This document shows, piece after piece, positions 1 to 64,000 of a stretch of 64,000 bases of DNA. The DNA is taken from assembly GCF_000024965.1 (NCBI RefSeq), contig NC_013530.1:434001-498000 (forward strand), written 5' to 3'. Origin of the DNA: Xylanimonas cellulosilytica DSM 15894. Its GTDB lineage: Bacteria; Actinomycetota; Actinomycetes; Actinomycetales; Cellulomonadaceae. The notes beneath the pieces are model-generated. The model saw only the letters and a list, made by a program, of their open reading frames with translations, was not told the DNA's origin and made no database searches. A program made the position numbers and the translations under genes. The stretch's first letter is position 1; the number at the start of each line of letters is the position of its first letter.

Positions 1-1256
1 AGTTCGTCGCCAGCCAGGCGCTGCTGCCCGTCTCGGACTACATCGACTACCTGCCGAACTTCAAGCAGAAGGTCGAGGAGTGGGAGCTCCAGGACGAGCT
101 CGACACCCACCGCCAGGACGACGGCAAGTACTACATCCTGCCGGGCCTGCGCCAGTCTCCGGACGTGCAGTACTCGGTCTGCATCAACGACGACCTGTGG
201 TCGCAGGCCGGCATCACCGAGGACCCGGCCACGTGGGACGCGTTCGCCGAGGACCTCGCGAAGGTCAAGGAGGCGACCGACGTCACCTACCCGTTCTCGG
301 ACCGCTGGAACGAGAACCCCGCACCGCTCGGCGCGCTCCAGAAGATCATGGGCGCCAGCTTCGACACCGTGGCCGGCTGGGACTACTCGCCGACCGTGTT
401 CAACGAGGCAGCCGGCGAGTTCGAGCTGACGGCCACCACCGACGGCTACAAGGAGATGGTGACCTACCTGGCCGGGCTCGTCGCCGACGGCCTGCTCGAC
501 CCGGAGATCACGCAGGTCGACGACATCGCCATCCAGAAGTTCCTCAACGGTGAGTCCGCCGCGATCAGCTGCAACACGCAGGTCGTCCAGTCCGACCTGC
601 GCGACAAGGCGGCCGAGCTCAACACGACGATCAACACGCACCTCATCGTGCTTCCGGCCGGCCCCGCGGGCAACGTGATCAGCGGCTCGCGCCTCGCGCA
701 GGGCGTCGTGCTCAACGGTGACGTCGCCGAGAAGCCGTACTTCAAGGCGCTGCTCCAGTTCGTCGACTGGCTGTACTTCAGCGACGAGGGCATCGAGTTC
801 GCCGTGTGGGGTGCCGAGGGCGAGACCTTCGAGCGCGAGGGTGACAAGCGAGTGCTCAACGCCGACATCAACGGCTTCAACCAGAACCTCGACGCCACGA
901 AGAAGCTCCAGGCCGACTTCGGCTACTTCAACGGCGTGTTCATGGCCGGTACCGGGTCGACCGACGACCTGATCCAGTCCACGATGACGGAGGAGATCGC
1001 CGAGTGGACCTCGACGGTGCTCGCCAACTCCGAGCTGCGCCCGACCAACCCGGCGTCGCCGATGGACGAGGCTCAGCTCGAGCAGCTCGGCCTGCTCGAG
1101 GCCCAGGTCAAGGACGCCGTGAACACCGCCACCGCGGAGTTCATCACCGGCAAGCGTTCGCTGGACGACTGGGACGCCTTCGTGGCCCAGATCAACCAGC
1201 TGGGCGGCGAGCAGATCGTCCAGAACTACAACGAGGCCTTCCAGAAGAACCAGTGA
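1..1256 (+). CDS. Sugar ABC transporter substrate-binding protein (5' end missing)
   Basis: The reading frame is open from base 3, so the gene starts before the window; 417 residues are visible and the signal peptide is not. The sequence has the look of a large family 1 extracellular solute-binding protein (LplA-like): alternating alpha/beta segments, a GxYYILPGLR strand-turn early on, and a tract near residues 175-190 where a FLNGESAA stretch precedes the hinge. It should be a membrane-anchored lipoprotein that delivers an oligosaccharide to permeases encoded upstream. The following GH39 xylosidase and GH67 glucuronidase suggest xylo-oligosaccharides or aldouronic acids as substrate, which is inference from context. 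A strong hairpin follows the stop codon. Confidence 0.85.
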   Translation, partial: FVASQALLPVSDYIDYLPNFKQKVEEWELQDELDTHRQDDGKYYILPGLRQSPDVQYSVCINDDLWSQAGITEDPATWDAFAEDLAKVKEATDVTYPFSDRWNENPAPLGALQKIMGASFDTVAGWDYSPTVFNEAAGEFELTATTDGYKEMVTYLAGLVADGLLDPEITQVDDIAIQKFLNGESAAISCNTQVVQSDLRDKAAELNTTINTHLIVLPAGPAGNVISGSRLAQGVVLNGDVAEKPYFKALLQFVDWLYFSDEGIEFAVWGAEGETFEREGDKRVLNADINGFNQNLDATKKLQADFGYFNGVFMAGTGSTDDLIQSTMTEEIAEWTSTVLANSELRPTNPASPMDEAQLEQLGLLEAQVKDAVNTATAEFITGKRSLDDWDAFVAQINQLGGEQIVQNYNEAFQKNQ

Positions 1257-1280
1257 CCCCCTGACGGGTCCCTCGACTGA

Positions 1281-1318
1281 CACCGCCGCCCGCCAGCCTC
1301 GTCTGGCGGGCGGCGGTG
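1281..1318 (+). terminator. Hairpin terminator after the solute-binding protein gene
   Basis: A perfect 16-bp GC-rich inverted repeat (arms 1281-1296 and 1303-1318) with a 6-nt loop lies 24 bp after the stop codon. No T-tract follows, which is usual in high-GC actinobacteria. It could end transcription or only protect the upstream transcript while allowing read-through into the GH39 gene. Confidence 0.8.
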
Positions 1319-1397
1319 CCGCGAAGGGCCCCGGCATGTCGTCACTGGAACCTCGTCACCGGCCGTCCCCGGCAACCCGATCCTGCAAGGAAGTCCT

Positions 1398-2927
1398 GTG
1401 AGCACCGTCGTCGTCCCCCAGACCCCGATCGCGACCCAGTCCGATGCCTGGCGCAAGGTGGTGGGCACCTGCCACATGGTGATGGGCCTGCGCAAGGACT
1501 ATCTGGACTCGCTGCGTGTGGTGCAGGCGGAGATCGGGTTCGAGCACATTCGTGGCCACGGCATCTTCCATGACTGGATGGGGGTGCTGCGCCGGTACGA
1601 CGTGGCCGGACATGCGGGGACCCGATATGTGTGGACGTATCTGGACCAGATCGTCGATGCGTATCTGGAGGTGGGGATCAAGCCGTTCCTCGAGCTGGGG
1701 TTCATGCCCGAGGCGCTCGCCTCGGGTCCGGAGACGGTGTTCTGGTGGAAGGGGAACATCACCCCGCCGGCGGATTACCGGGAGTGGAACGCGTTGGTGG
1801 CGGCCACGCTGCGGCATCTGATCGCCCGGTACGGGCGTGATGAGGTGTTGTCCTGGCCGGTCGAGGTGTGGAACGAGCCGTCCCTGCCGGAGTTCTGGAA
1901 GGACGCGTCCAAGGCGGAGTACTTCCGCCTGTACGAGGAAACGGCGAAGACGGTCAAGGATGTCGATGCCGGGTTCCAGGTCGGCGGCCCGGCCACCTCC
2001 CCGCAGGCCGACGACTGGTATGTGCCGTTCGCGGAGCACACCGACGCCACCGACACCCCGGTGGACTTCTTCTCCTTCCACGCCTACGCGACCGGTCCGG
2101 CCCAGCACGTCCCGTTCGGGGTCTACCAGACCATGCACGGTGCGGGCAGCCTGCTCGAGCAGTTCGCCCGGCCCCGCACGATCCTGGGCGGGCACCGCCT
2201 GGCGTCGGTGCCGCACCACGTCACCGAGTTCAACACGTCCTACCGGCCCGACAACCCGGTGCACGACACCGCGTACAACGCGGCCTACCTCGCCCCGACC
2301 CTGGTCGGTGGCGGGGACCTGGTGGACTCGTTCTCCTACTGGACGTTCTCGGACATGTTCGAAGAACAAGGCGTGCCCGCGGCGATCTTCCACGGCGGGT
2401 TCGGGCTGCTGACCCACCGGCAGATCAAGAAGCCCACCTACCACCTGTACGCGTTCATGGCCCGCCTGGGCACCCAGGTCCTGGCCCGCGGGGATGACCA
2501 CCTCGTGACCCGGCACGACGACGGCCGCATCACCGTGCTCGCCTGGCAACCCGTGGGCGGCACCGACGACCCCACCGAGCCCGACACGCACACCCTGCGC
2601 CTGTCCATCCCCCTGGCCCGGCCCGACGGCACCACCCCCGCCACCGCGTACGTCCACCGCCGCCGCGTCAACAACCACGACGGCAACGCGTTCACCGCCT
2701 GGCAACAGCTCGGCCGCCCCGCCTCACCCACCACCCGCCAGCTCGACCGCCTCTACGAAGCCGCCGAACCCACCGTGACCCACCACGCCACCGACGTCGC
2801 CCCCGGCATCGGCCGCATCGACCTCCCCCTGACCCTCGCCCACCACGAGATCACCCTCATCGAGATCGACCCCGTCACCGACGAAACCCCCACCTGGACC
2901 GACGACACCCGCATCCTCGGTAGGTAG
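1398..2927 (+). CDS. GH39 family beta-xylosidase
   Basis: The 509-residue protein matches the usual length of GH39 beta-xylosidases, which release xylose from the non-reducing end of xylo-oligosaccharides with retention of configuration. The TIM barrel carries the acid/base glutamate in WNEP (E160) and the nucleophile glutamate in HVTEFNTS (E277). The C-terminal part, from about residue 345, looks like the beta-sandwich found in this family. There is no signal peptide, so it probably acts in the cytoplasm on imported oligosaccharides. The GTG start at 1398 is preceded by AAGGAAG at 1387-1393. Codon choice drifts from G/T-ending codons in the first third to strongly C-ending codons in the last third. 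Confidence 0.9.
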   Translation: MSTVVVPQTPIATQSDAWRKVVGTCHMVMGLRKDYLDSLRVVQAEIGFEHIRGHGIFHDWMGVLRRYDVAGHAGTRYVWTYLDQIVDAYLEVGIKPFLELGFMPEALASGPETVFWWKGNITPPADYREWNALVAATLRHLIARYGRDEVLSWPVEVWNEPSLPEFWKDASKAEYFRLYEETAKTVKDVDAGFQVGGPATSPQADDWYVPFAEHTDATDTPVDFFSFHAYATGPAQHVPFGVYQTMHGAGSLLEQFARPRTILGGHRLASVPHHVTEFNTSYRPDNPVHDTAYNAAYLAPTLVGGGDLVDSFSYWTFSDMFEEQGVPAAIFHGGFGLLTHRQIKKPTYHLYAFMARLGTQVLARGDDHLVTRHDDGRITVLAWQPVGGTDDPTEPDTHTLRLSIPLARPDGTTPATAYVHRRRVNNHDGNAFTAWQQLGRPASPTTRQLDRLYEAAEPTVTHHATDVAPGIGRIDLPLTLAHHEITLIEIDPVTDETPTWTDDTRILGR

Positions 2928-2942
2928 GCCGCAGGCCGGGAC

Positions 2943-3122
2943 GAGAACGCCCGGCGGCCGATGACAAGAACGCCCGGTGGTCGATGCCAAGAACGCCCGG
3001 TGGTCGAGCCTGTCGAGACCATCCCACAGCGTGGTGGGGTGGTTTCGACAGGCTCGACCACCGGGCGTTCGGTCTCGACAGGCTCGACCACCGGGTCAGG
3101 TGGTTGAGCCTGTCGAGACCAC
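2943..3122. repeat. Intergenic repeat cluster (23-bp direct repeats plus four inverted/direct copies of a REP-like unit)
   Basis: The gap between the convergent GH39 and GH67 genes holds three 23-bp tandem units with AACGCCCGG at 2946, 2969 and 2992. Four copies of a 21-23 bp unit with core GAGCCTGTCGA follow: forward at 3000-3022 and 3100-3122, reverse at 3039-3061 and 3071-3091. Opposed copies can fold into long hairpins, so the cluster may also end transcription from both sides. The same unit recurs at 58193-58471. No open gene or transposase is present. Confidence 0.85.
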
Positions 3123-3139
3123 CGGGCGTTCGGGGCCCG

Positions 3140-5179
3140 TCAGTAGATCGTGCGGCCCTGGGCGTCCGGGATGCCGGACTTGCGCAGGAAGTACGTGTTG
3201 ATGATGTCGCGCCAGTCCGTCGTCGAGCGGAGCTGCTCGGCGAAGCGGTCCGTGACGCGGGCGGCGAGGTCGGCGGGGAACTCGCCGGCCGCCGCCTCCC
3301 ACGCGGCGATGGACGACCGCACGCGCTCCAGGCCGTCGAAGTGCGTGTCGTACACGTGCTGGATCACGGTCTTGCCGCTGTGCAGCACGTGCGTGTACGG
3401 CACGTGGTGGAAGAACAGCACCAGCTCGTCGGGGCACGTCTCGACGGACTCGTACACGGAGGACCACGGCTCGGGGTACTGGGCCGTGTAACCGGTGCCG
3501 GTCGCCACGGTGCGGTCGACGCCCACGCCGTCGCGGTCCGCGAAGTGGTAGGTGCCCCACGGGGTGTACTCGTAGCCGTCGGGCGAAGGGCCGTAGTGGG
3601 TGTGCGGGTACACCATGAAGCACACGCCGAGCGGGGCGGTGTACATCTCGTACGTCTCCCACGACTCGTCGAGGATCGTGTGGATCGTCGAGCGCACCTC
3701 GGCGGGAGCGCCGGGGAACGTCAGGCCGGTCCACTCGTCGAGGATCGCGATCGGGTCCGCCGTCGGGTCCCAGGTCAGGCGACCCCACGCGTACAGGTTG
3801 GCCTGCGAGAACGGGTGCCCGGTCCAGAAGACGTCGTCGCCTACGTTGGACACGGCGGCGAACCCGCCGGCGTGACCACCGGGGCCGCGCCCGACGGCGA
3901 TGTCCGCCATCGTCGCGGAGCCCTCGCCCCAGTACGGGAACGACAGCAGCTCGGACCACTGGCGGCCCAGGTACACGGCGTGCTTCTGGTGGCCCAGGTA
4001 CTCGGTGGTCACCTGGAACTCGGCGGCCACGCGCGTGTTCGGCATCGCAGCGATGGCCGGCGAGGTCGCCTCGCGCACCTGGAAGTCGAGCGGCCCGTGC
4101 TTGATCTGCACGATGACGTTGTCGGCGAAGGTGCCGTCGTAGGGGGCGAAGTGCTGGAAGGCGGCCTTGGCGCGGTCCGTCTTGCGGTCGCGCCAGTCCT
4201 GCTCGTGGTTGTAGACGAACGCGCGCCAGTGGATCAGCCCGCCGTGCGGGGCGACGGCGGCGGCGAGCATGTTGGCGCCGTCGGCGTGGGTGCGACCGTA
4301 GGCGAACGGGCCGGGCTGGCCCTCGGAGTCGGCCTTGATGACGAACCCGCCGAAGTCGGGGATCGCGGCCCACACGCGGTCGGCGGCGCCGGCCCACCAC
4401 TGCCGCACCTCGGGGGAGAAGGGGTCCGACGTCGGCAGGCCGCGGAGGCGCACCGGCGAGGCCCACGACACGGAGACGTGCGTGGTGATGCCGTACGGGC
4501 GGAACACGTCCGCGATGCGCACGACGTCGGGCAGCAGGTCGTCGATGAGGCGGGTCTCGAGCGGGCCGACGTTGACGTTGTTGATCGCGACGCGGTTGAT
4601 GCCGGACGCCGCGAGCAGGCGCGCGTACTGCGCGACGCGCGAGAGGTCCTCCCGGACCACGCCGTCGTCGTAGAAGATCGATCCGCCCGAGTAGCCGCGC
4701 TCGACCTGCCCCATGGCGGGGTGGACGACGATGTTGTCCCAGTGGTCGAGCATGCGCAGCGACGTCGCGGGGGCGTGCCGCTCGACGTCGAGGTCGCCGT
4801 GCTCGAACGCCGCCTCGCCGAGGCGCACCACGTGGAACAGTCCGTAGAGCAGCCCGCGCGGGGTCGCCGCGGTGACCCGGGTGACGCCGTTCGTGCGGGC
4901 GACGGTGAACGCCTCGGCGTCGCGGTCGTTGTGAGCGATGACGGCCAGGACCAGGTCCGGTGCGTCGTCGGGGGTGACGACGGCGCCGCCGTGCGTGGCG
5001 ACGGCCGCCTCGACCTCGGCGCGCACGGTGGCGGCCACCTCGGCCTCCAGGCGCGACCACTCGCGCTCGGCGATCTCGACGGCGATGCGGCGGGATCCGA
5101 GCGGCGCGAACGCGGCCTCGGGAAGCCAGGCGGGATGGGCTGCGGGGTGGACGGCGGGATCGACCTGCGCGGTGGTCAC
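3140..5179 (-). CDS. aguA: GH67 alpha-glucuronidase
   Basis: This 679-residue enzyme removes 4-O-methyl-glucuronic acid from the non-reducing terminal xylose of aldouronic acids made by xylanases. GH67 hallmarks include the ERGYSGGSIF tract, GFVIKADSEGQPGP (family acid glutamate), DWRDRKTDRAKAAF, and QIKHGPLDFQ with its catalytic aspartate. Length and the absence of a signal peptide match intracellular GH67 enzymes. I chose the GTG at 5179 because GAGGAG lies 9 nt upstream; the frame extends further but without family similarity. It faces the LacI gene at 5343 across a short region holding an AACGTT-centred palindrome, and converges on the GH39 gene. Confidence 0.93.
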   Translation of the reverse strand: MTTAQVDPAVHPAAHPAWLPEAAFAPLGSRRIAVEIAEREWSRLEAEVAATVRAEVEAAVATHGGAVVTPDDAPDLVLAVIAHNDRDAEAFTVARTNGVTRVTAATPRGLLYGLFHVVRLGEAAFEHGDLDVERHAPATSLRMLDHWDNIVVHPAMGQVERGYSGGSIFYDDGVVREDLSRVAQYARLLAASGINRVAINNVNVGPLETRLIDDLLPDVVRIADVFRPYGITTHVSVSWASPVRLRGLPTSDPFSPEVRQWWAGAADRVWAAIPDFGGFVIKADSEGQPGPFAYGRTHADGANMLAAAVAPHGGLIHWRAFVYNHEQDWRDRKTDRAKAAFQHFAPYDGTFADNVIVQIKHGPLDFQVREATSPAIAAMPNTRVAAEFQVTTEYLGHQKHAVYLGRQWSELLSFPYWGEGSATMADIAVGRGPGGHAGGFAAVSNVGDDVFWTGHPFSQANLYAWGRLTWDPTADPIAILDEWTGLTFPGAPAEVRSTIHTILDESWETYEMYTAPLGVCFMVYPHTHYGPSPDGYEYTPWGTYHFADRDGVGVDRTVATGTGYTAQYPEPWSSVYESVETCPDELVLFFHHVPYTHVLHSGKTVIQHVYDTHFDGLERVRSSIAAWEAAAGEFPADLAARVTDRFAEQLRSTTDWRDIINTYFLRKSGIPDAQGRTIY

Positions 5180-5223
5180 GGCGCTGTGCTCCTCGGGTGT
5201 GGGGGCGGCGGAAACCCGCCGTC

Positions 5224-5237
5224 TGAGAACGTTTGCA
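5224..5237. promoter_or_regulatory. LacI-type operator candidate before aguA
   Basis: TGAGAACGTTTGCA is a near-palindrome around a central CG, the usual form of LacI-family operators. It lies 45 bp upstream of the aguA start and just downstream of a CATTATG stretch (5238-5244 on the minus strand) that could be the -10 region. Repression by the divergent LacI product at 5343 is the simplest reading. Confidence 0.55.
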
Positions 5238-5342
5238 GCATAATGGCCCCCACACGCGGCCACCCGGTCGGGTGGCGAACAGACCCCTGGTTCGGCGCGC
5301 AAGGCTGCGGTCGGTAGGGGCCGGATCGGTGAGGAGGTCCCG

Positions 5343-6320
5343 GTGGTCACGGTCCGCGACGTCGCCCGCGCGGCGGGAGTGTCGATCTCGACGGTCTCGC
5401 GGGCGCTCTCGGCACCCGAGATGGTCGCCGCCCCCACACGCGACCGCGTGGCGGCGATCGCCGCGGAGCTCGGCTACCAGCCCAACCGTGCGGCCGCCGG
5501 TCTGCGCGCCGGACGCACCGGCGCGCTCGGCCTGCTGGTCCCCGACCTCGCGAACCCGTACTTCGCCGCCGTGGCCAAGGGTGTCGCCGAGCGCGCGCGG
5601 GAGCACGGGCTCGGCGTGTTCGTCGTCGACTCCGACGAGGACCCCGCCGTGGAGGTCGAGGTGCTGCGCAGCCTGGCCCACCAGACCGACGGCGTCATCC
5701 TCGCCTCGCCGCGCGCCGTCGAGGCGGACCGGGAGGCGGTCGGGGCGAAGCCCGTCGTCGTCGTCAACCAGGACGGGCCGCTCGCCGTCGTCACCGACGT
5801 CGCCGCCGGCGTCCGGCTGGCGCTGGAGCACCTGCGCGGGCTGGGGCACCGCCGGATCGCCTACGTCGGCGGCCCGGCGACGTCGTGGTCCGACGCGCGG
5901 CGCCGCGCCGCGCTCGGCGACGCGGACGTCGTGGCGCTCGGTCCGCACCACCCCACCGTGGCGGGCGGGGCCGCGGCCGCCGACGCCGTCGTCGCGTCCG
6001 GGGCGACGGCAGCGATCACGTTCAACGACGTCGTCGCCGTCGGGCTGGTGCGCGCCGTACGCGAACGCGGCCTGCGCGTGCCGGAGGACCTGTCGGTGGT
6101 GGGCTGCGACGACACGTTCCTCGCCGCGCTCGTGACCCCGGCGCTCACGAGCATCGGCACGGACCTGCGCGAGGTGGGCCGCAGCGCGACCGAGCTGCTC
6201 GTCGGCAGGCTCACGGCGGCGCCCGGGAGCGGGCCCGACGACGCGGCGCCCGCGACGATCACGCTCCCGGGCACGCTGACCGTGCGCGATTCGACGACGA
6301 CGGCGCCGCCGACCCCCTGA
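5343..6320 (+). CDS. LacI family transcriptional regulator (xylan/glucuronoxylan locus)
   Basis: The 325-residue repressor opens with the LacI helix-turn-helix VTVRDVARAAGVSISTVSRAL, then the hinge helix PNRAAAGLRAGRTG, then a periplasmic-binding-protein-like sensor domain to about residue 310. The GTG start at 5343 has a GAGGAGGT ribosome site 4 nt before it. It is transcribed away from aguA with a 163-bp gap containing the CG-centred palindrome at 5224-5237, so it probably represses aguA and perhaps itself in response to a xylan fragment. The sensor domain lacks the usual segment between about residues 185 and 205 and is shorter than typical (about 335-345 residues). Ligand identity is inferred from context only. 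Confidence 0.88.
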   Translation: MVTVRDVARAAGVSISTVSRALSAPEMVAAPTRDRVAAIAAELGYQPNRAAAGLRAGRTGALGLLVPDLANPYFAAVAKGVAERAREHGLGVFVVDSDEDPAVEVEVLRSLAHQTDGVILASPRAVEADREAVGAKPVVVVNQDGPLAVVTDVAAGVRLALEHLRGLGHRRIAYVGGPATSWSDARRRAALGDADVVALGPHHPTVAGGAAAADAVVASGATAAITFNDVVAVGLVRAVRERGLRVPEDLSVVGCDDTFLAALVTPALTSIGTDLREVGRSATELLVGRLTAAPGSGPDDAAPATITLPGTLTVRDSTTTAPPTP

Positions 6321-6329
6321 CCACGCGGG

Positions 6330-7541
6330 TCACGCCACCGCGAAGCGGGCCCCGGCCCCGCGCTCTGCCGACTCGAGCACCTGGGCGTAGCCGGCGAGCA
6401 TGCGCACGTGGCTGAACCGCGGGCGGGCCGCCGTCAGCGCCCCGGCGAGCTCGTCGCGGCGGGCGGCCGCCTCGATCCAGGTCTCGGCGATCTCGGCGGC
6501 GTCGAAGCCGGTCACGAACCCGATGCCGTCGACGGTGCGGGCGGAGTCGCCCACCGGCGTCGTCACGGGGATCGCGCCGCACATCGCACCCTCCATCAGG
6601 CACAGCGGCGACGCCTCGCCGAACACGGAGGTGAGGGCGACGACGTCGGCGACGGCGTAGAGCTGCTCCATGTCGGGCCGCACCCCGAGGGCGTGGACGC
6701 GGTCGAGCAGGTCGGGGCGGTCCCCGAACGCGAGCCCGAGCTCGACCATCAGGTCCGGGTTGGCCTCGGACATCCCCGCGCCGCACAGCACGACGTGGCC
6801 CGCCGGGTCGCGCTCCAGGAACTGCCGTGCGGCGGCGATGAACAGCGCGGGGTTCTTCATGGCGTCGAAGCGGGCCGCGAAGACGACGACGGTCGCGTCG
6901 CCGGGCAGGCCGAGCGCACCGCGCAGCGCACGACGACGCGGCACGCGCACGGGCCGGAACCTCGTGAGGTCGATCCCGTTGGGCACCACGTGCAGCAGGG
7001 AGTCGGGCACCCCGGCGGCGCGGTAGGCGTCGCGGGTGGACTCGGCGCAGCAGACGACGGCGGCGAGCCGGCCGGTGCGGGCGGCCAGGAGCAGGTCGCC
7101 GAGCGCGCTGCCCTGGTGCTCGGGGTCGGACCGGTGCAGGCACGCGACGACGGGGCGGGCGACGTCGAGCGCGTTGGTCAGCCGCAGCGGCTGCTCCTTG
7201 AGGGACATCACGACGTGAGCCCCGCGCACCTCGGCGGCGGCGCGCTCGAGCTCGGCCGGCAGGAAGACGCGCGGGTCGAGCCCGTCGTCCGGGCGCCGGC
7301 CGACGGTGCTCACGTGCACGCCCGCGGAGCGCAGCATCCGGAACCGCTGGTCGTCGACCATGCGCTGCAGCGTGTTCTCGCGGCGGATCTCGGCGTGGAT
7401 CGACAGTGCCGCGTGGCGTTGCCGGCCGCCGGCGTGCAGGCCGGCGACGACGGTGGAGTGGAGCTGTCGCGCACCACCCGAGAAGAAGCCCTCGTAGACC
7501 GAGAGCACGCGCAGTCCGCGCGGGGACGAGTTCAGGGACAC
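6330..7541 (-). CDS. Glycosyltransferase family 4 protein
   Basis: The 403-residue protein has a GT-B fold. The N-terminal half carries FFSGGARQLHSTVVAGLHAGG, and the C-terminal half has the nucleotide-sugar motif LTSVFGEASPLCLMEGAMCGAIPV, where an E-x7-E pattern is typical of GT4 retaining transferases. VPNGIDLTRFRP is the common inter-domain signature. It should add a hexose from a nucleotide sugar to a lipid or small acceptor at the inner membrane, but the acceptor cannot be told. GTG start at 7541, with GGAGGT 6 nt upstream. It follows the P-loop kinase gene by 66 bp on the same strand and may be in the same transcript. Confidence 0.85.
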   Translation of the reverse strand: MSLNSSPRGLRVLSVYEGFFSGGARQLHSTVVAGLHAGGRQRHAALSIHAEIRRENTLQRMVDDQRFRMLRSAGVHVSTVGRRPDDGLDPRVFLPAELERAAAEVRGAHVVMSLKEQPLRLTNALDVARPVVACLHRSDPEHQGSALGDLLLAARTGRLAAVVCCAESTRDAYRAAGVPDSLLHVVPNGIDLTRFRPVRVPRRRALRGALGLPGDATVVVFAARFDAMKNPALFIAAARQFLERDPAGHVVLCGAGMSEANPDLMVELGLAFGDRPDLLDRVHALGVRPDMEQLYAVADVVALTSVFGEASPLCLMEGAMCGAIPVTTPVGDSARTVDGIGFVTGFDAAEIAETWIEAAARRDELAGALTAARPRFSHVRMLAGYAQVLESAERGAGARFAVA

Positions 7542-7607
7542 GCGACCACCTCCTGGAGCCAGGATGAACGGTGCAGGTAAGGCGCTGGTGTCGCTGAAGG
7601 TAACTCT

Positions 7608-8273
7608 TTATGACGCCGCGGGGGAGTCTTGACCTGCCAGCGCGCGGATGGCATCCTCCGCCTCGCCCACCGAGGTGGCCCGGCAGCCCAGCGCGACCCA
7701 GTTCCGGATCATCGCCGGCTCGGATCGCAGGAGCGCCCAGCCCCGTCGCAGCAGCGTGCCGACCGGTTTGCGGGCCTCCGCGACGTCGCGCAGCAGCCGG
7801 AACCAGAACGTCACGATCGCGGGGCGGCGCAGGCAGATCGCGTCGGCGAGGATGCCCGCGTCCCGGCAGGCGCCGACGAGCTGGGCGGCGAAGATCCCCT
7901 CCGCGATCACCACGGTGCTGCCCGCGGCGTCCACCAGCCCCATCCCCGTGCGGGCGTTGGACGGGATGTCGTACACGGGCACCTCGGCCCGGCCGTCCGC
8001 CGCGAGGGTGCACAGCGCGGCCAGCGCGCCCTTCCCGTCCCACGAGCGCGGATCGTCCCAGTCGACGATGCCGAACCGGTGCGGCAGGTCGGGGTGGTCG
8101 CCGTCGAGGTAGAAGTCGTCGAGTCGTACCACGGGCAGCCCGAGCCGCCGGGTGAGCGCCGTCTTGCCGCTGCCCGACGGGCCGGTCAGCAGCACCACGC
8201 CGACGCGAGGGCGGGGGTGGGCGGCAGGGACGGACCGGTCGTCCGAGGGCGGGGCGGTGCTCACGCCCGCCAT
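7608..8273 (-). CDS. Uridine kinase-like P-loop NTPase
   Basis: The 221-residue protein has the Walker A motif GPSGSGKT near residues 31-38, then VRLDDFYLDGDHPDLP, the pattern by which uridine kinases and phosphoribulokinase-like enzymes bind their acceptor. YDIPSNARTG and VVIAEGIFA also match the uridine kinase family. It probably phosphorylates a nucleoside or other small metabolite, but lacks enough similarity for a firm Udk call. The ATG at 8273 is used; a GTG at 8264 is an alternative. It is transcribed away from the FadR-type regulator gene and toward the glycosyltransferase. Confidence 0.75.
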   Translation of the reverse strand: MAGVSTAPPSDDRSVPAAHPRPRVGVVLLTGPSGSGKTALTRRLGLPVVRLDDFYLDGDHPDLPHRFGIVDWDDPRSWDGKGALAALCTLAADGRAEVPVYDIPSNARTGMGLVDAAGSTVVIAEGIFAAQLVGACRDAGILADAICLRRPAIVTFWFRLLRDVAEARKPVGTLLRRGWALLRSEPAMIRNWVALGCRATSVGEAEDAIRALAGQDSPAAS

Positions 8274-8337
8274 TGTCGGGCACGCCGACGACGGATGCCG
8301 ACGGGCGGCGACACCCCGCGGTGAGCGCCGTCTTCAC

Positions 8338-8358
8338 GGCTGTGGTCCGTCCACAGCC
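8338..8358. promoter_or_regulatory. Perfect palindrome in the FadR-type regulator promoter
   Basis: Two perfect 8-bp arms (GGCTGTGG and CCACAGCC) separated by TCCGT end one base before the -10 box TAGACT at 8359-8364. The site fills the spacer of the promoter, a position suited to autorepression by the GntR/FadR protein encoded just downstream. Confidence 0.6.
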
Positions 8359-8370
8359 TAGACTGGGGCC

Positions 8371-9075
8371 GTGCGCACCCATGAGCGAGTCCTGGCCCAG
8401 ATCGAGGAGAACCTGCGCACCGGCGCGTGGGCCCTCGGTGAGCGACTGCCCGGGGAGCGCGCGCTGGCCGAACAGATGGGCGTCTCGCGCCCCTCGGTCC
8501 GGGAGGCCGTCCGCGTCCTGGAGGCCATGGGCATCGTCCGTACCGCCGTCGGCTCCGGGCCCGACGCCGGAGCCACCGTCGTCGACCGCCCCGCCGCAGG
8601 GCTCGGTGCCGCCGTCCGCCTGCACATCGCGTCCGGCACGCTCCCGGTCCGCGACGTCGTCGCCACCCGTGCCGCGCTCGAGACGTGGGCCGTCGGGCAG
8701 GCTGCCGCCCGGTTCGACCCCGACACGGACCTCACCGAGGCCCAGCGGCTGCTCGAGGAGATGACGGACCCCGACCTGACGGCGGCCGAGTTCGTGCAGC
8801 TCGACCAGCAGTTCCACCTGACCCTGGTGCAGCTCGGCGGCAACCAGCTCGTCGAGGCGATCCTCGGCGGCCTGCGCACCGCCGTCGGGCACTACGTCAC
8901 CGCGGGTGTGGAGCGCATCGAGGCCTGGGACGTCGTCAGCAACCGCCTGTGCGCCGAGCACCGCGCGCTGTTCGCCGCCATCGTGGGGCGCGACACCGGC
9001 GCCGCCGAGAAGCTCGCCCACGACCACATCTGGGGTTTCTACGAGGAGACGGGCCTGGCCTCGGAGAACGCGTAG
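8371..9075 (+). CDS. GntR family regulator, FadR/FCD subfamily
   Basis: The 234-residue protein has an N-terminal winged helix (about residues 5-72) with the GntR core LPGERALAEQMGVSRPSVREAVRVLEAMG, then an all-helical FCD ligand domain with metal-site histidines in QFHLTLVQLGG, AEHRALFAAI and AHDHI. Such proteins usually repress genes for organic-acid or sugar-acid catabolism. The transcript appears leaderless: TAGACT at 8359-8364 lies 6 nt before the GTG and no ribosome site is present. The palindrome at 8338-8358 suggests autoregulation. Targets could be the adjacent LLM-oxidase fusion gene or the divergent kinase gene; neither is shown. Confidence 0.88.
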   Translation: MRTHERVLAQIEENLRTGAWALGERLPGERALAEQMGVSRPSVREAVRVLEAMGIVRTAVGSGPDAGATVVDRPAAGLGAAVRLHIASGTLPVRDVVATRAALETWAVGQAAARFDPDTDLTEAQRLLEEMTDPDLTAAEFVQLDQQFHLTLVQLGGNQLVEAILGGLRTAVGHYVTAGVERIEAWDVVSNRLCAEHRALFAAIVGRDTGAAEKLAHDHIWGFYEETGLASENA

Positions 9076-9121
9076 CCGGTTCCGCACGGAACAGCCGCGC
9101 TCCCAGGACTGTTGTCCGGGC

Positions 9122-11383
9122 ATGACGGACTACGGCCACGACCTGGCCTTCGGCAGCTTCATCACCCCGACGCATCAGGACCCGCAGCAGCCCGTCCGGC
9201 TCGCCCGGCTCAGCGAGGACGTCGGCCTCGACCTCGTCACCTTCCAGGACCACCCCTACCAGCCGGCCTTCCATGACACGTGGACGCTGCTGACCTGGGT
9301 GGCCGCCGCCACGGAACGCGTCACGGTGTCCGGCAACGTCCTCAACCTGCCGCTGCGCCCGCCGGCCGTCCTCGCCCGGGCGGTCGCGTCGCTCGATCTG
9401 CTCAGCGGTGGTCGCGCGGCCCTGGGCATCGGCGCCGGCGGCTTCTGGGACCCCATCGTCGCGATGGGCGGAACCCGCCTGAGCCCCGGCGAGTCCGTCG
9501 ACGCGCTCGGCGAGGCCCTCGACGTCATCCGTGAGCTGTGGGACACCACCGACCGCCGGGCCGTGCGGGTCGAGGGTGAGCACCACCGCGTCGTCGGCGC
9601 GAAGCGCGGCCCCGCGCCCGCGCACGACGTGCCGATCTGGGTGGGCGCCTACAAGCCGCGCATGCTGCGGCTGGTCGCCGAGAAGGCCGACGGCTGGCTG
9701 CCGTCGGCGCCCTACCTGAAGGACGGCGACCTGGCCCGCGGCAACGCCGTCATCGACGAGGCGGCCGTCGCCGCGGGGCGCGATCCCGCCGAGATCCGCC
9801 GCCTGCTCAATCTGGGTGCCCCCGGCGGGAGCACCGAGCAGTGGATCGACGAGCTGGTCCGCCTCGCCGTCGAGGACGGCATCGGCACGTTCATCGCGAT
9901 GGGCGACGACCCCGACGTCATCCGCCGCTTCGGCTCCGAGGTCGCACCCGCGGTGCGCGAGGCCGTCGCCGCCGAGCGCGCGTCCCGCGGCACCGTCCCC
10001 GCCGCGTCCCGCCGCGGGGCCGCCGCCGTCGCGCTGCGCCGCGAGGGCATCGCGTACGACGACGTCCCGCGGTCGTTACAGGCCCGAGCGGTCGAACCGG
10101 GCGACAAGGCCTACGCCGGACTGCGGCACAACTACCTGCGCTCCGGGGCGCCCGGGCTCGTCCTGCGCCCGCGCGACGCCGAGGAGGTCGCCGACGCGAT
10201 CACCTTCGCCCGCACGCAGGTCGGCGCGAGCCACGGCGGCGTCGAGCTCGGCGTGCGGTCCGGCGGGCACGGCATCAGCGGGCGGTCCACCAACGACGGC
10301 GGCATCGTCGTCGACCTCGGCGCGCTCGACGGGATCGAGGTGCTCGACGAGGCCACGCGCCGCGTGCGCGTCGGGGCCGGGGCGACCTGGGGCGAGGTCG
10401 CCGCCGCGCTGCAGCCGCACGGCTGGGCGATCACCTCCGGCGACTATGGCGGCGTCGGCGTCGGCGGCCTCGCGACGACGGCGGGCATCGGGCTGCTCGG
10501 CCGCTCGCAGGGGCTGACGATCGACCACGTCGTCGCCGCCGACGTCGTGACCGCGGACGGGCGGCTCGTGCGGGCCTCCGCCGACGAGAACCCCGAGCTG
10601 TTCTGGGGGCTGCGCGGCGCCGGGGCGAACCTCGGCGCCGTCACCTCCTTCGAGCTCGAGGCCGGGGCGCTCGGCGACGTCGTCTACTCGCAGATGACGC
10701 TCGACGCCGCCGACACCGCCGGGCTGCTCGAGCGGTGGGGCGCCGTCGTCGAGTCCGCGCCGCGCGAGCTGACCTCGTTCCTCATCCTGTCGCCCCCGCG
10801 GCGCGGGCAGCAGCCCGTCGCCCAGCTCATGACCGTGTGGGCGGGGGAGGACACCGACGCCGCGATCACCCAGCTCGAGGCGCTCGCGGACAGCGGACCG
10901 CTCCTGGCCCACCAGGCGTACCTGCTGCCGTACACCGGCGTCGTGCAGCCGGCCGAGAGGCATCACGCGGGCGGGGGAGACCCGGCCGTCCGCTCCACGC
11001 TCGTCACCCACCTGACCGACGACGTCACGCGGGCGTTCGAGAAGGTCGCCTGGTCCGGCGAGGCGTACTTCCTGCAGGTGCGGGCCACCGGTGGCGCGGC
11101 GCACGACGTCGCCCCCGACGCCACGGCGTACGCCCACCGGCACCAGAACTTCCTGCTCACCGCGATGGGTGCCTCGCAGCCCTGGCTCGACCCGCTGTGG
11201 GACGAGCTGATGGGGCCGCACGCCGACGGGCTCTACCTGTCCTTCGACACCGACACCCGCGCCGAACGGCTTGCCGACGCGTTCCCCGGCCGCACCCTGG
11301 ACCGGCTGCGGGCGCTCAAGGCGCAGTGGGACCCGAGCTGCGTCTTCCGCTCCAACTTCCCGATCCCGCCGCTCGGCGCCTGA
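9122..11383 (+). CDS. Fusion: LLM class flavin oxidoreductase plus BBE-type FAD-linked oxidase
   Basis: One 753-residue open frame joins two redox enzymes. Residues 1 to about 285 form a luciferase-like TIM barrel resembling F420/FMN-dependent LLM oxidoreductases (AFGSFITPTHQDP, ALGIGAGGFWDP, PIWVGAYKPRMLRL). After a linker, residues about 315-750 form a PCMH-type FAD oxidase with VRSGGHGISGRS, whose His (about 381) is the usual covalent FAD site, and GDYGGVGVGGLATTAGIG. The tail RSNFPIPP matches the berberine-bridge C-terminal motif. The cysteine that makes a second flavin link in some BBE enzymes is not apparent. No stop or frameshift separates the halves. The substrate is unknown. The ribosome site is weak. 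Confidence 0.85.
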   Translation: MTDYGHDLAFGSFITPTHQDPQQPVRLARLSEDVGLDLVTFQDHPYQPAFHDTWTLLTWVAAATERVTVSGNVLNLPLRPPAVLARAVASLDLLSGGRAALGIGAGGFWDPIVAMGGTRLSPGESVDALGEALDVIRELWDTTDRRAVRVEGEHHRVVGAKRGPAPAHDVPIWVGAYKPRMLRLVAEKADGWLPSAPYLKDGDLARGNAVIDEAAVAAGRDPAEIRRLLNLGAPGGSTEQWIDELVRLAVEDGIGTFIAMGDDPDVIRRFGSEVAPAVREAVAAERASRGTVPAASRRGAAAVALRREGIAYDDVPRSLQARAVEPGDKAYAGLRHNYLRSGAPGLVLRPRDAEEVADAITFARTQVGASHGGVELGVRSGGHGISGRSTNDGGIVVDLGALDGIEVLDEATRRVRVGAGATWGEVAAALQPHGWAITSGDYGGVGVGGLATTAGIGLLGRSQGLTIDHVVAADVVTADGRLVRASADENPELFWGLRGAGANLGAVTSFELEAGALGDVVYSQMTLDAADTAGLLERWGAVVESAPRELTSFLILSPPRRGQQPVAQLMTVWAGEDTDAAITQLEALADSGPLLAHQAYLLPYTGVVQPAERHHAGGGDPAVRSTLVTHLTDDVTRAFEKVAWSGEAYFLQVRATGGAAHDVAPDATAYAHRHQNFLLTAMGASQPWLDPLWDELMGPHADGLYLSFDTDTRAERLADAFPGRTLDRLRALKAQWDPSCVFRSNFPIPPLGA

Positions 11384-11436
11384 GCCGGGTCGCGGTGGCG
11401 TCGCGCGAACCCGCCGAAGGCTGAGAGGCTGGCCCC

Positions 11437-12498
11437 ATGCCGATCGCACCCCGCTACCTCGCCGCCGAGGACCGCTACGCGACCATGACCTACCGCCGCA
11501 CCGGCCGCTCGGGGCTCGACCTGCCCGCGCTGTCGCTCGGCCTGTGGCACAACTTCGGCGACACGACGCCGTTCCAGACCCAGCGGGACGTCGCGCGCCG
11601 CGCGTTCGACCTGGGCATCACGCACTTCGACCTGGCGAACAACTACGGCCCGCCCTACGGCAGCGCCGAGGAGAACTTCGGCCGGATCCTCGAGAAGGAC
11701 CTGCACCCGTACCGCGACGAGCTGATCGTCTCGACCAAGGCGGGCTACGACATGCTGCCCGGCCCGTACGGGGACCACGGTTCGCGCAAGTACCTGCTGT
11801 CCTCGCTCGACGCGTCGCTGGAGCGCATGGGCCTGGACTACGTCGACATCTTCTACCACCACCGCCCCGACCCCTCGACGCCGCTCGAAGAGACGATGGG
11901 TGCGCTCGCCGCGGCGGTCCACAGCGGCAAGGCGCTGTACGTCGGCGTCTCGAACTACTCGGCCGCCCGCACCCGCGAGGCCGCGCAGATCCTCGACGAT
12001 CTCGGCGCCCCGCTGCTGATCCACCAGCCGAGCTACTCGATGTTCAACCGCCACGTCGAGAACGCGTCCCTGGTGGACGGTTACGACGGCCAGCAGTCGG
12101 AGTCGCTGCTCGACGTCGTCGAGGATCTCGGCGTCGGCACGATCGTGTTCAGCCCGCTGCAGCAAGGGCTGCTCACCGGCCGCTACCTGTCGGGCTCGGC
12201 CCCGGCCGGCTCGCGCGCCGCGCGGCCGGACAGCCCGTTCCTGTCGGCGTCCAACCTGTCCGAGACCTACCTGGAGCGCGCGCACGCCCTCAACGAGATC
12301 GCGCAGGGTCGCGACCAGTCGCTCGCCCAGCTCGCCGTCTCCTGGGTGCTGCGCGACAACCGCGTCACGTCGGCCCTGGTCGGCGCGTCGAGCGTCGCCC
12401 AGCTCGAGGACACGGTCGGCGCCCTGGCAGCCGCACCGCTGACCGACGAGGAGCTCGCCGCCATCGACCCCTACGCCGTCGACGGCACGGCCCGCTGA
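11437..12498 (+). CDS. Aldo/keto reductase (YghZ-like)
   Basis: The 353-residue TIM-barrel NADPH oxidoreductase keeps the catalytic tetrad: D65 and Y70 in HFDLANNYG, K101 in VSTKAG, and H141/H142 in DIFYHHR. The insert GYDMLPGPYGDHGSRKYL and overall length match the YghZ/L-glyceraldehyde-3-phosphate reductase branch (AKR14). It should reduce small aldehydes such as methylglyoxal or L-glyceraldehyde 3-phosphate in the cytoplasm. ATG start at 11437 with GAGAGG 8 nt before; an internal ATG (residue 17) is a weaker alternative. A 12-bp hairpin follows at 12516-12555. Confidence 0.9.
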   Translation: MPIAPRYLAAEDRYATMTYRRTGRSGLDLPALSLGLWHNFGDTTPFQTQRDVARRAFDLGITHFDLANNYGPPYGSAEENFGRILEKDLHPYRDELIVSTKAGYDMLPGPYGDHGSRKYLLSSLDASLERMGLDYVDIFYHHRPDPSTPLEETMGALAAAVHSGKALYVGVSNYSAARTREAAQILDDLGAPLLIHQPSYSMFNRHVENASLVDGYDGQQSESLLDVVEDLGVGTIVFSPLQQGLLTGRYLSGSAPAGSRAARPDSPFLSASNLSETYLERAHALNEIAQGRDQSLAQLAVSWVLRDNRVTSALVGASSVAQLEDTVGALAAAPLTDEELAAIDPYAVDGTAR

Positions 12499-12515
12499 AC
12501 ATCGATCGAACGTCC

Positions 12516-12555
12516 CGGTCCGTCACGCCATCAGGCCGCATGCCGTGACGGACCG
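12516..12555 (+). terminator. Hairpin after the aldo/keto reductase gene
   Basis: A perfect 12-bp inverted repeat (arms 12516-12527 and 12544-12555) encloses a 16-nt loop, 17 bp after the stop codon and 27 bp before the next start. It probably terminates or attenuates transcription into the PfkB kinase gene. Confidence 0.65.
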
Positions 12556-12582
12556 CGACGCTCGACGCCGGGAGGAGCAGTT

Positions 12583-13488
12583 GTGGCCGTCTGCTGGTTT
12601 GCCGGGCTCACGACGCTCGACGTCGTTCATCGGGCACCTGCCCCGCCCACCCGTAATGGGAAGGTGACCGCGACGCGGCAGGACGTCGCCGCCGGCGGGC
12701 CGGCCGCCAACGCCGCCGTCACGGCTGCCGCGCTCGGTGTGCGAGCCATCCTCGTCACGGCTCTCGGCCAGGGCCCGGTCGCGGCGGCCGCCCGCGCCGA
12801 CCTGGAGGCGCACGGCGTCGAGATCCTCGACACGGCCGCCCCGGACTTCCCGCTCGCGGTCTCGGCGGTGCTCGTCGACGAGCGGACCGGCGAACGCTCG
12901 GTGGTCAGCGCCGACGGCGCCCTCGCCACGGCCCCGCCCCCAGCCACCGAGTCGCTCCATGCCCTGCCCCACCCGGACGCCGTCCTCCTCGACGGCCACC
13001 ACCCGCAGATCGCCCGCGCCGTCCTCACGTTCGTCCAGGCAGCCAACCCGCGCCCGCACCTGCTCCTCGACGCCGGCCGCTGGCGCCCGATCTTCGCCGA
13101 GCTCCTCCCGCATGCCGACATCGCCGCCCTCAGCGACGACTTCCGGGTGCCCGACGCCCCCGACACGGGAGCCGGCGTGTCCGACACTGCCGCTGCCGTA
13201 CTGGCCACGGGAGCGAGCGCCGTCGTCGTGACCCACGGACCGGCCCCGGTCGAGTGGCACACCGCTGACGGCGGCTCTGGGACGGTCCCCGTGCCCGCGA
13301 CTGATGCGCGCGACACCCTGGGTGCTGGCGACGCGTTTCACGGCGCGCTCACGGCAGCCGTGGCCACGGGCGAGGCGCTCCCGGGCGCGATCATCCGCGC
13401 GTCGGCGGTGGCAAGCACCCGCGTCGCCGTCGTCGGCCCGCGCGCCTGGTTGACCCGCCTCGGACCCACCCGTCTGGTCGTCGAATAG
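12583..13488 (+). CDS. PfkB (ribokinase) family carbohydrate kinase
   Basis: The 301-residue cytoplasmic kinase shows PfkB signature 1 as AAGGPAANAAVTAAALG (glycine pair near residues 38-39) and signature 2 as DTLGAGDAFHGAL (about residues 244-256), where the aspartate of GAGD is the catalytic base. It phosphorylates a sugar or nucleoside with ATP; the exact substrate is not evident. The GTG start at 12583 follows GGAGGAG. It ends with a 10-bp hairpin. It lies between the aldo/keto reductase and the PadR gene without a clear operon partner. Confidence 0.85.
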   Translation: MAVCWFAGLTTLDVVHRAPAPPTRNGKVTATRQDVAAGGPAANAAVTAAALGVRAILVTALGQGPVAAAARADLEAHGVEILDTAAPDFPLAVSAVLVDERTGERSVVSADGALATAPPPATESLHALPHPDAVLLDGHHPQIARAVLTFVQAANPRPHLLLDAGRWRPIFAELLPHADIAALSDDFRVPDAPDTGAGVSDTAAAVLATGASAVVVTHGPAPVEWHTADGGSGTVPVPATDARDTLGAGDAFHGALTAAVATGEALPGAIIRASAVASTRVAVVGPRAWLTRLGPTRLVVE

Positions 13489-13489
13489 C

Positions 13490-13523
13490 GGTCTGGTCGA
13501 CGGACTGACCCGACGACCAGACC
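13490..13523 (+). terminator. Hairpin after the PfkB kinase gene
   Basis: Perfect 10-bp arms (GGTCTGGTCG at 13490-13499 and its complement at 13514-13523) flank a 14-nt loop directly after the stop codon. This is a plausible rho-independent-type terminator without a T-tract. Confidence 0.65.
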
Positions 13524-13592
13524 ACAAGCTGACGCCCAGCCACCCGGTCTCGTTGGTCGCGGCGCGCCGAAGGCGGGTATGCGCTCGGTGTG

Positions 13593-13605
13593 TACACCGG
13601 GTGTA
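13593..13605. promoter_or_regulatory. PadR operator candidate overlapping the -10 box
   Basis: TACACCGGGTGTA has perfect 6-bp arms around a single G. Its last two bases are the first two of the -10 box TAGTGT (13604-13609), which stands 7 nt before the PadR start codon. Binding here would block the promoter of the PadR-ABC operon, the usual PadR autoregulation. Confidence 0.6.
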
Positions 13606-13616
13606 GTGTCGCGGCC

Positions 13617-14162
13617 ATGACGGTTCCGATGGCTTTGCTGGCCCTCCTGGACGAGGGCCCCACGCACGGGTTCGACCTCAAGCGGCGTTACGACGCGCTG
13701 CTCGGTCAGGAGCGCGAGCTCAAGTACGGGCAGGTGTACTCGACTCTCGCGCGCCTGGAGCGTGACGGGCTGGCCGACGGCGTCGGCGTCGAGGCGGGCA
13801 GCGGTGCGGACCGCAAGCTGTACGCGATCACCGCCCACGGCATCACCGAGCTCGACCACTGGCTCGCGACGCCAGCGCCCGCGACCGGCCGCCCCGCGGA
13901 GGTCTTCACACGGGTGGTGCTCGCACTCGTCAGCGGTCGCTCGGCCGATCAGGTCCTGGACGCGCACCGCCGCGCCTACCTGGACCGCATGCGTGAGCTC
14001 ACCGCCCGCCGGCACGACGGAGACGTCGTCGACCGCCTGGCCGGGGACTACGAGATCGCGCACCTGGAGGCCGATCTGCGCTGGATCGAGCTCGCCTCCG
14101 CCCGCCTGACAACGATCGCCGCGCAGGTCCGCGCGGCCGGAGCGAAGGGATCACCCGCATGA
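13617..14162 (+). CDS. PadR family transcriptional regulator
   Basis: The 181-residue protein has the PadR winged helix (MALLALLDEGPTHGFDLKRRYD... LKYGQVYSTLARLERDGL, residues 4-55) and a helical C-terminal dimerisation domain. I chose the ATG at 13617 because a leaderless promoter (TAGTGT, 13604-13609) ends 7 nt before it; an in-frame start 27 bp upstream would lie inside the promoter. It is the first gene of an operon with an ABC ATPase and an FtsX-like permease, overlapping the ATPase gene by 4 bp. PadR proteins of this arrangement usually repress an exporter until an antibiotic or envelope stress signal binds. Confidence 0.9.
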   Translation: MTVPMALLALLDEGPTHGFDLKRRYDALLGQERELKYGQVYSTLARLERDGLADGVGVEAGSGADRKLYAITAHGITELDHWLATPAPATGRPAEVFTRVVLALVSGRSADQVLDAHRRAYLDRMRELTARRHDGDVVDRLAGDYEIAHLEADLRWIELASARLTTIAAQVRAAGAKGSPA

Positions 14163-14890
14163 GCGAGATCGTCCTGGAAGGCCGCCGTCTGACGCACTCC
14201 TACGGCAATACGCCAGTGCTCGGCGATGTGGACGTCGCCGTCCGCGCGGGTGAGGTCGTGGCGGTCATGGGCCCGTCCGGCTCGGGCAAGTCGACGCTGC
14301 TACACCTGCTCGCGGGCCTCCTCAAGCCCGACGCCGGGGAGGTCTGGCTAGCCGGGCAGCGGTTCGACTCGCTGTCCGAACGCCGCCGCTCCGACCGCCG
14401 CCTGCGCGAGCTGGGCTTCGTGTTCCAGTTCGGTGACCTGGTCCCGGAACTGACGGTGGGGGAGAACGTCGAGCTGCCGCTGCGACTGCTCGGCACCCGC
14501 CCGGCGAGAGCGCGGGCGCGCGCACACGAGATGCTCGACCGCCTCGGAGTCGTCGAGCACGCGGGAAAGCGGCTCTCCGAGGTGTCCGGCGGGCAGGCGC
14601 AACGTGCCGCCGTGGCCCGCGCGCTGGTGCACACCCCGCCCGTCATCCTGGCCGACGAGCCCACCGGCTCCCTGGACACCACGACGGGCGAGCTCGTCCT
14701 GGAGGCGTTCGTCCAGGCAGCGAAGGACCAGGGCACCGCCGTCGTCCTCGTGACCCACGAGCTGCGCGTCGCGTCCTGGGCGGCCCGGGACGTGCTGCTC
14801 CGCGACGGGCGGATCGTCGGTGCCACCGGCGCCACCTCCGGTCCCCCCGCCACCTCCGGTCCCCTTGCCGCGGCCGGGGCACCGGCATGA
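14159..14890 (+). CDS. ABC transporter ATP-binding protein (LolD/MacB/FtsE type)
   Basis: The 243-residue ATPase has Walker A GPSGSGKST (about residues 39-47), Q-loop in FVFQFGDLVPELTV, signature VSGGQAQRAAVARAL, Walker B VILADEPTGSLD and the H-loop VTHE. This is the type that partners FtsX/MacB-like permeases in mechanotransmission rather than classic transport. A short Gly/Thr/Ser/Pro-rich tail (ATSGPPATSGP) ends the protein. The start overlaps the PadR stop by 4 bp and the stop overlaps the permease start by 4 bp, so translation is probably coupled. Confidence 0.92.
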   Translation: MSEIVLEGRRLTHSYGNTPVLGDVDVAVRAGEVVAVMGPSGSGKSTLLHLLAGLLKPDAGEVWLAGQRFDSLSERRRSDRRLRELGFVFQFGDLVPELTVGENVELPLRLLGTRPARARARAHEMLDRLGVVEHAGKRLSEVSGGQAQRAAVARALVHTPPVILADEPTGSLDTTTGELVLEAFVQAAKDQGTAVVLVTHELRVASWAARDVLLRDGRIVGATGATSGPPATSGPLAAAGAPA

Positions 14891-16803
14891 CCGCCCTCCT
14901 GGCCCTCGGCCTGCGCCTCGCCCGCGCGGGCGGCCCGCTGCGCGCGTGGTCCATCGCGCTCGGCAACGCCGTCGGTGTCGTGCTGCTGCTCGTGGCCACC
15001 GCGGTGCCCGTCGCCATGTACCCGAGGCTCGAGGATCGCCTGCTCAACCTTCCGGGCATCCTGGCGATCGTGATCTTCCTGCTGGTGCCGGGCGCGGTGC
15101 TGCTGGTCATGGTGGGACGCCTGTCATCCGGGCTGCGTGACCGCCGGCTGGCCGCCCTGCGGGTGATCGGGCTGTCCCCGCTGCGCACGCGGGTGGTCGC
15201 GGCGGTGGAGAACGGGGTCCTCGCGCTGGCGGGGGCGATCGTCGGCGCTGCGCTCTACGCGGTGGCCGCACCGGTGTCCGGTACGGCGCTGGTCGGTGCC
15301 GGTGCCGTGGCACAGCCGCTCGCCGTCACCCCGGTCGCACTGGTCGCGACGGTCGCCGTCGTCGCCCTGGTCTCCGCGGGCGCGGCGACGTCGTCGACCT
15401 GGAACAGCACGATGCCGGGGCAGACACGCTCGGAGGCGCGCCCGACGACGCCGCGACCGTGGCGGCTGGCCGTCCTGGTGGCGGGGCTCGCCCCGCTCGC
15501 CTGGCTGGGCAGCGTCGACGCCAGCGTGAAGGACCCCGGCCTGGTGACCGCGCTGCTGCTGGGTGGCACGGCGGTGACCGGGGTAGGGATCGCGCTCGTC
15601 ACACCGCTCGGGGCGTCCTGGGCGTCGCGGCTGCTCGTGCGGTCCGACGGCGTGACGACGCGACTGGCGGGCCGCGCGATCCAGACCGACTCGGCGAGCG
15701 CCGGCCGCGTGGTCGCCGGGTTCGGGGTCGCCGTGTTCCTTTCCACGGGCGCGCTGGGTGTGCTGGGTGCCTTTGAGACGACGCCGCAGTACGTGGACGC
15801 CATCCGCTCCTACGGCCCCGGACCGCAGAAGGTGTTCGTCGGGACCATGGACGGTGAGGCTCCGATCCCGGAGGAGGACGTCGCCGCGCTGCTGGCGCTC
15901 CCTGGGGTGCACGGGATCGCGCCGGCCTGGGTCGATGCGAGCTACCTGGAGTGCGGCACGGACATGCCGTGCGGCAGCGTGCTCGTGGGCACGTGCGCGC
16001 AGCTCGAGCTCGCCTTCGCCATGACCGGCTGCGACGACTCCCGTGCGTCGATCATCACGCCCGTGGGGGAGGCGGTGGGAAACTCGCTGTTCTCGGCTCC
16101 GGGGCCAGGGCCGGGTCTCGTCGTGGGCGACCCGCTCACCCTGTTCGACAACGACGGGAACGCCGTGCAGACCCTGACGCTCGACGGTGCCGCGGTGATC
16201 GAGGACTGGCCACGGCAGCTGCGCGAGTGGGTGTGGCCCAGCAACGCCCTCGCGTTCGTGCCCGTCGCGATGCTGGACGACTGGTACGGCGGCCCGGTGT
16301 CGGTGAAGGCGGTTGCCGACGGGGGCGCCGCCGTGTCGGCGCGGATCGAGGACTGGGCGGCAGAGCGCGGACTCGCGGCGTACCAGCCCGCCGACCATGA
16401 CTACCGCCAGGTCCAGGGCATGCGAGCGGCCGTGTGGGGCCTGTGCGGCATCGCCGTGGCGGTGGCTCTCATCGTGTTCGCCCTGGGCGGCGTCGACCGC
16501 GCCCAGGAGCGACGCCGCTCGGTGGCCCGGCAGGCCGTGGTGGGCGTGCCCGGCCGCGTGCTCCTGGGCAGCCAGCTCCTCCAGGCGGTCATCCCCGTGC
16601 TGGTCGCGTTCGCCCTCGCACTGGGCGCCGGCGTCGTCGGCGTGTGGGGCTACTCCAGCATCGCGGGCAGCACCTTCCTGCTGACCGGCACCGCCTGGAC
16701 GGGCCTCATCCTCATCGCCGGACTCGGCGGCCTCCTGGCCGCGCTGAGCACGGTCCCGCTGGCCCGCACCCGCCTCACCCCGGAGCTGCTGCGCCGCGAG
16801 TGA
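14887..16803 (+). CDS. FtsX-like permease family protein
   Basis: The 638-residue membrane protein has TM segments near residues 28-46, 55-78, 102-128, 137-160 and 185-205, further helices up to about 300, a long extracytoplasmic loop (about 300-510) with cysteines at positions suited to disulfides (YLECGTDMPCGSVLVGTCAQ), and three C-terminal helices (about 515-540, 565-590, 600-625). This resembles the permeases of antimicrobial-peptide or lipid ABC systems. It works with the ATPase gene overlapping it by 4 bp and is probably controlled by PadR. Substrate unknown. Confidence 0.85.
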   Translation: MTALLALGLRLARAGGPLRAWSIALGNAVGVVLLLVATAVPVAMYPRLEDRLLNLPGILAIVIFLLVPGAVLLVMVGRLSSGLRDRRLAALRVIGLSPLRTRVVAAVENGVLALAGAIVGAALYAVAAPVSGTALVGAGAVAQPLAVTPVALVATVAVVALVSAGAATSSTWNSTMPGQTRSEARPTTPRPWRLAVLVAGLAPLAWLGSVDASVKDPGLVTALLLGGTAVTGVGIALVTPLGASWASRLLVRSDGVTTRLAGRAIQTDSASAGRVVAGFGVAVFLSTGALGVLGAFETTPQYVDAIRSYGPGPQKVFVGTMDGEAPIPEEDVAALLALPGVHGIAPAWVDASYLECGTDMPCGSVLVGTCAQLELAFAMTGCDDSRASIITPVGEAVGNSLFSAPGPGPGLVVGDPLTLFDNDGNAVQTLTLDGAAVIEDWPRQLREWVWPSNALAFVPVAMLDDWYGGPVSVKAVADGGAAVSARIEDWAAERGLAAYQPADHDYRQVQGMRAAVWGLCGIAVAVALIVFALGGVDRAQERRRSVARQAVVGVPGRVLLGSQLLQAVIPVLVAFALALGAGVVGVWGYSSIAGSTFLLTGTAWTGLILIAGLGGLLAALSTVPLARTRLTPELLRRE

Positions 16804-16907
16804 GGCTCGCGCGCCACCGCGCGGGGTAGTTCGGGTGGATTGGTAGGGATATGTGGCGCAGGTTCGGCCAGATGGACGGGGGCGGCCTGTATCGACAGGG
16901 TGGGGTC

Positions 16908-17588
16908 ATGAGCGAGCGCCCGAGCATCGTCGTCCTGTCCGGCCGTGGCCGCCACGAGGATCCGTGGCACGACCATGCCGCCACGTCGCACGCGCTGGCG
17001 AACGTCCTGGCGCCCGTCGGTGACGTCGTCGTGCGCTCGACGCTCCCCGGCGTGTTCGACCTCGACGGCGTCGGCCTGCTGGTGCTCAACCTCGGCCGCC
17101 CGGTGCCGGGGTACGTCGAGGCCCAGATCGACGGCCCGCCCGAGGGGTGGGAGCGGCAGGTCGACGGACTCGTCGGGTGGGCCCGCGACGGCGGCAGCGT
17201 CCTGGCGGTGCACCAGACGGCGCTCGCGGTGCCGGGGAGCGACGCGTTCGGCGAGGTGCTGGGCGGCCGTTGGGTCGAGGGGGTCAGCGGCCACCCGGAG
17301 ATCGGTGCCATGCGGCTCACGCTCGCGAGCGGCACCCATCCGGTGACGGACCGGCTGGGCGGGGTCGACGCGTTCGACGAGCGGTACTGCGGGCTCCGGG
17401 TCGCGCCCACGAGCCAGGTGCTGGGCTGGGTGCACGACGACGACGGCGAGCCGCACCCTGCCCTGTGGACGACGCAGGCGCACGGTGGCCGCACGGTCTA
17501 CAGCGCGCTGGGCCACGACGCGAGGTCGTACGAGTCCCCGAGCCACCAAGAGCTGCTGGTCCGCGCGGTGCGCTGGCTGGTCGCTTAG
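16908..17588 (+). CDS. ThuA-like domain protein
   Basis: The 226-residue protein has a glutamine-amidotransferase-like fold of the ThuA family: IVVLSGRGRHEDPWHDH at the start, LLVLNLGRPVPGY, GGSVLAVHQTA and YSALGHDARSYESPSHQELLVRAVRWL at the end. ThuA proteins occur near trehalose or other sugar utilisation genes; the biochemical role is unsettled. I prefer the ATG at 16908, with AGGGTGG upstream, over the ATG at 16851, whose extra 19 residues do not resemble the family. It is convergent with trmL, overlapping its 3' end by 4 bp. Confidence 0.8.
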   Translation: MSERPSIVVLSGRGRHEDPWHDHAATSHALANVLAPVGDVVVRSTLPGVFDLDGVGLLVLNLGRPVPGYVEAQIDGPPEGWERQVDGLVGWARDGGSVLAVHQTALAVPGSDAFGEVLGGRWVEGVSGHPEIGAMRLTLASGTHPVTDRLGGVDAFDERYCGLRVAPTSQVLGWVHDDDGEPHPALWTTQAHGGRTVYSALGHDARSYESPSHQELLVRAVRWLVA

Positions 17589-18091
17589 GGAGCGCCCGGG
17601 AACCCGAGCTGCCGCCACGCCTCGTAGGTGGCGATCGATGCCGCGTTGGTGAGGTTGAGCGAGCGCCGTCCGGGCAGCATCGGCAGCACGACGCGCTCGG
17701 TGATGCGGGGGTGGTCGAGGACCGACGGCGGCAGCCCGGTGGGCTCCGGGCCGAAGAGCAGCACGTCGCCGGGCTGGTACGCCACGGAGGTGTACGACGT
17801 CGTCGCCCCCACCTCGAACGCGAACACGCGGCGGCCCGGCAGGGCGTCCATGGCGGCGTCGAAGGAGGGGTGCACGGTCAGCACCGCGAGGTCGTGGTAG
17901 TCGAGGCCGGCGCGGCGCAGCTTGGACTCCTCGAGGTCGAAGCCGAGCGGTTCGACCAGGTGCAGGCGTGCGCCGGTCACCGCGGCGAGCCGGATCGCGG
18001 ACCCGGTGTTCCCGGCGATGCGCGGCTCGAAGTAGACGACGTGCGCGAACGGCTCGTCCGGTGCCGCGGGCGCCTCCAGGTGGGGGTTCAC
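17585..18091 (-). CDS. trmL: tRNA (cytidine(34)-2'-O)-methyltransferase, TrmL-type SpoU protein
   Basis: The 168-residue protein is a minimal SPOUT methyltransferase with motif 1 YFEPRIAGNTGSAIRLAAVTG, motif 2 LLFGPEPTGLP and motif 3 VLPMLPGRRSLNLTNAASI, which form the knot that binds S-adenosylmethionine. TrmL methylates the wobble nucleotide ribose of leucine tRNAs. The GTG start at 18091 overlaps the stop codon of the DUF808 gene (GTGA), so the two are co-translated. No ribosome site of its own is clear. Confidence 0.9.
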   Translation of the reverse strand: MNPHLEAPAAPDEPFAHVVYFEPRIAGNTGSAIRLAAVTGARLHLVEPLGFDLEESKLRRAGLDYHDLAVLTVHPSFDAAMDALPGRRVFAFEVGATTSYTSVAYQPGDVLLFGPEPTGLPPSVLDHPRITERVVLPMLPGRRSLNLTNAASIATYEAWRQLGFPGAP

Positions 18092-19050
18092 GCGTGCTTC
18101 CGGCCGAACGGCAGGGCGTGCAGCGCGGCGACGGCGAGAGCGCCGACGGCGAGGCCGACGATTGCGGAGATGAGCGTGTCGAACAGCCAGGAGAGGATGC
18201 CGCCCACACCGGCGACGGCGTCCTGGATGCTGTGCTCGATGCCGTGCATCCAGTCGAACGGTGCGGTCCAGCCGAGCTCGTGCGCGCCGTTGAGGAGGAT
18301 GTGCCCGCCCACCCACAGCATCGCGATGGTGCCGACGGTGGCGATCACGCCGAGCACCTTGGGCATGCCGACGACGAGCGCGTTGCCGAACCTCTGGAGG
18401 CCGCGCGAACGACGCTTCGCGAGGGCCAGGCCGATGTCGTCCATCTTCACGATGAGCCCGACGACGCCGTAGACGCCGACGGTGATGATGAGGGCGACGA
18501 CGACGAGGATCGCGAGCCGCTGCCAGAAGCCCTCGTGGGCGACCTCGTTGAGCGAGATGACCATGATCTCGGCCGAGAGGATCAGGTCGGTGCGCACGGC
18601 GCCGCCGATCAGCGTCTTCTCGGCGGCGGCGCCCTGGACGGCGACGGGGGTGGAGGGGTCGACGGCGCCGGGGGCGTCGTGCGCGGCCTCGTGCCCGCGG
18701 ATCTTCTCCCAGATCTTCTCGGCACCCTCGTAGGCCAGGTAGAGGCCGCCCAGCATGAGGATCGGCGCGAGCGCCCAGGGGGCCACCCACGACAGCAGCA
18801 GCGCCACCGGCAGGATGATGAGCAGCTTGTTGCGGATCGAGCCGAGCGCGATCTTCTTGACGATGGGCAGCTCGCGGTCCGGGGTCACGCCGGTGACGTA
18901 CTGCGGCGTCACTGCCGTGTCGTCGATGACGACGCCCGCGGCCTTCGCGGTGGCCTTCCCCGCGGCGGCGGTGACGTCGTCGAGCGATGCGGCGGCCGCC
19001 TTGGCGATGGCGGCGACGTCGTCGAGCAGGCCCAGCAGTCCGGCACTCAT
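18088..19050 (-). CDS. DUF808 family membrane protein
   Basis: The 320-residue protein matches the DUF808 (YedI) family: an N-terminal LLGLLDDVAAIAKAAAASLDDV repeat-like segment, then VVIDDTAVTPQYV, GVTPDRELPIVKKIALGSIRNKL, and about five TM helices between residues 75 and 315. Function is unknown in the family. A leaderless promoter is visible: TAGGGT (19057-19062, minus strand) is 6 nt before the ATG. It leads a two-gene transcript with trmL. Confidence 0.88.
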   Translation of the reverse strand: MSAGLLGLLDDVAAIAKAAAASLDDVTAAAGKATAKAAGVVIDDTAVTPQYVTGVTPDRELPIVKKIALGSIRNKLLIILPVALLLSWVAPWALAPILMLGGLYLAYEGAEKIWEKIRGHEAAHDAPGAVDPSTPVAVQGAAAEKTLIGGAVRTDLILSAEIMVISLNEVAHEGFWQRLAILVVVALIITVGVYGVVGLIVKMDDIGLALAKRRSRGLQRFGNALVVGMPKVLGVIATVGTIAMLWVGGHILLNGAHELGWTAPFDWMHGIEHSIQDAVAGVGGILSWLFDTLISAIVGLAVGALAVAALHALPFGRKHA

Positions 19051-19089
19051 GCACGAACCCTAAACGTGCCGGGCCTGCTCGTGTGCCGC

Positions 19090-19353
19090 TCAGGTTCGCT
19101 TGCGTCCGGTGAGCAGACCCCAGACGAAGAGCACGACGAGCGACCCGACGAACGCCCAGAACCACGTCGAGAACGACCAGAACGACTGGTTCGGATCAGC
19201 GCCGAACGCGCGGCCGATGAACCCGCCGACGATGGCGCCCACGACTCCGACGAGCAGCGAGACGAGCCAGCCGCCGTTCGCGCGCCCGGGCAGCACCGCC
19301 CGGGCGATGGCGCCCATCACCAGGCCGACGATGATCCACGAAAGCAACCACAT
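19090..19353 (-). CDS. GlsB/YeaQ/YmgE family stress-response membrane protein
   Basis: The 87-residue protein has three hydrophobic segments (about residues 3-20, 30-50, 63-82) and the glycine-rich core LLVGVVGAIVGGFIGRAFG typical of the transglycosylase-associated/YeaQ family. These small inner-membrane proteins are often induced by envelope or acid stress. ATG start at 19353 with AGAGGGG upstream. It stands alone, between the DUF808 and pckG genes on the same strand. Confidence 0.88.
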   Translation of the reverse strand: MWLLSWIIVGLVMGAIARAVLPGRANGGWLVSLLVGVVGAIVGGFIGRAFGADPNQSFWSFSTWFWAFVGSLVVLFVWGLLTGRKRT

Positions 19354-19436
19354 GATGATGTCCCCTCTGGGTCGATGTCATGAGCGGCCTACGTTCTCAT
19401 CGGCCGCCACGGTGCGCATCCGGGACGGACGGCGGG

Positions 19437-21296
19437 TCAGGGCAGCGCCCGCGAGAGCCGCGCGTGCAGCCCGCGGAGCTGCTCCGTCAGCCGTGCGGGG
19501 ACGCGCCCGTCGAACCCGCGGAAGAACGCCTCCGTCAGTGCCGCCTCCTGGAGCCATGCCGCGGGGTCGACGTCGAAGAGCTCGGCCAGGTCGGCGGCGG
19601 GGAGGTCCAGGCCGTCGACGTCGAGCGCCCCGGGGGCGGGCAGCAGGCCCACGGGCGACGACGTCGCGGAGTCGTCGCCGGGACGCTGCCCGCGGGCGGC
19701 GTCGAGCTGGTCGACCATCCAGGCGATCACCCGCGAGTTCTCGCCGAACCCGGGCCACAGGAAGCGCCCGTCGCTGCCCTTTCGGAACCAGTTGACCTGG
19801 AAGATCGCGGGCTGCCGGGCCGGGTTGAGCCGGTCGCCGACGGCCAGCCAGTGGGCCCAGTGGTCGGGCATGGCGTAGCCGCAGAACGGCATCATCGCGA
19901 ACGGGTCGCGGCGCAGCTCGCCCACGGTGCCCTCGGCGGCGGCGGTGCGCTCCGAGCTGATGGTGGCGCCGAGGAACACGCCGTGGTCCCAGTCGAACGC
20001 CTGGGTCACCAGCGGCACGTTGGTGGCCCGGCGTCCGCCGAAGACGATCGCGTCGACCGGCACGCCGGCCGGGTCGTCCCAGTCGGGGGCGATCGACGGG
20101 CACTGGGCGGCCGCGACCGTGAACCGCGAGTTCGGGTGGGCGGCGGGGCGCCCCGAGTCCGGGGTCCAGTCCGCGCCCGTCCAGTCGATCAGGTGCTCGG
20201 GAGCCTCCGGGGTGAGGCCCTCCCACCACACGTCGCCGTCGTCGGTCAGGGCCACGTTCGTGAAGATGACGTCGTGGGTCAGGGTGGCGATCGCCGTCGG
20301 GTTCGTCTCGACGCCGGTGCCGGGCGCGACGCCGAAGAACCCCGCCTCCGGGTTGATGGCGCGCAGGGCGCCGTCGTCGTCGGGCCGCATCCACGCGATG
20401 TCGTCGCCGAGCGTCTCCACGGACCAGCCAGGGATCGTGGGCTGGAGCATCGCGAGGTTCGTCTTGCCGCACGCGCTCGGGAACGCGGCCGCCAGGTGGT
20501 AGCGGCGGCCCGTCGGGGCGGTGACGCGCACCAGCAGCATGTGCTCGGCGAGCCAGCCCTCGTCGCGGCCCATCACCGACGCGATGCGCAGCGCGAAGCA
20601 CTTCTTGCCCAGCAGGGCGTTGCCGCCGTAGCCCGACCCGTACGACCAGATCTCGCGGGACTCGGGGAACTGGACGATGTACTTGGTGTCGTTGCAGGGC
20701 CACGGCACGTCCACGTCGTCGGGCGCGAGTGGGGCACCCACGCTGTGCACGGCCGGCACCCACTGCTGCCCGGCGTCGATGAGGTCCAGCACCTCGCGCG
20801 AGACGCGCGTCATCACGTGCATCGAGACGACGACGTAGGGCGAGTCGGTGATCTCGACGCCCACCTGCGAGATGGGGCCGCCGAGCGGGCCCATCGAGAA
20901 CGGCACCACGTACATCGTGCGGCCGCGCATCGAGCCCGTGAAGACGGCGCGCAGCTCGTCGCCCATGAACGCGGGGTCGCGCCAGTTGTTGGTGGGGCCG
21001 GCGTCCTCCTCGCGCTCGGCGCAGATGAACGTCCGCGACTCCACCCGCGCGACGTCGGACGGGTGCGACCGGGCGAGGTAGGAGTTCTCGCGCTTCGCGA
21101 GCTTGATGAGCGTCCCGCTCTCGACCATCTCGTCCAGCAGCCGCTGCTTCTCCGTCGCCGACCCGTCGCACCAGACGACGGCGTCCGGCTGCGTGAGTGC
21201 GGCGACCTCGGCGACCCACGCCGCGACGGAGCCGTCGGCGGGGACGACGACGGCGCGGGCGGTCGTGGTGGCGGGGTGGTCGATCGTGGTCGACAT
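19437..21296 (-). CDS. pckG: Phosphoenolpyruvate carboxykinase (GTP)
   Basis: The 619-residue enzyme converts oxaloacetate and GTP to PEP, CO2 and GDP, the first step of gluconeogenesis. It has the GTP-type P-loop FPSACGKTN (residues 272-280) with the reactive cysteine inside, the PEPCK motif [21 protein letters not shown], and the C-terminal nucleotide-binding [22 protein letters not shown]. Length matches the family. ATG at 21296 with AGGGAG 9 nt upstream. It is divergent from a RamB-type regulator gene, and an inverted repeat at 21364-21383 lies between them, so its expression probably responds to acetate/propionate-type carbon supply. Confidence 0.96.
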
Positions 21297-21363
21297 GATG
21301 TGGTGCTCCCTCGGTACGCCAGTGGACTCGGGCCGCCGGAGCGGCCGTGACTTCGACGATTCC

Positions 21364-21383
21364 GCAATCCGGGGCGGGATTGC
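21364..21383. promoter_or_regulatory. Inverted repeat between pckG and the RamB-type regulator gene
   Basis: GCAATCC and GGATTGC (21364-21370 and 21377-21383) are perfect 7-bp arms around a 6-nt spacer in the 135-bp divergent promoter region. The site lies upstream of the regulator's -10 box (21420-21425). It contains a TTGC half similar to RamB-type sites as I recall them, so it may serve both genes. Confidence 0.5.
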
Positions 21384-21431
21384 CAGCCAGAACGGTGTCA
21401 AGAACCGCGGATCTTGACGTACCGTGAAGAC

Positions 21432-22892
21432 ATGCCGGACGGACCCGATCTCCTGACCCTCGGCCGCCGGGTGCGCCACCTGCGCACGCGCCGCGGCCTG
21501 ACCCTGGACGCGCTCGGCGCCGCCGTCGGCTGCACGCCGTCGCTGCTGTCCCTCATCGAGAACGGCAAGCGCGAGCCGCGGCTCTCGCTGCTGCGGGCGC
21601 TCGCGGAGGCGCTCCGCGTGGAGGTCGGCGACCTGCTCGCGGCCGAGCCGCCCGACCGCCGGGCCGCGCTCGAGATCGATCTCGAGCGTGCCCAGCGCGG
21701 GCCGCTCTTCGGCGAGCTCGGCCTGCCCCAGGTCAAGCCGTCCCAGAAGCTCCCGATGCCGGTGCTCGAACAGCTCGTCGGCCTGCACGCGGAGCTCGCC
21801 CGCCGCGAGGAGGAGGCGATCGCCACCCCGGAGGAGGCGCGGCGGGCGAACACCGAGTTACGCCTGGGCCGCCAGGCGCGCGACAACTACTTCCCCGAGA
21901 TCGAGGATCTCGCCGAGGATCTCGTGACGCGCTCCGGGTACCCGGGCGGCGGCGCCGTCTCGCACCGCACGGTCGCGCGCCTGGCCGAGTCGCTCGGCTT
22001 CGAGCTCCTCCACGTGGCCGACCTGCCCCGCTCCGCCCGCACCGTCACCGACCTCAAGAACGGCCGCATCTACGTGCCGCAGGCCTCGACGCCGGGCGGG
22101 CACGGGCTGCGCTCCCTCGCCCTGCAGGCGATCGCCCACCGCGTGCTCGGCCACGAACGCCCGCGCTCGTACGGGGAGTTCCTGCGCCAGCGCGTCGAGA
22201 TCACCTACTTCGCCGCCGCGTCCCTGATGCCCCGCACGGCGTCCGTCGACTTCCTCGCCGCCCGCAAGCGCGAGAAGGACCTGGCGGTCGAGGACTTCCG
22301 GGACGCGTTCGGCGTCACGCACGAGGCCGCCGCCATGCGGCTGACCAACCTCGCCACCGTGCACCTGGCCATCCCGCTGCACTTCCTGCGGGTCGGTGAC
22401 GACGGCGCCCTGTTCCGCGGGTACGCGAACGACGGCATGCCGCTGCCGCAGGACGTCACGGGGGCGATCGAGGGACAGCTCGTGTGCCGCAAGTGGGCCG
22501 CCCGCGCCGTCTTCGAGCGCCGGGACCGCGCCACCGAGTACTACCAGTACACCGACACCCCGGCCGGCACGTTCTGGGACTCGGTGCAGATGGGCACGCG
22601 AGGGCCCGACGACGCGGGCGCCTTCTCGATCACCGTCGGCGTCCCGTACGCGCACGCCAAGTGGTTCCGCGGCCGGGACACGCAGCTGCGCCGCTCGTCC
22701 ACCTGCCCCGACCCGGCCTGCTGCCAGCGCCCGCCCGCCGACCTCGCCGACCGCTGGGCGGGCGCCGCCTGGCCCAGCGCCCGTATGCACCAGCAGATCC
22801 TCGCGGCCCTGCCGCGCGGCCGGTTCCCCGGCGTCGAGGACGCGGAGCTGTTCGCGTTCCTCGACCGGCACGCGCCGCAGGACGCCGGCTGA
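21432..22892 (+). CDS. ramB: RamB-like short-chain fatty acyl regulator (XRE HTH plus IrrE-like and ScfR domains)
   Basis: The 486-residue protein has an N-terminal XRE helix-turn-helix ([40 protein letters not shown]), a central ImmA/IrrE-like domain with a degenerate metal motif ([11 protein letters not shown] rather than HExxH), and the C-terminal ScfR domain with clustered cysteines ([13 protein letters not shown]). This is the architecture of RamB and RamR-type regulators of acetate, propionate and glyoxylate-cycle genes. A leaderless promoter TACCGT (21420-21425) is 6 nt before the ATG, deciding this start over a TTG 18 bp upstream. Its divergence from pckG suggests control of gluconeogenesis. 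Confidence 0.88.
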
Positions 22893-22957
22893 CCTGCTCG
22901 CCCGGGGCAACCCGCTCGCGCGCAGGGCACCCTGCGGGCAGGGCGCCTGCGGGCGGC

Positions 22958-23470
22958 CTACTCGCCCGCGGGGATGCCGAGCGCCGTCCGGACCGCGTCG
23001 ACCTCCGGGAGGGTGTTGAAGGCCATCGCGCGCCCGGCGGCGTCGTACGCCTCCTCCACGGACGCCGCCGTCCCGGCGGCCTCCCACTCGGCGGCGGCCT
23101 TCTCGTCCGCGACGGCGAGCTTCGCCAGGTCCGCGGCCACCTCGTCGGGCCACGTCGTGCCGCGCAGGCCCTCGACGCGGGCGCGCAGCGCGGAGGCGGT
23201 CGCACCGGCCAGGCCCACCTGCGTCTCCAGCGGGGCGTCGTCGGTCTCGGCCTCGTGGTACTGGGCCATGACCTTCTCGTACGGCTCGGTGATGGCGACG
23301 AACCGCTCGGCGGCGGCCGCGATGTCCAGCTTCCCCTCGCCGGCCACCTCGGCCACCTCAGCGGCCTCGGCGGCCGGGGCGCCGCCCGGTTCGGCGGTGC
23401 TGCCGGGGCTGGTGCACCCGGACAGGGCGAGAGCCAGGACGAGCGCGGTTCCCGCGACGGTGCGGCGCAT
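22958..23470 (-). CDS. Hypothetical lipoprotein
   Basis: The 170-residue protein has a signal peptide with lipobox LSGC (lipidated Cys19), an Ala/Glu/Pro-rich linker (residues 20-45) and a mostly helical domain rich in Ala and Glu. It should be anchored to the outer face of the membrane. No known domain is recognised. ATG at 23470 with GAGGAG upstream. A perfect GAAACGTTTC palindrome 69 bp upstream may be an operator. It is convergent with the ramB-like gene. Confidence 0.8.
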   Translation of the reverse strand: MRRTVAGTALVLALALSGCTSPGSTAEPGGAPAAEAAEVAEVAGEGKLDIAAAAERFVAITEPYEKVMAQYHEAETDDAPLETQVGLAGATASALRARVEGLRGTTWPDEVAADLAKLAVADEKAAAEWEAAGTAASVEEAYDAAGRAMAFNTLPEVDAVRTALGIPAGE

Positions 23471-23538
23471 GGGGTCTCCTCAGATCGGCGGTGAACGGTG
23501 GGACTGTAGTGGCCCGCCCGTCTGCGCCCGCCACCACC

Positions 23539-23548
23539 GAAACGTTTC
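23539..23548. promoter_or_regulatory. CG-centred palindrome upstream of the lipoprotein gene
   Basis: GAAACGTTTC is a perfect 10-bp palindrome with the AAACGTTT core seen in many LacI-family operators. It lies between the glpK terminator and the lipoprotein start on the minus strand. No matching LacI gene is adjacent, so any regulator would act in trans. Confidence 0.4.
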
Positions 23549-23560
23549 ACCTGTGGACAC

Positions 23561-23595
23561 GACGGCGGGCCCCTCCGTCGGAAGGGCCCGCCGTC
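23561..23595 (-). terminator. Terminator hairpin of the glpDFK operon
   Basis: A perfect 12-bp GC-rich inverted repeat (arms 23561-23572 and 23584-23595) starts 8 bp after the glpK stop codon in the direction of transcription. The loop can pair further (TCC with GGA). Confidence 0.8.
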
Positions 23596-23602
23596 GGGTC
23601 GC

Positions 23603-25117
23603 CTACTGCGTGTCGACGTCCACCCAGTCGAACGTCTTGGTCACCGCCTTCTTCCACTGCCGGTAGAGGCGCTCGCGCTCGTCCTGGTCCATCGAGGGCG
23701 TCCAGCGCCGGTCCTCGGCCCAGTTGTCGGTCACGTCGGACTCCCCGGACCAGTACCCGACGGCGATGCCCGCCGCGTAGGCCGCGCCGAGCGCGGTCGT
23801 CTCCGCCACCTTGGGCCGCACGACGTCGACGCCGAGCTGGTCGGCCTGGAACTGCATGAGCAGCTCGTCGGCCACCATGCCGCCGTCGACCTTGAGCTCG
23901 GTGAGCTCGACGCCGGAGTCGGCGCGCATGGCCTCGAGCACCTCGCGGGTCTGGTACGCCACCGACTCCAGCGCCGCGCGTGCGATGTGGTTCTTGTTGA
24001 CGTACCGCGTGAGCCCCACGAGGGCACCACGGGCGTCCGGCCGCCAGTAGGGGGCGAACAGGCCGGAGAACGCGGGCACGAAGTAGGCGCCGCCGTTGTC
24101 CTCCACCTTGCGGGCCAGCCACTCGACGTCGGGCGCGTCCGAGAATAGCCCCAGGTTGTCCCGCAGCCACTGCACGAGCGAGCCGGTCACGGCGATCGAC
24201 CCCTCGAGCGCGTAGCGCTGCGGTGCGTCGCCGATCTTGTAGCAGACCGTGGTCAGCAACCCGTTCTTCGACGGGACCTTCTCGGTGCCCGTGTTGAGCA
24301 GCATGAAGTTGCCGGTGCCGTAGGTGTTCTTCGCGGTGCCGACCTCGAAGCACGCCTGCCCGAACGTCGCGGCCTGCTGGTCGCCGAGGATGCCCGCGAT
24401 CGGCACGCCCGGCAGCAGCCCGCCCTGGCGGCCCTTCCCGTACACCTCCGAGGAGGAGTGGATCTCCGGCAGCATCGACAGCGGGATGCCCATGTCGGAG
24501 GCGATGTCCTCGCGCCACGACAGCGTGTCGAGGTCCATCAGCATGGTGCGCGACGCGTTGGTGACGTCCGTGTAGTGCACGCCGCCGTCGACGCCGCCCG
24601 TCATGTTCCACAGCACCCACGAGTCGGTGTTGCCGAACAGCAGGTCGCCACGGTCCGCGGCCTCGCGAGCGCCCTCGACGTTGTCGAGGATCCACTTGAC
24701 CTTGGGGCCGGAGAAGTAGGTGGCCAGGGGCAGGCCGACGATCGCCTTGTACTTGTCGGCGCCCACGTCGCCGCCGAGCTCGTCGACGATCGCCTGCGTG
24801 CGGGTGTCCTGCCAGACGATCGCGTTGTAGACCGGCTTGCCCGTGGTCTTGTCCCACACCACCGCCGTCTCGCGCTGGTTGGTGATGCCCACCGCCGCGA
24901 TGTCGGTGTAGGTGACGTTCGCGCGGCTCAGGGCGATGCCGACCGCCTCGCGCACGTTGTTCCAGATCTGGTCGGGGTTGTGCTCGACCCAGCCGGCCCT
25001 GGGGAAGATCTGGTCGTGCTCGAGCTGACCGGTCGAGACGACCTGCCCGCCGTGGTCGAAGATCATCGCCCGGGAGCTCGTGGTTCCCTGGTCGATGGCG
25101 AGTACGTAGTCAGGCAT
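23603..25117 (-). CDS. glpK: Glycerol kinase
   Basis: The 504-residue FGGY kinase phosphorylates glycerol to sn-glycerol 3-phosphate. It begins with the phosphate-binding loop [19 protein letters not shown] and contains [37 protein letters not shown] and [17 protein letters not shown], all diagnostic of GlpK. Length is standard. ATG at 25117 with AAGGAG 9 nt upstream. It is the last gene of glpD-glpF-glpK on the minus strand, 42 bp after glpF, followed by a clear terminator. Confidence 0.97.
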
Positions 25118-25159
25118 GGGGTGTGACTCCTTCACGTCGTCGTGATGCACGTCCAGCTG

Positions 25160-25894
25160 TCAGGTCAGGGCAGCGCCGAGCAGCCCCGCCAGGATCGCTC
25201 CGATGATCGGGCCGACGACGGGGACCCACGAGTAGCCCCAGTCGGACGAGCCCTTGCCCTTGATCGGCAGCACGAAGTGCGCGATGCGCGGGCCGAGGTC
25301 ACGGGCCGGGTTGATGGCGTACCCCGTCGGGCCACCGAGTGAGGCACCGATGCCGACCACGATGAGCGCGACGGCGAGCGGGCCGAGCTGGGAGGGCGTC
25401 CTGCCGTTGACCACGACGAAGAAGACCAGCACGAACGTCGCCAGGATCTCCGTGACCAGGTTCCATCCGTAGGAACGGATCGCCGGGCCCGTGGAGAACA
25501 CGGCGAGCTTGGTCGCCGAGTCGGCGTCCTCGTCGAAGTGCTTCTTGTACGCGAGGAAGGCGAGCACGGCGCCGATGAACGCACCGAGGAACTGGGCGCC
25601 GAAGTAGACCAGCGCGTTGGAGAGGTTCGGCGCGATCTCCCCGGCGTCCCCCGCGTAGAACGGCAGGTCGGCGACCCACAGGCCGACGGTCACCGCCGGG
25701 TTGATGTGGGCGCCGGAGCTGAACGCGGCGTAGACGCCCGCGAAGACCGCGAAGCCCCACCCGAAGTTGATGAGCAGCCAGTTGGGTCCGAAACCTTTGT
25801 TCTTGGGGAGGATCACGTTCGCGACCACGCCGGCACCGAGCAGGATCAGCGTCGCCGTGCCGATGACCTCCGACCAGAATGCGTCCAGGAGCAT
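25160..25894 (-). CDS. glpF: Glycerol facilitator (aquaglyceroporin)
   Basis: The 244-residue membrane protein has six TM helices and the two half-helix motifs of the MIP family, HINPAV and INPARD. The arginine and aspartate after the second NPA are the selectivity-filter signature of glycerol facilitators rather than water-only channels. It lets glycerol enter passively so GlpK can trap it. ATG at 25894 with AAAGGA upstream, only 11 bp after the glpD stop, so it is in the same transcript. Confidence 0.95.
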   Translation of the reverse strand: MLLDAFWSEVIGTATLILLGAGVVANVILPKNKGFGPNWLLINFGWGFAVFAGVYAAFSSGAHINPAVTVGLWVADLPFYAGDAGEIAPNLSNALVYFGAQFLGAFIGAVLAFLAYKKHFDEDADSATKLAVFSTGPAIRSYGWNLVTEILATFVLVFFVVVNGRTPSQLGPLAVALIVVGIGASLGGPTGYAINPARDLGPRIAHFVLPIKGKGSSDWGYSWVPVVGPIIGAILAGLLGAALT

Positions 25895-25905
25895 CGTCGT
25901 TCCTT

Positions 25906-27654
25906 TCAGTCAGATTCCAGCGGCACCATCCCGGCGACGTCGCCGACGTGCAGGCGTGCTGCCTGGGCGGTGGCGTCGTCCGGCAGGGTCGCTGCGGTGT
26001 CGTAGGCCTCGATCCGTGCGCGGTACGCCGCGGTCTCGGCCTCCTTGGTGGCGTCGTCCCAGCCCAGCAGGGGTGCGACGACGTCGACGATCTCCGGCAG
26101 CGCGGCCAGGCCGGCGTCGGGGACCTCGTAGACGAGACGCGTGCGGTGCAGCAGCACGTCCTCGAGGTGCAGGGCACCCTCGTGGGTGACCGCGAAGTGG
26201 ATCTCGGCGCGCAGATAGGCCGAGGCGTGCTCAAGCGGTCGGGCGAGCCCGGGGTCGGTCTCGCACAGCTCGACCAGCTCCGTGAGGTCGGAGCCGTACC
26301 GGTGCAGCAGGTGGTCCACGATCGACGGCGACCAGCCGTACCGCTTGGCCCAGCTCCGGGCCAGCCGCGCGACGGCCTGCAGGCCGACGGCGCCGACGAG
26401 CGGGATCCGGTGCGTGATCGACGGCAGCCCTGCGGCACGCTGCCCGATGGCGTGGTCGACGGCGTCCTTCGCCATGACGCGGTACGTGGTGAGCTTGCCG
26501 CCCGCGATGACGGACAGCCCCGGCGTCGGCGTGGCGACCGTGTGCTCGCGGCTCACCTTCGCGCTGGAGGTGCCCTCCTTGGTGCCGGGCTGCAGCAGCG
26601 GCCGCAGGCCCGCGAACGTGCCGATGACGTCGTCACGCGTGAGGGGGTGGGCGAGCACCGCGTTGGCGTGCTCGAGGACGTAGTCGATGTCGGTGGCGCT
26701 CGCGACCGGGTCGCGCAGATCCTCGACCCACGGCGTGTCCGTGGTGCCGATGACCCAGTACCGCGACCACGGGATGATGAACAGCACCGACTTCTCGGTC
26801 TGCAGGATCAGGCCGACCTTGCCGCGGATGCGCTCGCGCGGCACGACGATGTGGATGCCCTTCGACGCGAGCACGTGCAACCCGCCCTCGCTGCCGGCGA
26901 GCGCCTCGGTCTGCTCGGTCCACACGCCGGTGGCGTTGATGACGGACCGGGCCCGCACGGTGATGCGCTTGCCGGTCTCCAGGTCGACGACGACGGCGCC
27001 GTTGACCGCCCCCGTCGCGGACTGCGTCAGCGCGGCGACCTGGGCGCGCGAGGCGGCGTGGGCGCCGTACCCGGCGGCGGTGCGCACGAGCGTGGTGACC
27101 AGGCGCGCGTCGTCGACGGAGGCGTCCCAGTACTGCACGGCCCCGATGGCGGCGTCGTGCGCGAGGTCGGGGAACTTCTTGGCCATCTGGCTGCGGGTCA
27201 GGTGCCGGTGCAGCGGCATGGCGCGCTTGCCCGGCGCGAGGCTGGCGAGCGTGTCGTACAGCGCGATGCCCGTGCCCACGTACGCCCGCTCCCAGATGCG
27301 GTGCTCGAGCGGGTAGAGGAACGGGACGGGCCGCACGAGGTGCGGGGCGAGCTCCTTGAGGAGGAGGTCGCGTTCCGTCAGGGCCTCGTGCACCAGGTGG
27401 AAGTCGAGCATCTGGAGATAGCGCAGGCCACCGTGCACGAGCTTCGAGCTGCGGCTCGACGTCCCCGAGGCCCAGTCCTGCGCCTCCACGATCGCCGTCG
27501 ACAACCCACGCGTCACGGCGTCGAGCGCGATGCCGGCTCCCGTCACCCCGCCCCCGACGACGAGGACGTCGAGCTCGGCGGTCGGCGACGTCGACCCCTC
27601 GAGCGCGGCCAGAGCCTGTTCCCGTGACTCCGCGGTGAGCCGGTTCGTGGCCAT
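25906..27654 (-). CDS. glpD: Glycerol-3-phosphate dehydrogenase (FAD, GlpD type)
   Basis: The 582-residue membrane-associated flavoenzyme oxidises glycerol 3-phosphate to dihydroxyacetone phosphate and passes electrons to quinone. It has the FAD-binding Rossmann start DVLVVGGGVTGAGIALDAVTRGL, the GlpD signatures SRSSKLVHGGLRYL and IGTTDTPW, and the C-terminal GlpD helical domain (from about residue 420). ATG at 27654 with GAAGGGAG upstream. First gene of the glp operon. The GTGACGT/ACGTCAC inverted repeat at 27678-27696 lies directly upstream and is the best operator candidate. Confidence 0.95.
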   Translation of the reverse strand: MATNRLTAESREQALAALEGSTSPTAELDVLVVGGGVTGAGIALDAVTRGLSTAIVEAQDWASGTSSRSSKLVHGGLRYLQMLDFHLVHEALTERDLLLKELAPHLVRPVPFLYPLEHRIWERAYVGTGIALYDTLASLAPGKRAMPLHRHLTRSQMAKKFPDLAHDAAIGAVQYWDASVDDARLVTTLVRTAAGYGAHAASRAQVAALTQSATGAVNGAVVVDLETGKRITVRARSVINATGVWTEQTEALAGSEGGLHVLASKGIHIVVPRERIRGKVGLILQTEKSVLFIIPWSRYWVIGTTDTPWVEDLRDPVASATDIDYVLEHANAVLAHPLTRDDVIGTFAGLRPLLQPGTKEGTSSAKVSREHTVATPTPGLSVIAGGKLTTYRVMAKDAVDHAIGQRAAGLPSITHRIPLVGAVGLQAVARLARSWAKRYGWSPSIVDHLLHRYGSDLTELVELCETDPGLARPLEHASAYLRAEIHFAVTHEGALHLEDVLLHRTRLVYEVPDAGLAALPEIVDVVAPLLGWDDATKEAETAAYRARIEAYDTAATLPDDATAQAARLHVGDVAGMVPLESD

Positions 27655-27677
27655 GTGCGGGGCTCCCTTCGCTGCAG

Positions 27678-27696
27678 GTGACGTGGCTAACGTCAC
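27678..27696. promoter_or_regulatory. Inverted repeat upstream of glpD
   Basis: Perfect 7-bp arms GTGACGT and ACGTCAC separated by 5 bp sit 24 bp upstream of glpD in the gap shared with divergent argA. On the minus strand a TTAGCC stretch inside the site could serve as -10. No glp regulator gene is in the window. Confidence 0.5.
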
Positions 27697-27762
27697 ACCC
27701 CGTGGACGGGTCCGCAACCGGATCGCCGCAGCGCACCGGGGCTGCGCCCGTACAGTGACGGC

Positions 27763-28278
27763 GTGCACGTGACGATCCGACCCGCGCTGCCCGCCGACGT
27801 CCGGACCGTGCGGACGCTGGTCGATCCGTACGCGCAGCGGCGCATCCTGCTCGCCAAGGAGCTCGTCGGGTACTTCGAGGCCGTGCAGGAGTTCATGGTT
27901 GCCGAGGTACCCGCGGGATCGAGCGGATCGCGCGAGGTGGTGGGCTGTGGCGCGCTGCACGTCATGTGGGACGACCTCGCCGAGATCCGCACCCTCGCCG
28001 TCGCCCCCGAGCACCTGGGCACGGGTGTGGGGCACGCCCTCGTGTCGGCCCTCGTCGACCGGGCGGCGGCCATGGGCCTGTCCCGCCTGTTCTGCTTGAC
28101 CTTCGAGGTCGACTTCTTCCGCCGGCACGGCTTCGAGGTGATCGAGGGCACCCCGGTCAGCACCGACGTGTACGCCGAGCTGCTGCGCTCGCACGACGAC
28201 GGCGTCGCCGAGTTCCTGGACCTCGCACGGGTGAAGCCCAACACGCTGGGCAACACGCGCATGCTGCTCACTCTCTGA
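27763..28278 (+). CDS. argA: Amino-acid N-acetyltransferase (short ArgA type)
   Basis: The 171-residue GNAT protein matches the short mycobacterial/actinobacterial ArgA that acetylates glutamate (or glutamine) as the first step of arginine synthesis. Seen in sequence: TIRPALPADVRTVRTLVDPYAQRRILLAKELVGYFEAVQEFMVAE at the start (recognition region), and the acetyl-CoA loop LAVAPEHLGTGVGHALV. The promoter appears leaderless: TACAGT (27751-27756) is 6 nt before the GTG. It is divergent from glpD. ArgA versus another GNAT is inferred from overall pattern. Confidence 0.85.
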   Translation: MHVTIRPALPADVRTVRTLVDPYAQRRILLAKELVGYFEAVQEFMVAEVPAGSSGSREVVGCGALHVMWDDLAEIRTLAVAPEHLGTGVGHALVSALVDRAAAMGLSRLFCLTFEVDFFRRHGFEVIEGTPVSTDVYAELLRSHDDGVAEFLDLARVKPNTLGNTRMLLTL

Positions 28279-28398
28279 CCCTCGCACCGGTCGTCCAGAG
28301 CCACGATCAGGCCGCTCACCAGGGATTCAAGGCATCCTTGAGCCAGGACGCCGACGTCCTGGCGCCCTCGGCAACGATGCGAGAAAGGTGTGATCACG

Positions 28399-28548
28399 AT
28401 GTTCACGGTGATGGCCGCCGCAGCGGACGTCATGATGGCCGCCCAGGCGGGTTCGCTCTCCAGCACGCTGACGGTCGTCGGTCTGGTCGCGGTCCTCGTC
28501 GGGATCGCGAGCCTCCAGGCCGTCTCGATGTGGCGCACGCAGAACTGA
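28399..28548 (+). CDS. Small membrane protein (49 residues)
   Basis: A short ORF runs from the ATG at 28399 to TGA, preceded by AAAGGTG with 8-nt spacing. The product has an alanine/methionine-rich amphipathic start (VMAAAADVMMAAQ) and one hydrophobic helix (about residues 23-42, LTVVGLVAVLVGIASLQAV). It has no recognised family. Codon usage is as G/C-biased as that of its neighbours, and the ribosome site supports translation. A strong hairpin follows at 28584. Confidence 0.55.
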   Translation: MFTVMAAAADVMMAAQAGSLSSTLTVVGLVAVLVGIASLQAVSMWRTQN

Positions 28549-28583
28549 CCCGCACCCGTCTGTCCGCCGCCCACGCGCATGGA

Positions 28584-28629
28584 GCTGTCAGAAGGTGGCA
28601 AGTTCTCGCGCTTGCGACCTTCTGACAGC
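28584..28629. terminator. Hairpin with 13-bp perfect stem
   Basis: Arms GCTGTCAGAAGGT (28584-28596) and its complement (28617-28629) pair perfectly; a further 5-bp GCAAG/CTTGC stem lies inside. It follows the small ORF and probably ends its transcript. The right arm begins a run of CTGACAG-type repeats reaching the mutY 3' end. Confidence 0.7.
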
Positions 28630-28741
28630 CCGGACCCTCTGACAGCCCGGGTTCCTGACCGCCGCGGAACTCCTGGCGGCCGCGGACTCCCTGACAGTCG
28701 CAGATTCCCTGACTGGCGCGCGGGGCGCGGGTCAGTCAGGG
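28622..28741. repeat. Degenerate CTGAC-containing repeats ending in the mutY terminator
   Basis: Copies of CTGACAG or CTGAC occur near 28622, 28641, 28657, 28691 and 28709 in the gap before mutY. The last forms perfect 8-bp arms CCCTGACT (28707-28714) and AGTCAGGG (28734-28741) around the mutY stop codon and is likely the mutY terminator. Origin of the repeats is not clear; they may be decayed hairpin copies. Confidence 0.55.
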
Positions 28742-29634
28742 AGGCGGTAGCCCTCCGGGGTGCGGACGACCAGGCCGTCCGCGAGCAGCCCGACGAGGCA
28801 GCGGTCCACCTGCGTCTCGTCCGGAGACGCGGCACCGAGCGCATCGCGGCCCTGCACCGCGTCGGCCGCACGCAGCGCGGCCATGATCCGCCCGCGGCAC
28901 TGCCGGTCCGTGCCGTGCCAGGCCTGGGTCTTGCGGCGGTGCGCATGCGCGTCGCCGGGGCACCCCGCCGCCCGCCACGCGCACAGATCGCGCACCGGGC
29001 ACTCCGCGCACCGCGGCGACCGTGCCGTGCACACCAGCGCACCGAGCTCCATCGACGCCGCAGCCCACGCGGCAGCGGCGTCGTCGTCGTGCGGTACGAC
29101 GGCGGTGGCGGTCGCCCGCTCGGCCGCCGTCGGGCTGGGAGCGGGCAGCGCGACGCCGCCCACCGCGCGCGCCAGGACCCGGCGCACGTTGGTGTCGACG
29201 ACGACGGCGCGACGCCCGAACGCGAACGCGCGCACCGCGGCGGCCGTGTACTCCCCGACGCCGGGCAGGGCGCGCAGGGCGGCCTCGTCGTCGGGCACCG
29301 CACCGTCGTGCCGCTCCACCAGGACGCGTGCGCACTCCTGCAGGCGCAGGGCGCGGCGCGGGTAGCCGAGGCGGTCCCAGGCGCGCAGCACGTCGGCGGT
29401 GCTCGCCGCGGCAAGGTCCGACGGCGTGGGCCAGCGCTCCATCCACGCCCGCCAGGCGGGTTCGACGCGCACGACCGGCGTCTGTTGCAGCATCACCTCG
29501 CTGACCAGGACGCCCCACGGGGTGCGGTCGGCAGCCCGCCACGGCAGATCACGGCGGGCACCGTCGAACCAGCGGACGACGCGCTCGACCAGTGCGCGCG
29601 ACGGGTGCTCCGGGGGCTGATCGGGTGCGGGCAC
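28732..29634 (-). CDS. mutY: A/G-specific adenine glycosylase
   Basis: The 300-residue DNA repair enzyme removes adenine mispaired with 8-oxoguanine. Seen: SEVMLQQT with catalytic E46, the helix-hairpin-helix LPGVGEYTAAAV, the VVDTNVRRV aspartate, and a [4Fe-4S] site with C-x6-C-x2-C-x5-C (CTARSPRCAECPVRDLC). The usual MutT-like C-terminal domain is absent; about 80 other residues end the protein. TACGGT (29641-29646) lies 6 nt before the GTG at 29634, giving a leaderless start; a GTG at 29640 directly abuts the -10 and is less likely. It heads toward the glp region, opposite to the next gene. Confidence 0.93.
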   Translation of the reverse strand: MPAPDQPPEHPSRALVERVVRWFDGARRDLPWRAADRTPWGVLVSEVMLQQTPVVRVEPAWRAWMERWPTPSDLAAASTADVLRAWDRLGYPRRALRLQECARVLVERHDGAVPDDEAALRALPGVGEYTAAAVRAFAFGRRAVVVDTNVRRVLARAVGGVALPAPSPTAAERATATAVVPHDDDAAAAWAAASMELGALVCTARSPRCAECPVRDLCAWRAAGCPGDAHAHRRKTQAWHGTDRQCRGRIMAALRAADAVQGRDALGAASPDETQVDRCLVGLLADGLVVRTPEGYRLPD

Positions 29635-29749
29635 GGGCACACCGTAACCGTGTGACGCGGCACGGTGGGACGTCCGGCGGCGCGGCTCCCCGGTCCGGCG
29701 GCGGCGTCGTCGTACCTTGTGGCCGACCCCTCGCCCCACCGGAGGTTCC

Positions 29750-31276
29750 GTGACACCCGCCGACCGTGAGCGCTCTGCGGGCGGCAACGCCGCCCGCGGC
29801 TCCGGCGCGCGCGGAACCGGGCAGCGTTCGAGCGGGACGGGGCAGCGTTCCGGGCAGACCGCGCGCTCCGGAGGCGGGGCGTCGTCGCGCGGTTCGAGCA
29901 CGTCGCGCAGCTCGGGGGAGCCGCGCGGTTCGAGCACGTCGCGTTCCGCGCCCGCGCAACGCTCGGCGCCCGCACGGTCGGGCCGGCGAGGGCAGTCGGC
30001 CCAGGGCCGGGGCGAAGCGTCGGCGCGACAGTCGGCATCGCGGCAGTCGTCGGCAAAGTCGGCGTCGGGAAAGCCAGCCTCGGGAAAGTCGGCGGCGGGA
30101 CAGTCGTCGTCCCGACAGTCCGGGACGACGGCGAAGAAGTCCGGCCCGGCGACCGGTCGCGCGCGGAGCGCGAAGAGCGACCAGCGGGTGGTCTCGGTGA
30201 ACCGGCTGCAGGCCCCCGGTGCCGCGACGCCGCGCGCGAGGACTGCGACGCCGGCGAAGGGCTCGTCGTCCAAGGGCGCCACGCCGTCGAAGGCGAAGAC
30301 GTCGAAAGCTGCGCCGTCGAAGACCGCGTCGAAGACTGCCTCGTCGAAGAATGCGTCGCCGTCGACCGATGCGCGGTCCGCAGGTACCCGGACCACCGGG
30401 CGACCCGCGTCCGGCAGCACCACGGCGCGCGCCGCGTCCACCCGGACGGCGTCCCGCTCCGCCTCCAGCCGGACCACGGCCCGCTCCGCGCCCGCTCGTG
30501 GCGGCTCGCGTCCGGCGGATCGGCGACCGGCACCGCGCGGGCCTGTGCCGCCGCGTCGACGCTTCCCCGTCATGCCGGTGATCGTGCTGGGCCTGCTCGT
30601 GGGTCTGGGCTGGACGGCGGGCTACGGCATCGGGCAGGGGGTCGCGTGGGTGCGCGACGTCTGGCCCGACCCGGTGCCGCGGCTGGTCGCGGACAAGGTC
30701 GCGGCGCCTGAGCCTGCCGACGTCGGAGGACCGATCCAGGCGTGCCCTGCGTCGTCGCTCACGCTCGCGGCGATCCCGGACGCGATGCACGTGCAGCCGG
30801 GCCAGACGATCTCCTTCGACGTCTCGATCACCAACTCGGGCCGTCGCCCGTGCCTCGTCAACGCGGGCGACGCGTCCCGCCAGCTGGTCGTCACCGACGC
30901 CGAGGGCGTGACGGTGTGGACCACCGCGCACTGCGGGACCGGGGCGCGCGACCTGCTGCTCGGCCCGGGCGACGTCCGGCAGAGCACGCTGCGCTGGTCC
31001 GGCCGTGCGTCGGTCGAGGGTGCCTGCACGACGGGCCAGGACGCCGTCCCGCCGGGCACCTACACGGCGCAGCTCGTCATGGCCGACGTCCTGGGCGCCA
31101 AGAGCACGCCGGCAACGATCACGATCGAAGCCCCGCCGCCCCCGCCCGAGCCGACCCCGGACCCGACGACCGAGCCACCCGCCCCCACCCCGGACAACGA
31201 GCCCACCGCCGAAGCAGAGCCCACCGACGACCAGACCGCCGGAAACGAACCTGCCGACGACGATCCCGCCGGATAG
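29750..31276 (+). CDS. Membrane protein with long basic low-complexity cytoplasmic tail
   Basis: The 508-residue protein has three parts. Residues 1 to about 265 are low-complexity, rich in Ser, Ala, Arg, Thr, Lys and Gly, with histone-H1-like KAKTSKAAPSKTASKTAS and SGKPASGKSAAGQ runs. A single TM helix follows (about 268-292, PVIVLGLLVGLGWTAGYGIG). The rest is an extracytoplasmic beta-sandwich-like domain with a few cysteines and a Pro/Thr/Glu-rich tail (PTPDPTTEPPAPTPDNEPT). The GTG at 29750 is preceded by GGAGGTT. It lies between mutY and disA, transcribed toward disA. No known function; the basic tail could bind DNA, RNA or acidic lipids. Confidence 0.75.
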   Translation: MTPADRERSAGGNAARGSGARGTGQRSSGTGQRSGQTARSGGGASSRGSSTSRSSGEPRGSSTSRSAPAQRSAPARSGRRGQSAQGRGEASARQSASRQSSAKSASGKPASGKSAAGQSSSRQSGTTAKKSGPATGRARSAKSDQRVVSVNRLQAPGAATPRARTATPAKGSSSKGATPSKAKTSKAAPSKTASKTASSKNASPSTDARSAGTRTTGRPASGSTTARAASTRTASRSASSRTTARSAPARGGSRPADRRPAPRGPVPPRRRFPVMPVIVLGLLVGLGWTAGYGIGQGVAWVRDVWPDPVPRLVADKVAAPEPADVGGPIQACPASSLTLAAIPDAMHVQPGQTISFDVSITNSGRRPCLVNAGDASRQLVVTDAEGVTVWTTAHCGTGARDLLLGPGDVRQSTLRWSGRASVEGACTTGQDAVPPGTYTAQLVMADVLGAKSTPATITIEAPPPPPEPTPDPTTEPPAPTPDNEPTAEAEPTDDQTAGNEPADDDPAG

Positions 31277-31312
31277 CGAGCCCGGGACGGCCCATCGGAA
31301 GAGCCCAACGAA

Positions 31313-31413
31313 GCGGAGGGACCGACGTCGTGTGCGCGGTCCTATCTCTCCCGAAGTGGAGCGCCCCCAGGGGCGCGTGAACGGGACCGCGCACACGACG
31401 TCGGTCCCTCCGC
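31313..31413. repeat. 30-bp perfect inverted repeat with nested hairpin (bidirectional terminator?)
   Basis: Arms at 31313-31342 and 31384-31413 are perfect reverse complements over 30 bp. The 41-nt loop holds a second hairpin (GCGCCC/GGGCGC). It lies between two convergent genes and could stop transcription from both sides, but the stem is far longer than terminators elsewhere in this window. Confidence 0.8.
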
Positions 31414-31458
31414 GCACCCAGCCGGTCTCTCTCCCAGACAACCGTCCAAGAGAGCAGC

Positions 31459-32544
31459 TCAGACGTAACGCTCCAAGATGCTCGACTCGGCCAGCCGGGA
31501 CAGCCCTTCACGCACCGCCCGGGCCCGCTGCTCGCCGACCCCGTCGACGGCCATGAGATCGTCCACGGACGCCGCGAGGAGCTTCTGCAGGCCACCGAAG
31601 TGGGCCACGAGCCGGTCGATGATCGCGGCGGGCAGGCGTGGCACCTTGGACAGCAGCCGGTAACCGTGCGGGGCGACGGCGGCGTCGAGCGCGAGGCCGG
31701 CCCCGGGCAGGTCGAGCACGCGGCCGATCTGGCCGAGGTCGAGGAGCTGGCTGGAGTCGAGGCTCGACAGGGCGGCCTGCACGTCGAGGAACGACTTCCC
31801 GGTGCGTTCGAGCTCGACGTAGTCGCGCACCACGAACTCGCGGTCGGAGCCGATGCCGCCGATGAGCTCGTCGAGCTGCAGGGCGAGGAGGCGCCCGTCG
31901 ACGCCGAGCTCGATGACGTACCCGTCGATCTCCTCGGAGATGCGGCGGACCATCTCGAGGCGCTGCACCACGGCGCAGACGTCGCGCACGGTGACGAGGT
32001 CCTCGATCTCCAGGGCGGACAGGGTGCCGGAGACCTCGTCGAGGCGGGCGCGGTAGCGCTCGAGGGTGGCGAGGGCCTGGTTGGCGCGGCCCATGATCGT
32101 GTCCGAGTCCTCGAGCACGTGCCGGGAGTCGCTGACGTACAGCGCGACGATCCGCATGGACTGGGACACGGAGATGACGGGGAACCCGCACTGCTTGGCC
32201 ACCCGCTCGGCCGTGCGGTGCCGGGTGCCGGACTCGCTGGTCTCGATGGTGGGGTCGGGCAGGAGCTGCACGGCCGCGCGTCGGATGCGCGTCGCGTCGC
32301 GGTCGAGCACGACGGCGCCGTCCATCTTCGACAGCTCGCGCAGGCGTGTGGCGGAGAACGCGACGTCGAGCACGAACCCGCCCGAGCACATCTCCTCGAC
32401 CGTCTTGTCGAGGCCCAGCACGATGAGTGCGCCGGTGCGGCCGCGCAGGATGCGCTCGAGGCCGTCGCGGAGCTCGGTTCCTGGCGCGACGGCGGCGAGC
32501 GTCTCTCTCACGAGCTCGTCGCGGTGCGCGGGGGTGGATACCAC
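31459..32544 (-). CDS. disA: DNA integrity scanning protein DisA (diadenylate cyclase)
   Basis: The 361-residue protein makes c-di-AMP from two ATP and scans DNA for branched structures. It has the DAC domain with the DGA motif (residues 75-77) and RHR motif (108-110), a helical linker, and C-terminal helix-hairpin-helix motifs ([20 protein letters not shown]). Length is typical. TAGGAT (32551-32556, minus strand) lies 6 nt before the GTG, so the mRNA is probably leaderless. It follows radA on the same strand, a conserved pairing; RadA restrains DisA activity in other bacteria. Confidence 0.97.
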
Positions 32545-32633
32545 GGGTGAATCCTAGTGGGGAAGGTCCTGCGATCGCAGATGAGTGTCATACCGGCCAG
32601 CCCGTGGACGGCACCGGCCCGGAGGAGCGGGTT

Positions 32634-34106
32634 TCAGCGGCCTGACCGGCCCAGTCCGACGGCGTCGACGGCCTCGGCGACGTGGGCGGACTCGAGCAGC
32701 TCCAGGCCTGCGGCGGACCTGGCGGAGAGCCCTGCACGCGTCCCGGGCGGCACGACGGCGCGGACGAACCCGAGCCTCGCCGCTTCGGAGAGGCGGCGGT
32801 CGATGCCGGTGACCGGGCGGACGTCCCCGGCGAGCCCCACCTCCCCGAACGCGACGGTGCCGGCGGGCAGCGCGTCCCCGGTGCGGGCGGAGACGATGGC
32901 GAGGGCTGCGGCGAGGTCCGCGGCGGGCTCCCCGGCCCGGGCGCCGCCGACGGTGGACAGGTAGACGTCCTGGTCGGCGAGCCGCAGCGAGGCGTGCCGG
33001 TGCAGCACCGCGAGGATCTGGGCGAGGCGGGAGGACTCCATCCCGTTGGTGGTGCGCCGCGGGTTGGCGAGCGGGGACGGTGCCACGAGCGACTGGATCT
33101 CCAGGGCGAGCGGTCGCCGTCCTTCGAGCGTGACGGTGACGCACGATCCGGGGACGCCTGCGCCCAGATGGGAGAGGAACAGCCCGGAGGGGTCGGTCAG
33201 CCCGGTGATGCCGGTCTCGGTGAGCTCGAAGCAGCCGACCTCGTCCGTGGGGCCGAACCGGTTCTTCACGGCGCGCACCATGCGCAGCCGGGAGTGCCGG
33301 TCGCCCTCGAACTGGCACACGACGTCGACGAGGTGCTCCAGGGTGCGCGGCCCGGCGACGGTGCCGTCCTTGGTGACGTGCCCCACGAGCAGCACGGGCA
33401 CCTGCCGCTCCTTGGCGACGGCGATGAGCGCGGCCGCGACCTCGCGCACCTGTGAGACGCCGCCCGCGACGCCGTCGACCTCGGCGGAGGCGATGGTCTG
33501 CACGGAGTCGACGACGAGGAGCGCGGGGGACGTGGCCTCGACGTGCCCGAGCACGGTGCCCAGGTCCGTCTCGGCCGCGAGCAGCAGTGTGGGGGCCAGC
33601 GCGCCGACGCGCTCGGCCCGCAACCGCACCTGCCCGGCGGACTCCTCGCCGGTGACGTACAGGACGGTGCGCTCGCCCCCGACGGCGCGCAGCCCGCCCT
33701 TCGGGGCGCCCACGCCGCGTGCGTACTGCGAGGCCACCTCCAGCAGCAGCGTCGACTTGCCCACGCCCGGCTCGCCCGCCATGAGTACGACGGCGCCGGG
33801 GACGAGGCCGCCGCCCAGCACCCGGTCGAGCTCGTCGACACCCGTGGGTGCCGAGCGCGCGGACTCGACGTCGATCTCCGCGATGGGCCGGGCCGCCGAG
33901 CGCACCGGCGTGACCGCGACCGTGCGCGGGCCTGACGCCGCCGGCCCGTCCTCGGCCACCGTGCCCCACGCCTGGCACTCTCCGCAGCGGCCCACCCACT
34001 TGGCCGCGGCCCACCCGCACTCGGTGCAGCGGTAGGCGGGGCGGGCGGCCTTGGCACCGGCCCTCGAGGAGGTGGACCGGCTGCGCGACGACGTCGGTGT
34101 GCTCAC
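32634..34106 (-). CDS. radA: DNA repair protein RadA
   Basis: The 490-residue RecA-like helicase helps process recombination intermediates. It shows an N-terminal zinc finger (Cys27, 30, 41, 44), Walker A GEPGVGKS (111-118), the RadA motif VKNRFGPTDEVG, and a C-terminal Lon-protease-like domain (GGARAGEPAADLAAALAIVSA ... FGEVGLAGDVRPV). TACCGT (34114-34119, minus strand) is 7 nt before the GTG start, again leaderless. The N-terminal Ser/Arg-rich 20 residues are not conserved in the family. It is 89 bp upstream of disA. Confidence 0.96.
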   Translation of the reverse strand: MSTPTSSRSRSTSSRAGAKAARPAYRCTECGWAAAKWVGRCGECQAWGTVAEDGPAASGPRTVAVTPVRSAARPIAEIDVESARSAPTGVDELDRVLGGGLVPGAVVLMAGEPGVGKSTLLLEVASQYARGVGAPKGGLRAVGGERTVLYVTGEESAGQVRLRAERVGALAPTLLLAAETDLGTVLGHVEATSPALLVVDSVQTIASAEVDGVAGGVSQVREVAAALIAVAKERQVPVLLVGHVTKDGTVAGPRTLEHLVDVVCQFEGDRHSRLRMVRAVKNRFGPTDEVGCFELTETGITGLTDPSGLFLSHLGAGVPGSCVTVTLEGRRPLALEIQSLVAPSPLANPRRTTNGMESSRLAQILAVLHRHASLRLADQDVYLSTVGGARAGEPAADLAAALAIVSARTGDALPAGTVAFGEVGLAGDVRPVTGIDRRLSEAARLGFVRAVVPPGTRAGLSARSAAGLELLESAHVAEAVDAVGLGRSGR

Positions 34107-34217
34107 GGCCGCCACGGTAGGCGCCCCCACCGACAAGGAACCTCGCCGCGTGGGACGGCCCGCCCGGCCGCGACCGCTGCGTAGGCTGCCGCCCATCCGA
34201 TCAGGGGAGGCACCACG

Positions 34218-34871
34218 ATGACGCACGACCAGCAGCCGGAGGCGCGGCCGCGATCCGAGGCGGCGCACGGCGCGCGTCCCGCGGCGGAGGTGTTCCGCCG
34301 CCGCCGCATCCTCATCGCGTCCGCGGCGGGGGCGCTCGTGCTGGTGGTCGCGGTGCTGACGGCGTTCGTGTGGCCCGGGTACGCGCTGCCCGAGCCGCTG
34401 CCCACGCCGACGGTCACCGTCACGGCGCCGGTGCCCACCCCGACGGTCAGCCCTGCCGAGCGCACGGGCGAGGAGACCGCCCTGACGACGGCCCTGCCCG
34501 ACGAGGTGCTCCAGTTCGTCCAGCGTGGCATCGAGAACCTCCCGGCCTGGCAGGACGACCACCAGGCGATCGAGTCCTGGACCGTCACCTATGCCGACGG
34601 CACGGGCGACGACGCGACCACCATCACCCTCCAGGTGGGCCAGTGGAGCGACGCCGACGCCGCGGCGTCCTTCGCGGGTGCGCAGGTGAAGGCCGCCGGC
34701 ACGCCGACCAAGGAGGGCGACGTCCTCGTGGACGGCGAGGTGGTGGGCACCTACGCGCTGATCCCCGACGGCGACGACGCGGTCCTGTGGTGGAGCAACG
34801 CCACGGTGGTGTTCCGGGCGCAGGGTCCCGCCGACGAGCTCGAGGCGTTCTACGGCGAGTACCCGCTGTGA
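34218..34871 (+). CDS. Hypothetical single-pass membrane protein
   Basis: The 217-residue protein has a basic N-terminus, one TM helix (about residues 32-54), a Pro/Thr/Val linker (PTPTVTVTAPVPTPTV) and an extracytoplasmic domain of about 130 residues with no recognised family. The ATG at 34218 follows GGGGAGG. It is divergent from radA and lies 40 bp before proC, from which it is separated by a short hairpin. It may be a cell-surface sensor or stalked domain; function is not evident. Confidence 0.75.
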   Translation: MTHDQQPEARPRSEAAHGARPAAEVFRRRRILIASAAGALVLVVAVLTAFVWPGYALPEPLPTPTVTVTAPVPTPTVSPAERTGEETALTTALPDEVLQFVQRGIENLPAWQDDHQAIESWTVTYADGTGDDATTITLQVGQWSDADAAASFAGAQVKAAGTPTKEGDVLVDGEVVGTYALIPDGDDAVLWWSNATVVFRAQGPADELEAFYGEYPL

Positions 34872-34889
34872 ACCGGCATCTTCGCCGGT
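34872..34889 (+). terminator. Short hairpin between the membrane protein gene and proC
   Basis: ACCGGC and GCCGGT (6 bp each) flank a 6-nt loop starting at the stop codon. It is short but GC-rich and precedes the proC promoter. Confidence 0.4.
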
Positions 34890-34911
34890 GAGCGGCGCTA
34901 CGGTTTCTTCT

Positions 34912-35736
34912 GTGAACCTCGACCAGACCCGTCTCGCACTGCTCGGCACCGGCAACATGGGCGAGGCCGTGCTCGCCGGTGCGCTGCGTGCGGGGGTCGC
35001 TCCGGCGAACGTCGTCGCCACGTCGCGCCGTGCCGAGCGGGTCGCCGAGGTCGCCGCGAGGCACGGTGTGCGCACCACGCTCGACAACGTCGAGGCCGTG
35101 CGGGACGCCGACGTCGTCGTCGTCGCGGTGAAGCCCAAGGATGTCGGGGCGCTGCTCACCAGCGTCGGTGACGCGCTGGCGCCGCACGCCGTCGTCGTCT
35201 CGGTGGCCGCGGGGCTCTCCGCCGCGTTCTTCGAGGGCCGGCTGCCCGGCCGTCAGCCCGTGGTCCGGGTCATGCCCAACACGCCCGCCGCGATCGGCGC
35301 CGGGATGAGCGCCGTGAGCCGTGGCACGCATGCCACCGACGACGACGTCGCGCTCGTCCTGGCGGTCCTCGAAGGGACGGGCGACGCGGTCGAGGTGCCG
35401 GAGGCCTACCAGGCGGCGTCCGGCGCGGTCGCGGGCTCCGGGCCTGCCTATATGTTCTACGTGCTCGACGCGCTCGCGGAGGCGGGCGTCGCCGTCGGGC
35501 TCTCGCGCGATCTTGCTTCCCGGCTCGCGGTGCAGACGATGCTCGGCTCCGCGCGCCTGATCGCCGAGACGGGGGAGCACCCGGCGCTCGCGCGGGAACG
35601 TGTGACCTCGCCCGGCGGCACCACCGTGCAAGGGCTGCGTGCGCTCGACGAGGGCGGGGTGCGCGCGGCGTTCATCGCGGCCGTCGAGGCCGCCCGCGAC
35701 CGGACGAACGAGATCGCGGCGGAGCTGGAGGGCTGA
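34912..35736 (+). CDS. proC: Pyrroline-5-carboxylate reductase
   Basis: The 274-residue enzyme makes proline from pyrroline-5-carboxylate with NAD(P)H. Seen: the dinucleotide-binding start LALLGTGNMGEAVLAGAL, VRVMPNTPAAIGAGMSA, and the C-terminal ProC signature with TSPGGTTVQGLRALDEGGVRAAF. TACGGT (34899-34904) lies 7 nt before the GTG at 34912, giving a leaderless start. The LacI gene begins 2 bp after its stop and may be partly read from the proC promoter. Confidence 0.96.
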   Translation: MNLDQTRLALLGTGNMGEAVLAGALRAGVAPANVVATSRRAERVAEVAARHGVRTTLDNVEAVRDADVVVVAVKPKDVGALLTSVGDALAPHAVVVSVAAGLSAAFFEGRLPGRQPVVRVMPNTPAAIGAGMSAVSRGTHATDDDVALVLAVLEGTGDAVEVPEAYQAASGAVAGSGPAYMFYVLDALAEAGVAVGLSRDLASRLAVQTMLGSARLIAETGEHPALARERVTSPGGTTVQGLRALDEGGVRAAFIAAVEAARDRTNEIAAELEG

Positions 35737-35737
35737 G

Positions 35738-36778
35738 ATGGCCGTCGCCCGGCCGCCCGCGATGGCGGACGTCGCCGCCCGTGCCGGCGTGTCCCACCAG
35801 ACCGTCTCGCGCGTGCTCAACGCGCATCCGAGCGTGCGCCCCGAGACGCGCGAGCGGGTGCTCGCGGCGATCGCCGAGCTGGGCTACCGGCGCAACAGCG
35901 CCGCCCGTGCCCTGGTCACGGCCCGGACGACGACGGTGGGGCTGCTGACCAGCGGCAGCGCGCACTTCGGCCCGGCGAGCACGGTGCTGGCCACCGAGGC
36001 CGCCCTGCGTCAGGAGGGGTACTTCGTCTCGACCAGCTCGCCCGACTCCTACGACCCGGCCGCGGCCGCCGCGGCGCTCGAACGGCTCGTCGACCAGGGC
36101 GTCGAGGGGATCGTGGCGGTGTGCCCGGTGCAGGACGTCGCGGAGGCGATCGACGATCTCGATCCTCCGTGCCCCGTCGTCGTCGTCGCGGCGCGGCGGG
36201 ACGAGCAGACCGGGGGCAAGGCCCGCTACGTCCACGCCGACCAGTACCGCGGCGCGCAGGAGGCCACCGAGCACCTGGTGGACCTGGGGCACACGCACGT
36301 GGTGCACCTGGCGGGACCGGAGCGCTGGTTCGACGCGATCGAGCGTGCCGCCGCGTTCCGGGACGTCACGGCGACGCGCGACGTCGAGGCGCAGGTGGTG
36401 CAGGCGCGGGGCTGGTCCGCGCGGCGCGGCTACGAGCTCGGGCTGAGCCTCGCGGAGCAGGCCGGCCGACCGGGGGGACCGACCGGGTTCTTCGCGGCGA
36501 ACGACCTCATCGCCATCGGGCTGCTGCGCGCGTTCTGGGAGCGCGGCCTGCGGGTGCCCGACGACGTCTCCGTCGTCGGGTTCGACGACATCGAGGAGAG
36601 CGCGTTCCTGGTGCCGGCGCTGACCACGGTGCGTCAGCCGTTCGAGGCGCTGGGCCGCGCGGCGGTCCGTGCGCTGCTGGAGGCCTGGGGGGCCGCGGCC
36701 GGGGCGTCGCTGCCGCGCACGGCGTCGGTCATCGCGCCCGAGCTGGTGGTGCGGGGGAGCACCGCGGCGCGCGGATAG
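35738..36778 (+). CDS. araR: LacI family regulator, probable arabinose repressor
   Basis: The 346-residue repressor has the LacI HTH (PAMADVAARAGVSHQTVSRVLNAHPSVRPETRERV), the hinge NSAARALVTARTTTVG, and a sugar-binding sensor domain with FFAANDLIAIGLLRAF and SVVGFDDIEESAF. ATG at 35738 with GGAGGG 7 nt upstream, overlapping the end of proC. It is 67 bp upstream of araB and its 18-bp palindromic operator. The identical core is found before chvE and ytfQ, so this is the best candidate for the shared repressor, relieved by L-arabinose. The symbol is by role, not close comparison. Confidence 0.85.
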   Translation: MAVARPPAMADVAARAGVSHQTVSRVLNAHPSVRPETRERVLAAIAELGYRRNSAARALVTARTTTVGLLTSGSAHFGPASTVLATEAALRQEGYFVSTSSPDSYDPAAAAAALERLVDQGVEGIVAVCPVQDVAEAIDDLDPPCPVVVVAARRDEQTGGKARYVHADQYRGAQEATEHLVDLGHTHVVHLAGPERWFDAIERAAAFRDVTATRDVEAQVVQARGWSARRGYELGLSLAEQAGRPGGPTGFFAANDLIAIGLLRAFWERGLRVPDDVSVVGFDDIEESAFLVPALTTVRQPFEALGRAAVRALLEAWGAAAGASLPRTASVIAPELVVRGSTAARG

Positions 36779-36821
36779 ATCACTTCCGGTCACAGCATCG
36801 GACCGGGGCTGTGCGTGGCGT

Positions 36822-36839
36822 GATGTTAGCGCTAACATC
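36822..36839. promoter_or_regulatory. LacI (AraR-type) operator at the araB promoter
   Basis: GATGTTAGCGCTAACATC is a perfect 18-bp palindrome. Its right half contains the -10 box TAACAT (36833-36838), 7 nt before the araB GTG, so repressor binding would occlude RNA polymerase. Related 16-bp copies occur at 40784-40799 and 57103-57118. Confidence 0.88.
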
Positions 36840-36845
36840 GTGCTC

Positions 36846-38453
36846 GTGAACAACGAAACCCTCACCCGCGACGACGTCGTCGCCGGCCGCACGACGCTCG
36901 GCATCGAGCTCGGTTCCACGAACATCAAGGCGTGCCTCGTCGGCCCCGACCAGACGACGGTCGCCGTCGGCTCGCACACCTGGGAGAACCAGTTCGTCGA
37001 CCGGGTGTGGACGTACTCGCTCGACGCCGTGCACGAGGGCCTGGCCGCCGCGTTCGCCGCGCTCGCCGCCGACGTGCGGCAGCGGTACGGCGTGCCGCTG
37101 ACGACGGTGGGGGCGCTGGGCGTCTCGGCGATGATGCACGGCTATCTCGCCTTCGACGCCGAGGAGCGGCTGCTCGTGCCGTTCCGCACCTGGCGCAACA
37201 CCTCCACGGGCCCGGCCGCCGCCGCGCTCACCGAGGCGCTGGGGTTCAACGTCCCGCTGCGCTGGTCGGCGTCGCACCTGTACCAGGCGATCCTCGACGG
37301 CGAGGAGCACGTGGGGCAGATCGCCTCGCTGACCACGCTGGCCGGGTACGTGCACCGACGGCTGACCGGCCGGCACGTGCTCGGCGTCGGCGACGCGTCG
37401 GGCATGTTCCCGATCGACCCGGCCACCGGCACCTACGACGCCGGGATGCTCGCCACGTTCGACTCCCTGGCCGCCGGGCACGGATTCCCCGCCCCGCTGG
37501 GCGACCTGCTGCCCGCCGTGCTGCCCGCGGGGGCGCCCGCGGGCATGCTGACGGCCGAGGGCGCCGCGCTCCTCGACCCCACCGGCACGCTCGCCGCGGG
37601 CATCGCGCTGTGCCCGCCGGAGGGTGACGCCGGGACCGGCATGGTGGCGACGAACGCGGTCGCGCCCCGCACCGGCAACGTGTCGGCAGGGACGAGCATC
37701 TTCGCGATGGTCGTCCTCGAACGGCCGCTGGCCCGCGTGCACGAGGAGATCGACGTCGTCACGACGCCGTCGGGCGACCCGGTCGCGATGGTGCACTGCA
37801 ACAACGGCTCCTCCGAGCTGGGGGCGTGGGCCGGGGTGTTCGGCGAGTTCGCCGCGGCGATCGGCTCCGACGTCGGGCAGGACGCCGTGTTCGCCGCGCT
37901 GCTCGGCGCCGCGCTGCAGGGTGAGCCCGACGGCGGTGGCCTGCTCGCGTACAACTACCTGTCGGGCGAGACCATCACGGGCCTCGACGAGGGCCGCCCG
38001 CTGGTGCTGCGCACCCCGGGGTCGCGCCTCACGCTCGCGAACTTCGCGCGCACGCAGGTCTACTCCGTCTTCGGCACGCTCGCCCTGGGCATGCGCACGC
38101 TGGCCGACGAGGACGTGGCGATCGACTCGCTGCTCGCCCACGGCGGCCTGTTCCGCACCGAAGGGGTCGCCCAGCGGCTCCTGGCCGCCGCCGTCGACGC
38201 ACCCGTCGCCGTCGCGTCCACCGCGGGGGAGGGCGGCGCGTGGGGCATCGCCGTGCTCGCCGCGTACGCCGCAGCGGTCGCCGGCGGCGAGCCCCGCACG
38301 CTGGCCGCGTGGCTCGACGAGGTCGTGTTCGCCGGCGCCGCCACCGTCGTCGCGCAGCCGGAGCCCGCCGACGTCGCAGGCCTGCGGACCTATCTCGAGA
38401 CGTACGAGGCGGGCCTGCCCATCCAGCACGCCGCCATCACCGCCACCCACTGA
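36846..38453 (+). CDS. araB: Ribulokinase (FGGY family)
   Basis: The 535-residue FGGY sugar kinase begins TTLGIELGSTNIKACLV (ATP phosphate loop) and contains VSAMMHGYLAFDAEERLLVPFRTWRN, NVSAGTSIFAMVVLERPL and LLAHGGLFRTEGVAQRLL. It should phosphorylate L-ribulose to L-ribulose 5-phosphate; the identity rests on its position ahead of araD and araA, since the FGGY family has many substrates. The GTG at 36846 lies 7 nt after TAACAT, so the mRNA is probably leaderless. It is controlled by the operator at 36822-36839. araD starts 15 bp after its stop. Confidence 0.9.
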   Translation: MNNETLTRDDVVAGRTTLGIELGSTNIKACLVGPDQTTVAVGSHTWENQFVDRVWTYSLDAVHEGLAAAFAALAADVRQRYGVPLTTVGALGVSAMMHGYLAFDAEERLLVPFRTWRNTSTGPAAAALTEALGFNVPLRWSASHLYQAILDGEEHVGQIASLTTLAGYVHRRLTGRHVLGVGDASGMFPIDPATGTYDAGMLATFDSLAAGHGFPAPLGDLLPAVLPAGAPAGMLTAEGAALLDPTGTLAAGIALCPPEGDAGTGMVATNAVAPRTGNVSAGTSIFAMVVLERPLARVHEEIDVVTTPSGDPVAMVHCNNGSSELGAWAGVFGEFAAAIGSDVGQDAVFAALLGAALQGEPDGGGLLAYNYLSGETITGLDEGRPLVLRTPGSRLTLANFARTQVYSVFGTLALGMRTLADEDVAIDSLLAHGGLFRTEGVAQRLLAAAVDAPVAVASTAGEGGAWGIAVLAAYAAAVAGGEPRTLAAWLDEVVFAGAATVVAQPEPADVAGLRTYLETYEAGLPIQHAAITATH

Positions 38454-38468
38454 CCCCGAGGAGTCTCC

Positions 38469-39140
38469 GTGAGCGTTCCCGACCAGATCCGTGCCGACGT
38501 CGACGCCGCCAAGGAGCGCGTCGCCGCGCTGCACGCCGAGCTGCCCCGCTGGGAGCTCGTGGTGTGGACCGCGGGCAACGTGTCCGAAAGGGTAGGTGAC
38601 TACTTCGTCATCAAGCCGTCCGGCGTCTCGTACGACGACCTCGACGCCGAGGCCATGGTCGTGTGCGACCTCGACGGCAACCTCGTCGAGGGCACGCGGT
38701 CGCCGTCGTCGGACACCGCGGCGCACGCCTACGTGTACCGGCACATGGACCACGTGGGTGGCGTCGTGCACACGCACTCCACGTACGCGGCCGCCTGGGC
38801 GGCCCGCGGCGAGGAGATCCCGTGCGTGCTGACGATGATGGCCGACGAGTTCGGCGGGCCCGTCCCCGTCGGGCCGTTCGCGATCATCGGCGACGACTCG
38901 ATCGGCCGCGGCATCGTCGAGACCCTCACGAACCACCGCAGCCCGGCCGTGCTCATGGCCAACCACGGGCCCTTCACCATCGGGCGTGACGCTCGCGCCG
39001 CCGTGAAGGCCGCCGTCCTCCTGGAGGAGGTGGCCCGCGCGGTCCACATCTCCCGCCAGCTCGGCGAGCCGCAGCCCATCCCGCAGGACGCCGTCGACGC
39101 CCTCTACGCCCGCTACCAGAACGTGTACGGCCAGCACTGA
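38469..39140 (+). CDS. araD: L-ribulose-5-phosphate 4-epimerase
   Basis: The 223-residue class II aldolase-type epimerase converts L-ribulose 5-phosphate to D-xylulose 5-phosphate. Zinc-ligand histidines are seen in [12 protein letters not shown], with a third in LMANHGPF; the N-terminal WTAGNVSER and [13 protein letters not shown] are phosphate- and substrate-binding motifs. Length is normal. GTG at 38469 with GAGGAG upstream. It is the second gene of araBDA. Confidence 0.95.
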
Positions 39141-39198
39141 CGCCGGCCCAGACCCCCGGTGGTCGAGCACCGGAACCGCACCTCAAAGGAGATATGAC

Positions 39199-40710
39199 GT
39201 GAGCAAGCCCTACGCAGACCGCGAGGTCTGGTTCTTCACCGGGTCGCAGGACCTCTACGGCGAGGAGACCCTGCGCCAGGTCGCCGAGCAGTCGCAGGAG
39301 GTCGCCGCCGCGCTCGACGCCGCCGCCGACGTGCCGGCGCGGATCGTCTGGAAGCCCGTCCTCAAGGACGCCGCCTCGATCCGCCGCGCGATGCTCGACG
39401 CCAACGCGGACGACCGCGTGCTCGGCGTGATCACGTGGATGCACACCTTCAGCCCCGCGAAGATGTGGATCACCGGCCTCGACGCGCTGCGCAAGCCGCT
39501 GCTGCACCTGCACACGCAGGCGAACGTCGAGCTGCCGTGGGACACCATCGACTTCGACTTCATGAACCTCAACCAGGCCGCGCACGGCGACCGCGAGTAC
39601 GCGTACATCGCCGCCCGCCTGGGCGTGGCCCGCACCACCGTCGTCGGGCACGTGTCCAACCCCGCCGTGCAGCAGCGTGTCGGCACGTGGGTCCGGGGTG
39701 CGGCCGGCTGGGCCGCCACCCACGAGCTCACGCTCGCCCGGTTCGGGGACAACATGCGCAACGTCGCCGTCACCGAGGGGGACAAGACGGAGGCCGAGCT
39801 GCGGTTCGGCGTCACGGTCAACACCTGGGGGGTCAACGACCTGGTGGCCGCCGTCGACGACGTGTCCGACGCCGACGTCGACGCCCTCGTGGCGGAGTAC
39901 GAGGAGCTGTACGACGTCGTGCCCGAGCTGCGCAAGGACGGCGAGCGGCACGAGTCGCTGCGCTACGCGGCCCGGCAGGAGATCGCGCTGCTCAACTTCC
40001 TGGAGTCCGTGGGGGCCAAGGCGTTCACCACCAACTTCGAGGACCTCGGCGACCTGCGCCAGCTCCCCGGCCTCGCCGTCCAGCGCCTCATGGCCGCCGG
40101 CTACGGCTTCGGCGCCGAGGGCGACTGGAAGACGGCCGTGCTGGTCCGCGCCGCCAAGGTCATGGGCGAAGGGCTGCCCGGTGGCGCCTCCCTCATGGAG
40201 GACTACACGTACGACCTGACCCCGGGCAGCGAGCTGATCCTCGGCGCGCACATGCTCGAGATCTGCCCGTCGCTGACGACGGCGAAGCCCCGGGTGGAGA
40301 TCCACCCGCTCGGCATCGGCGGCAAGGAGGACCCCGTCCGCATGGTGTTCAACGCCGACGCCGTGGACGGCGCGGTGGTGGTCTCCCTGGCCGACATGCG
40401 CGACCGCTTCCGCCTCACCGCCAACGTCGTCGACGTCGTCACCCCGCCCGCCGACCTGCCGCACCTGCCCGTGGCCCGCGCCGTGTGGAAGCCGCGGCCC
40501 TCGTTCGCGGTCTCCGCCGAGGCGTGGCTGACCGCGGGCGGCGCCCACCACACCGTCATGTCGACGGCGGCGGGCATCGAGGCCTTCGAGGTCTTCGCCG
40601 AGATCGCGCGCGTCGAGCTGCTCGTCATCGACGAGGACACGACCCGTCGTGGGTTCAAGGACCAGGTGAAGTGGAACGCGGCGTACCACCGGCTGGCACA
40701 GGGCCTGTGA
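39199..40710 (+). CDS. araA: L-arabinose isomerase
   Basis: The 503-residue enzyme isomerises L-arabinose to L-ribulose. Family motifs are [13 protein letters not shown] at the start, [15 protein letters not shown] and HMLEICPS (catalytic glutamates), [19 protein letters not shown] and GGAHHTVMS (metal histidines). AAAGGAG is 7 nt before the GTG at 39199. An out-of-frame ATG ACG TGA (39194-39202) overlaps this start, a two-codon reading frame that could couple re-initiation. Last gene of araBDA; a weak hairpin follows at 40717-40743. Confidence 0.97.
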
Positions 40711-40716
40711 GGCGCT

Positions 40717-40743
40717 GGTGGCGGACGCGCGATCGACGCCACC
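40717..40743 (+). terminator. Weak hairpin after araA
   Basis: Perfect 7-bp arms GGTGGCG (40717-40723) and CGCCACC (40737-40743) with a 13-nt loop follow the araA stop, before the next operator and promoter. A modest terminator candidate. Confidence 0.45.
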
Positions 40744-40783
40744 GATCGGGTCACATCACACCGCGCTGGCTTTGAGGGGCGCG

Positions 40784-40799
40784 ATGTGAGCGCTAACAT
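40784..40799. promoter_or_regulatory. LacI (AraR-type) operator before chvE
   Basis: ATGTGAGCGCTAACAT matches the araB operator in 15 of 16 positions. It lies 55 bp before the chvE start and includes the TAACAT -10 match, so chvE-mmsA-mmsB should be derepressed together with araBDA. Confidence 0.85.
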
Positions 40800-40853
40800 T
40801 TCCTCAGGTCGGGGTCGACTCCGACACTTCCCACTGGAGAGAAGGACAACGCA

Positions 40854-42020
40854 ATGAAGCGTCTTACAAGGGTGTTCACGGCTGCGACAGCGGCCACCCT
40901 CGCGCTCGGACTGGCCGCCTGTGGCGGTGGCGGTGCCGGTGGTGGCGACGACGTCGGCACCGGTGACGGTGACGGGGCCGCAGCGGCCTCCGACATCACG
41001 GTCGGCGTCGCCATGCCGACGCAGACCTCGGAGCGCTGGATCGCGGACGGCAACTCCGTGCGCGAGGGCCTCGAAGAGGCCGGGTTCGAGGTCAACCTGC
41101 AGTTCGCGAACGACGACATCCCGACGCAGCAGCAGCAGATCGACCAGATGATCACGCAGGGCGCCGACATCCTCATCGTCGCCTCGATCGACGGCACCGC
41201 GCTGGCCAACCAGCTCCAGGCCGCCGCCGACGCGGGCATCCCGATCATCTCGTACGACCGCCTGATCCGGGACACGGAGAACGTCGACTTCTACGTCACG
41301 TTCGACAACTTCCAGGTCGGCGTCGACCAGGCGACGTCGCTGCTCACCGGCCTCGGCGTCCTGGACGCGGACGGCAACGAGACCGGCGAGACGGGTCCGT
41401 TCACGATCGAGCTCTTCGCGGGCTCGCTGGACGACAACAACGCCCACTTCTTCTTCGACGGCGCGATGACGACGCTCCAGCCGTTCATCGACGCGGGCAC
41501 CCTCGTCGTCGGCTCGGGCCAGACGAGCATCGATCAGGCGGCCACGCTCCGCTGGTCGCAGGAGACGGCGCAGCGCCGCATGGAGGACCTGCTGACCGCC
41601 CACTACGGTGGCGGCAGCGAGCCGCTGCACGGCGTGCTCTCGCCGTTCGACGGCATCTCGCGCGGCATCATCACCGCGCTCCAGAACGCGGGCATGGGCC
41701 CGAGCATCGCCGACGGCCTGCCCGTCGTCACCGGTCAGGACGCCGAGATCGCGTCGGTGGCGCTCATCGACCAGGGCATCCAGTACTCGACGATCTTCAA
41801 GGACACCCGCCTCCTCGCGGAGCAGGCCGTCATCGCCGCGCAGGCCTTCGCCGACGGGCGCACCCCGGAAGCGAACAACACGACGGACTACGACAACGGC
41901 ATGATGATCGTCCCGTCCTTCCTGCTCCCGGTCAGCATCGTGACCGCGGACGACATCCAGTCGGTGCTCATCGACTCCGGCTTCTTCACGCAGGAGCAGG
42001 TGGACCGCGGTCAGATGTGA
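40854..42020 (+). CDS. chvE: Multiple-monosaccharide ABC transporter substrate-binding lipoprotein
   Basis: The 388-residue lipoprotein has a signal peptide with lipobox LAAC (Cys23), a Gly/Asp-rich linker, and a type I periplasmic-binding fold resembling ChvE/XylF (VGVAMPTQTSERWIADGNSV, IISYDRLIRDTENVDFYVTFDNFQVG, TIFKDTRLLAEQAV). In the family it binds arabinose, xylose, glucose or galactose outside the membrane. AAGGAC lies before the ATG at 40854. It is followed by a long hairpin and by mmsA-mmsB. Confidence 0.93.
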   Translation: MKRLTRVFTAATAATLALGLAACGGGGAGGGDDVGTGDGDGAAAASDITVGVAMPTQTSERWIADGNSVREGLEEAGFEVNLQFANDDIPTQQQQIDQMITQGADILIVASIDGTALANQLQAAADAGIPIISYDRLIRDTENVDFYVTFDNFQVGVDQATSLLTGLGVLDADGNETGETGPFTIELFAGSLDDNNAHFFFDGAMTTLQPFIDAGTLVVGSGQTSIDQAATLRWSQETAQRRMEDLLTAHYGGGSEPLHGVLSPFDGISRGIITALQNAGMGPSIADGLPVVTGQDAEIASVALIDQGIQYSTIFKDTRLLAEQAVIAAQAFADGRTPEANNTTDYDNGMMIVPSFLLPVSIVTADDIQSVLIDSGFFTQEQVDRGQM

Positions 42021-42041
42021 CCGTGGCCCGTCGGAGCCTCT

Positions 42042-42079
42042 CGTGGGGGTCCACCGGCGCGATCCGGTGGGCCCCCACG
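42042..42079 (+). terminator. Intercistronic hairpin between chvE and mmsA
   Basis: A 16-bp stem (arms 42042-42057 and 42064-42079, one T-G wobble) with a 6-nt loop lies 22 bp after the chvE stop. Such hairpins after binding-protein genes usually stabilise the upstream mRNA and reduce read-through, giving more binding protein than transporter. Confidence 0.8.
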
Positions 42080-42114
42080 CCCGCGAACAGCACAAGACGT
42101 AAGGACGGCTGAGC

Positions 42115-43659
42115 ATGTCGAGCACGATCCTCGAGATGCAGGACATCACCAAGAACTTCCCCGGCGTCAAGGTTCTCAAGGACGTGAGCCTCAAGGTCGC
42201 CGAGGGCGAGATCCACGCCATCTGCGGCGAGAACGGCGCCGGCAAGTCGACCCTCATGAAGGTCCTGTCCGGCGTGTACCCGCACGGCACCTACGACGGC
42301 CGCATCCTGCTCCGCGGCCAGGAGGTCGCCTTCGGTGGCATCAAGGACTCCGAGGCCCAGGGCATCGTCATCATCCACCAGGAGCTGGCGCTCGTCCCGC
42401 ACCTGTCGGTGGCCGAGAACATCTTCCTCGGCAACGAGGTGGTCCAGCGTGGCCTGATCGACTGGCACCGGGCCAACGCCGAGGCCTCCGCACTCATGGA
42501 GCGGGTGGGTCTCAGCGAGCTCCCGGTCACGCCGGTGGGGCAGCTCGGCGTCGGCAAGCAGCAGCTCGTCGAGATCGCGAAGGCGATCAGCAAGGATGTC
42601 TCGCTCCTCATCCTCGACGAGCCGACGGCAGCCCTGAACGACAGCGACTCCGAGCACCTGCTCGGCCTGCTGCGCGAGCTCAAGGCACAGGGCATCACCT
42701 GCATCATCATCAGCCACAAGCTCGGTGAGATCGAGGACATCGCGGACTCGACGACGATCATCCGCGACGGTGCCGTCGTCGAGACCATCGACATGCACGG
42801 GCCCGATGCCACGCAGGACCGCATCATCCGCGGCATGGTCGGCCGCGACCTCGACCAGCGCTACCCGGAGCGGTCGGTCACCGTCGGTGACGTGGTCTTC
42901 CGCGTCGAGGACTGGCACGTCCACCACCCGACACAGCCGCGCGTCCTGGTCGAGAAGGCCTCGTTCGACGTCCGTGCCGGTGAGGTCGTCGGCATCGCCG
43001 GCCTCATGGGCGCCGGGCGCACCGAGCTGGCCATGTCCCTGTTCGGGCGCAGCTACGGCCGCGACGTCTCGGGCAAGGTCTACCTGCACGGCAAGGAGAT
43101 CGACACCCGGACCGTCGGGTCGGCCATCGCGAACGGCCTCGCGTACGTCTCCGAGGACCGCAAGCACTACGGGCTCAACCTCATCCAGGACATCCGCACC
43201 AACGTCACCGCTGCCGGCCTCGGCAAGATCTCGTCACGCGGGTTCGTCAACGGGAACGAGGAGATCGCCGTCGCCGAACAGGCACGCAAGGCCATGCGCA
43301 TCAGGACGCCGTCCGTCATGCAGACCGTCGGCAACCTGTCCGGCGGCAACCAGCAGAAGGTCGTGCTGTCCAAGTGGCTGTACACCGACCCTGAGGTGCT
43401 GATCCTCGACGAGCCCACCCGCGGCATCGACGTCGGCGCCAAGTTCGAGATCTACACGATCATCAACGAGCTCGCCGCGCAGGGGAAGGCGGTCGTCGTC
43501 ATCTCCTCCGAGCTGCCCGAGCTGCTCGGCACCTGCGACCGCATCTACGCGCTCGCCTACGGGCGGATCACGGGCCAGCTCCCCGTCGCCGAGGCCACCC
43601 AGGAACGCCTCATGGAGCTCATGACCATCGAGAAGACCAGCAAGGAGGCTGTCCGATGA
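42115..43659 (+). CDS. mmsA: Multiple-monosaccharide ABC transporter ATP-binding protein
   Basis: The 514-residue protein has two ABC domains, as in RbsA/XylG/GguA. Domain 1 has Walker [10 protein letters not shown] (about residues 41-49) and Walker [14 protein letters not shown]. Domain 2 has a degenerate Walker A (GLMGAGRTE) but a full signature LSGGNQQKV and Walker [14 protein letters not shown]. It powers import of the sugar bound by ChvE. AAGGA precedes the ATG at 42115; the stop overlaps mmsB by 4 bp. Confidence 0.95.
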
Positions 43660-44837
43660 ACGTCGCCGCGGACGTCAAGGACCTGTTCACACGCAACCTG
43701 CGCACCTCGGGCATCTACATCGCGTTCGTCGCGATCGTGCTGCTCTTCACGGTGCTGACGGACGGCATGCTCCTGCAGCCGGGGAACCTGACGAACCTCG
43801 TCCTGCAGTTCTCCTACGTGCTGATCCTCGCGCTGGGCATGATCCTCGTGATCGTCGCGGGACACATCGACCTCTCGGTCGGGTCCGTGGTGGCACTCGC
43901 CGGCGCCGTCTCGGCGGTCGTCGTCATCCGGCACGGAGCGCCGTGGTGGGTCGGCGTCCTCGCAGCCCTCGGCGTCGGCCTGCTGGTCGGTGCCTGGCAG
44001 GGCTTCTGGGTCGCCTACGTCGGCATCCCGGCGTTCATCGTGACGCTGGCGGGCATGCTGCTCTTCCGCGGCATGACGTTCCGCGTCCTCGACAACGTGT
44101 CGCTCTCGCCGTTCCCCGCCGAGTACCAGAAGATCGCCAGCGGGTTCGTCAACGGGCTGCTCGGCGGTGACGGGTACGACGTGTTCACGCTCCTCATCGG
44201 CGTCTTCGCCGTCGTCGGCTTCGCCTGGACCCAGTGGCGTGCGCGCCAGGGCCGCCTCCAGTACCGCCAGCCCGTCGAGGCGATGGGGCTGTTCATCACC
44301 AAGATCGTCGTCGTCGCCGCCGTCGTCATGGCGTTCGCGTGGCAGCTCGCGCACGCCCGCGGCCTGCCCATCGTGCTGATCATCCTCGCGGTGCTCATCC
44401 TGACCTACCAGGTCGTCACCACGAAGACGGTGTTCGGCCGCCACATCTACGCGATCGGCGGCAACCTTCCCGCCGCGATGCTGTCGGGCGTCAAGGTCAA
44501 GAGGGTCAATTTCTGGATCTTCGTGAACATGGGCCTGCTCGCCGGTGTCGCCGGTGCGGTGTTCTCCTCGCGCTCCAACGGTGCGCAGCCGGGCGCCGGC
44601 AACATGTTCGAGCTCGACGCCATCGCCGCCTGCTTCATCGGCGGCGCCTCGACGTCGGGCGGCGTCGGCCGCGTGACGGGGGCCATGGTCGGTGGCCTGG
44701 TCATGGCCGTCATGTCCAACGGCATGCAGCTCATGAGCGTCGGGCAGTCGACCCAGCAGATCATCCGAGGCCTCGTGCTGCTGCTGGCCGTCGCCTTCGA
44801 CATCTACAACAAGCGCCGCGCGGGCGCGACCCGCTGA
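43656..44837 (+). CDS. mmsB: Multiple-monosaccharide ABC transporter permease
   Basis: The 393-residue membrane protein has about ten hydrophobic helices and the monosaccharide-permease signature [28 protein letters not shown]. It carries the extra charged loop between central helices ([21 protein letters not shown], about residues 193-213) that separates the GguB/MmsB type from shorter RbsC-like permeases. The ATG overlaps the mmsA stop (ATGA). Ends in the terminator at 44857. Confidence 0.95.
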
Positions 44838-44856
44838 CCCGAGCGCGATCGCCCGA

Positions 44857-44890
44857 GCCGCCCGGCACCGGTCACCCGGTGCCGGGCGGC
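44857..44890 (+). terminator. Terminator hairpin after mmsB
   Basis: A perfect 15-bp GC-rich stem (44857-44871 and 44876-44890) with a TCAC tetraloop starts 19 bp after the mmsB stop. It is one of the strongest terminators in the window, yet the GH127 start follows after only 20 bp, so some read-through may feed that gene. Confidence 0.85.
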
Positions 44891-44910
44891 GCCGTCTGAA
44901 GGGATGATCC

Positions 44911-46812
44911 ATGACCTCACCCGTACGACCCTCCACCGGCGCCCTGCGGCCCCTCGGCCTGCACGACGTCACCATCGACGGCGGCTTCTGGGGCGAGCGC
45001 CAGGCGCTCAACGCCGCCGCGACGATCCCCCACGTGGAGGCCTGGCTCGAACGGCTGGGCTGGACCGGCAACTTCGACGCCGCCGTCGAAGGGCGCCTGC
45101 CCGCGGACCGGGCAGGCCGCGAGTTCTCCGACTCCGAGATCTACAAGCTGCTCGAAGGGATGGCCTGGGAGATCGGCCGCACCGGCTCCGTGGGGCTCGA
45201 GGCACGCTTCACGGCGCTCGCGGCCAGGGTGAGCGCCGCGCAGGAGCCGGACGGGTATCTCAACACGATGTTCGGCCGGCCCGGGCAGAAGCCCCGGTAC
45301 TCCGACCTGCAGTGGGGGCACGAGCTGTACTGCTTCGGGCACCTGATCCAGGCGGGGGTCGCCCGAGCCCGCACCCACGGGCACGATGCGTTCGTCGAGA
45401 CGGTCGTCCGCGCTGCCGACCACGTCTGCGAGCAGTTCGGGCCCGACGGCGACCAGCGCGTGTGCGGTCACCCGGAGATCGAGGTGGCGCTGGCGGAGCT
45501 GGCCCGGGTGACGGGGGAGCGGCGGTACCTGGACCAGGCTCGGGCGTTCGTGGAGCGCCGCGGGCACGGGGTGCTCGGCGACATCGAGCTCGGTACCGCG
45601 TACTTCCAGGACGACGTCCCGGTCCGCGAGACCGAGGTGTTCGCGGGGCACGCGGTCCGGGCGCTGTACCTGGCCGCGGGGGCGGTGGACGTCGCCCTGG
45701 AGACCGGTGACGACGAGCTCCTCGCAGCCGTCGCCGCAGCCACGACGCGCACGCTGGCCCGTCGCACCTACCTCACGGGCGGCATGGGCGCCCACCACGA
45801 GGGGGAGTCGTTCGGGGTCGACTTCGAGCTGCCGCCGGACCGCTCCTACTCGGAGACGTGCGCGGGCATCGCGTCGGTGATGCTCAACCACCGGCTGCTG
45901 CTGGCGACGGGTGAGGCGCGCTACGCCGACGCCGTCGAGCGGACGCTGTTCAACGTCGTCGCGACGTCGCCCGCGGCGGACGGGCGCGGCTTCTACTACA
46001 CGAACACGCTGCATCAGCGGGTCCCCGGCAAGGAGGTCGTGCCCGACGAGGTGAGCCCTCGCGCGTCGTCGTCGCTGCGGGCGCCCTTCTTCGCCGTCTC
46101 GTGCTGCCCCACGAACCTCACGCGCACCTTCGCGTCGCTCGGTGCGTACGTCGCCACGGCGTCCGACGACGGCGTCCAGCTCCAGCAGTACGCCCCAGGG
46201 GCGGTGCGGGCGTCGCTGCCCGCCGGGCCCGTGGAGCTGGCCGTGCGCACCGCCTATCCCGCCGACGGGCGGATCGAGGTCGAGGTGGTCCAGGCACCCG
46301 TCGGCGCCTGGGACCTCACGCTGCGCGTGCCCGCGTGGGCTGTCGGCGCCACGGTCGCCGTCGACGACGGTGCGCCCGCTCCGGCGGACCCGGGGTACGT
46401 GACGGTCGCCGGCCCCGGTGCGGGCGGCGTCGTCGTGCTCGATCTGCCGATGGCGCCCCGCTGGACCTTCCCCGACCCGCGGATCGACGCGGTGCGCGGG
46501 CAGGTGGCGGTGGAGCGCGGTCCCATCGTGATGGCCCTGGAGTCCGTGGATCTGGAGTCGGTGGACCTGGATTCGGTGGGCCTCGGCGCCGACGTGGGCG
46601 CGGTGCGCGTGCGCACCGACGTCGCGCCCCGCGTGCACGACGGTCGCGTCCAGGTGCCTGTCACCGTCGTCGAGGTGGCCGACGGCGACTGGCCCTACGG
46701 CCAGGCGGCCGGGCCCGCTGCCGGCCAGGAACGGTGCGTCGACCTGGTCGAGTACCACGCCTGGGCCGAGCGTGGGCCGTCGACCATGCGCGTCTGGATG
46801 CCGGTCCGATGA
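44911..46812 (+). CDS. hypBA1: GH127 beta-L-arabinofuranosidase
   Basis: The 633-residue enzyme releases beta-linked L-arabinofuranose from plant hydroxyproline-rich glycoproteins and related oligosaccharides. GH127 zinc and catalytic residues are present as SETCAG (E315, C317) and SCCPTN (C398, C399), equivalent to the Glu-Cys-Cys-Cys site of HypBA1, where the first Cys of the CC pair is the nucleophile. No signal peptide, so it acts inside the cell. ATG at 44911 with GAAGGG 7 nt upstream. The C-terminal part holds a short 5-residue tandem (ESVDL ESVDL DSVGL). Downstream of the arabinose importer and upstream of the second LacI gene. Confidence 0.9.
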   Translation: MTSPVRPSTGALRPLGLHDVTIDGGFWGERQALNAAATIPHVEAWLERLGWTGNFDAAVEGRLPADRAGREFSDSEIYKLLEGMAWEIGRTGSVGLEARFTALAARVSAAQEPDGYLNTMFGRPGQKPRYSDLQWGHELYCFGHLIQAGVARARTHGHDAFVETVVRAADHVCEQFGPDGDQRVCGHPEIEVALAELARVTGERRYLDQARAFVERRGHGVLGDIELGTAYFQDDVPVRETEVFAGHAVRALYLAAGAVDVALETGDDELLAAVAAATTRTLARRTYLTGGMGAHHEGESFGVDFELPPDRSYSETCAGIASVMLNHRLLLATGEARYADAVERTLFNVVATSPAADGRGFYYTNTLHQRVPGKEVVPDEVSPRASSSLRAPFFAVSCCPTNLTRTFASLGAYVATASDDGVQLQQYAPGAVRASLPAGPVELAVRTAYPADGRIEVEVVQAPVGAWDLTLRVPAWAVGATVAVDDGAPAPADPGYVTVAGPGAGGVVVLDLPMAPRWTFPDPRIDAVRGQVAVERGPIVMALESVDLESVDLDSVGLGADVGAVRVRTDVAPRVHDGRVQVPVTVVEVADGDWPYGQAAGPAAGQERCVDLVEYHAWAERGPSTMRVWMPVR

Positions 46813-46824
46813 GGCGTGCCCGCT

Positions 46825-46842
46825 CTACATCGTTGAATGTAG
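46825..46842. promoter_or_regulatory. Operator candidate in the second LacI promoter
   Basis: CTACATCGTTGAATGTAG has perfect 6-bp arms (CTACAT and ATGTAG) around CGTTGA, and overlaps a TAGGGT -10 box at 46840-46845. The TACATCG part matches the two sites before the importer at 47940-47971, suggesting autoregulation by this LacI protein. Confidence 0.65.
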
Positions 46843-46884
46843 GGTGGGCGCTGCTGGTCGACGACGACGCCGGAGGTGCCCGTG

Positions 46885-47889
46885 GTGGTGACGATGCAGG
46901 ACGTCGCCGCGCGTGCCGGTGTGTCCGTCAAGACGGTCTCGAACGTCGTCAACGACTACCCCTACATCCGTCCCGCCACGCGGGCGCGCGTAGAGGAGGC
47001 GATCGCCGCCCTCGGCTACCAGGTGAACGTGGCGGCGCGGAACCTGCGCCAGGGGCGCACGGGCATGATCGGCCTCGCCCTGCCGGAGCTGCGCGTGCCG
47101 TACTTCGCGGAGCTCGCCGACTCGGTGATGCGGGCTGCCGAGGCCCAGGGCCTGGTGCTGCTCATCGAGCAGACGGGATCCGTCGGCGAGCACGAGGCCG
47201 AGGTGCTGCACGGCCCGCGGCGGCGGTTCACCGACGGCCTGCTGTTCTCGCCCGTGGCGATGGACCCGCGCGACCACCCGGAGCTCGATGTCGACTACCC
47301 GCTCGTGCTGCTCGGCGAGCGCGTGTTCGACGCCGGGGTGGACCACGTCACGATGGCGAACGTCGAGGGTGCGCGGGCTGCGACCAGCCACCTCGTGGAG
47401 CGGGGGTGCCGGCACATCGCCGTCATCGGCGTCCACCCGGGGGAGGCGATGGGCTCGGCCGCGCTGCGGTTCGACGGGTACCTCCAGGCGGTGCGCGCGG
47501 CCGGGCGCGAGTTCAACCCGCGGCACGCGGGCGTCGCCCAGCGCTGGGTGCGCTCGACGGGCGCCGTGGCGATGGCTCAGGTGCTCGACTCGGGCGTCCC
47601 GGTCGACGGGGTCTTCGCCATGAACGACGCGCTCGCGCTCGGCGCGCTGCACGTGCTGCACTCGCGCGGCCTGCGGGTGCCCGACGACGTCGCCGTCATC
47701 GGGTTCGACAACATCGACGACACCGAGTACTCCGAGCCGCCGCTGAGCTCGATCGACCCGGGCCGCGAGCAGATCGCGGACCAGGCCGTCGGGCTGCTCG
47801 TGGCGCGGATCGCCGGGAGCACGGCGCCGCCCCGGCAGGTGGTGGCCGACTTCGCGCTCGTGGAGCGCGAGTCCACCGCCCCGGTGTAG
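46885..47889 (+). CDS. LacI family regulator of the arabinan-oligosaccharide locus
   Basis: The protein of about 334 residues has a LacI HTH (VTMQDVAARAGVSVKTVSNVVNDYPYIRPATRARV), the hinge NVAARNLRQGRTGMIG, and a sensor domain with VFAMNDALALGALHVL and AVIGFDNIDDTEYSEPPLSS. Several GTG codons (46876, 46882, 46885, 46888) could start it; 46885 has the best spacing from GGAGG (46872-46876). Matching CG-centred palindromes lie before this gene and before the permease operon downstream, so it probably represses both until an arabino-oligosaccharide binds. Confidence 0.85.
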   Translation: MVTMQDVAARAGVSVKTVSNVVNDYPYIRPATRARVEEAIAALGYQVNVAARNLRQGRTGMIGLALPELRVPYFAELADSVMRAAEAQGLVLLIEQTGSVGEHEAEVLHGPRRRFTDGLLFSPVAMDPRDHPELDVDYPLVLLGERVFDAGVDHVTMANVEGARAATSHLVERGCRHIAVIGVHPGEAMGSAALRFDGYLQAVRAAGREFNPRHAGVAQRWVRSTGAVAMAQVLDSGVPVDGVFAMNDALALGALHVLHSRGLRVPDDVAVIGFDNIDDTEYSEPPLSSIDPGREQIADQAVGLLVARIAGSTAPPRQVVADFALVERESTAPV

Positions 47890-47939
47890 CCCAGGTCACA
47901 GTTCCGTATCGAGCCCTGGGGGCTCTTGCGGGCAGACTT

Positions 47940-47971
47940 CCATCGATGTAGAAATCTCCTACAACGATGTA
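47940..47971. promoter_or_regulatory. Tandem LacI-type operators before the arabino-oligosaccharide importer
   Basis: Two CG-centred sites lie side by side: CCATCGATGTAG (47940-47951) and TACAACGATGTA (47960-47971), their CG centres 21 bp apart, about two DNA turns. Both fit TACAWCGWTGTA loosely, as does the site at 46825-46842. They precede the permease start by 35-65 bp and would cover the promoter. Confidence 0.65.
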
Positions 47972-48005
47972 CAGCGCGGACCGAATCGACTCAAGGAGGA
48001 GTTGG

Positions 48006-48908
48006 ATGCTGAAGCGCCTGATGTTCTCGCAGAAGGCAGCGCCCTACCTGTTCGTGCTGCCGTTCGTGCTCACGTTCGGCATCTTCTGGGCCTTCCCGCT
48101 CGGGCGCTCGGTCATCATGAGCGGGCAGAACATCCTGCCCGGCCAGGTGGAGAACGTCGGGTTCGCCAACTACGAGCGGCTGTTCGGCGACCGGCTCTTC
48201 TGGCTCGCCATGGGCAACTCGCTGCGGTACACGATCCTCACGCTCGTGCTGCTCATCCCGATCCCGCTCTTCCTGGCCGTCCTGGTCAACTCGAAGATCG
48301 GGTCCCCGCGGCTCAAGGCGTTCTTCAAGTCCGCGATGTTCATCCCCGCGCTCACCAGCGTCGTCGTCGCGGGCATCGTGTTCCGGCTGATGTTCTCCGA
48401 GTCCAGCACCGCGCTGATGAACCAGATCATCGGGGTGTTCGGGCTGGAGCCCACCAAGTGGCTCAAGAACGACCTCACCGGTCTCGCCGCGCTGCTCATC
48501 GTGGCTCTGTGGCGGTGGACCGGCGTCAACATGATGTACTTCCTGGCCGGCCTGCAGTCGATCCCGCAGGAGTACTACGAGGCCGCCGACCTCGACGGCG
48601 CCTCCCGCTGGCAGCAGTTCCGCTACGTCACGCTGCCCCAGCTGCGGCCCACGCTCATCTACGTCGTGACGATCTCCGTGTACGGCGGCATGGCGATGTT
48701 CCTGGAGAGCTTCATGCTCTGGGGCGGCAACAACTCCCCGCAGAACATCGGCCTGACGATCGTCGGGTACCTGTACCGGCAGGGCATCGAGAAGAACGAC
48801 CTCGGGTACGCCTCCGCCGTCGGCGTCGTGCTCCTCGTGGTCATCCTCGCAATCAACCTCACCCAGCTGTCCTTCAACGGCATGTTCCGCAAGGAGGCCA
48901 CCCGATGA
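48006..48908 (+). CDS. Sugar ABC transporter permease (MalF/AraP type)
   Basis: The 300-residue permease has six TM helices and the EAA loop EYYEAADLDGASRWQQFRYVTLPQLRP that contacts the ATPase. ATG at 48006 with AAGGAGGAG (47993-48001) just upstream. It is first in a permease-permease-binding protein-GH51 gene set, so it probably imports arabino-oligosaccharides. No ATPase gene is in the set; a shared MsiK-type ATPase encoded elsewhere is expected, as is common in actinobacteria (inference). Confidence 0.92.
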   Translation: MLKRLMFSQKAAPYLFVLPFVLTFGIFWAFPLGRSVIMSGQNILPGQVENVGFANYERLFGDRLFWLAMGNSLRYTILTLVLLIPIPLFLAVLVNSKIGSPRLKAFFKSAMFIPALTSVVVAGIVFRLMFSESSTALMNQIIGVFGLEPTKWLKNDLTGLAALLIVALWRWTGVNMMYFLAGLQSIPQEYYEAADLDGASRWQQFRYVTLPQLRPTLIYVVTISVYGGMAMFLESFMLWGGNNSPQNIGLTIVGYLYRQGIEKNDLGYASAVGVVLLVVILAINLTQLSFNGMFRKEATR

Positions 48909-49771
48909 GCCGCCGCGCCCCCGCATTGACCCGGCTGCCGGCCCGGCGCCGCCCGGCCGCGATCGGCATGACCGTCGCCTTCGTCGTCGTCGGTGCCCTC
49001 GCGCTCATCCCGTTCTGGGCGATGCTGGTCGGCACGTTCCAGGACGGCGAGATGCTGATCCGGTACGGCCTCAACCTGGGGCTCGACCCGGCGAACGCGC
49101 ACCTGCGCAACTACGTGATGCTGTTCACCGACTCGGGGCCGTACTTCACGTGGTTCGCGAACTCGATCGTGCTGACGGTCATCCAGGTGGTCGGCACGCT
49201 GCTGATCAGCGCGTTCGTCGCGTACGGGTTCGCGATGTACGACTTCCGGTTCAAGACGACGCTCTTCATCCTCGTCGTCGTCCTCATGACCATCCCCTTC
49301 GAGATGCTCATGCTGCCGCTCTACGTGCAGACGAACGCGATGGGGCTGTCGGACAACTACGCCGCGATCCTGCTGCCCTTCCTCGCGCAAGCCATGACCA
49401 TCTTCTTCTTCCGCCAGTACCTCGTGGGCATCCCGCGGGAGATCCTCGAGGCCGGGCGGGTCGACGGCGTGACGGAGTTCGGGATCTTCTTCCGCCTCGT
49501 GGTGCCGCTCATGAAGCCCGCCTTCGCCGCGATGGCGATCCTCAACGGCATGGCGAGCTGGAACAACTTCCTGTGGCCGCTGCTGGTGCTGCGCTCACCG
49601 GAGAAGTACACGCTCCCCATCGGCCTCAACACGCTGCTGACGCCGTACGGCAACAACTACTCGCTGCTCATCGTCGGCGCGTTCTTCTCGCTCATCCCCA
49701 TCCTGCTGCTCTTCCTCGCCTTCCAACGCTTCTTCATCCAGGGCATGACCGCCGGCGCCGTCAAGGGCTGA
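48905..49771 (+). CDS. Sugar ABC transporter permease (MalG/AraQ type)
   Basis: The 288-residue permease has six TM helices and the EAA loop EILEAGRVDGVTEFGIFFRLVVPLMKP, plus the MalG-like C-terminal tail ending FFIQGMTAGAVKG. It pairs with the preceding permease, whose stop overlaps its start by 4 bp (ATGA). The binding protein gene follows after 27 bp. Confidence 0.93.
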   Translation: MSRRAPALTRLPARRRPAAIGMTVAFVVVGALALIPFWAMLVGTFQDGEMLIRYGLNLGLDPANAHLRNYVMLFTDSGPYFTWFANSIVLTVIQVVGTLLISAFVAYGFAMYDFRFKTTLFILVVVLMTIPFEMLMLPLYVQTNAMGLSDNYAAILLPFLAQAMTIFFFRQYLVGIPREILEAGRVDGVTEFGIFFRLVVPLMKPAFAAMAILNGMASWNNFLWPLLVLRSPEKYTLPIGLNTLLTPYGNNYSLLIVGAFFSLIPILLLFLAFQRFFIQGMTAGAVKG

Positions 49772-49798
49772 CGGCACGAGATCAAAGGAGATCCACAC

Positions 49799-51148
49799 AT
49801 GAAGCTCACCCGCACCCTGGCGGCCACCGCCGCCGTCGCGGCGCTCGCGCTCACCAGCGCGTGCTCGCAACCGTCGGCGGGCACGCCCGACGACGAGTAC
49901 TCCTCCACCGTCGACCAGAAGGCCGGCGCCGACGCCACCACGCTGTCCCTGTGGACGTTCGTCGAGCTGCACGGCGCGTTCTACGAGACCATGGCCGCCC
50001 ACTGGAACGAGCAGAACCCGGACAAGCAGGTCAAGCTCGACGTCAACGTCATGCCGTACGACGACATGCACAACAAGCTCCAGCTCGCCCTCAACTCGGG
50101 CGACGGCGTGCCGGACCTCGTCGACATCGAGCTGGGCAAGTTCCCGAACTTCACCAAGGGCACGCCCCCGCTCGAGGACCTCACGGCCTACGCCGAGCCC
50201 TACGCGGCCGACCTCGTGCAGGCCCGCCTCGACCTGTACTCCAAGGCCGGCAAGACGTACGGCTTCGACTTCCACGTCGGCACCACGCTCGCGTTCTACA
50301 ACACCGAGCTGCTCGACGCCGCGGGTGTCGACTACACGAGCATCACGACCTGGGACGACTACCAGGCGGCGGGCGTGAAGTACCACGAGGCGACCGGGAA
50401 GAGCTTCGCCACCGCGGACACGTCGGCCCTGTGGCAGGCGAACCTGCTGCTCGGCCAGCTCGGCGGCGACTACCTCGACGCCGACGGCACGGTGACGGTC
50501 GACAGCCCCGAGGTGGTCGAGGCGTTCGACATCCTCAAGGGCATGCAGGACTCCGGCGCGGCGTCCGTGCCGCCGGGCGGCCAGCCCGACACCGAGGAGG
50601 CCTACGGCGCGATCAACTCCGGCGACTTCGCCGCGATGATCATGCCCGAGTGGTTCATGTCCCGCTTCACCGCCTACATGCCCGAGCTCAAGGGCAAGAT
50701 CGCCATCGCCCCCGCCCCGGTCGTCGCGGGCGCGAAGGTCAAGACGGTCGGCGGCGGCGGCACCGGCACCGCGGTCCCGTCGGCCGGTGAGCACGCCGAT
50801 CTCGCGGCCGAGTTCATCGCCTACGCCAAGCTGTCCAAGGACGGCAACGTCGAGATCTGGCAGACCCTCGGCTTCGACCCCATGAACACGTCCATGTGGG
50901 AGGACGAGTCCATCACGCACGACCCGTCCAACGAGTACGTCCAGTACTTCCAGACCAACCCGTTCGACGTGCTCAACGAGGTCAGCGACTCGATCGGCCT
51001 GCTCGTGTCCTCCACGAGCGAGAACGCTCCGTCGGTCGGGAACCTGTTCACCACCGAGACGCTGAACAACATCTTCGAGTCGGGCACGCCCGTCGCCGAC
51101 GCGCTCGCCCAGGCGCAGTCCGACCTGAAGAACGAGCTCGGCCAGTAG
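49799..51148 (+). CDS. Sugar-binding lipoprotein (family 1, AraN-like)
   Basis: The 449-residue protein has a signal peptide with lipobox TSAC (Cys22) and the family 1 solute-binding fold (LSLWTFVELHGAFYETMAAHWNEQNPDKQVKL at the start, VPDLVDIELGKFPNFTKG, TLAFYNTELLDAAGVDY). It delivers oligosaccharides to the two permeases before it. AAAGGAG precedes the ATG. The next gene is an arabinofuranosidase, hence the assigned substrate class. A 12-bp perfect hairpin follows. Confidence 0.92.
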   Translation: MKLTRTLAATAAVAALALTSACSQPSAGTPDDEYSSTVDQKAGADATTLSLWTFVELHGAFYETMAAHWNEQNPDKQVKLDVNVMPYDDMHNKLQLALNSGDGVPDLVDIELGKFPNFTKGTPPLEDLTAYAEPYAADLVQARLDLYSKAGKTYGFDFHVGTTLAFYNTELLDAAGVDYTSITTWDDYQAAGVKYHEATGKSFATADTSALWQANLLLGQLGGDYLDADGTVTVDSPEVVEAFDILKGMQDSGAASVPPGGQPDTEEAYGAINSGDFAAMIMPEWFMSRFTAYMPELKGKIAIAPAPVVAGAKVKTVGGGGTGTAVPSAGEHADLAAEFIAYAKLSKDGNVEIWQTLGFDPMNTSMWEDESITHDPSNEYVQYFQTNPFDVLNEVSDSIGLLVSSTSENAPSVGNLFTTETLNNIFESGTPVADALAQAQSDLKNELGQ

Positions 51149-51156
51149 TCCCGCTG

Positions 51157-51184
51157 CCGGGTCCGGGCACCCGCCCGGACCCGG
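51157..51184 (+). terminator. Hairpin between the binding-protein gene and abfA
   Basis: A perfect 12-bp GC stem (51157-51168 and 51173-51184) with an ACCC loop begins 8 bp after the binding-protein stop. It may end the transcript or only dampen read-through into abfA, 71 bp downstream. Confidence 0.8.
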
Positions 51185-51254
51185 CCGTCCGCAGCCGCGC
51201 CCCCTTGCCCGGCTCTGCCTCGCCCCGCCCTGCCTCCCGACCAGGAGTTCCTGC

Positions 51255-52769
51255 ATGCTGCCCGTCTCCATCACCCTTGACCCCGCATTCCGCGTGGGGC
51301 CGGTCCGCCGCCGCACGTTCGGCTCCTTCGTCGAGCACCTCGGCCGCTGCGTCTACACCGGCATCCACGACCCCGAGCACCCCACCGCCGACGCCGATGG
51401 GTTCCGCAAGGATGTCGTCGAGCTCACCCGGGACCTCGGCGTCAGCACGGTCCGCTACCCCGGGGGCAACTTCGTCTCCGGCTACCGGTGGGAGGACGGC
51501 ATCGGCCCGGTCGAGCAGCGGCCCCGCCGGCTCGACCTCGCGTGGCACTCGACGGACCCGAACACGGTGGGCGTCGACGAGTTCGTGCGCTGGTCGCGTG
51601 CGGCCGACGTCGAGCCGATGATGGCCGTCAACCTGGGCACGCGCGGCGTGCAGGAGGCGCTCGACCTGCTCGAGTACTGCAACGTCAAGGGCGGCACGCG
51701 CTGGTCGGACCTGCGCCGTCAGAACGGCTCGCCCGAACCGCACGACATCAGGATGTGGTGCCTCGGCAACGAGATGGACGGCCCGTGGCAGATCGGCCAC
51801 AAGACGGCGTACGAGTACGGCCGCCTCGCCACCGAGACCGCCCGCGCGATGCGCATGATCCAGCCCGACCTCGAGCTCGTCGCCTGCGGCTCCTCGGGCG
51901 TGCCCATGCCCACGTTCGGCGAGTGGGAGCGGATCGTCCTGGGCGAGACGTACGAGTACGTCGACATGATCTCCGCCCACGCCTACTACTGGGAGGAGGA
52001 CGGCGACCTCGGCTCGTTCCTCGCCTCGGCGACGGACATGGACCACTTCATCGAGTCCGTCGCCGCGACCGCCGACGCCGTGCGCGCGCACAAGAAGGTG
52101 TCCAAGCGCATCCACATCTCGTTCGACGAGTGGAACGTCTGGTACCAGCACCGCGCCGAGTCCAAGCCGCCCACCGGGGACGACTGGCCCGTCGCGCCCG
52201 TGCTGCTGGAGGACAGGTACAACGTCGCGGACGCCGTCGTCGTCGGCAACCTGCTCATCTCGCTGCTGCGGCACACCGACCGCGTGCACGCCGCCTCGCT
52301 CGCGCAGCTCGTCAACGTGATCGCGCCGATCATGACCGAGCCCGGCGGCCGCGCGTGGAAGCAGACGATCTTCCACCCGTTCGCCCAGGCGTCCCGCTAC
52401 GCCCGCGGCGACGTGCTGCGCGTCGCGCTCGACGTCGCGACGTACGAGACCGCGAAGTTCGGCGACGTCGCGCTCGCCGACGCCGTCGCGACGTACGACG
52501 CCGAGACCGGCGAGGTCGCGCTGTTCGCCGTCAACCGCTCGACGACGCAGCCCGCACGCCTCGACGTCGACCTGCGCTCGATCCCGGGCCTGGAGCTCGT
52601 GGAGGCCAGCGTGCTGGCGAACCCCGACCACCAGTGGCAGGCCACGGCCGACGACGACTCCTCGGTGGCCCCGCGTGCGAACGCGACCGCCCAGGTCGCC
52701 GACGGCCGCCTCACGCTCGAGGTGCCGCCGGTGTCGTGGAACGTCGTGCGCCTCGCCGTGCGCGGGTGA
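51255..52769 (+). CDS. abfA: GH51 alpha-L-arabinofuranosidase
   Basis: The 504-residue intracellular enzyme trims alpha-L-arabinofuranose from arabino-oligosaccharides. GH51 catalytic residues are seen as acid/base E173 in CLGNEMDG and nucleophile E292 in SFDEWNVWY; FGSFVEHLGRCVYTGIHD and RYPGGNFVSGYRWEDGIGP are family signatures. A beta-sandwich makes up the last 110 residues. AGGAG precedes the ATG at 51255. Last gene of the arabinan set, probably under the second LacI regulator. Confidence 0.95.
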   Translation: MLPVSITLDPAFRVGPVRRRTFGSFVEHLGRCVYTGIHDPEHPTADADGFRKDVVELTRDLGVSTVRYPGGNFVSGYRWEDGIGPVEQRPRRLDLAWHSTDPNTVGVDEFVRWSRAADVEPMMAVNLGTRGVQEALDLLEYCNVKGGTRWSDLRRQNGSPEPHDIRMWCLGNEMDGPWQIGHKTAYEYGRLATETARAMRMIQPDLELVACGSSGVPMPTFGEWERIVLGETYEYVDMISAHAYYWEEDGDLGSFLASATDMDHFIESVAATADAVRAHKKVSKRIHISFDEWNVWYQHRAESKPPTGDDWPVAPVLLEDRYNVADAVVVGNLLISLLRHTDRVHAASLAQLVNVIAPIMTEPGGRAWKQTIFHPFAQASRYARGDVLRVALDVATYETAKFGDVALADAVATYDAETGEVALFAVNRSTTQPARLDVDLRSIPGLELVEASVLANPDHQWQATADDDSSVAPRANATAQVADGRLTLEVPPVSWNVVRLAVRG

Positions 52770-52790
52770 CCGCGTCGGCCCACCGGGCAG

Positions 52791-52828
52791 CAACCCTAGT
52801 CAATTAGTCGGCTAATGGACTAGGGTTG
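52791..52828. promoter_or_regulatory. 38-bp inverted repeat operator of the YtrA-type regulator
   Basis: The arms pair 11 bp, skip one mismatch, then pair 5 bp more around a TCGG centre. The left part includes CAACCCTAGTC and the right part includes the -10 box TAGGGT (52821-52826), 6 nt before the regulator ATG. Long inverted repeats covering the promoter are typical of YtrA-family GntR operators. Confidence 0.85.
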
Positions 52829-52832
52829 CTCC

Positions 52833-53195
52833 ATGTTCTCCGGAGAGACCCCGGTCTTCCAGCAGCTCGCGGCGAAGATCGCGGACGACATCGTCGCCGG
52901 GGTCTACCCGGAGGAGACGGCCGTGCCGTCGGCCACGGACTTCGCGGCGTTCCACCGGATGAACCCGGCCACCGCGAGCAAGGGAGTCAACCTGCTCGTC
53001 GACCTCGGCGCGCTCTACAAGCGGCGCGGAGTCGGCATGTTCGTCGCCCCCGGAGCCCGTGTGCTGCTGAAGAAGGCGCGACGGGAGCAGTTCCAGGCCC
53101 AGTACGTCCGCCCCTTCCTGGCTGAGGCGCGGCTGCTGGGCATCGGCAGGGACGAGCTGCACCAGATGATCGACGAGGAAGTGGGTCAGTCGTGA
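52833..53195 (+). CDS. GntR family regulator, YtrA subfamily
   Basis: The 120-residue protein is a winged helix of the YtrA type (FQQLAAKIADDIVAGVYPEETAVPSATDFAAFHRMNPATASKGVNLLVDLGALYKRRGVGMFV) with only about 50 residues of C-terminal helix for dimerisation. The transcript appears leaderless (TAGGGT, 6-nt gap). The operator at 52791-52828 covers the promoter. It overlaps the ABC ATPase gene by 4 bp. YtrA-type regulators commonly control ABC exporters induced by cell-wall antibiotics. Confidence 0.9.
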   Translation: MFSGETPVFQQLAAKIADDIVAGVYPEETAVPSATDFAAFHRMNPATASKGVNLLVDLGALYKRRGVGMFVAPGARVLLKKARREQFQAQYVRPFLAEARLLGIGRDELHQMIDEEVGQS

Positions 53196-54097
53196 CGAAT
53201 GTGATCGAGCTCCAGTCCGTCACCCGCGCGTTCGGTGGTCCGAGAGCGCTGGACGACGTGACGCTGACGGTGCCCGCCGGGTCCATCGTGGGACTGCTCG
53301 GACGAAACGGTGCCGGGAAGACCACGCTGATGTCGCTGATCGCGGGTCAGGACCGCCCGTCGTCCGGCCGTGTCGCGGTGTTCGGGCAGAACCCGTTCGA
53401 GAACGAGTCGGTGCTCTCGCGGGTCCGGTTCGTCCGAGACAACCAGCGGTACCCCGACGGGTACACGCTCCGCCACGTCCTCCGGATCGCGCCGACGTAC
53501 GCGCCGAACTGGGACGCGGACGTGGCCGCAGAGCTCGCGGACGCGATGCGCATCCCCGACAAGGTCCCGGTCAAGAGCTTCTCCCGTGGGCAGCTCTCGG
53601 CCGTCGCGATCCTGCTCAGCCTCGCCGCGCGCGCCCCGGTGACCCTCCTGGACGAGCCGTATCTCGGTCTCGACGTCACCGCCCGGGCCCGCTTTCACGA
53701 CGTGCTGATCCGCGACTACGTGGCGCACCCCCGCACCGTCGTTCTGTCCACCCACCTCATCGAGGAGTCCGAGGCTCTCTTCGACCGCGTGATCATCATG
53801 GACCGCGGACGCGTCCGCGCCGACCTGCCGAGCGAGCAGGTGCCGACCCACGCCTTCGTGCTCAGCGGACCCGGCGAGGCAGTCGATCGGCTCGCCACGG
53901 ACCGCACCGTCCTCAGCACCCACGCGGTACCGGGCCTCAAGTCGGTGACGGTCCACGGTGCCCCCGAGGTGGGCCTGGTCGCCGACGCCGCCAGCAGCGG
54001 CGTGCAGGTGTCGGCCGCGTCGCTCCAGGAGCTCGTGGCTGCGTTCGGGGCGGACTCGCGTGAACCCGTCACCCTCGCGAACGGACCGCGCTCATGA
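53192..54097 (+). CDS. ABC transporter ATP-binding protein (YtrB-like)
   Basis: The 301-residue ATPase has Walker A GRNGAGKT (about residues 36-43), Walker B VTLLDEPYLGLD and H-loop STH. Its signature is the atypical SFSRGQLSA rather than LSGGQ, seen also in YtrB-type ATPases. A C-terminal domain of about 80 residues follows. The GTG start overlaps the regulator stop by 4 bp; the stop overlaps the permease gene by 4 bp. Confidence 0.9.
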   Translation: MTNVIELQSVTRAFGGPRALDDVTLTVPAGSIVGLLGRNGAGKTTLMSLIAGQDRPSSGRVAVFGQNPFENESVLSRVRFVRDNQRYPDGYTLRHVLRIAPTYAPNWDADVAAELADAMRIPDKVPVKSFSRGQLSAVAILLSLAARAPVTLLDEPYLGLDVTARARFHDVLIRDYVAHPRTVVLSTHLIEESEALFDRVIIMDRGRVRADLPSEQVPTHAFVLSGPGEAVDRLATDRTVLSTHAVPGLKSVTVHGAPEVGLVADAASSGVQVSAASLQELVAAFGADSREPVTLANGPRS

Positions 54098-54804
54098 ACG
54101 CCGTCAGCTCTGCCGTCGCACTCCACCTCAACCAGCGGACCAAGACGTTCCTGGTCCCGCTGTGGATCGCCGCCATCGTGGGTGTCGTCTCGGTGCTCAT
54201 CGCCCTGATCTTCTGGCGTTCCGGCAGTCAGCCCGGATCGGCCGAGTGGGTCCAGGGCAGCCAGAGCAACCCGGGCGTCATCTACGCGCTCGGTGGCTTC
54301 CTGGTGTACTTCGGCGTCGCCTCCGTCGCCACCACGTACCCCTTCGCCCTCACGCTCGGCTCGACCCGGCGAGCGTTCGTGGCCGGCACGCTCGTCTGGC
54401 AGGCGATCGTCGCGGCCTACGTCGCCGTCGTGTTCCTGGTCCTGAGCGTCGTCGAGCTGGCCACGAACCACTGGTTCGTCGGCTTCTACGTCTTCGACAT
54501 CCATGCGCTCGGTGCGGGTGATCCGGGGCGGCTGCTGCCGACCGTGTTCCTCGGCGTCCTGAGCTTCCTCGCCGTCGGAGCCGTCTTCGCGGCTGCGTGG
54601 GTGCGGTTCGGGCCGCGCGGTCCCCAGCTTCTCGGTCTCGGCGTCTTCGTCACGTTGGGGATCGGCCTCGCCGTCATCATCCCGGACATCGCCGGGATCG
54701 CCGCCGCGTTCGAGCTCTGGTGGCTCGCGATCGCCGCGGGAGCCGTGGTGGTGCTCGCCTCGCTCGGCACCTGGCTGCTCCTTCGATCTGCGGTCATCCG
54801 CTGA
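54094..54804 (+). CDS. ABC transporter membrane subunit
   Basis: The 236-residue protein has six hydrophobic helices (about residues 20-42, 65-85, 105-130, 150-172, 178-198, 205-228) and no soluble domain. It overlaps the YtrB-like ATPase gene by 4 bp and is its evident partner. The substrate is unknown. No terminator is clear before the TetR gene 101 bp downstream. Confidence 0.85.
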   Translation: MNAVSSAVALHLNQRTKTFLVPLWIAAIVGVVSVLIALIFWRSGSQPGSAEWVQGSQSNPGVIYALGGFLVYFGVASVATTYPFALTLGSTRRAFVAGTLVWQAIVAAYVAVVFLVLSVVELATNHWFVGFYVFDIHALGAGDPGRLLPTVFLGVLSFLAVGAVFAAAWVRFGPRGPQLLGLGVFVTLGIGLAVIIPDIAGIAAAFELWWLAIAAGAVVVLASLGTWLLLRSAVIR

Positions 54805-54905
54805 GGCCCTCGACCTCCGACATTTCCCGCACTCCGAGCGCTCCAGATCCCGCACTCCCGCCCTCGCACGCCGCTGCGGGCAGGGGCGCGCGGTTGAATG
54901 GCCCC

Positions 54906-55580
54906 GTGGCAGACGAGTCGGGGACGCGGCGAGGGCGGCGGCCTGCCGGTCGGGAGACCCGCGGGGAGATCCTCGCGGCCGCGCGGGTGGTGTTCCTCGA
55001 GCAGGGGTACGACGCCACCTCGGTCCGCGCCGTCGCCCGCCGGGCGGGCGTCGATCCCGGCACGGTCCGGCACTGGTTCGGCGACAAGGCGCGGCTGTTC
55101 GCCGCGGCGCTCGGCATGTCCGACGTCGACCCCGGTGCCGTGGCGCGCGATGCGATCGAGGGTCCGCTCGACGGCATCGGGACCAGGCTCGTCCGGCACG
55201 TGCTGGAGACCTGGGACGCCGACGACGGCGGAGCCGGCATCCGCCTGGCGCTCCCGGTGGCGCTGGCGGACCCCGAGAAGCGGGCGCTGCTGCCGCAGTA
55301 CCTCGGCACCGAGATCCTGGGCCCGATCGCCGCCCGGCTCGACCCGGCCAGCGCCCGGCTGCGGGCCTCCCTGGCCGCCACGCAGATGGTCGGGGTCCTG
55401 CTCGCGCGGTACGTCATCGGCGTCGAGCCCATCGCCTCCCTGCCCGCCGCGCGGGTCGCCGAGCTCGTGGGGCCGACGCTGGAGCGGTATCTCGTCGGGT
55501 CGTTCGACCCAATGCCGACGTCGGGTGCCCCCCTTGCGTCGGAGCCGGCACCGGAGCACAATTCCCCGCATGGTGAATAA
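54906..55580 (+). CDS. TetR family transcriptional regulator
   Basis: The 224-residue protein has a TetR HTH (RGEILAAARVVFLEQGYDATSVRAVARRAGVDPGTVRHWFGDKARLFAAAL, about residues 18-68) and the helical TetR C-terminal domain with MVGVLLARYVIGVEPIASLP. The GTG at 54906 lies 6 nt after TTGAAT (54894-54899), so translation is probably leaderless. The gene overlaps the next ATPase gene by 11 bp, and it likely represses that ABC-2 exporter. Confidence 0.9.
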   Translation: MADESGTRRGRRPAGRETRGEILAAARVVFLEQGYDATSVRAVARRAGVDPGTVRHWFGDKARLFAAALGMSDVDPGAVARDAIEGPLDGIGTRLVRHVLETWDADDGGAGIRLALPVALADPEKRALLPQYLGTEILGPIAARLDPASARLRASLAATQMVGVLLARYVIGVEPIASLPAARVAELVGPTLERYLVGSFDPMPTSGAPLASEPAPEHNSPHGE

Positions 55581-56325
55581 CTCTGGAGGGCCCGCGATCC
55601 GCGCGCGCGGGCTGCGGGTGGTGCGCGGCGGGACCACCGTCCTCGACGGGCTCGACCTCGACGTACCCGCCGGGCAGGTGGTCGGGCTCCTCGGGCCGTC
55701 CGGGTCCGGGAAGACGACCCTCATGCGGTCCGTCGTCGGCGTCCAGGCCAACGTCACCGGCGATCTCACGGTGCTCGGCGAACCCGCCGGCACACCCGGC
55801 CTGCGCCGCCGCGTCGGCTACGTCACCCAGGCGGCTTCCGTCTACACCGACCTGTCCGTCACCGAGAACCTCGCCCACTTCGCGGCCCTCGCAGGGCTGC
55901 GCGGCGGGGCCGCCCGCAGCGCCGTCGCCCAGGCGGTCACCGCCGTCGACCTCGGTGGGCACGAGAAGCAGCAGGTGGTCTCGCTCAGCGGCGGCGAACG
56001 GTCCCGCGTCTCGCTCGCCGCGGCGCTCGTCGGCGACCCCGAGCTGCTCGTGCTCGACGAGCCCACCGTGGGCCTCGACCCCGTGCTGCGGCGCGACCTG
56101 TGGACGATGTTCCACCGGCTCGCCGAGCAGGGCCGCACCCTGCTCGTCTCCAGCCACGTCATGGACGAGGCCACCCGCTGCGACCGCCTGCTGCTCCTGC
56201 GTGACGGCGAGCTCGTCGCCGACACCACCCCCGACGCCCTGCTCGCACAGACCGGGGCGCCCGACGCCGAACGCGCCTTCCTCGCCCTGATCGACCGCAC
56301 CGACGCCACCGGGGGTGCCCGATGA
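55570..56325 (+). CDS. ABC-2 type exporter ATP-binding protein
   Basis: The 251-residue ATPase has Walker A GPSGSGKTT, signature LSGGERSRVSLAAAL, Walker B LLVLDEPTVGLDP and H-loop SSHVMDEA, as in drug and lipid exporters of the DrrA type. ATG at 55570 lies inside the end of the TetR gene; a GTG follows as the next codon. The stop overlaps the permease by 4 bp. Confidence 0.92.
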   Translation: MVNNSGGPAIRARGLRVVRGGTTVLDGLDLDVPAGQVVGLLGPSGSGKTTLMRSVVGVQANVTGDLTVLGEPAGTPGLRRRVGYVTQAASVYTDLSVTENLAHFAALAGLRGGAARSAVAQAVTAVDLGGHEKQQVVSLSGGERSRVSLAAALVGDPELLVLDEPTVGLDPVLRRDLWTMFHRLAEQGRTLLVSSHVMDEATRCDRLLLLRDGELVADTTPDALLAQTGAPDAERAFLALIDRTDATGGAR

Positions 56326-57044
56326 GCCTCACCCTCGCCACCGCCGGCCGGGTGCTCGGCCAGCTCCGCCACGACCGCCGCACCGTCGCGCTGATCATGG
56401 TGCTGCCGTGCCTCATCGTGGGCCTCGTCGCCTGGATGTTCGACGGCACCCCCGTGCTCGACCAGTTCGGTCCCGTCCTCGTCGGGTTCTTCCCGCTGTT
56501 CGTGATGTTCCTGGTCACGAGCGTCACCACCCAGCGCGAACGCGCGTCCGGCACGCTCGAACGGCTCATGACGACGCCGATCCGCAAGGGCGAGTTCGTC
56601 GCCGGGTACGCCCTCGCCTTCGGGGCGCTCGCGGCCGTGCAGGCCGTCGTCGTCGTCGGCTTCGCGCTGCTGGTGGGGATGGACGTCGCAGGGTCGCTGG
56701 GACTGGTCCTGCTCGTCGCGCTGCTCGACGCGGTGCTGGGCTGCACGCTGGGCCTGGCGGCGTCCGCGGCGGCGCGCACGGAGTTCCAGGCCGTGCAGAT
56801 GATGCCCGCGGTGATCATCCCGCAGCTCGTCACCGCCGGGATCCTCCTGCCCCGCGACCAGATGCCCGAGGTGCTCGAGTGGATCAGCCGGGTGCTTCCG
56901 CTGACGTACGCGGTCGAGTCGCTCCAGCAGCTCGCGGCCGGGGCGGGGTGGGCCGACGTGCGTGGCGCGATCGCCGTCGTCGTCGTGTGGATCGTGGGCG
57001 CGGGCGTCCTCGGGGTGCTCACGCTGCGGCGTCGGACGGAGTGA
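56322..57044 (+). CDS. ABC-2 type exporter permease
   Basis: The 240-residue protein has six TM helices and the ABC-2 signature region SVTTQRERASGTLERLMTTPIRKGEFVAGYALAF, followed by GILLPRDQMPEVLEWISRVLPLTYAVESL, typical of DrrB/YhhJ-like permeases. Forms an exporter with the overlapping ATPase gene; probably drug or lipid efflux. Confidence 0.92.
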   Translation: MSLTLATAGRVLGQLRHDRRTVALIMVLPCLIVGLVAWMFDGTPVLDQFGPVLVGFFPLFVMFLVTSVTTQRERASGTLERLMTTPIRKGEFVAGYALAFGALAAVQAVVVVGFALLVGMDVAGSLGLVLLVALLDAVLGCTLGLAASAAARTEFQAVQMMPAVIIPQLVTAGILLPRDQMPEVLEWISRVLPLTYAVESLQQLAAGAGWADVRGAIAVVVVWIVGAGVLGVLTLRRRTE

Positions 57045-57087
57045 CCAGGCGGGTCGCGAACGTCACCGGATCGTGACTCGGCAAGGG

Positions 57088-57118
57088 TTGACCCGGACCG
57101 CCATGTGAGCGCTAACAT
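57088..57118 (+). promoter_or_regulatory. ytfQ promoter with LacI (AraR-type) operator
   Basis: TTGACC (57088-57093) is a good -35. The operator ATGTGAGCGCTAACAT at 57103-57118 is identical to that before chvE and covers the -10 region (TAACAT, 57113-57118). It lies 63 bp before the ytfQ start. Confidence 0.85.
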
Positions 57119-57181
57119 CACGACAGCGGTCAGTGACGGCCGTCCCCGGCCACGCCGACGTGGTCGTCTCGAGGAGGAGAC

Positions 57182-58183
57182 ATGGCACGCAAGAATTTCC
57201 GCAGCACCGCCGTCGCGGCAGTCGCAGCCACCGCGCTGTTCGCCCTGGGTGCCTGCAGCTCCGGCAGCTCCGCGAACACGGGCGACGGGGCAGAGGGCAA
57301 CGGTGACGACCTCATCACCATCGGCTTCGCCCAGGTCGGCGCCGAGTCCGGCTGGCGCACCGCCAACACCAAGTCCATCCAGGACACCCTGACGACGGAG
57401 AACGGGTTCGACCTCAAGTTCTCCGACGCGCAGCAGAAGCAGGAGAACCAGATCCAGGCGATCCGCTCCTACATCGCCCAGAACGTCGACGTCATCGCGT
57501 TCTCGCCCGTGGTCGAGTCCGGCTGGGACGCCGTGCTGCAGGACGCCAAGGACGCCGGCATCCCGGTGATCCTCACCGACCGCGCGGTCGACTCCGAGGA
57601 CGACTCGCTGTACGTCTCGTTCATCGGGTCCGACTTCGTCGAGGAGGGCCACCGCGTCGGCGAGTGGGTCTCGGAGAACCTCGGCACCGAGTCGATCAAC
57701 GTCGTCGAGCTCCAGGGCACCACCGGCTCGGCCCCGGCGATCGACCGCAAGGAGGGCTTCGAGGACGCGATCGCGGGCAACTCCAACGTCACCGTCATCG
57801 ACTCCCAGACCGGCAACTTCACGCGCGCCGAGGGCAAGACCGTGATGGAGGGCTTCCTCCAGGCGCACGACGACATCGACGTGGTGTTCGCGCACAACGA
57901 CGACATGGGCCTCGGCGCCATCGAGGCCATCGAGGCCGCCGGCAAGAAGCCCGGCGTCGACATCAAGATCGTCACCATCGACGGCGTCAAGGACGGCATG
58001 ACGGCGCTGGCCGACGGCAAGTTCAACTACATCGTCGAGTGCAACCCGCTGCTCGGCCCGGACCTCGCGGAGATCGCCAAGAAGGTCGTCGCGGGCGAGT
58101 CGGTGGAGAAGCGCATCGTCACCCACGACGACGCGTTCGACCAGGAGGGCGCCAAGGCGGCGCTGCCCAACCGGCAGTACTGA
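57182..58183 (+). CDS. ytfQ: Furanose-type sugar ABC transporter substrate-binding lipoprotein
   Basis: The 333-residue lipoprotein has lipobox LGAC (Cys25) and a type I binding-protein fold close to YtfQ: IGFAQVGAESGWRTANTKSIQDTL, AFSPVVESGWDAVLQDAKDAGIPVILTDRAVDS, VFAHNDDMGLGAIEAIEAAGKKPG. YtfQ binds galactofuranose and also arabinose-type furanoses. GAGGAGGAG lies just before the ATG. It is separated from its ATPase gene by the 64-bp repeat array, an unusual operon insertion. Confidence 0.93.
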   Translation: MARKNFRSTAVAAVAATALFALGACSSGSSANTGDGAEGNGDDLITIGFAQVGAESGWRTANTKSIQDTLTTENGFDLKFSDAQQKQENQIQAIRSYIAQNVDVIAFSPVVESGWDAVLQDAKDAGIPVILTDRAVDSEDDSLYVSFIGSDFVEEGHRVGEWVSENLGTESINVVELQGTTGSAPAIDRKEGFEDAIAGNSNVTVIDSQTGNFTRAEGKTVMEGFLQAHDDIDVVFAHNDDMGLGAIEAIEAAGKKPGVDIKIVTIDGVKDGMTALADGKFNYIVECNPLLGPDLAEIAKKVVAGESVEKRIVTHDDAFDQEGAKAALPNRQY

Positions 58184-58192
58184 CGACGGCGA

Positions 58193-58471
58193 GTGGTTTC
58201 GACAGGCTCAACCACCGGTGGTTGAGCCTGTCGAAACCACCCCACCCGGTGGCCGAGCCCTGTCGAACCACCCACGTTCCGGTGGTTGAGCCTGTCGAAA
58301 CCACCCCAGCCGGTGGTCGAGCCCTGTCGAACCACCCACGTTCCGGTGGTTGAGCCTGTCGAAACCACCCCACCCGGTGGCCGAGCCCTGTCGAACCACC
58401 CACGTTCCGGTGGTTGAGCCTGTCGAAACCACCCCACCCGGTGGTCGAGCCCTGTCGAGACCACCTCACCG
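58193..58471. repeat. 64-bp tandem repeat array with 48-bp perfect palindrome
   Basis: Four 64-bp units begin at 58215, 58279, 58343 and 58407; each holds two related GAGCCTGTCGA or GAGCCCTGTCGA cores. The first 48 bp (58193-58240) are a perfect palindrome formed by one reverse and one forward copy. The array fills nearly all of the 298-bp gap between ytfQ and ytfR. The unit is the same REP-like family as at 3000-3122. It has no unique spacers and no transposase. Confidence 0.92.
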
Positions 58472-58481
58472 GAAGGTACCC

Positions 58482-60005
58482 ATGCACGACCCCGAGTCCG
58501 TCGTCGAGATGCGCGGCATCACCGTGGAGTTCCCCGGCGTCCGGGCGCTCGACGCCGTCGACCTCACCTTGCGCCGCGGCGAGGTGCACGCCCTGATGGG
58601 CGAGAACGGCGCCGGCAAGTCCACGCTCATCAAGGCCCTCACGGGCGTCTACACGCCGACGGCGGGCAGCGTCGTCGTCGACGGTGCCGCGGTCGCCTTC
58701 TCCGGACCGGGGGACGCGCAGGCCGCGGGCGTCAGCACCGTGTACCAGGAGGTCAACCTCTGCCCGAACCTCACGGTGGCGGAGAACATCATGCTGGGCC
58801 ACGAGCCCCGGCGGTTCGGCTCGATCGACGTGCGCGCGATGCGGCGCACGGCCGCCGAGCTGCTCGCCCGGCTCGACGTGCACGTCGACCCCGCGTCCTC
58901 GCTCGGGGCGCACTCGCTGGCCGTGCAGCAGCTCGTGGCGATCTGCCGCGCCCTCGTCGTCGACTGCAAGGTGCTGGTGCTCGACGAGCCGACGTCCAGC
59001 CTCGACGCCGGGGAGGTCGAGCGCCTGTTCGAGGTGATGCGGCGGCTGCGCGACGACGGCGTCGCGATCCTGTTCGTCTCCCACTTCCTGGAGCAGGTCT
59101 ACGAGATCAGCGACCGGATGACGGTCCTGCGCAACGGGCGGCTGGTGGGGGAGTACACCACCGCCGAGCTGCCGCGGCGCGACCTGGTGCACCACATGAT
59201 CGGCGCGTCCTTCGAGGAGCTCGAACGGCTCGGCGACGCACCGAAGCGCGCCGACGTCGTCCTCGCCCAGGACCCGCTGCTGCAGGCGGTCGCGCTGGGT
59301 CGCAAGGGGTCGATCCGCCCGTTCGACCTGGACGTCCATGCGGGCGAGGTGGTGGGCCTGGCCGGTCTGCTCGGCTCCGGTCGCACCGAGCTGGCTCGCC
59401 TGCTCACGGGCGTCGACCGCCCCGACACGGGGCAGGTCCTCGTCGACGGCCGGCCGGTACGCATGACCACGCCCCGGGCGTCGCTGCGCCGCAAGATCGC
59501 CTACTCCTCGGAGGACCGCAAGGCCGAAGGGCTGGTCGGCGACCTCACGGTGCGCGAGAACATCGTGCTGGCCCTCCAGGCCGACCGCGGCTGGCTGCGC
59601 CGTCTGCCCGACCGGACGGTCGACGAGATCGTGGACCGCTACATCAAGGCCCTCGACATCCGGCCCGCCAACCCGGCGGCCCTGGTGCGCAACCTGTCGG
59701 GCGGCAACCAGCAGAAGGTGCTGCTCGCCCGCTGGCTGGCCACCGCCCCGCGCCTGCTCGTGCTCGACGAGCCCACGCGCGGCATCGACGTCGGCGCCAA
59801 GGCGGAGATCCAGCGGCTCGTGGCCGAGCTGGCCGCCGACGGCATGGGGGTCGTCTTCGTCTCGGCCGAGCTCGAGGAGGTGCTGCGGCTGTCGCACCGC
59901 GTCGCCGTGCTCCGCGACCGGGTCAAGGTCGGCGAGCTGGTCAACTCCGACGACGTCCGTCTCGGCGACGTCGTCGACCTCATCGCGAGCGGAGAGGCAC
60001 CGTGA
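58482..60005 (+). CDS. ytfR: Furanose sugar ABC transporter ATP-binding protein
   Basis: The 507-residue tandem ABC ATPase has domain 1 Walker [10 protein letters not shown] and Walker B VLVLDEPTSSLD, and domain 2 with degenerate Walker A GLLGSGRTE, signature LSGGNQQKV and Walker [14 protein letters not shown]. Domain 1 lacks a clear LSGGQ signature (HSLAVQQLVAICRAL), as in several YtfR/RbsA proteins. ATG at 58482 with GGAAGG 5 nt upstream, right after the repeat array. Works with YtfT and YjfF. Confidence 0.94.
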   Translation: MHDPESVVEMRGITVEFPGVRALDAVDLTLRRGEVHALMGENGAGKSTLIKALTGVYTPTAGSVVVDGAAVAFSGPGDAQAAGVSTVYQEVNLCPNLTVAENIMLGHEPRRFGSIDVRAMRRTAAELLARLDVHVDPASSLGAHSLAVQQLVAICRALVVDCKVLVLDEPTSSLDAGEVERLFEVMRRLRDDGVAILFVSHFLEQVYEISDRMTVLRNGRLVGEYTTAELPRRDLVHHMIGASFEELERLGDAPKRADVVLAQDPLLQAVALGRKGSIRPFDLDVHAGEVVGLAGLLGSGRTELARLLTGVDRPDTGQVLVDGRPVRMTTPRASLRRKIAYSSEDRKAEGLVGDLTVRENIVLALQADRGWLRRLPDRTVDEIVDRYIKALDIRPANPAALVRNLSGGNQQKVLLARWLATAPRLLVLDEPTRGIDVGAKAEIQRLVAELAADGMGVVFVSAELEEVLRLSHRVAVLRDRVKVGELVNSDDVRLGDVVDLIASGEAP

Positions 60006-61033
60006 AGGATCTCGTGAGGCACCGGCTGTTCTGGCCGGTCGTCGCCCTGGTCGCCCTGCTGGCGGCCAACACCGTCAAGAAGCCGTCCTTCCTGGCGCTC
60101 GAGGTGATCGACGGGCACCTGTTCGGGGCCACGATCAACCTGCTGCGGCAGGGCGCCCCGCTGCTGCTGGTCGCCCTGGGCATGACGCTCGTCATCGCGA
60201 CCCGCGGCATCGACCTGTCCGTGGGCGCCGTCGTCGCGATCGCGGCCGCCGTCGGCCTCACCACCGTGGCCGGCTCGGCCGACCCGGGCTCGCTGGGTGC
60301 GGTGCTCGTCGCCTTCGCGACGGCGCTCGGGGTGTGCGTGCTGGCCGGGCTGTGGAACGGGTTCCTCGTCTCGGTGCTGGGCATCCAGCCGATCATCGCC
60401 ACGCTCGTGCTCATGACCGCCGGCCGCGGCATCGCCATGCTCATCACCGACGGGCAGATCACCACCGTGACCAGCGGCCCGTTCAAGGCGATCGGCTCCG
60501 GGTTCTGGCTGGGCCTGCCGATCCCGGTGCTGCTGGCCGCGGCGGTCATGGTCGCGGTGGCGCTGCTGACGCGCCGCACCGCGCTCGGCATGCTCGTCGA
60601 GTCGGTGGGCGTCAACCCCGAGGCGAGCCGCATCGCGGGCGTCGGCTCGCGCACCATCGTGTGGACCGTGTACGTGGTGTGCGCGCTGTTCTCCGGTCTG
60701 GCGGGCCTGATGATCGCCGCGAACACCATGGCCGCCGACGCCAACAACGCCGGCCTGTTCATCGAGCTCGACGCGATCCTCGCCGTCGTCATCGGCGGTA
60801 CCTCGCTGGCCGGGGGCAAGTTCTCCCTGTCGGGCACGCTCGTGGGCGTCCTGGTGATCCAGACGCTGACCCTCAGCGTGACCATGCTCGGCATCGCGAC
60901 GTCGGTGACGCCCCTGTTCAAGGCCGCGGTGGTGATCGCGGTGTGCCTGGCCCAGTCGCCGGCCGTGCGTGAGCGCTTCGCGGCCCGACGACGACGCAGG
61001 GTCGCTCCGGCCGCTGCCGTGGAGGTGGCCTGA
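60002..61033 (+). CDS. ytfT: Furanose sugar ABC transporter permease
   Basis: The 343-residue RbsC-family permease has about nine TM helices and the signature MTLVIATRGIDLSVGAVVAIAAAV. The GTG start overlaps the ytfR stop by 4 bp. It forms a heterodimer with YjfF, encoded next. Confidence 0.93.
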   Translation: MKDLVRHRLFWPVVALVALLAANTVKKPSFLALEVIDGHLFGATINLLRQGAPLLLVALGMTLVIATRGIDLSVGAVVAIAAAVGLTTVAGSADPGSLGAVLVAFATALGVCVLAGLWNGFLVSVLGIQPIIATLVLMTAGRGIAMLITDGQITTVTSGPFKAIGSGFWLGLPIPVLLAAAVMVAVALLTRRTALGMLVESVGVNPEASRIAGVGSRTIVWTVYVVCALFSGLAGLMIAANTMAADANNAGLFIELDAILAVVIGGTSLAGGKFSLSGTLVGVLVIQTLTLSVTMLGIATSVTPLFKAAVVIAVCLAQSPAVRERFAARRRRRVAPAAAVEVA

Positions 61034-62022
61034 TGACCACGCTGGCCGGGACCCGTCCGCGGTCCTTCCACCTCGACCGCCGCTACCTGCCGGTGATCGG
61101 CACCCTCGTGGTGGTGCTGCTCATCTTCGCCGTCGGCGGCAGCCGGTACGACGGGTTCGTCACGGGGCGGGTCATCTCGAACCTGTTCCTCAACAACGCC
61201 CACCTGGTGGTGCTCGCCGTCGGGATGACGTTCGTGATCCTCACGGGCGGTATCGACCTGTCGGTGGGGGCCGTGGTGGCGCTCAGCGGGATCGTCGCGG
61301 CCGTGCTGTTCGAGGCGGGGCTGCCGGCGGTGGTCGTGATCCCGACCGTCGTGCTCGTGGGGTCGGTCATCGGCCTGCTGATCGGGGTGATGGTGCACGT
61401 GTTCGGCGTGCAGCCGTTCGTGGCGTCCCTGGCCGCGATGTTCCTCGCGCGCGGCCTGTGCTACGTGCTGGCCCCGCAGTCGGTGCCCATCCGCGACGAG
61501 ACGTTCGTGGCGCTGTCTGACTGGAGCCTCCGGAGCGACTCGGGCTGGCGCGTGACCTCGGCGGTGCTCATCGCGCTGGCGACCCTCGCCGTCGCCGTGT
61601 GGGTGCTGCACCGCACCCGGTTCGGCCGCACGGTGTACGCGATCGGCGGCGGCGAGCAGTCCGCGCTGCTCATGGGCCTGCCCGTGGGCCGCACCAAGGT
61701 GCTCGTCTACGTCGTCTCGGGCACGTGCGCCGGTATCGGCGGCCTGCTGTTCGCGATGTACTCGCGGTCGGGCTACTCGCTGACCGGCGTCGGCATGGAG
61801 CTCGACGCGATCGCCGCCGTCGTCATCGGCGGCACGCTCCTCACGGGCGGGACGGGGTTCGTGCTCGGCTCGCTGCTGGGCGTGCTCGTGCTGGGGCTCA
61901 TCCAGTCGATCATCACGTTCGAGGGGACGCTCTCGTCGTGGTGGACCCGCATCGTCATCGGCGCCCTGGTGCTCGTGTTCGTGGTGCTGCAGCGGGTCCT
62001 GGTCGGTCGACGGGTCACCTGA
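61033..62022 (+). CDS. yjfF: Furanose sugar ABC transporter permease
   Basis: The 329-residue RbsC-family permease has about nine TM helices, the signature MTFVILTGGIDLSVGAVVALSG, and ALLMGLPVGRTKVLVYVVSGTCAG in the region contacting the ATPase. The ATG overlaps the ytfT stop by one base (TGATG). A long imperfect hairpin after the stop ends the operon. Confidence 0.93.
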   Translation: MTTLAGTRPRSFHLDRRYLPVIGTLVVVLLIFAVGGSRYDGFVTGRVISNLFLNNAHLVVLAVGMTFVILTGGIDLSVGAVVALSGIVAAVLFEAGLPAVVVIPTVVLVGSVIGLLIGVMVHVFGVQPFVASLAAMFLARGLCYVLAPQSVPIRDETFVALSDWSLRSDSGWRVTSAVLIALATLAVAVWVLHRTRFGRTVYAIGGGEQSALLMGLPVGRTKVLVYVVSGTCAGIGGLLFAMYSRSGYSLTGVGMELDAIAAVVIGGTLLTGGTGFVLGSLLGVLVLGLIQSIITFEGTLSSWWTRIVIGALVLVFVVLQRVLVGRRVT

Positions 62023-62050
62023 CCGGCTGCCGCGCAGGCCACGAGAGGGA

Positions 62051-62108
62051 CGAGCGTCCCGGTATGTCTCGCTATCGGGGGTAGTAGCGGGACAGACCGG
62101 GACGTTCG
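62051..62108 (+). terminator. Terminator hairpin of the ytfQRT-yjfF operon
   Basis: Arms of 24 bp (62051-62074 and 62085-62108) pair at all but one position when G-T wobbles are allowed, with a 10-nt loop. It lies 28 bp after the yjfF stop. Confidence 0.8.
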
Positions 62109-62197
62109 TCGTCGGGCAGCGCGGTTCTTCTTGACCAAAATGCGAGACAAAGCCGTTCACGGCTGGCACCGGCCCGCCGAGGCGCTACCTTCGGACC

Positions 62198-62275
62198 ATG
62201 AGCCGGACGAACCACCGCGACACCGCACCGCTGTGCGCCGCGCGCTGCTGTCGTCCCTGTTGTTGTCGCCGCTGA
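62198..62275 (+). CDS. Leaderless polycysteine leader peptide (25 residues)
   Basis: TACCTT (62186-62191) stands 6 nt before an ATG that opens a 25-codon frame. The peptide starts MSRTNHRDTAPL and carries six cysteines: C13, C17, C18 and the triplet C21-C23, with the last four given by rare TGT codons (TGT CGT CCC TGT TGT TGT). Short leaderless ORFs with cysteine runs upstream of sulfur genes are known in mycobacteria as cysteine-responsive attenuators. The next genes encode a sulfonate-type importer. Ribosome speed over the Cys codons would report cysteine supply. Translation is inferred, not shown. Confidence 0.8.
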   Translation: MSRTNHRDTAPLCAARCCRPCCCRR

Positions 62276-62464
62276 GCCGCACCTGCCGCTGACGCCGCTC
62301 TCACAACGGCACCCTCGACCGGCATCCTCGACCGGCATCGCAGGGCGTCCCGCCGTCGTCTGACCGCGCGCTCCTCCACCACCCGACACGCCCGTGGCCG
62401 GCGTCGCCTCGTCGACCCCCGGCACGGGTCCCGCCGTCGTGCCTTCACTCCGAGAGGACCACCC
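62276..62464 (+). promoter_or_regulatory. Leader region of ssuC with direct repeats and a hairpin (attenuator candidate)
   Basis: Together with the mini-ORF this is the longest stretch without an ordinary gene. It holds a tandem 13-bp repeat CTCGACCGGCATC (62314-62326, 62327-62339), a second 13-bp direct repeat GTCCCGCCGTCGT (62347-62359 and 62429-62441), and a hairpin with GGCACG/CGTGCC arms (62421-62443) just before GAGAGG and the ssuC ATG. Alternative pairing here could expose or hide the ribosome site or a terminator, depending on ribosome stalling in the polycysteine ORF. Confidence 0.55.
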
Positions 62465-63358
62465 ATGTCTGCCCCGCCCGCTCCCGCGCCACCCGCGCGC
62501 CCACCGCGTACCGACGGCGTCCCCGCCGACGGGTCGGTCCGCGTCGGCGTCGACGACCGGTTCCACCGGGCACCGTCTCGGCCCGCCGGGCTCCAGCGGG
62601 TGACGCAGGTCGCCGGCCGCGCCATCGGTCCGCTGTTCGTGCTCGCACTGTGGTGGGTCGCCTCCGCGCAGGCGTGGGTCTCGCCCATCCTGCTCCCGGC
62701 GCCCGGCACGGTCTGGGCCGCCGCCGTCGACCTCGTCAGCTCCGGCAAGCTCCAGGACAACCTGGGCGTGTCGCTCGGCCGAGCCATGACCGGCCTGGGG
62801 ATCGGCCTCGTCGTCGGGGTCACGCTCGCGCTGCTCACCGGCCTGTCCAAGGTGGCCGAGCTGCTCGTCGACTCCAACGTCCAGATGGTGCGGTCGATGC
62901 CGATCCTGGCGCTGCAGCCGCTGGTCATCGTCTGGTTCGGCATCGGCGAGCCCACCAAGATCCTGCTGGTCGCCCTCGCGGTCACCTTCCCCGTGTACAT
63001 CAACACCCACGCCGCGATCCGCGCCGTCGACGCGCGCTTCGTCGAGCTCGCCACCACCCGCGGCCTCGGTCGGCTCGCCCTCGTCCGCCACGTCGTGCTG
63101 CCCGGCGCGCTGCCCGGCTTCCTCACCGGTCTGCGGTTCGCGACGTCGATCTCCTGGCTCGTCCTCGTCGTCGCCGAGCAGATCAACGCCACCGCCGGCA
63201 TCGGGTACCTCATGACCCAGGCCCGCACCGTCGCACGCACCGACGTGATCATCGTCGGGCTGGTCGTCTACGCGCTGCTCGGCCTGCTCTCCGACACCAT
63301 CGTCCGGCTCGTCCAGAGGAAGGCACTGTCATGGTCATCGACGCTCCAGGCACGCTGA
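62465..63358 (+). CDS. ssuC: Sulfonate/taurine-type ABC transporter permease
   Basis: The 297-residue permease of the SsuC/TauC/NrtB family has a Pro/Ala-rich cytoplasmic start (about 55 residues), then six TM helices and the EAA loop ELATTRGLGRLALVRHVVLPGALPGFLTGLR. VRSMPILALQPLVIVWFGIGEPTKILLVAL is a family signature. ATG at 62465 with GAGAGG upstream. It overlaps the ATPase gene by 28 bp. The polycysteine leader supports an organosulfur substrate; nitrate or bicarbonate transporters share the fold. Confidence 0.88.
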   Translation: MSAPPAPAPPARPPRTDGVPADGSVRVGVDDRFHRAPSRPAGLQRVTQVAGRAIGPLFVLALWWVASAQAWVSPILLPAPGTVWAAAVDLVSSGKLQDNLGVSLGRAMTGLGIGLVVGVTLALLTGLSKVAELLVDSNVQMVRSMPILALQPLVIVWFGIGEPTKILLVALAVTFPVYINTHAAIRAVDARFVELATTRGLGRLALVRHVVLPGALPGFLTGLRFATSISWLVLVVAEQINATAGIGYLMTQARTVARTDVIIVGLVVYALLGLLSDTIVRLVQRKALSWSSTLQAR

Positions 63359-64000
63359 CACCGCCCGCCGGCGGGACGGCCGCCGTGCAGCAGCCGGTGG
63401 TCGTCGAGGCCCGCGGGATCACCCGCGCCTTCGACGGCCGCGGCGTGCTGCACGGCATCGACCTGACCGTGCGCCGTGGCGAGTTCGTCGCGCTGCTGGG
63501 CCGGTCGGGCTCGGGCAAGTCGACGCTGCTGCGCATCCTCGCGAAGCTCGACACCGAGGCCACCGGCACCATCAAGGTCCCGGCCCAGCCCGGCGTCGCG
63601 TTCCAGGACTCGCGCCTGCTGCCGTGGGCCCGCGTGCTGCCCAACGTGCTGCTCGGCCTGCGTGACGGCGACGCCCGCGAGCGGGCCCGCACCCTGCTCG
63701 ACGACGTCGGCCTGGGCGACCGGGCACGCGCCTGGCCGCGTCAGCTCTCCGGGGGCGAGCAGCAGCGCGTGGCGCTCGCCCGGGCGCTGGCCGGCGCCCC
63801 CGAGCTGCTGCTCATGGACGAGCCGTTCGGTGCGCTCGACGCGCTCACCCGCATCCGGATGCACCGCCTCCTGCGCGAGCTCGTCAGCCGCTACTCCCCG
63901 TCCGTCGTTCTCGTGACGCACGACGTCGACGAGGCCGTCCTGCTCGCGGACCGCGTCCTGGTGCTGACCGACGGCCGACTCTCCCTCGACGAGCAGATCG
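63331..64000 (+). CDS. ssuB: Sulfonate/taurine-type ABC transporter ATP-binding protein (3' end missing)
   Basis: The frame is open from the ATG at 63331 to the window end, 223 residues visible. It has Walker A GRSGSGKST, Q-loop VAFQDSRLLPWARVLPNVLLGL (the LPW form typical of SsuB/TauB), signature LSGGEQQRVALARAL, Walker B LLLMDEPFGALDALTR and H-loop VTHDVDEA. It powers the SsuC permease, whose gene it overlaps by 28 bp. The binding protein gene is presumably beyond the window. Confidence 0.92.
   Translation, partial: MVIDAPGTLTPPAGGTAAVQQPVVVEARGITRAFDGRGVLHGIDLTVRRGEFVALLGRSGSGKSTLLRILAKLDTEATGTIKVPAQPGVAFQDSRLLPWARVLPNVLLGLRDGDARERARTLLDDVGLGDRARAWPRQLSGGEQQRVALARALAGAPELLLMDEPFGALDALTRIRMHRLLRELVSRYSPSVVLVTHDVDEAVLLADRVLVLTDGRLSLDEQI

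Follow-up and report, generated by a model that had tools for sequence, protein, structure and literature searches.

A predicted two-flavin fusion of an LLM barrel and a BBE-type FAD oxidase, with selective erosion of the fused barrel in tandem relatives

Architecture of the fusion gene

The window analysed here, 64,000 nucleotides from Xylanimonas cellulosilytica DSM 15894, contains a gene that joins two flavoenzyme domains in a single chain. The features of the gene and its neighbours, in window coordinates, are as follows.

8371..9075, + strand: GntR/FCD (FadR-type) regulator, 46 bp upstream of the fusion (Pfam); association limited to close relatives
9122..11383, + strand: fusion gene, 753 aa, LLM flavoenzyme plus BBE/VAO-type FAD oxidase (ORF, Pfam, AlphaFold2)
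9122..9988, + strand: LLM domain spanning residues 1-289, with the (beta/alpha)8 barrel complete (PF00296, E 3.8e-46; AlphaFold2)
9245..9259, + strand: QDHPY motif, residues 42-46, carried by every one of the 62 single fusions and stand-alone LLMs
9653..9655, + strand: codon of K178, a residue that single fusions and stand-alone LLMs keep and that 23/25 LLM domains of tandem fusions have lost
9713..9715, + strand: codon of Y198, likewise kept by single fusions and stand-alone LLMs and lost from 25/25 LLM domains of tandem fusions
9989..10099, + strand: inter-domain segment, residues 290-326, with the family motif RRxGIxYDxVPxxL at ~306-319 (alignments, AlphaFold2)
10100..11380, + strand: BBE/VAO-type FAD oxidase domain, residues 327-753 (PF01565 and PF08031; EncM top by sequence and fold)
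10268..10270, + strand: H383, predicted site of an 8-alpha-histidyl bond to FAD, present in all 59 fusions
10439..10456, + strand: G440-V445, in the oxygen-pocket motif SGDYGGV, whose Gly440 and Val445 never vary and are of the oxidase type
11437..12498, + strand: aldo-keto reductase (YghZ-like), downstream; common only to close relatives
12583..13488, + strand: PfkB-type sugar kinase, downstream (Pfam); common only to close relatives

The reading frame runs from the ATG at 9122 to a stop codon ending at 11383 and encodes 753 aa with zero internal stops. Pfam analysis of the protein placed Bac_luciferase at residues 14-230 (E 3.8e-46), FAD_binding_4 at 345-486 (E 2.5e-27) and the BBE C-terminal region at 723-749 (E 1e-4). 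The LLM half scored 158 bits against PF00296, for which the gathering score is 27.9, and belongs to that superfamily, and the C-terminal half has both Pfam domains of the VAO/BBE family (PF01565 and PF08031) as well as its fold. The AlphaFold2 model, for which a 46-row alignment of relatives was the input, had a mean pLDDT of 90.8 and a pTM of 0.79. Every barrel strand of the LLM half is present in the model, with helix 264-289 as the last element, followed by an ordered segment at ~290-326 (pLDDT ~76-90) and then by the VAO/BBE fold. These analyses bear out the original prediction of a single-chain fusion of two flavoenzymes, with Pfam and AlphaFold2 agreeing on an LLM barrel and, together with Foldseek, on a VAO/BBE fold; the linker that it had put near residues 285-315 does exist, but is placed by the model at ~290-326. 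Judged from its sequence, the fusion would be a natural two-flavin enzyme made of two different flavoenzyme folds.

The surrounding genes offer little guidance on the substrate. A GntR relative was near the fusion in four of 28 representative loci and the aldo-keto reductase or PfkB genes in three, and we found no conserved operon, flavin reductase or other gene near the fusion across these 28. Neighbour genes gave no substrate clue beyond the close relatives, and the idea that the FadR-type regulator senses the substrate or product is weakened by its presence at only 4/28 loci. We regard the regulator, reductase and kinase as local neighbours. Elsewhere in the window, an ORF of 777 aa (2984-5314, + strand) is without a Pfam or NCBIfam match at E 0.001.

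Recurrence of the fusion

The search for the same architecture elsewhere recovered 59 loci with both domains in one open frame without a stop, at 42-87% identity where aligned, and a further seven single-frame fusion loci beyond these. The 59 loci were drawn from two collections in which some species are counted twice, and are independent or partly independent. The fusion was found in at least three phyla (Actinomycetota, Chloroflexota and Thermomicrobiota), its carriers including Promicromonosporaceae, Solirubrobacter, Kineosporia, Nocardioides and Paractinoplanes, together with one Chloroflexi and one Thermomicrobiales MAG. Several species of the window's own genus have it, as do ~10 of 396 evenly sampled Actinomycetota genomes.

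An architecture as unusual as this speaks, taken alone, for a sequencing or assembly artefact that joined two genes, and the original prediction had itself named split genes in related strains as the point on which it might fall. More than 50 loci have one frame, and therefore the fusion is no sequencing artefact; with complete genomes among the 59 single-frame relatives, we give that explanation virtually no chance, and the fusion withstands the comparison with related strains, being unbroken at the 59 loci and at the other seven. The search of the non-subscription literature found no paper on the fusion architecture, in keeping with the earlier statement that such a fusion has no defined function.

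The FAD oxidase half

In Foldseek, EncM was the top-ranking PDB structure for the second half (E 2.5e-38), and it also came first in phmmer (E ~1e-50), followed by 6-hydroxynicotine oxidase. The covalent-FAD oxidase that was originally predicted, with its linking His at about residue 381, is upheld as a predicted His-linked oxidase, but the residue is H383, found in all 59 fusions. At the position of Y442, which is Cys in bicovalent enzymes, the fusions have Y, S, F, H or I and none of the 59 has Cys; a bicovalent (6-S-cysteinyl) BBE enzyme was rejected on this ground. The C-terminal half would be a mono-covalent (His383) FAD enzyme of the EncM/6-hydroxynicotine oxidase branch. EncM (3w8w and mutants) likewise has a single histidyl-FAD linkage without the second Cys bond, and 6-hydroxy-D-nicotine oxidase (2bvf) and the plant mono-covalent AtBBE-like 28 share the VAO fold and the His-only linkage, although their overall identity to the fusion is ~20-25%, the substrate site is not shared and they have no LLM domain. 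As here, His or Tyr replaces Cys in mono-covalent BBE-like enzymes, which carry the oxidase-typical valine gatekeeper (PMC4898691).

BBE-like enzymes have two gatekeeper positions, and the combination of Gly with a valine gatekeeper is typical of oxidases (PMC4898691). Both positions, G440 and V445, are invariant in the 59 fusions, and therefore the FAD half is predicted to be an O2-using oxidase. EncM, which has no LLM domain, differs from the family in having T139 where 59/59 fusions have V445. The EncM mutant T139V had oxidase activity (PMC7662398), so N5-oxide chemistry is not expected of the FAD half, and an EncM-type N5-oxygenase was set aside. D662 and R548 are invariant in the fusion family and also occur in two altered members described below (L035 and L076), whereas the nearest stand-alone BBE proteins differ at these positions, a residue pattern that marks a distinct subfamily. 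In one species of the window's genus (G009), the fusion (L025:313-2655) has a Gly-rich insertion in its FAD half, which falls at a poorly predicted loop of the window protein (~residues 367-373).

Single and tandem architectures

The family has two architectures: single fusions, in which the LLM half is intact, and tandem loci, in which the fused LLM half is eroded. The latter pattern is a new finding that the original prediction had missed, and is the more interesting result. In each of the 32 tandem loci the fusion has a stand-alone LLM gene (S gene) as its neighbour, on the same strand in every case; the two genes overlap by 4 bp in 18 of the 32, and both gene orders, S-fusion and fusion-S, are present. 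The window protein is a single fusion with an intact LLM active-site face in its sequence. The QDHPY motif was present in 30/30 single fusions and missing from the eight most eroded tandem fusions; its H44 presumably stands at the position of the catalytic His in known LLM enzymes. Over a reference set of 89 LLM positions at least 95% invariant across single fusions and S genes, the single fusions and the S genes each kept 98% of the invariant residues and the tandem fusions kept 76%, residue losses in the latter, such as those of K178 and Y198, being counted over 25 aligned LLM domains.

The erosion is selective, in that the active-site face is lost and the fold is kept. The eight most eroded tandem fusions have lost most active-site loops, while the fold and helices 2-3 remain: they keep 19% of the invariant residues on the C-terminal (active-site) face, 71% of those in helices and 79% of the rest (p = 4e-10 by a Mann-Whitney test that takes positions as units although they are not wholly independent), with helix 2 keeping 71% and helix 3 keeping 88%. 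AlphaFold2 still predicted a barrel for one eroded member (L028, mean pLDDT 85.7), but gave the loops that follow strands 2 and 4 a pLDDT under 50, unlike those of the window protein. An intact LLM gene is adjacent wherever the fused LLM is eroded, so a catalytic LLM is conserved in each case.

A BBE protein of Paractinoplanes bogorensis (L076:5782-7437) carries an LLM remnant of ~50 residues matching helix 2 - strand 3 - helix 3. The remnant scored 12.8 bits with the tandem-fusion profile and 9.7 bits with the all-LLM profile, compared with a maximum of 4.7 in 2000 shuffles, and we conclude with modest confidence that the LLM half of this species has shrunk to that stretch. Another locus (L035/L155) was considered as separate LLM and BBE genes; its frames show a tandem fusion with an in-frame stop and a frameshift, and it was left out as a separate architecture. 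The interrupted tandem fusion at L155:2440-5680 (G024) reflects decay or sequencing error.

Evolutionary history

The S genes and the LLM halves of single fusions form one group in the LLM tree, from which the tandem-fusion LLMs lie apart; the BBE tree mixes the single and the tandem forms inside one well-supported clade. The two trees disagree on where the forms interconverted, and the eroded branches are long. The simplest reading of these sequences is that one form arose from the other more than once. A chimera test on single fusions nested among tandem ones gave no clear breakpoint between the stand-alone and fused LLM copies.

The BBE half has been lost, and a stand-alone LLM gene persists, in two lineages (G005/L064 and G029/L034). 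In Xylanimicrobium pachnodae (L064) only the LLM half is left, with a stop just after residue 286 and no BBE remnant found near the gene, and G005, of the same genus, looks identical. LLM genes of the subfamily without a BBE partner were found at L032/L064, L034, L036, L037 and L077, so the coupling of LLM and BBE appears to be common rather than obligate.

Cofactor of the LLM half

The original prediction allowed an F420/FMN or FMN-dependent reaction, and our results point both ways on F420 and FMN: the nearest solved LLMs are F420 enzymes, but FO synthase is absent from the window genome and from 21 of the 25 carriers. The closest solved relative of the LLM half is Mer (1z69, E 9e-22), among the F420-dependent LLM enzymes (Mer, FGD, Adf; TIGR03619 group). 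Unlike that group, the LLM half falls below every NCBIfam LLM cut-off, scoring 126.4 bits against the curated cut-off of 166.9 for the F420 subfamily TIGR03619, and comes from a genome without FO synthase: neither the family models for CofG/CofH/FbiC nor a relative's FbiC protein as query found one there, and both searches do detect FbiC in ten relatives. FbiC was present in 4/25 carriers, the two methods agreeing on its absence from the others. Late-step F420 genes are present in the window genome, at these positions:

G000 C1:3341012-3342600 (L119:12998-14673) and C1:1219485-1220105: cofD, cofC and cofE

FO synthase is missing, as is CofD in six carriers that lack FbiC too, and therefore FMN is somewhat more likely than F420 as the LLM cofactor. 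The absence of FO synthase seemed decisive against F420, but the presence of cofC, cofD and cofE removes this argument. In 23/57 relatives, too, CofD and CofE occur without FbiC, a gap that suggests FO salvage or an unrecognised FO route. As an alternative, the LLM half could be a Mer/FGD-like hydride transferase, dependent on F420, that acts together with the FAD oxidase and draws its F420 from imported FO. The solved relatives and the cof genes favour such an enzyme, as does the presence of CofE in 25/25 fusion carriers compared with 21/32 non-carriers (57 relatives; p = 0.0013, kinship uncorrected); against it stand the missing FO synthase, the carriers lacking CofD and the TIGR03619 score, and we consider it unlikely.

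A proposed two-flavin complex

In bacterial luciferase (LuxAB), helices 2 and 3 form the subunit interface. The kept fold and the eroded active site of the tandem fusions suggest that the LLM half also acts as a handle that assembles a pair. Dimerisation of LLM-type proteins is supported in general (PMC4432964), and the LLM barrels of this family may dimerise through helices 2 and 3 as bacterial luciferase does, so that each LLM dimer would carry two FAD-oxidase arms. In single fusions, the window protein included, both barrels of the homodimer would be catalytic; in tandem lineages the separate LLM would be the catalytic barrel and pair with the fused barrel, which would keep a scaffold and docking role only, as in LuxA with LuxB. 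The two active sites would then share a small molecule or a pathway: the FAD half would oxidise the substrate with O2 and release H2O2, and the LLM half would carry out another redox reaction, using FMN or F420.

The genes of LuxA and LuxB are likewise tandem and co-oriented, and of the two related barrels that they encode one is catalytic and the other has an eroded active site; among the forms described here only the tandem relatives have such a co-encoded pair. Unlike LuxB, the inactive barrel here bears a second flavoenzyme as its C-terminal half, and no aldehyde or light reaction is implied for the fusion family. Domain atrophy is already known in the bacterial luciferase family from LuxF (PMC4432964). 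We put the proposal as a whole, LLM dimerisation that builds a two-flavin complex with a LuxA/LuxB-like split of labour in the tandem lineages, at a little under an even chance. We hold more tentatively that this is an undescribed two-flavin family in which LLM dimerisation joins a covalent-FAD oxidase to an FMN/F420 site, and in which the fused barrel of tandem loci has lost its activity, serves as a docking subunit and can be reduced to the dimer helices.

The erosion could also mean that the LLM half is a mere dimerisation scaffold in all members and the enzyme a plain BBE-type oxidase, as tandem lineages lose the fused LLM active site with the BBE half intact. However, single fusions keep nearly all of the invariant LLM residues and QDHPY without exception, and the loss occurs only where a second, intact LLM gene adjoins, which makes this explanation quite improbable. 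The two halves might instead be unrelated enzymes, fused without mechanistic coupling and with no more in common than the regulation that one promoter provides. The lack of a conserved operon and the stand-alone LLM genes that outlast BBE loss in two lineages fit such an arrangement, but fusion or adjacency has been kept at 49-60% identity across three phyla, the linker motif is conserved and scaffold residues are retained after active-site loss; we regard it as doubtful and prefer the two-flavin complex.

The tandem loci offer many natural replicates of one event, the loss of the active site from a catalytic barrel when an intact sister copy lies beside it, while the fold and the presumed dimer face persist, and through them the origin of pseudo-enzyme subunits such as LuxB becomes testable outside bioluminescence. 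The fusion also offers a ready-made oxidase/LLM cascade on a single polypeptide, and from its pattern it can be predicted which LLM and BBE genes, where encoded separately, should co-operate. Another species of the window's genus (G002) has a diverged paralogous LLM/BBE pair (L149:3426-5794), encoded by two genes that overlap by ATGA, which is an unfused natural counterpart of the fusion and links the separate and fused forms.
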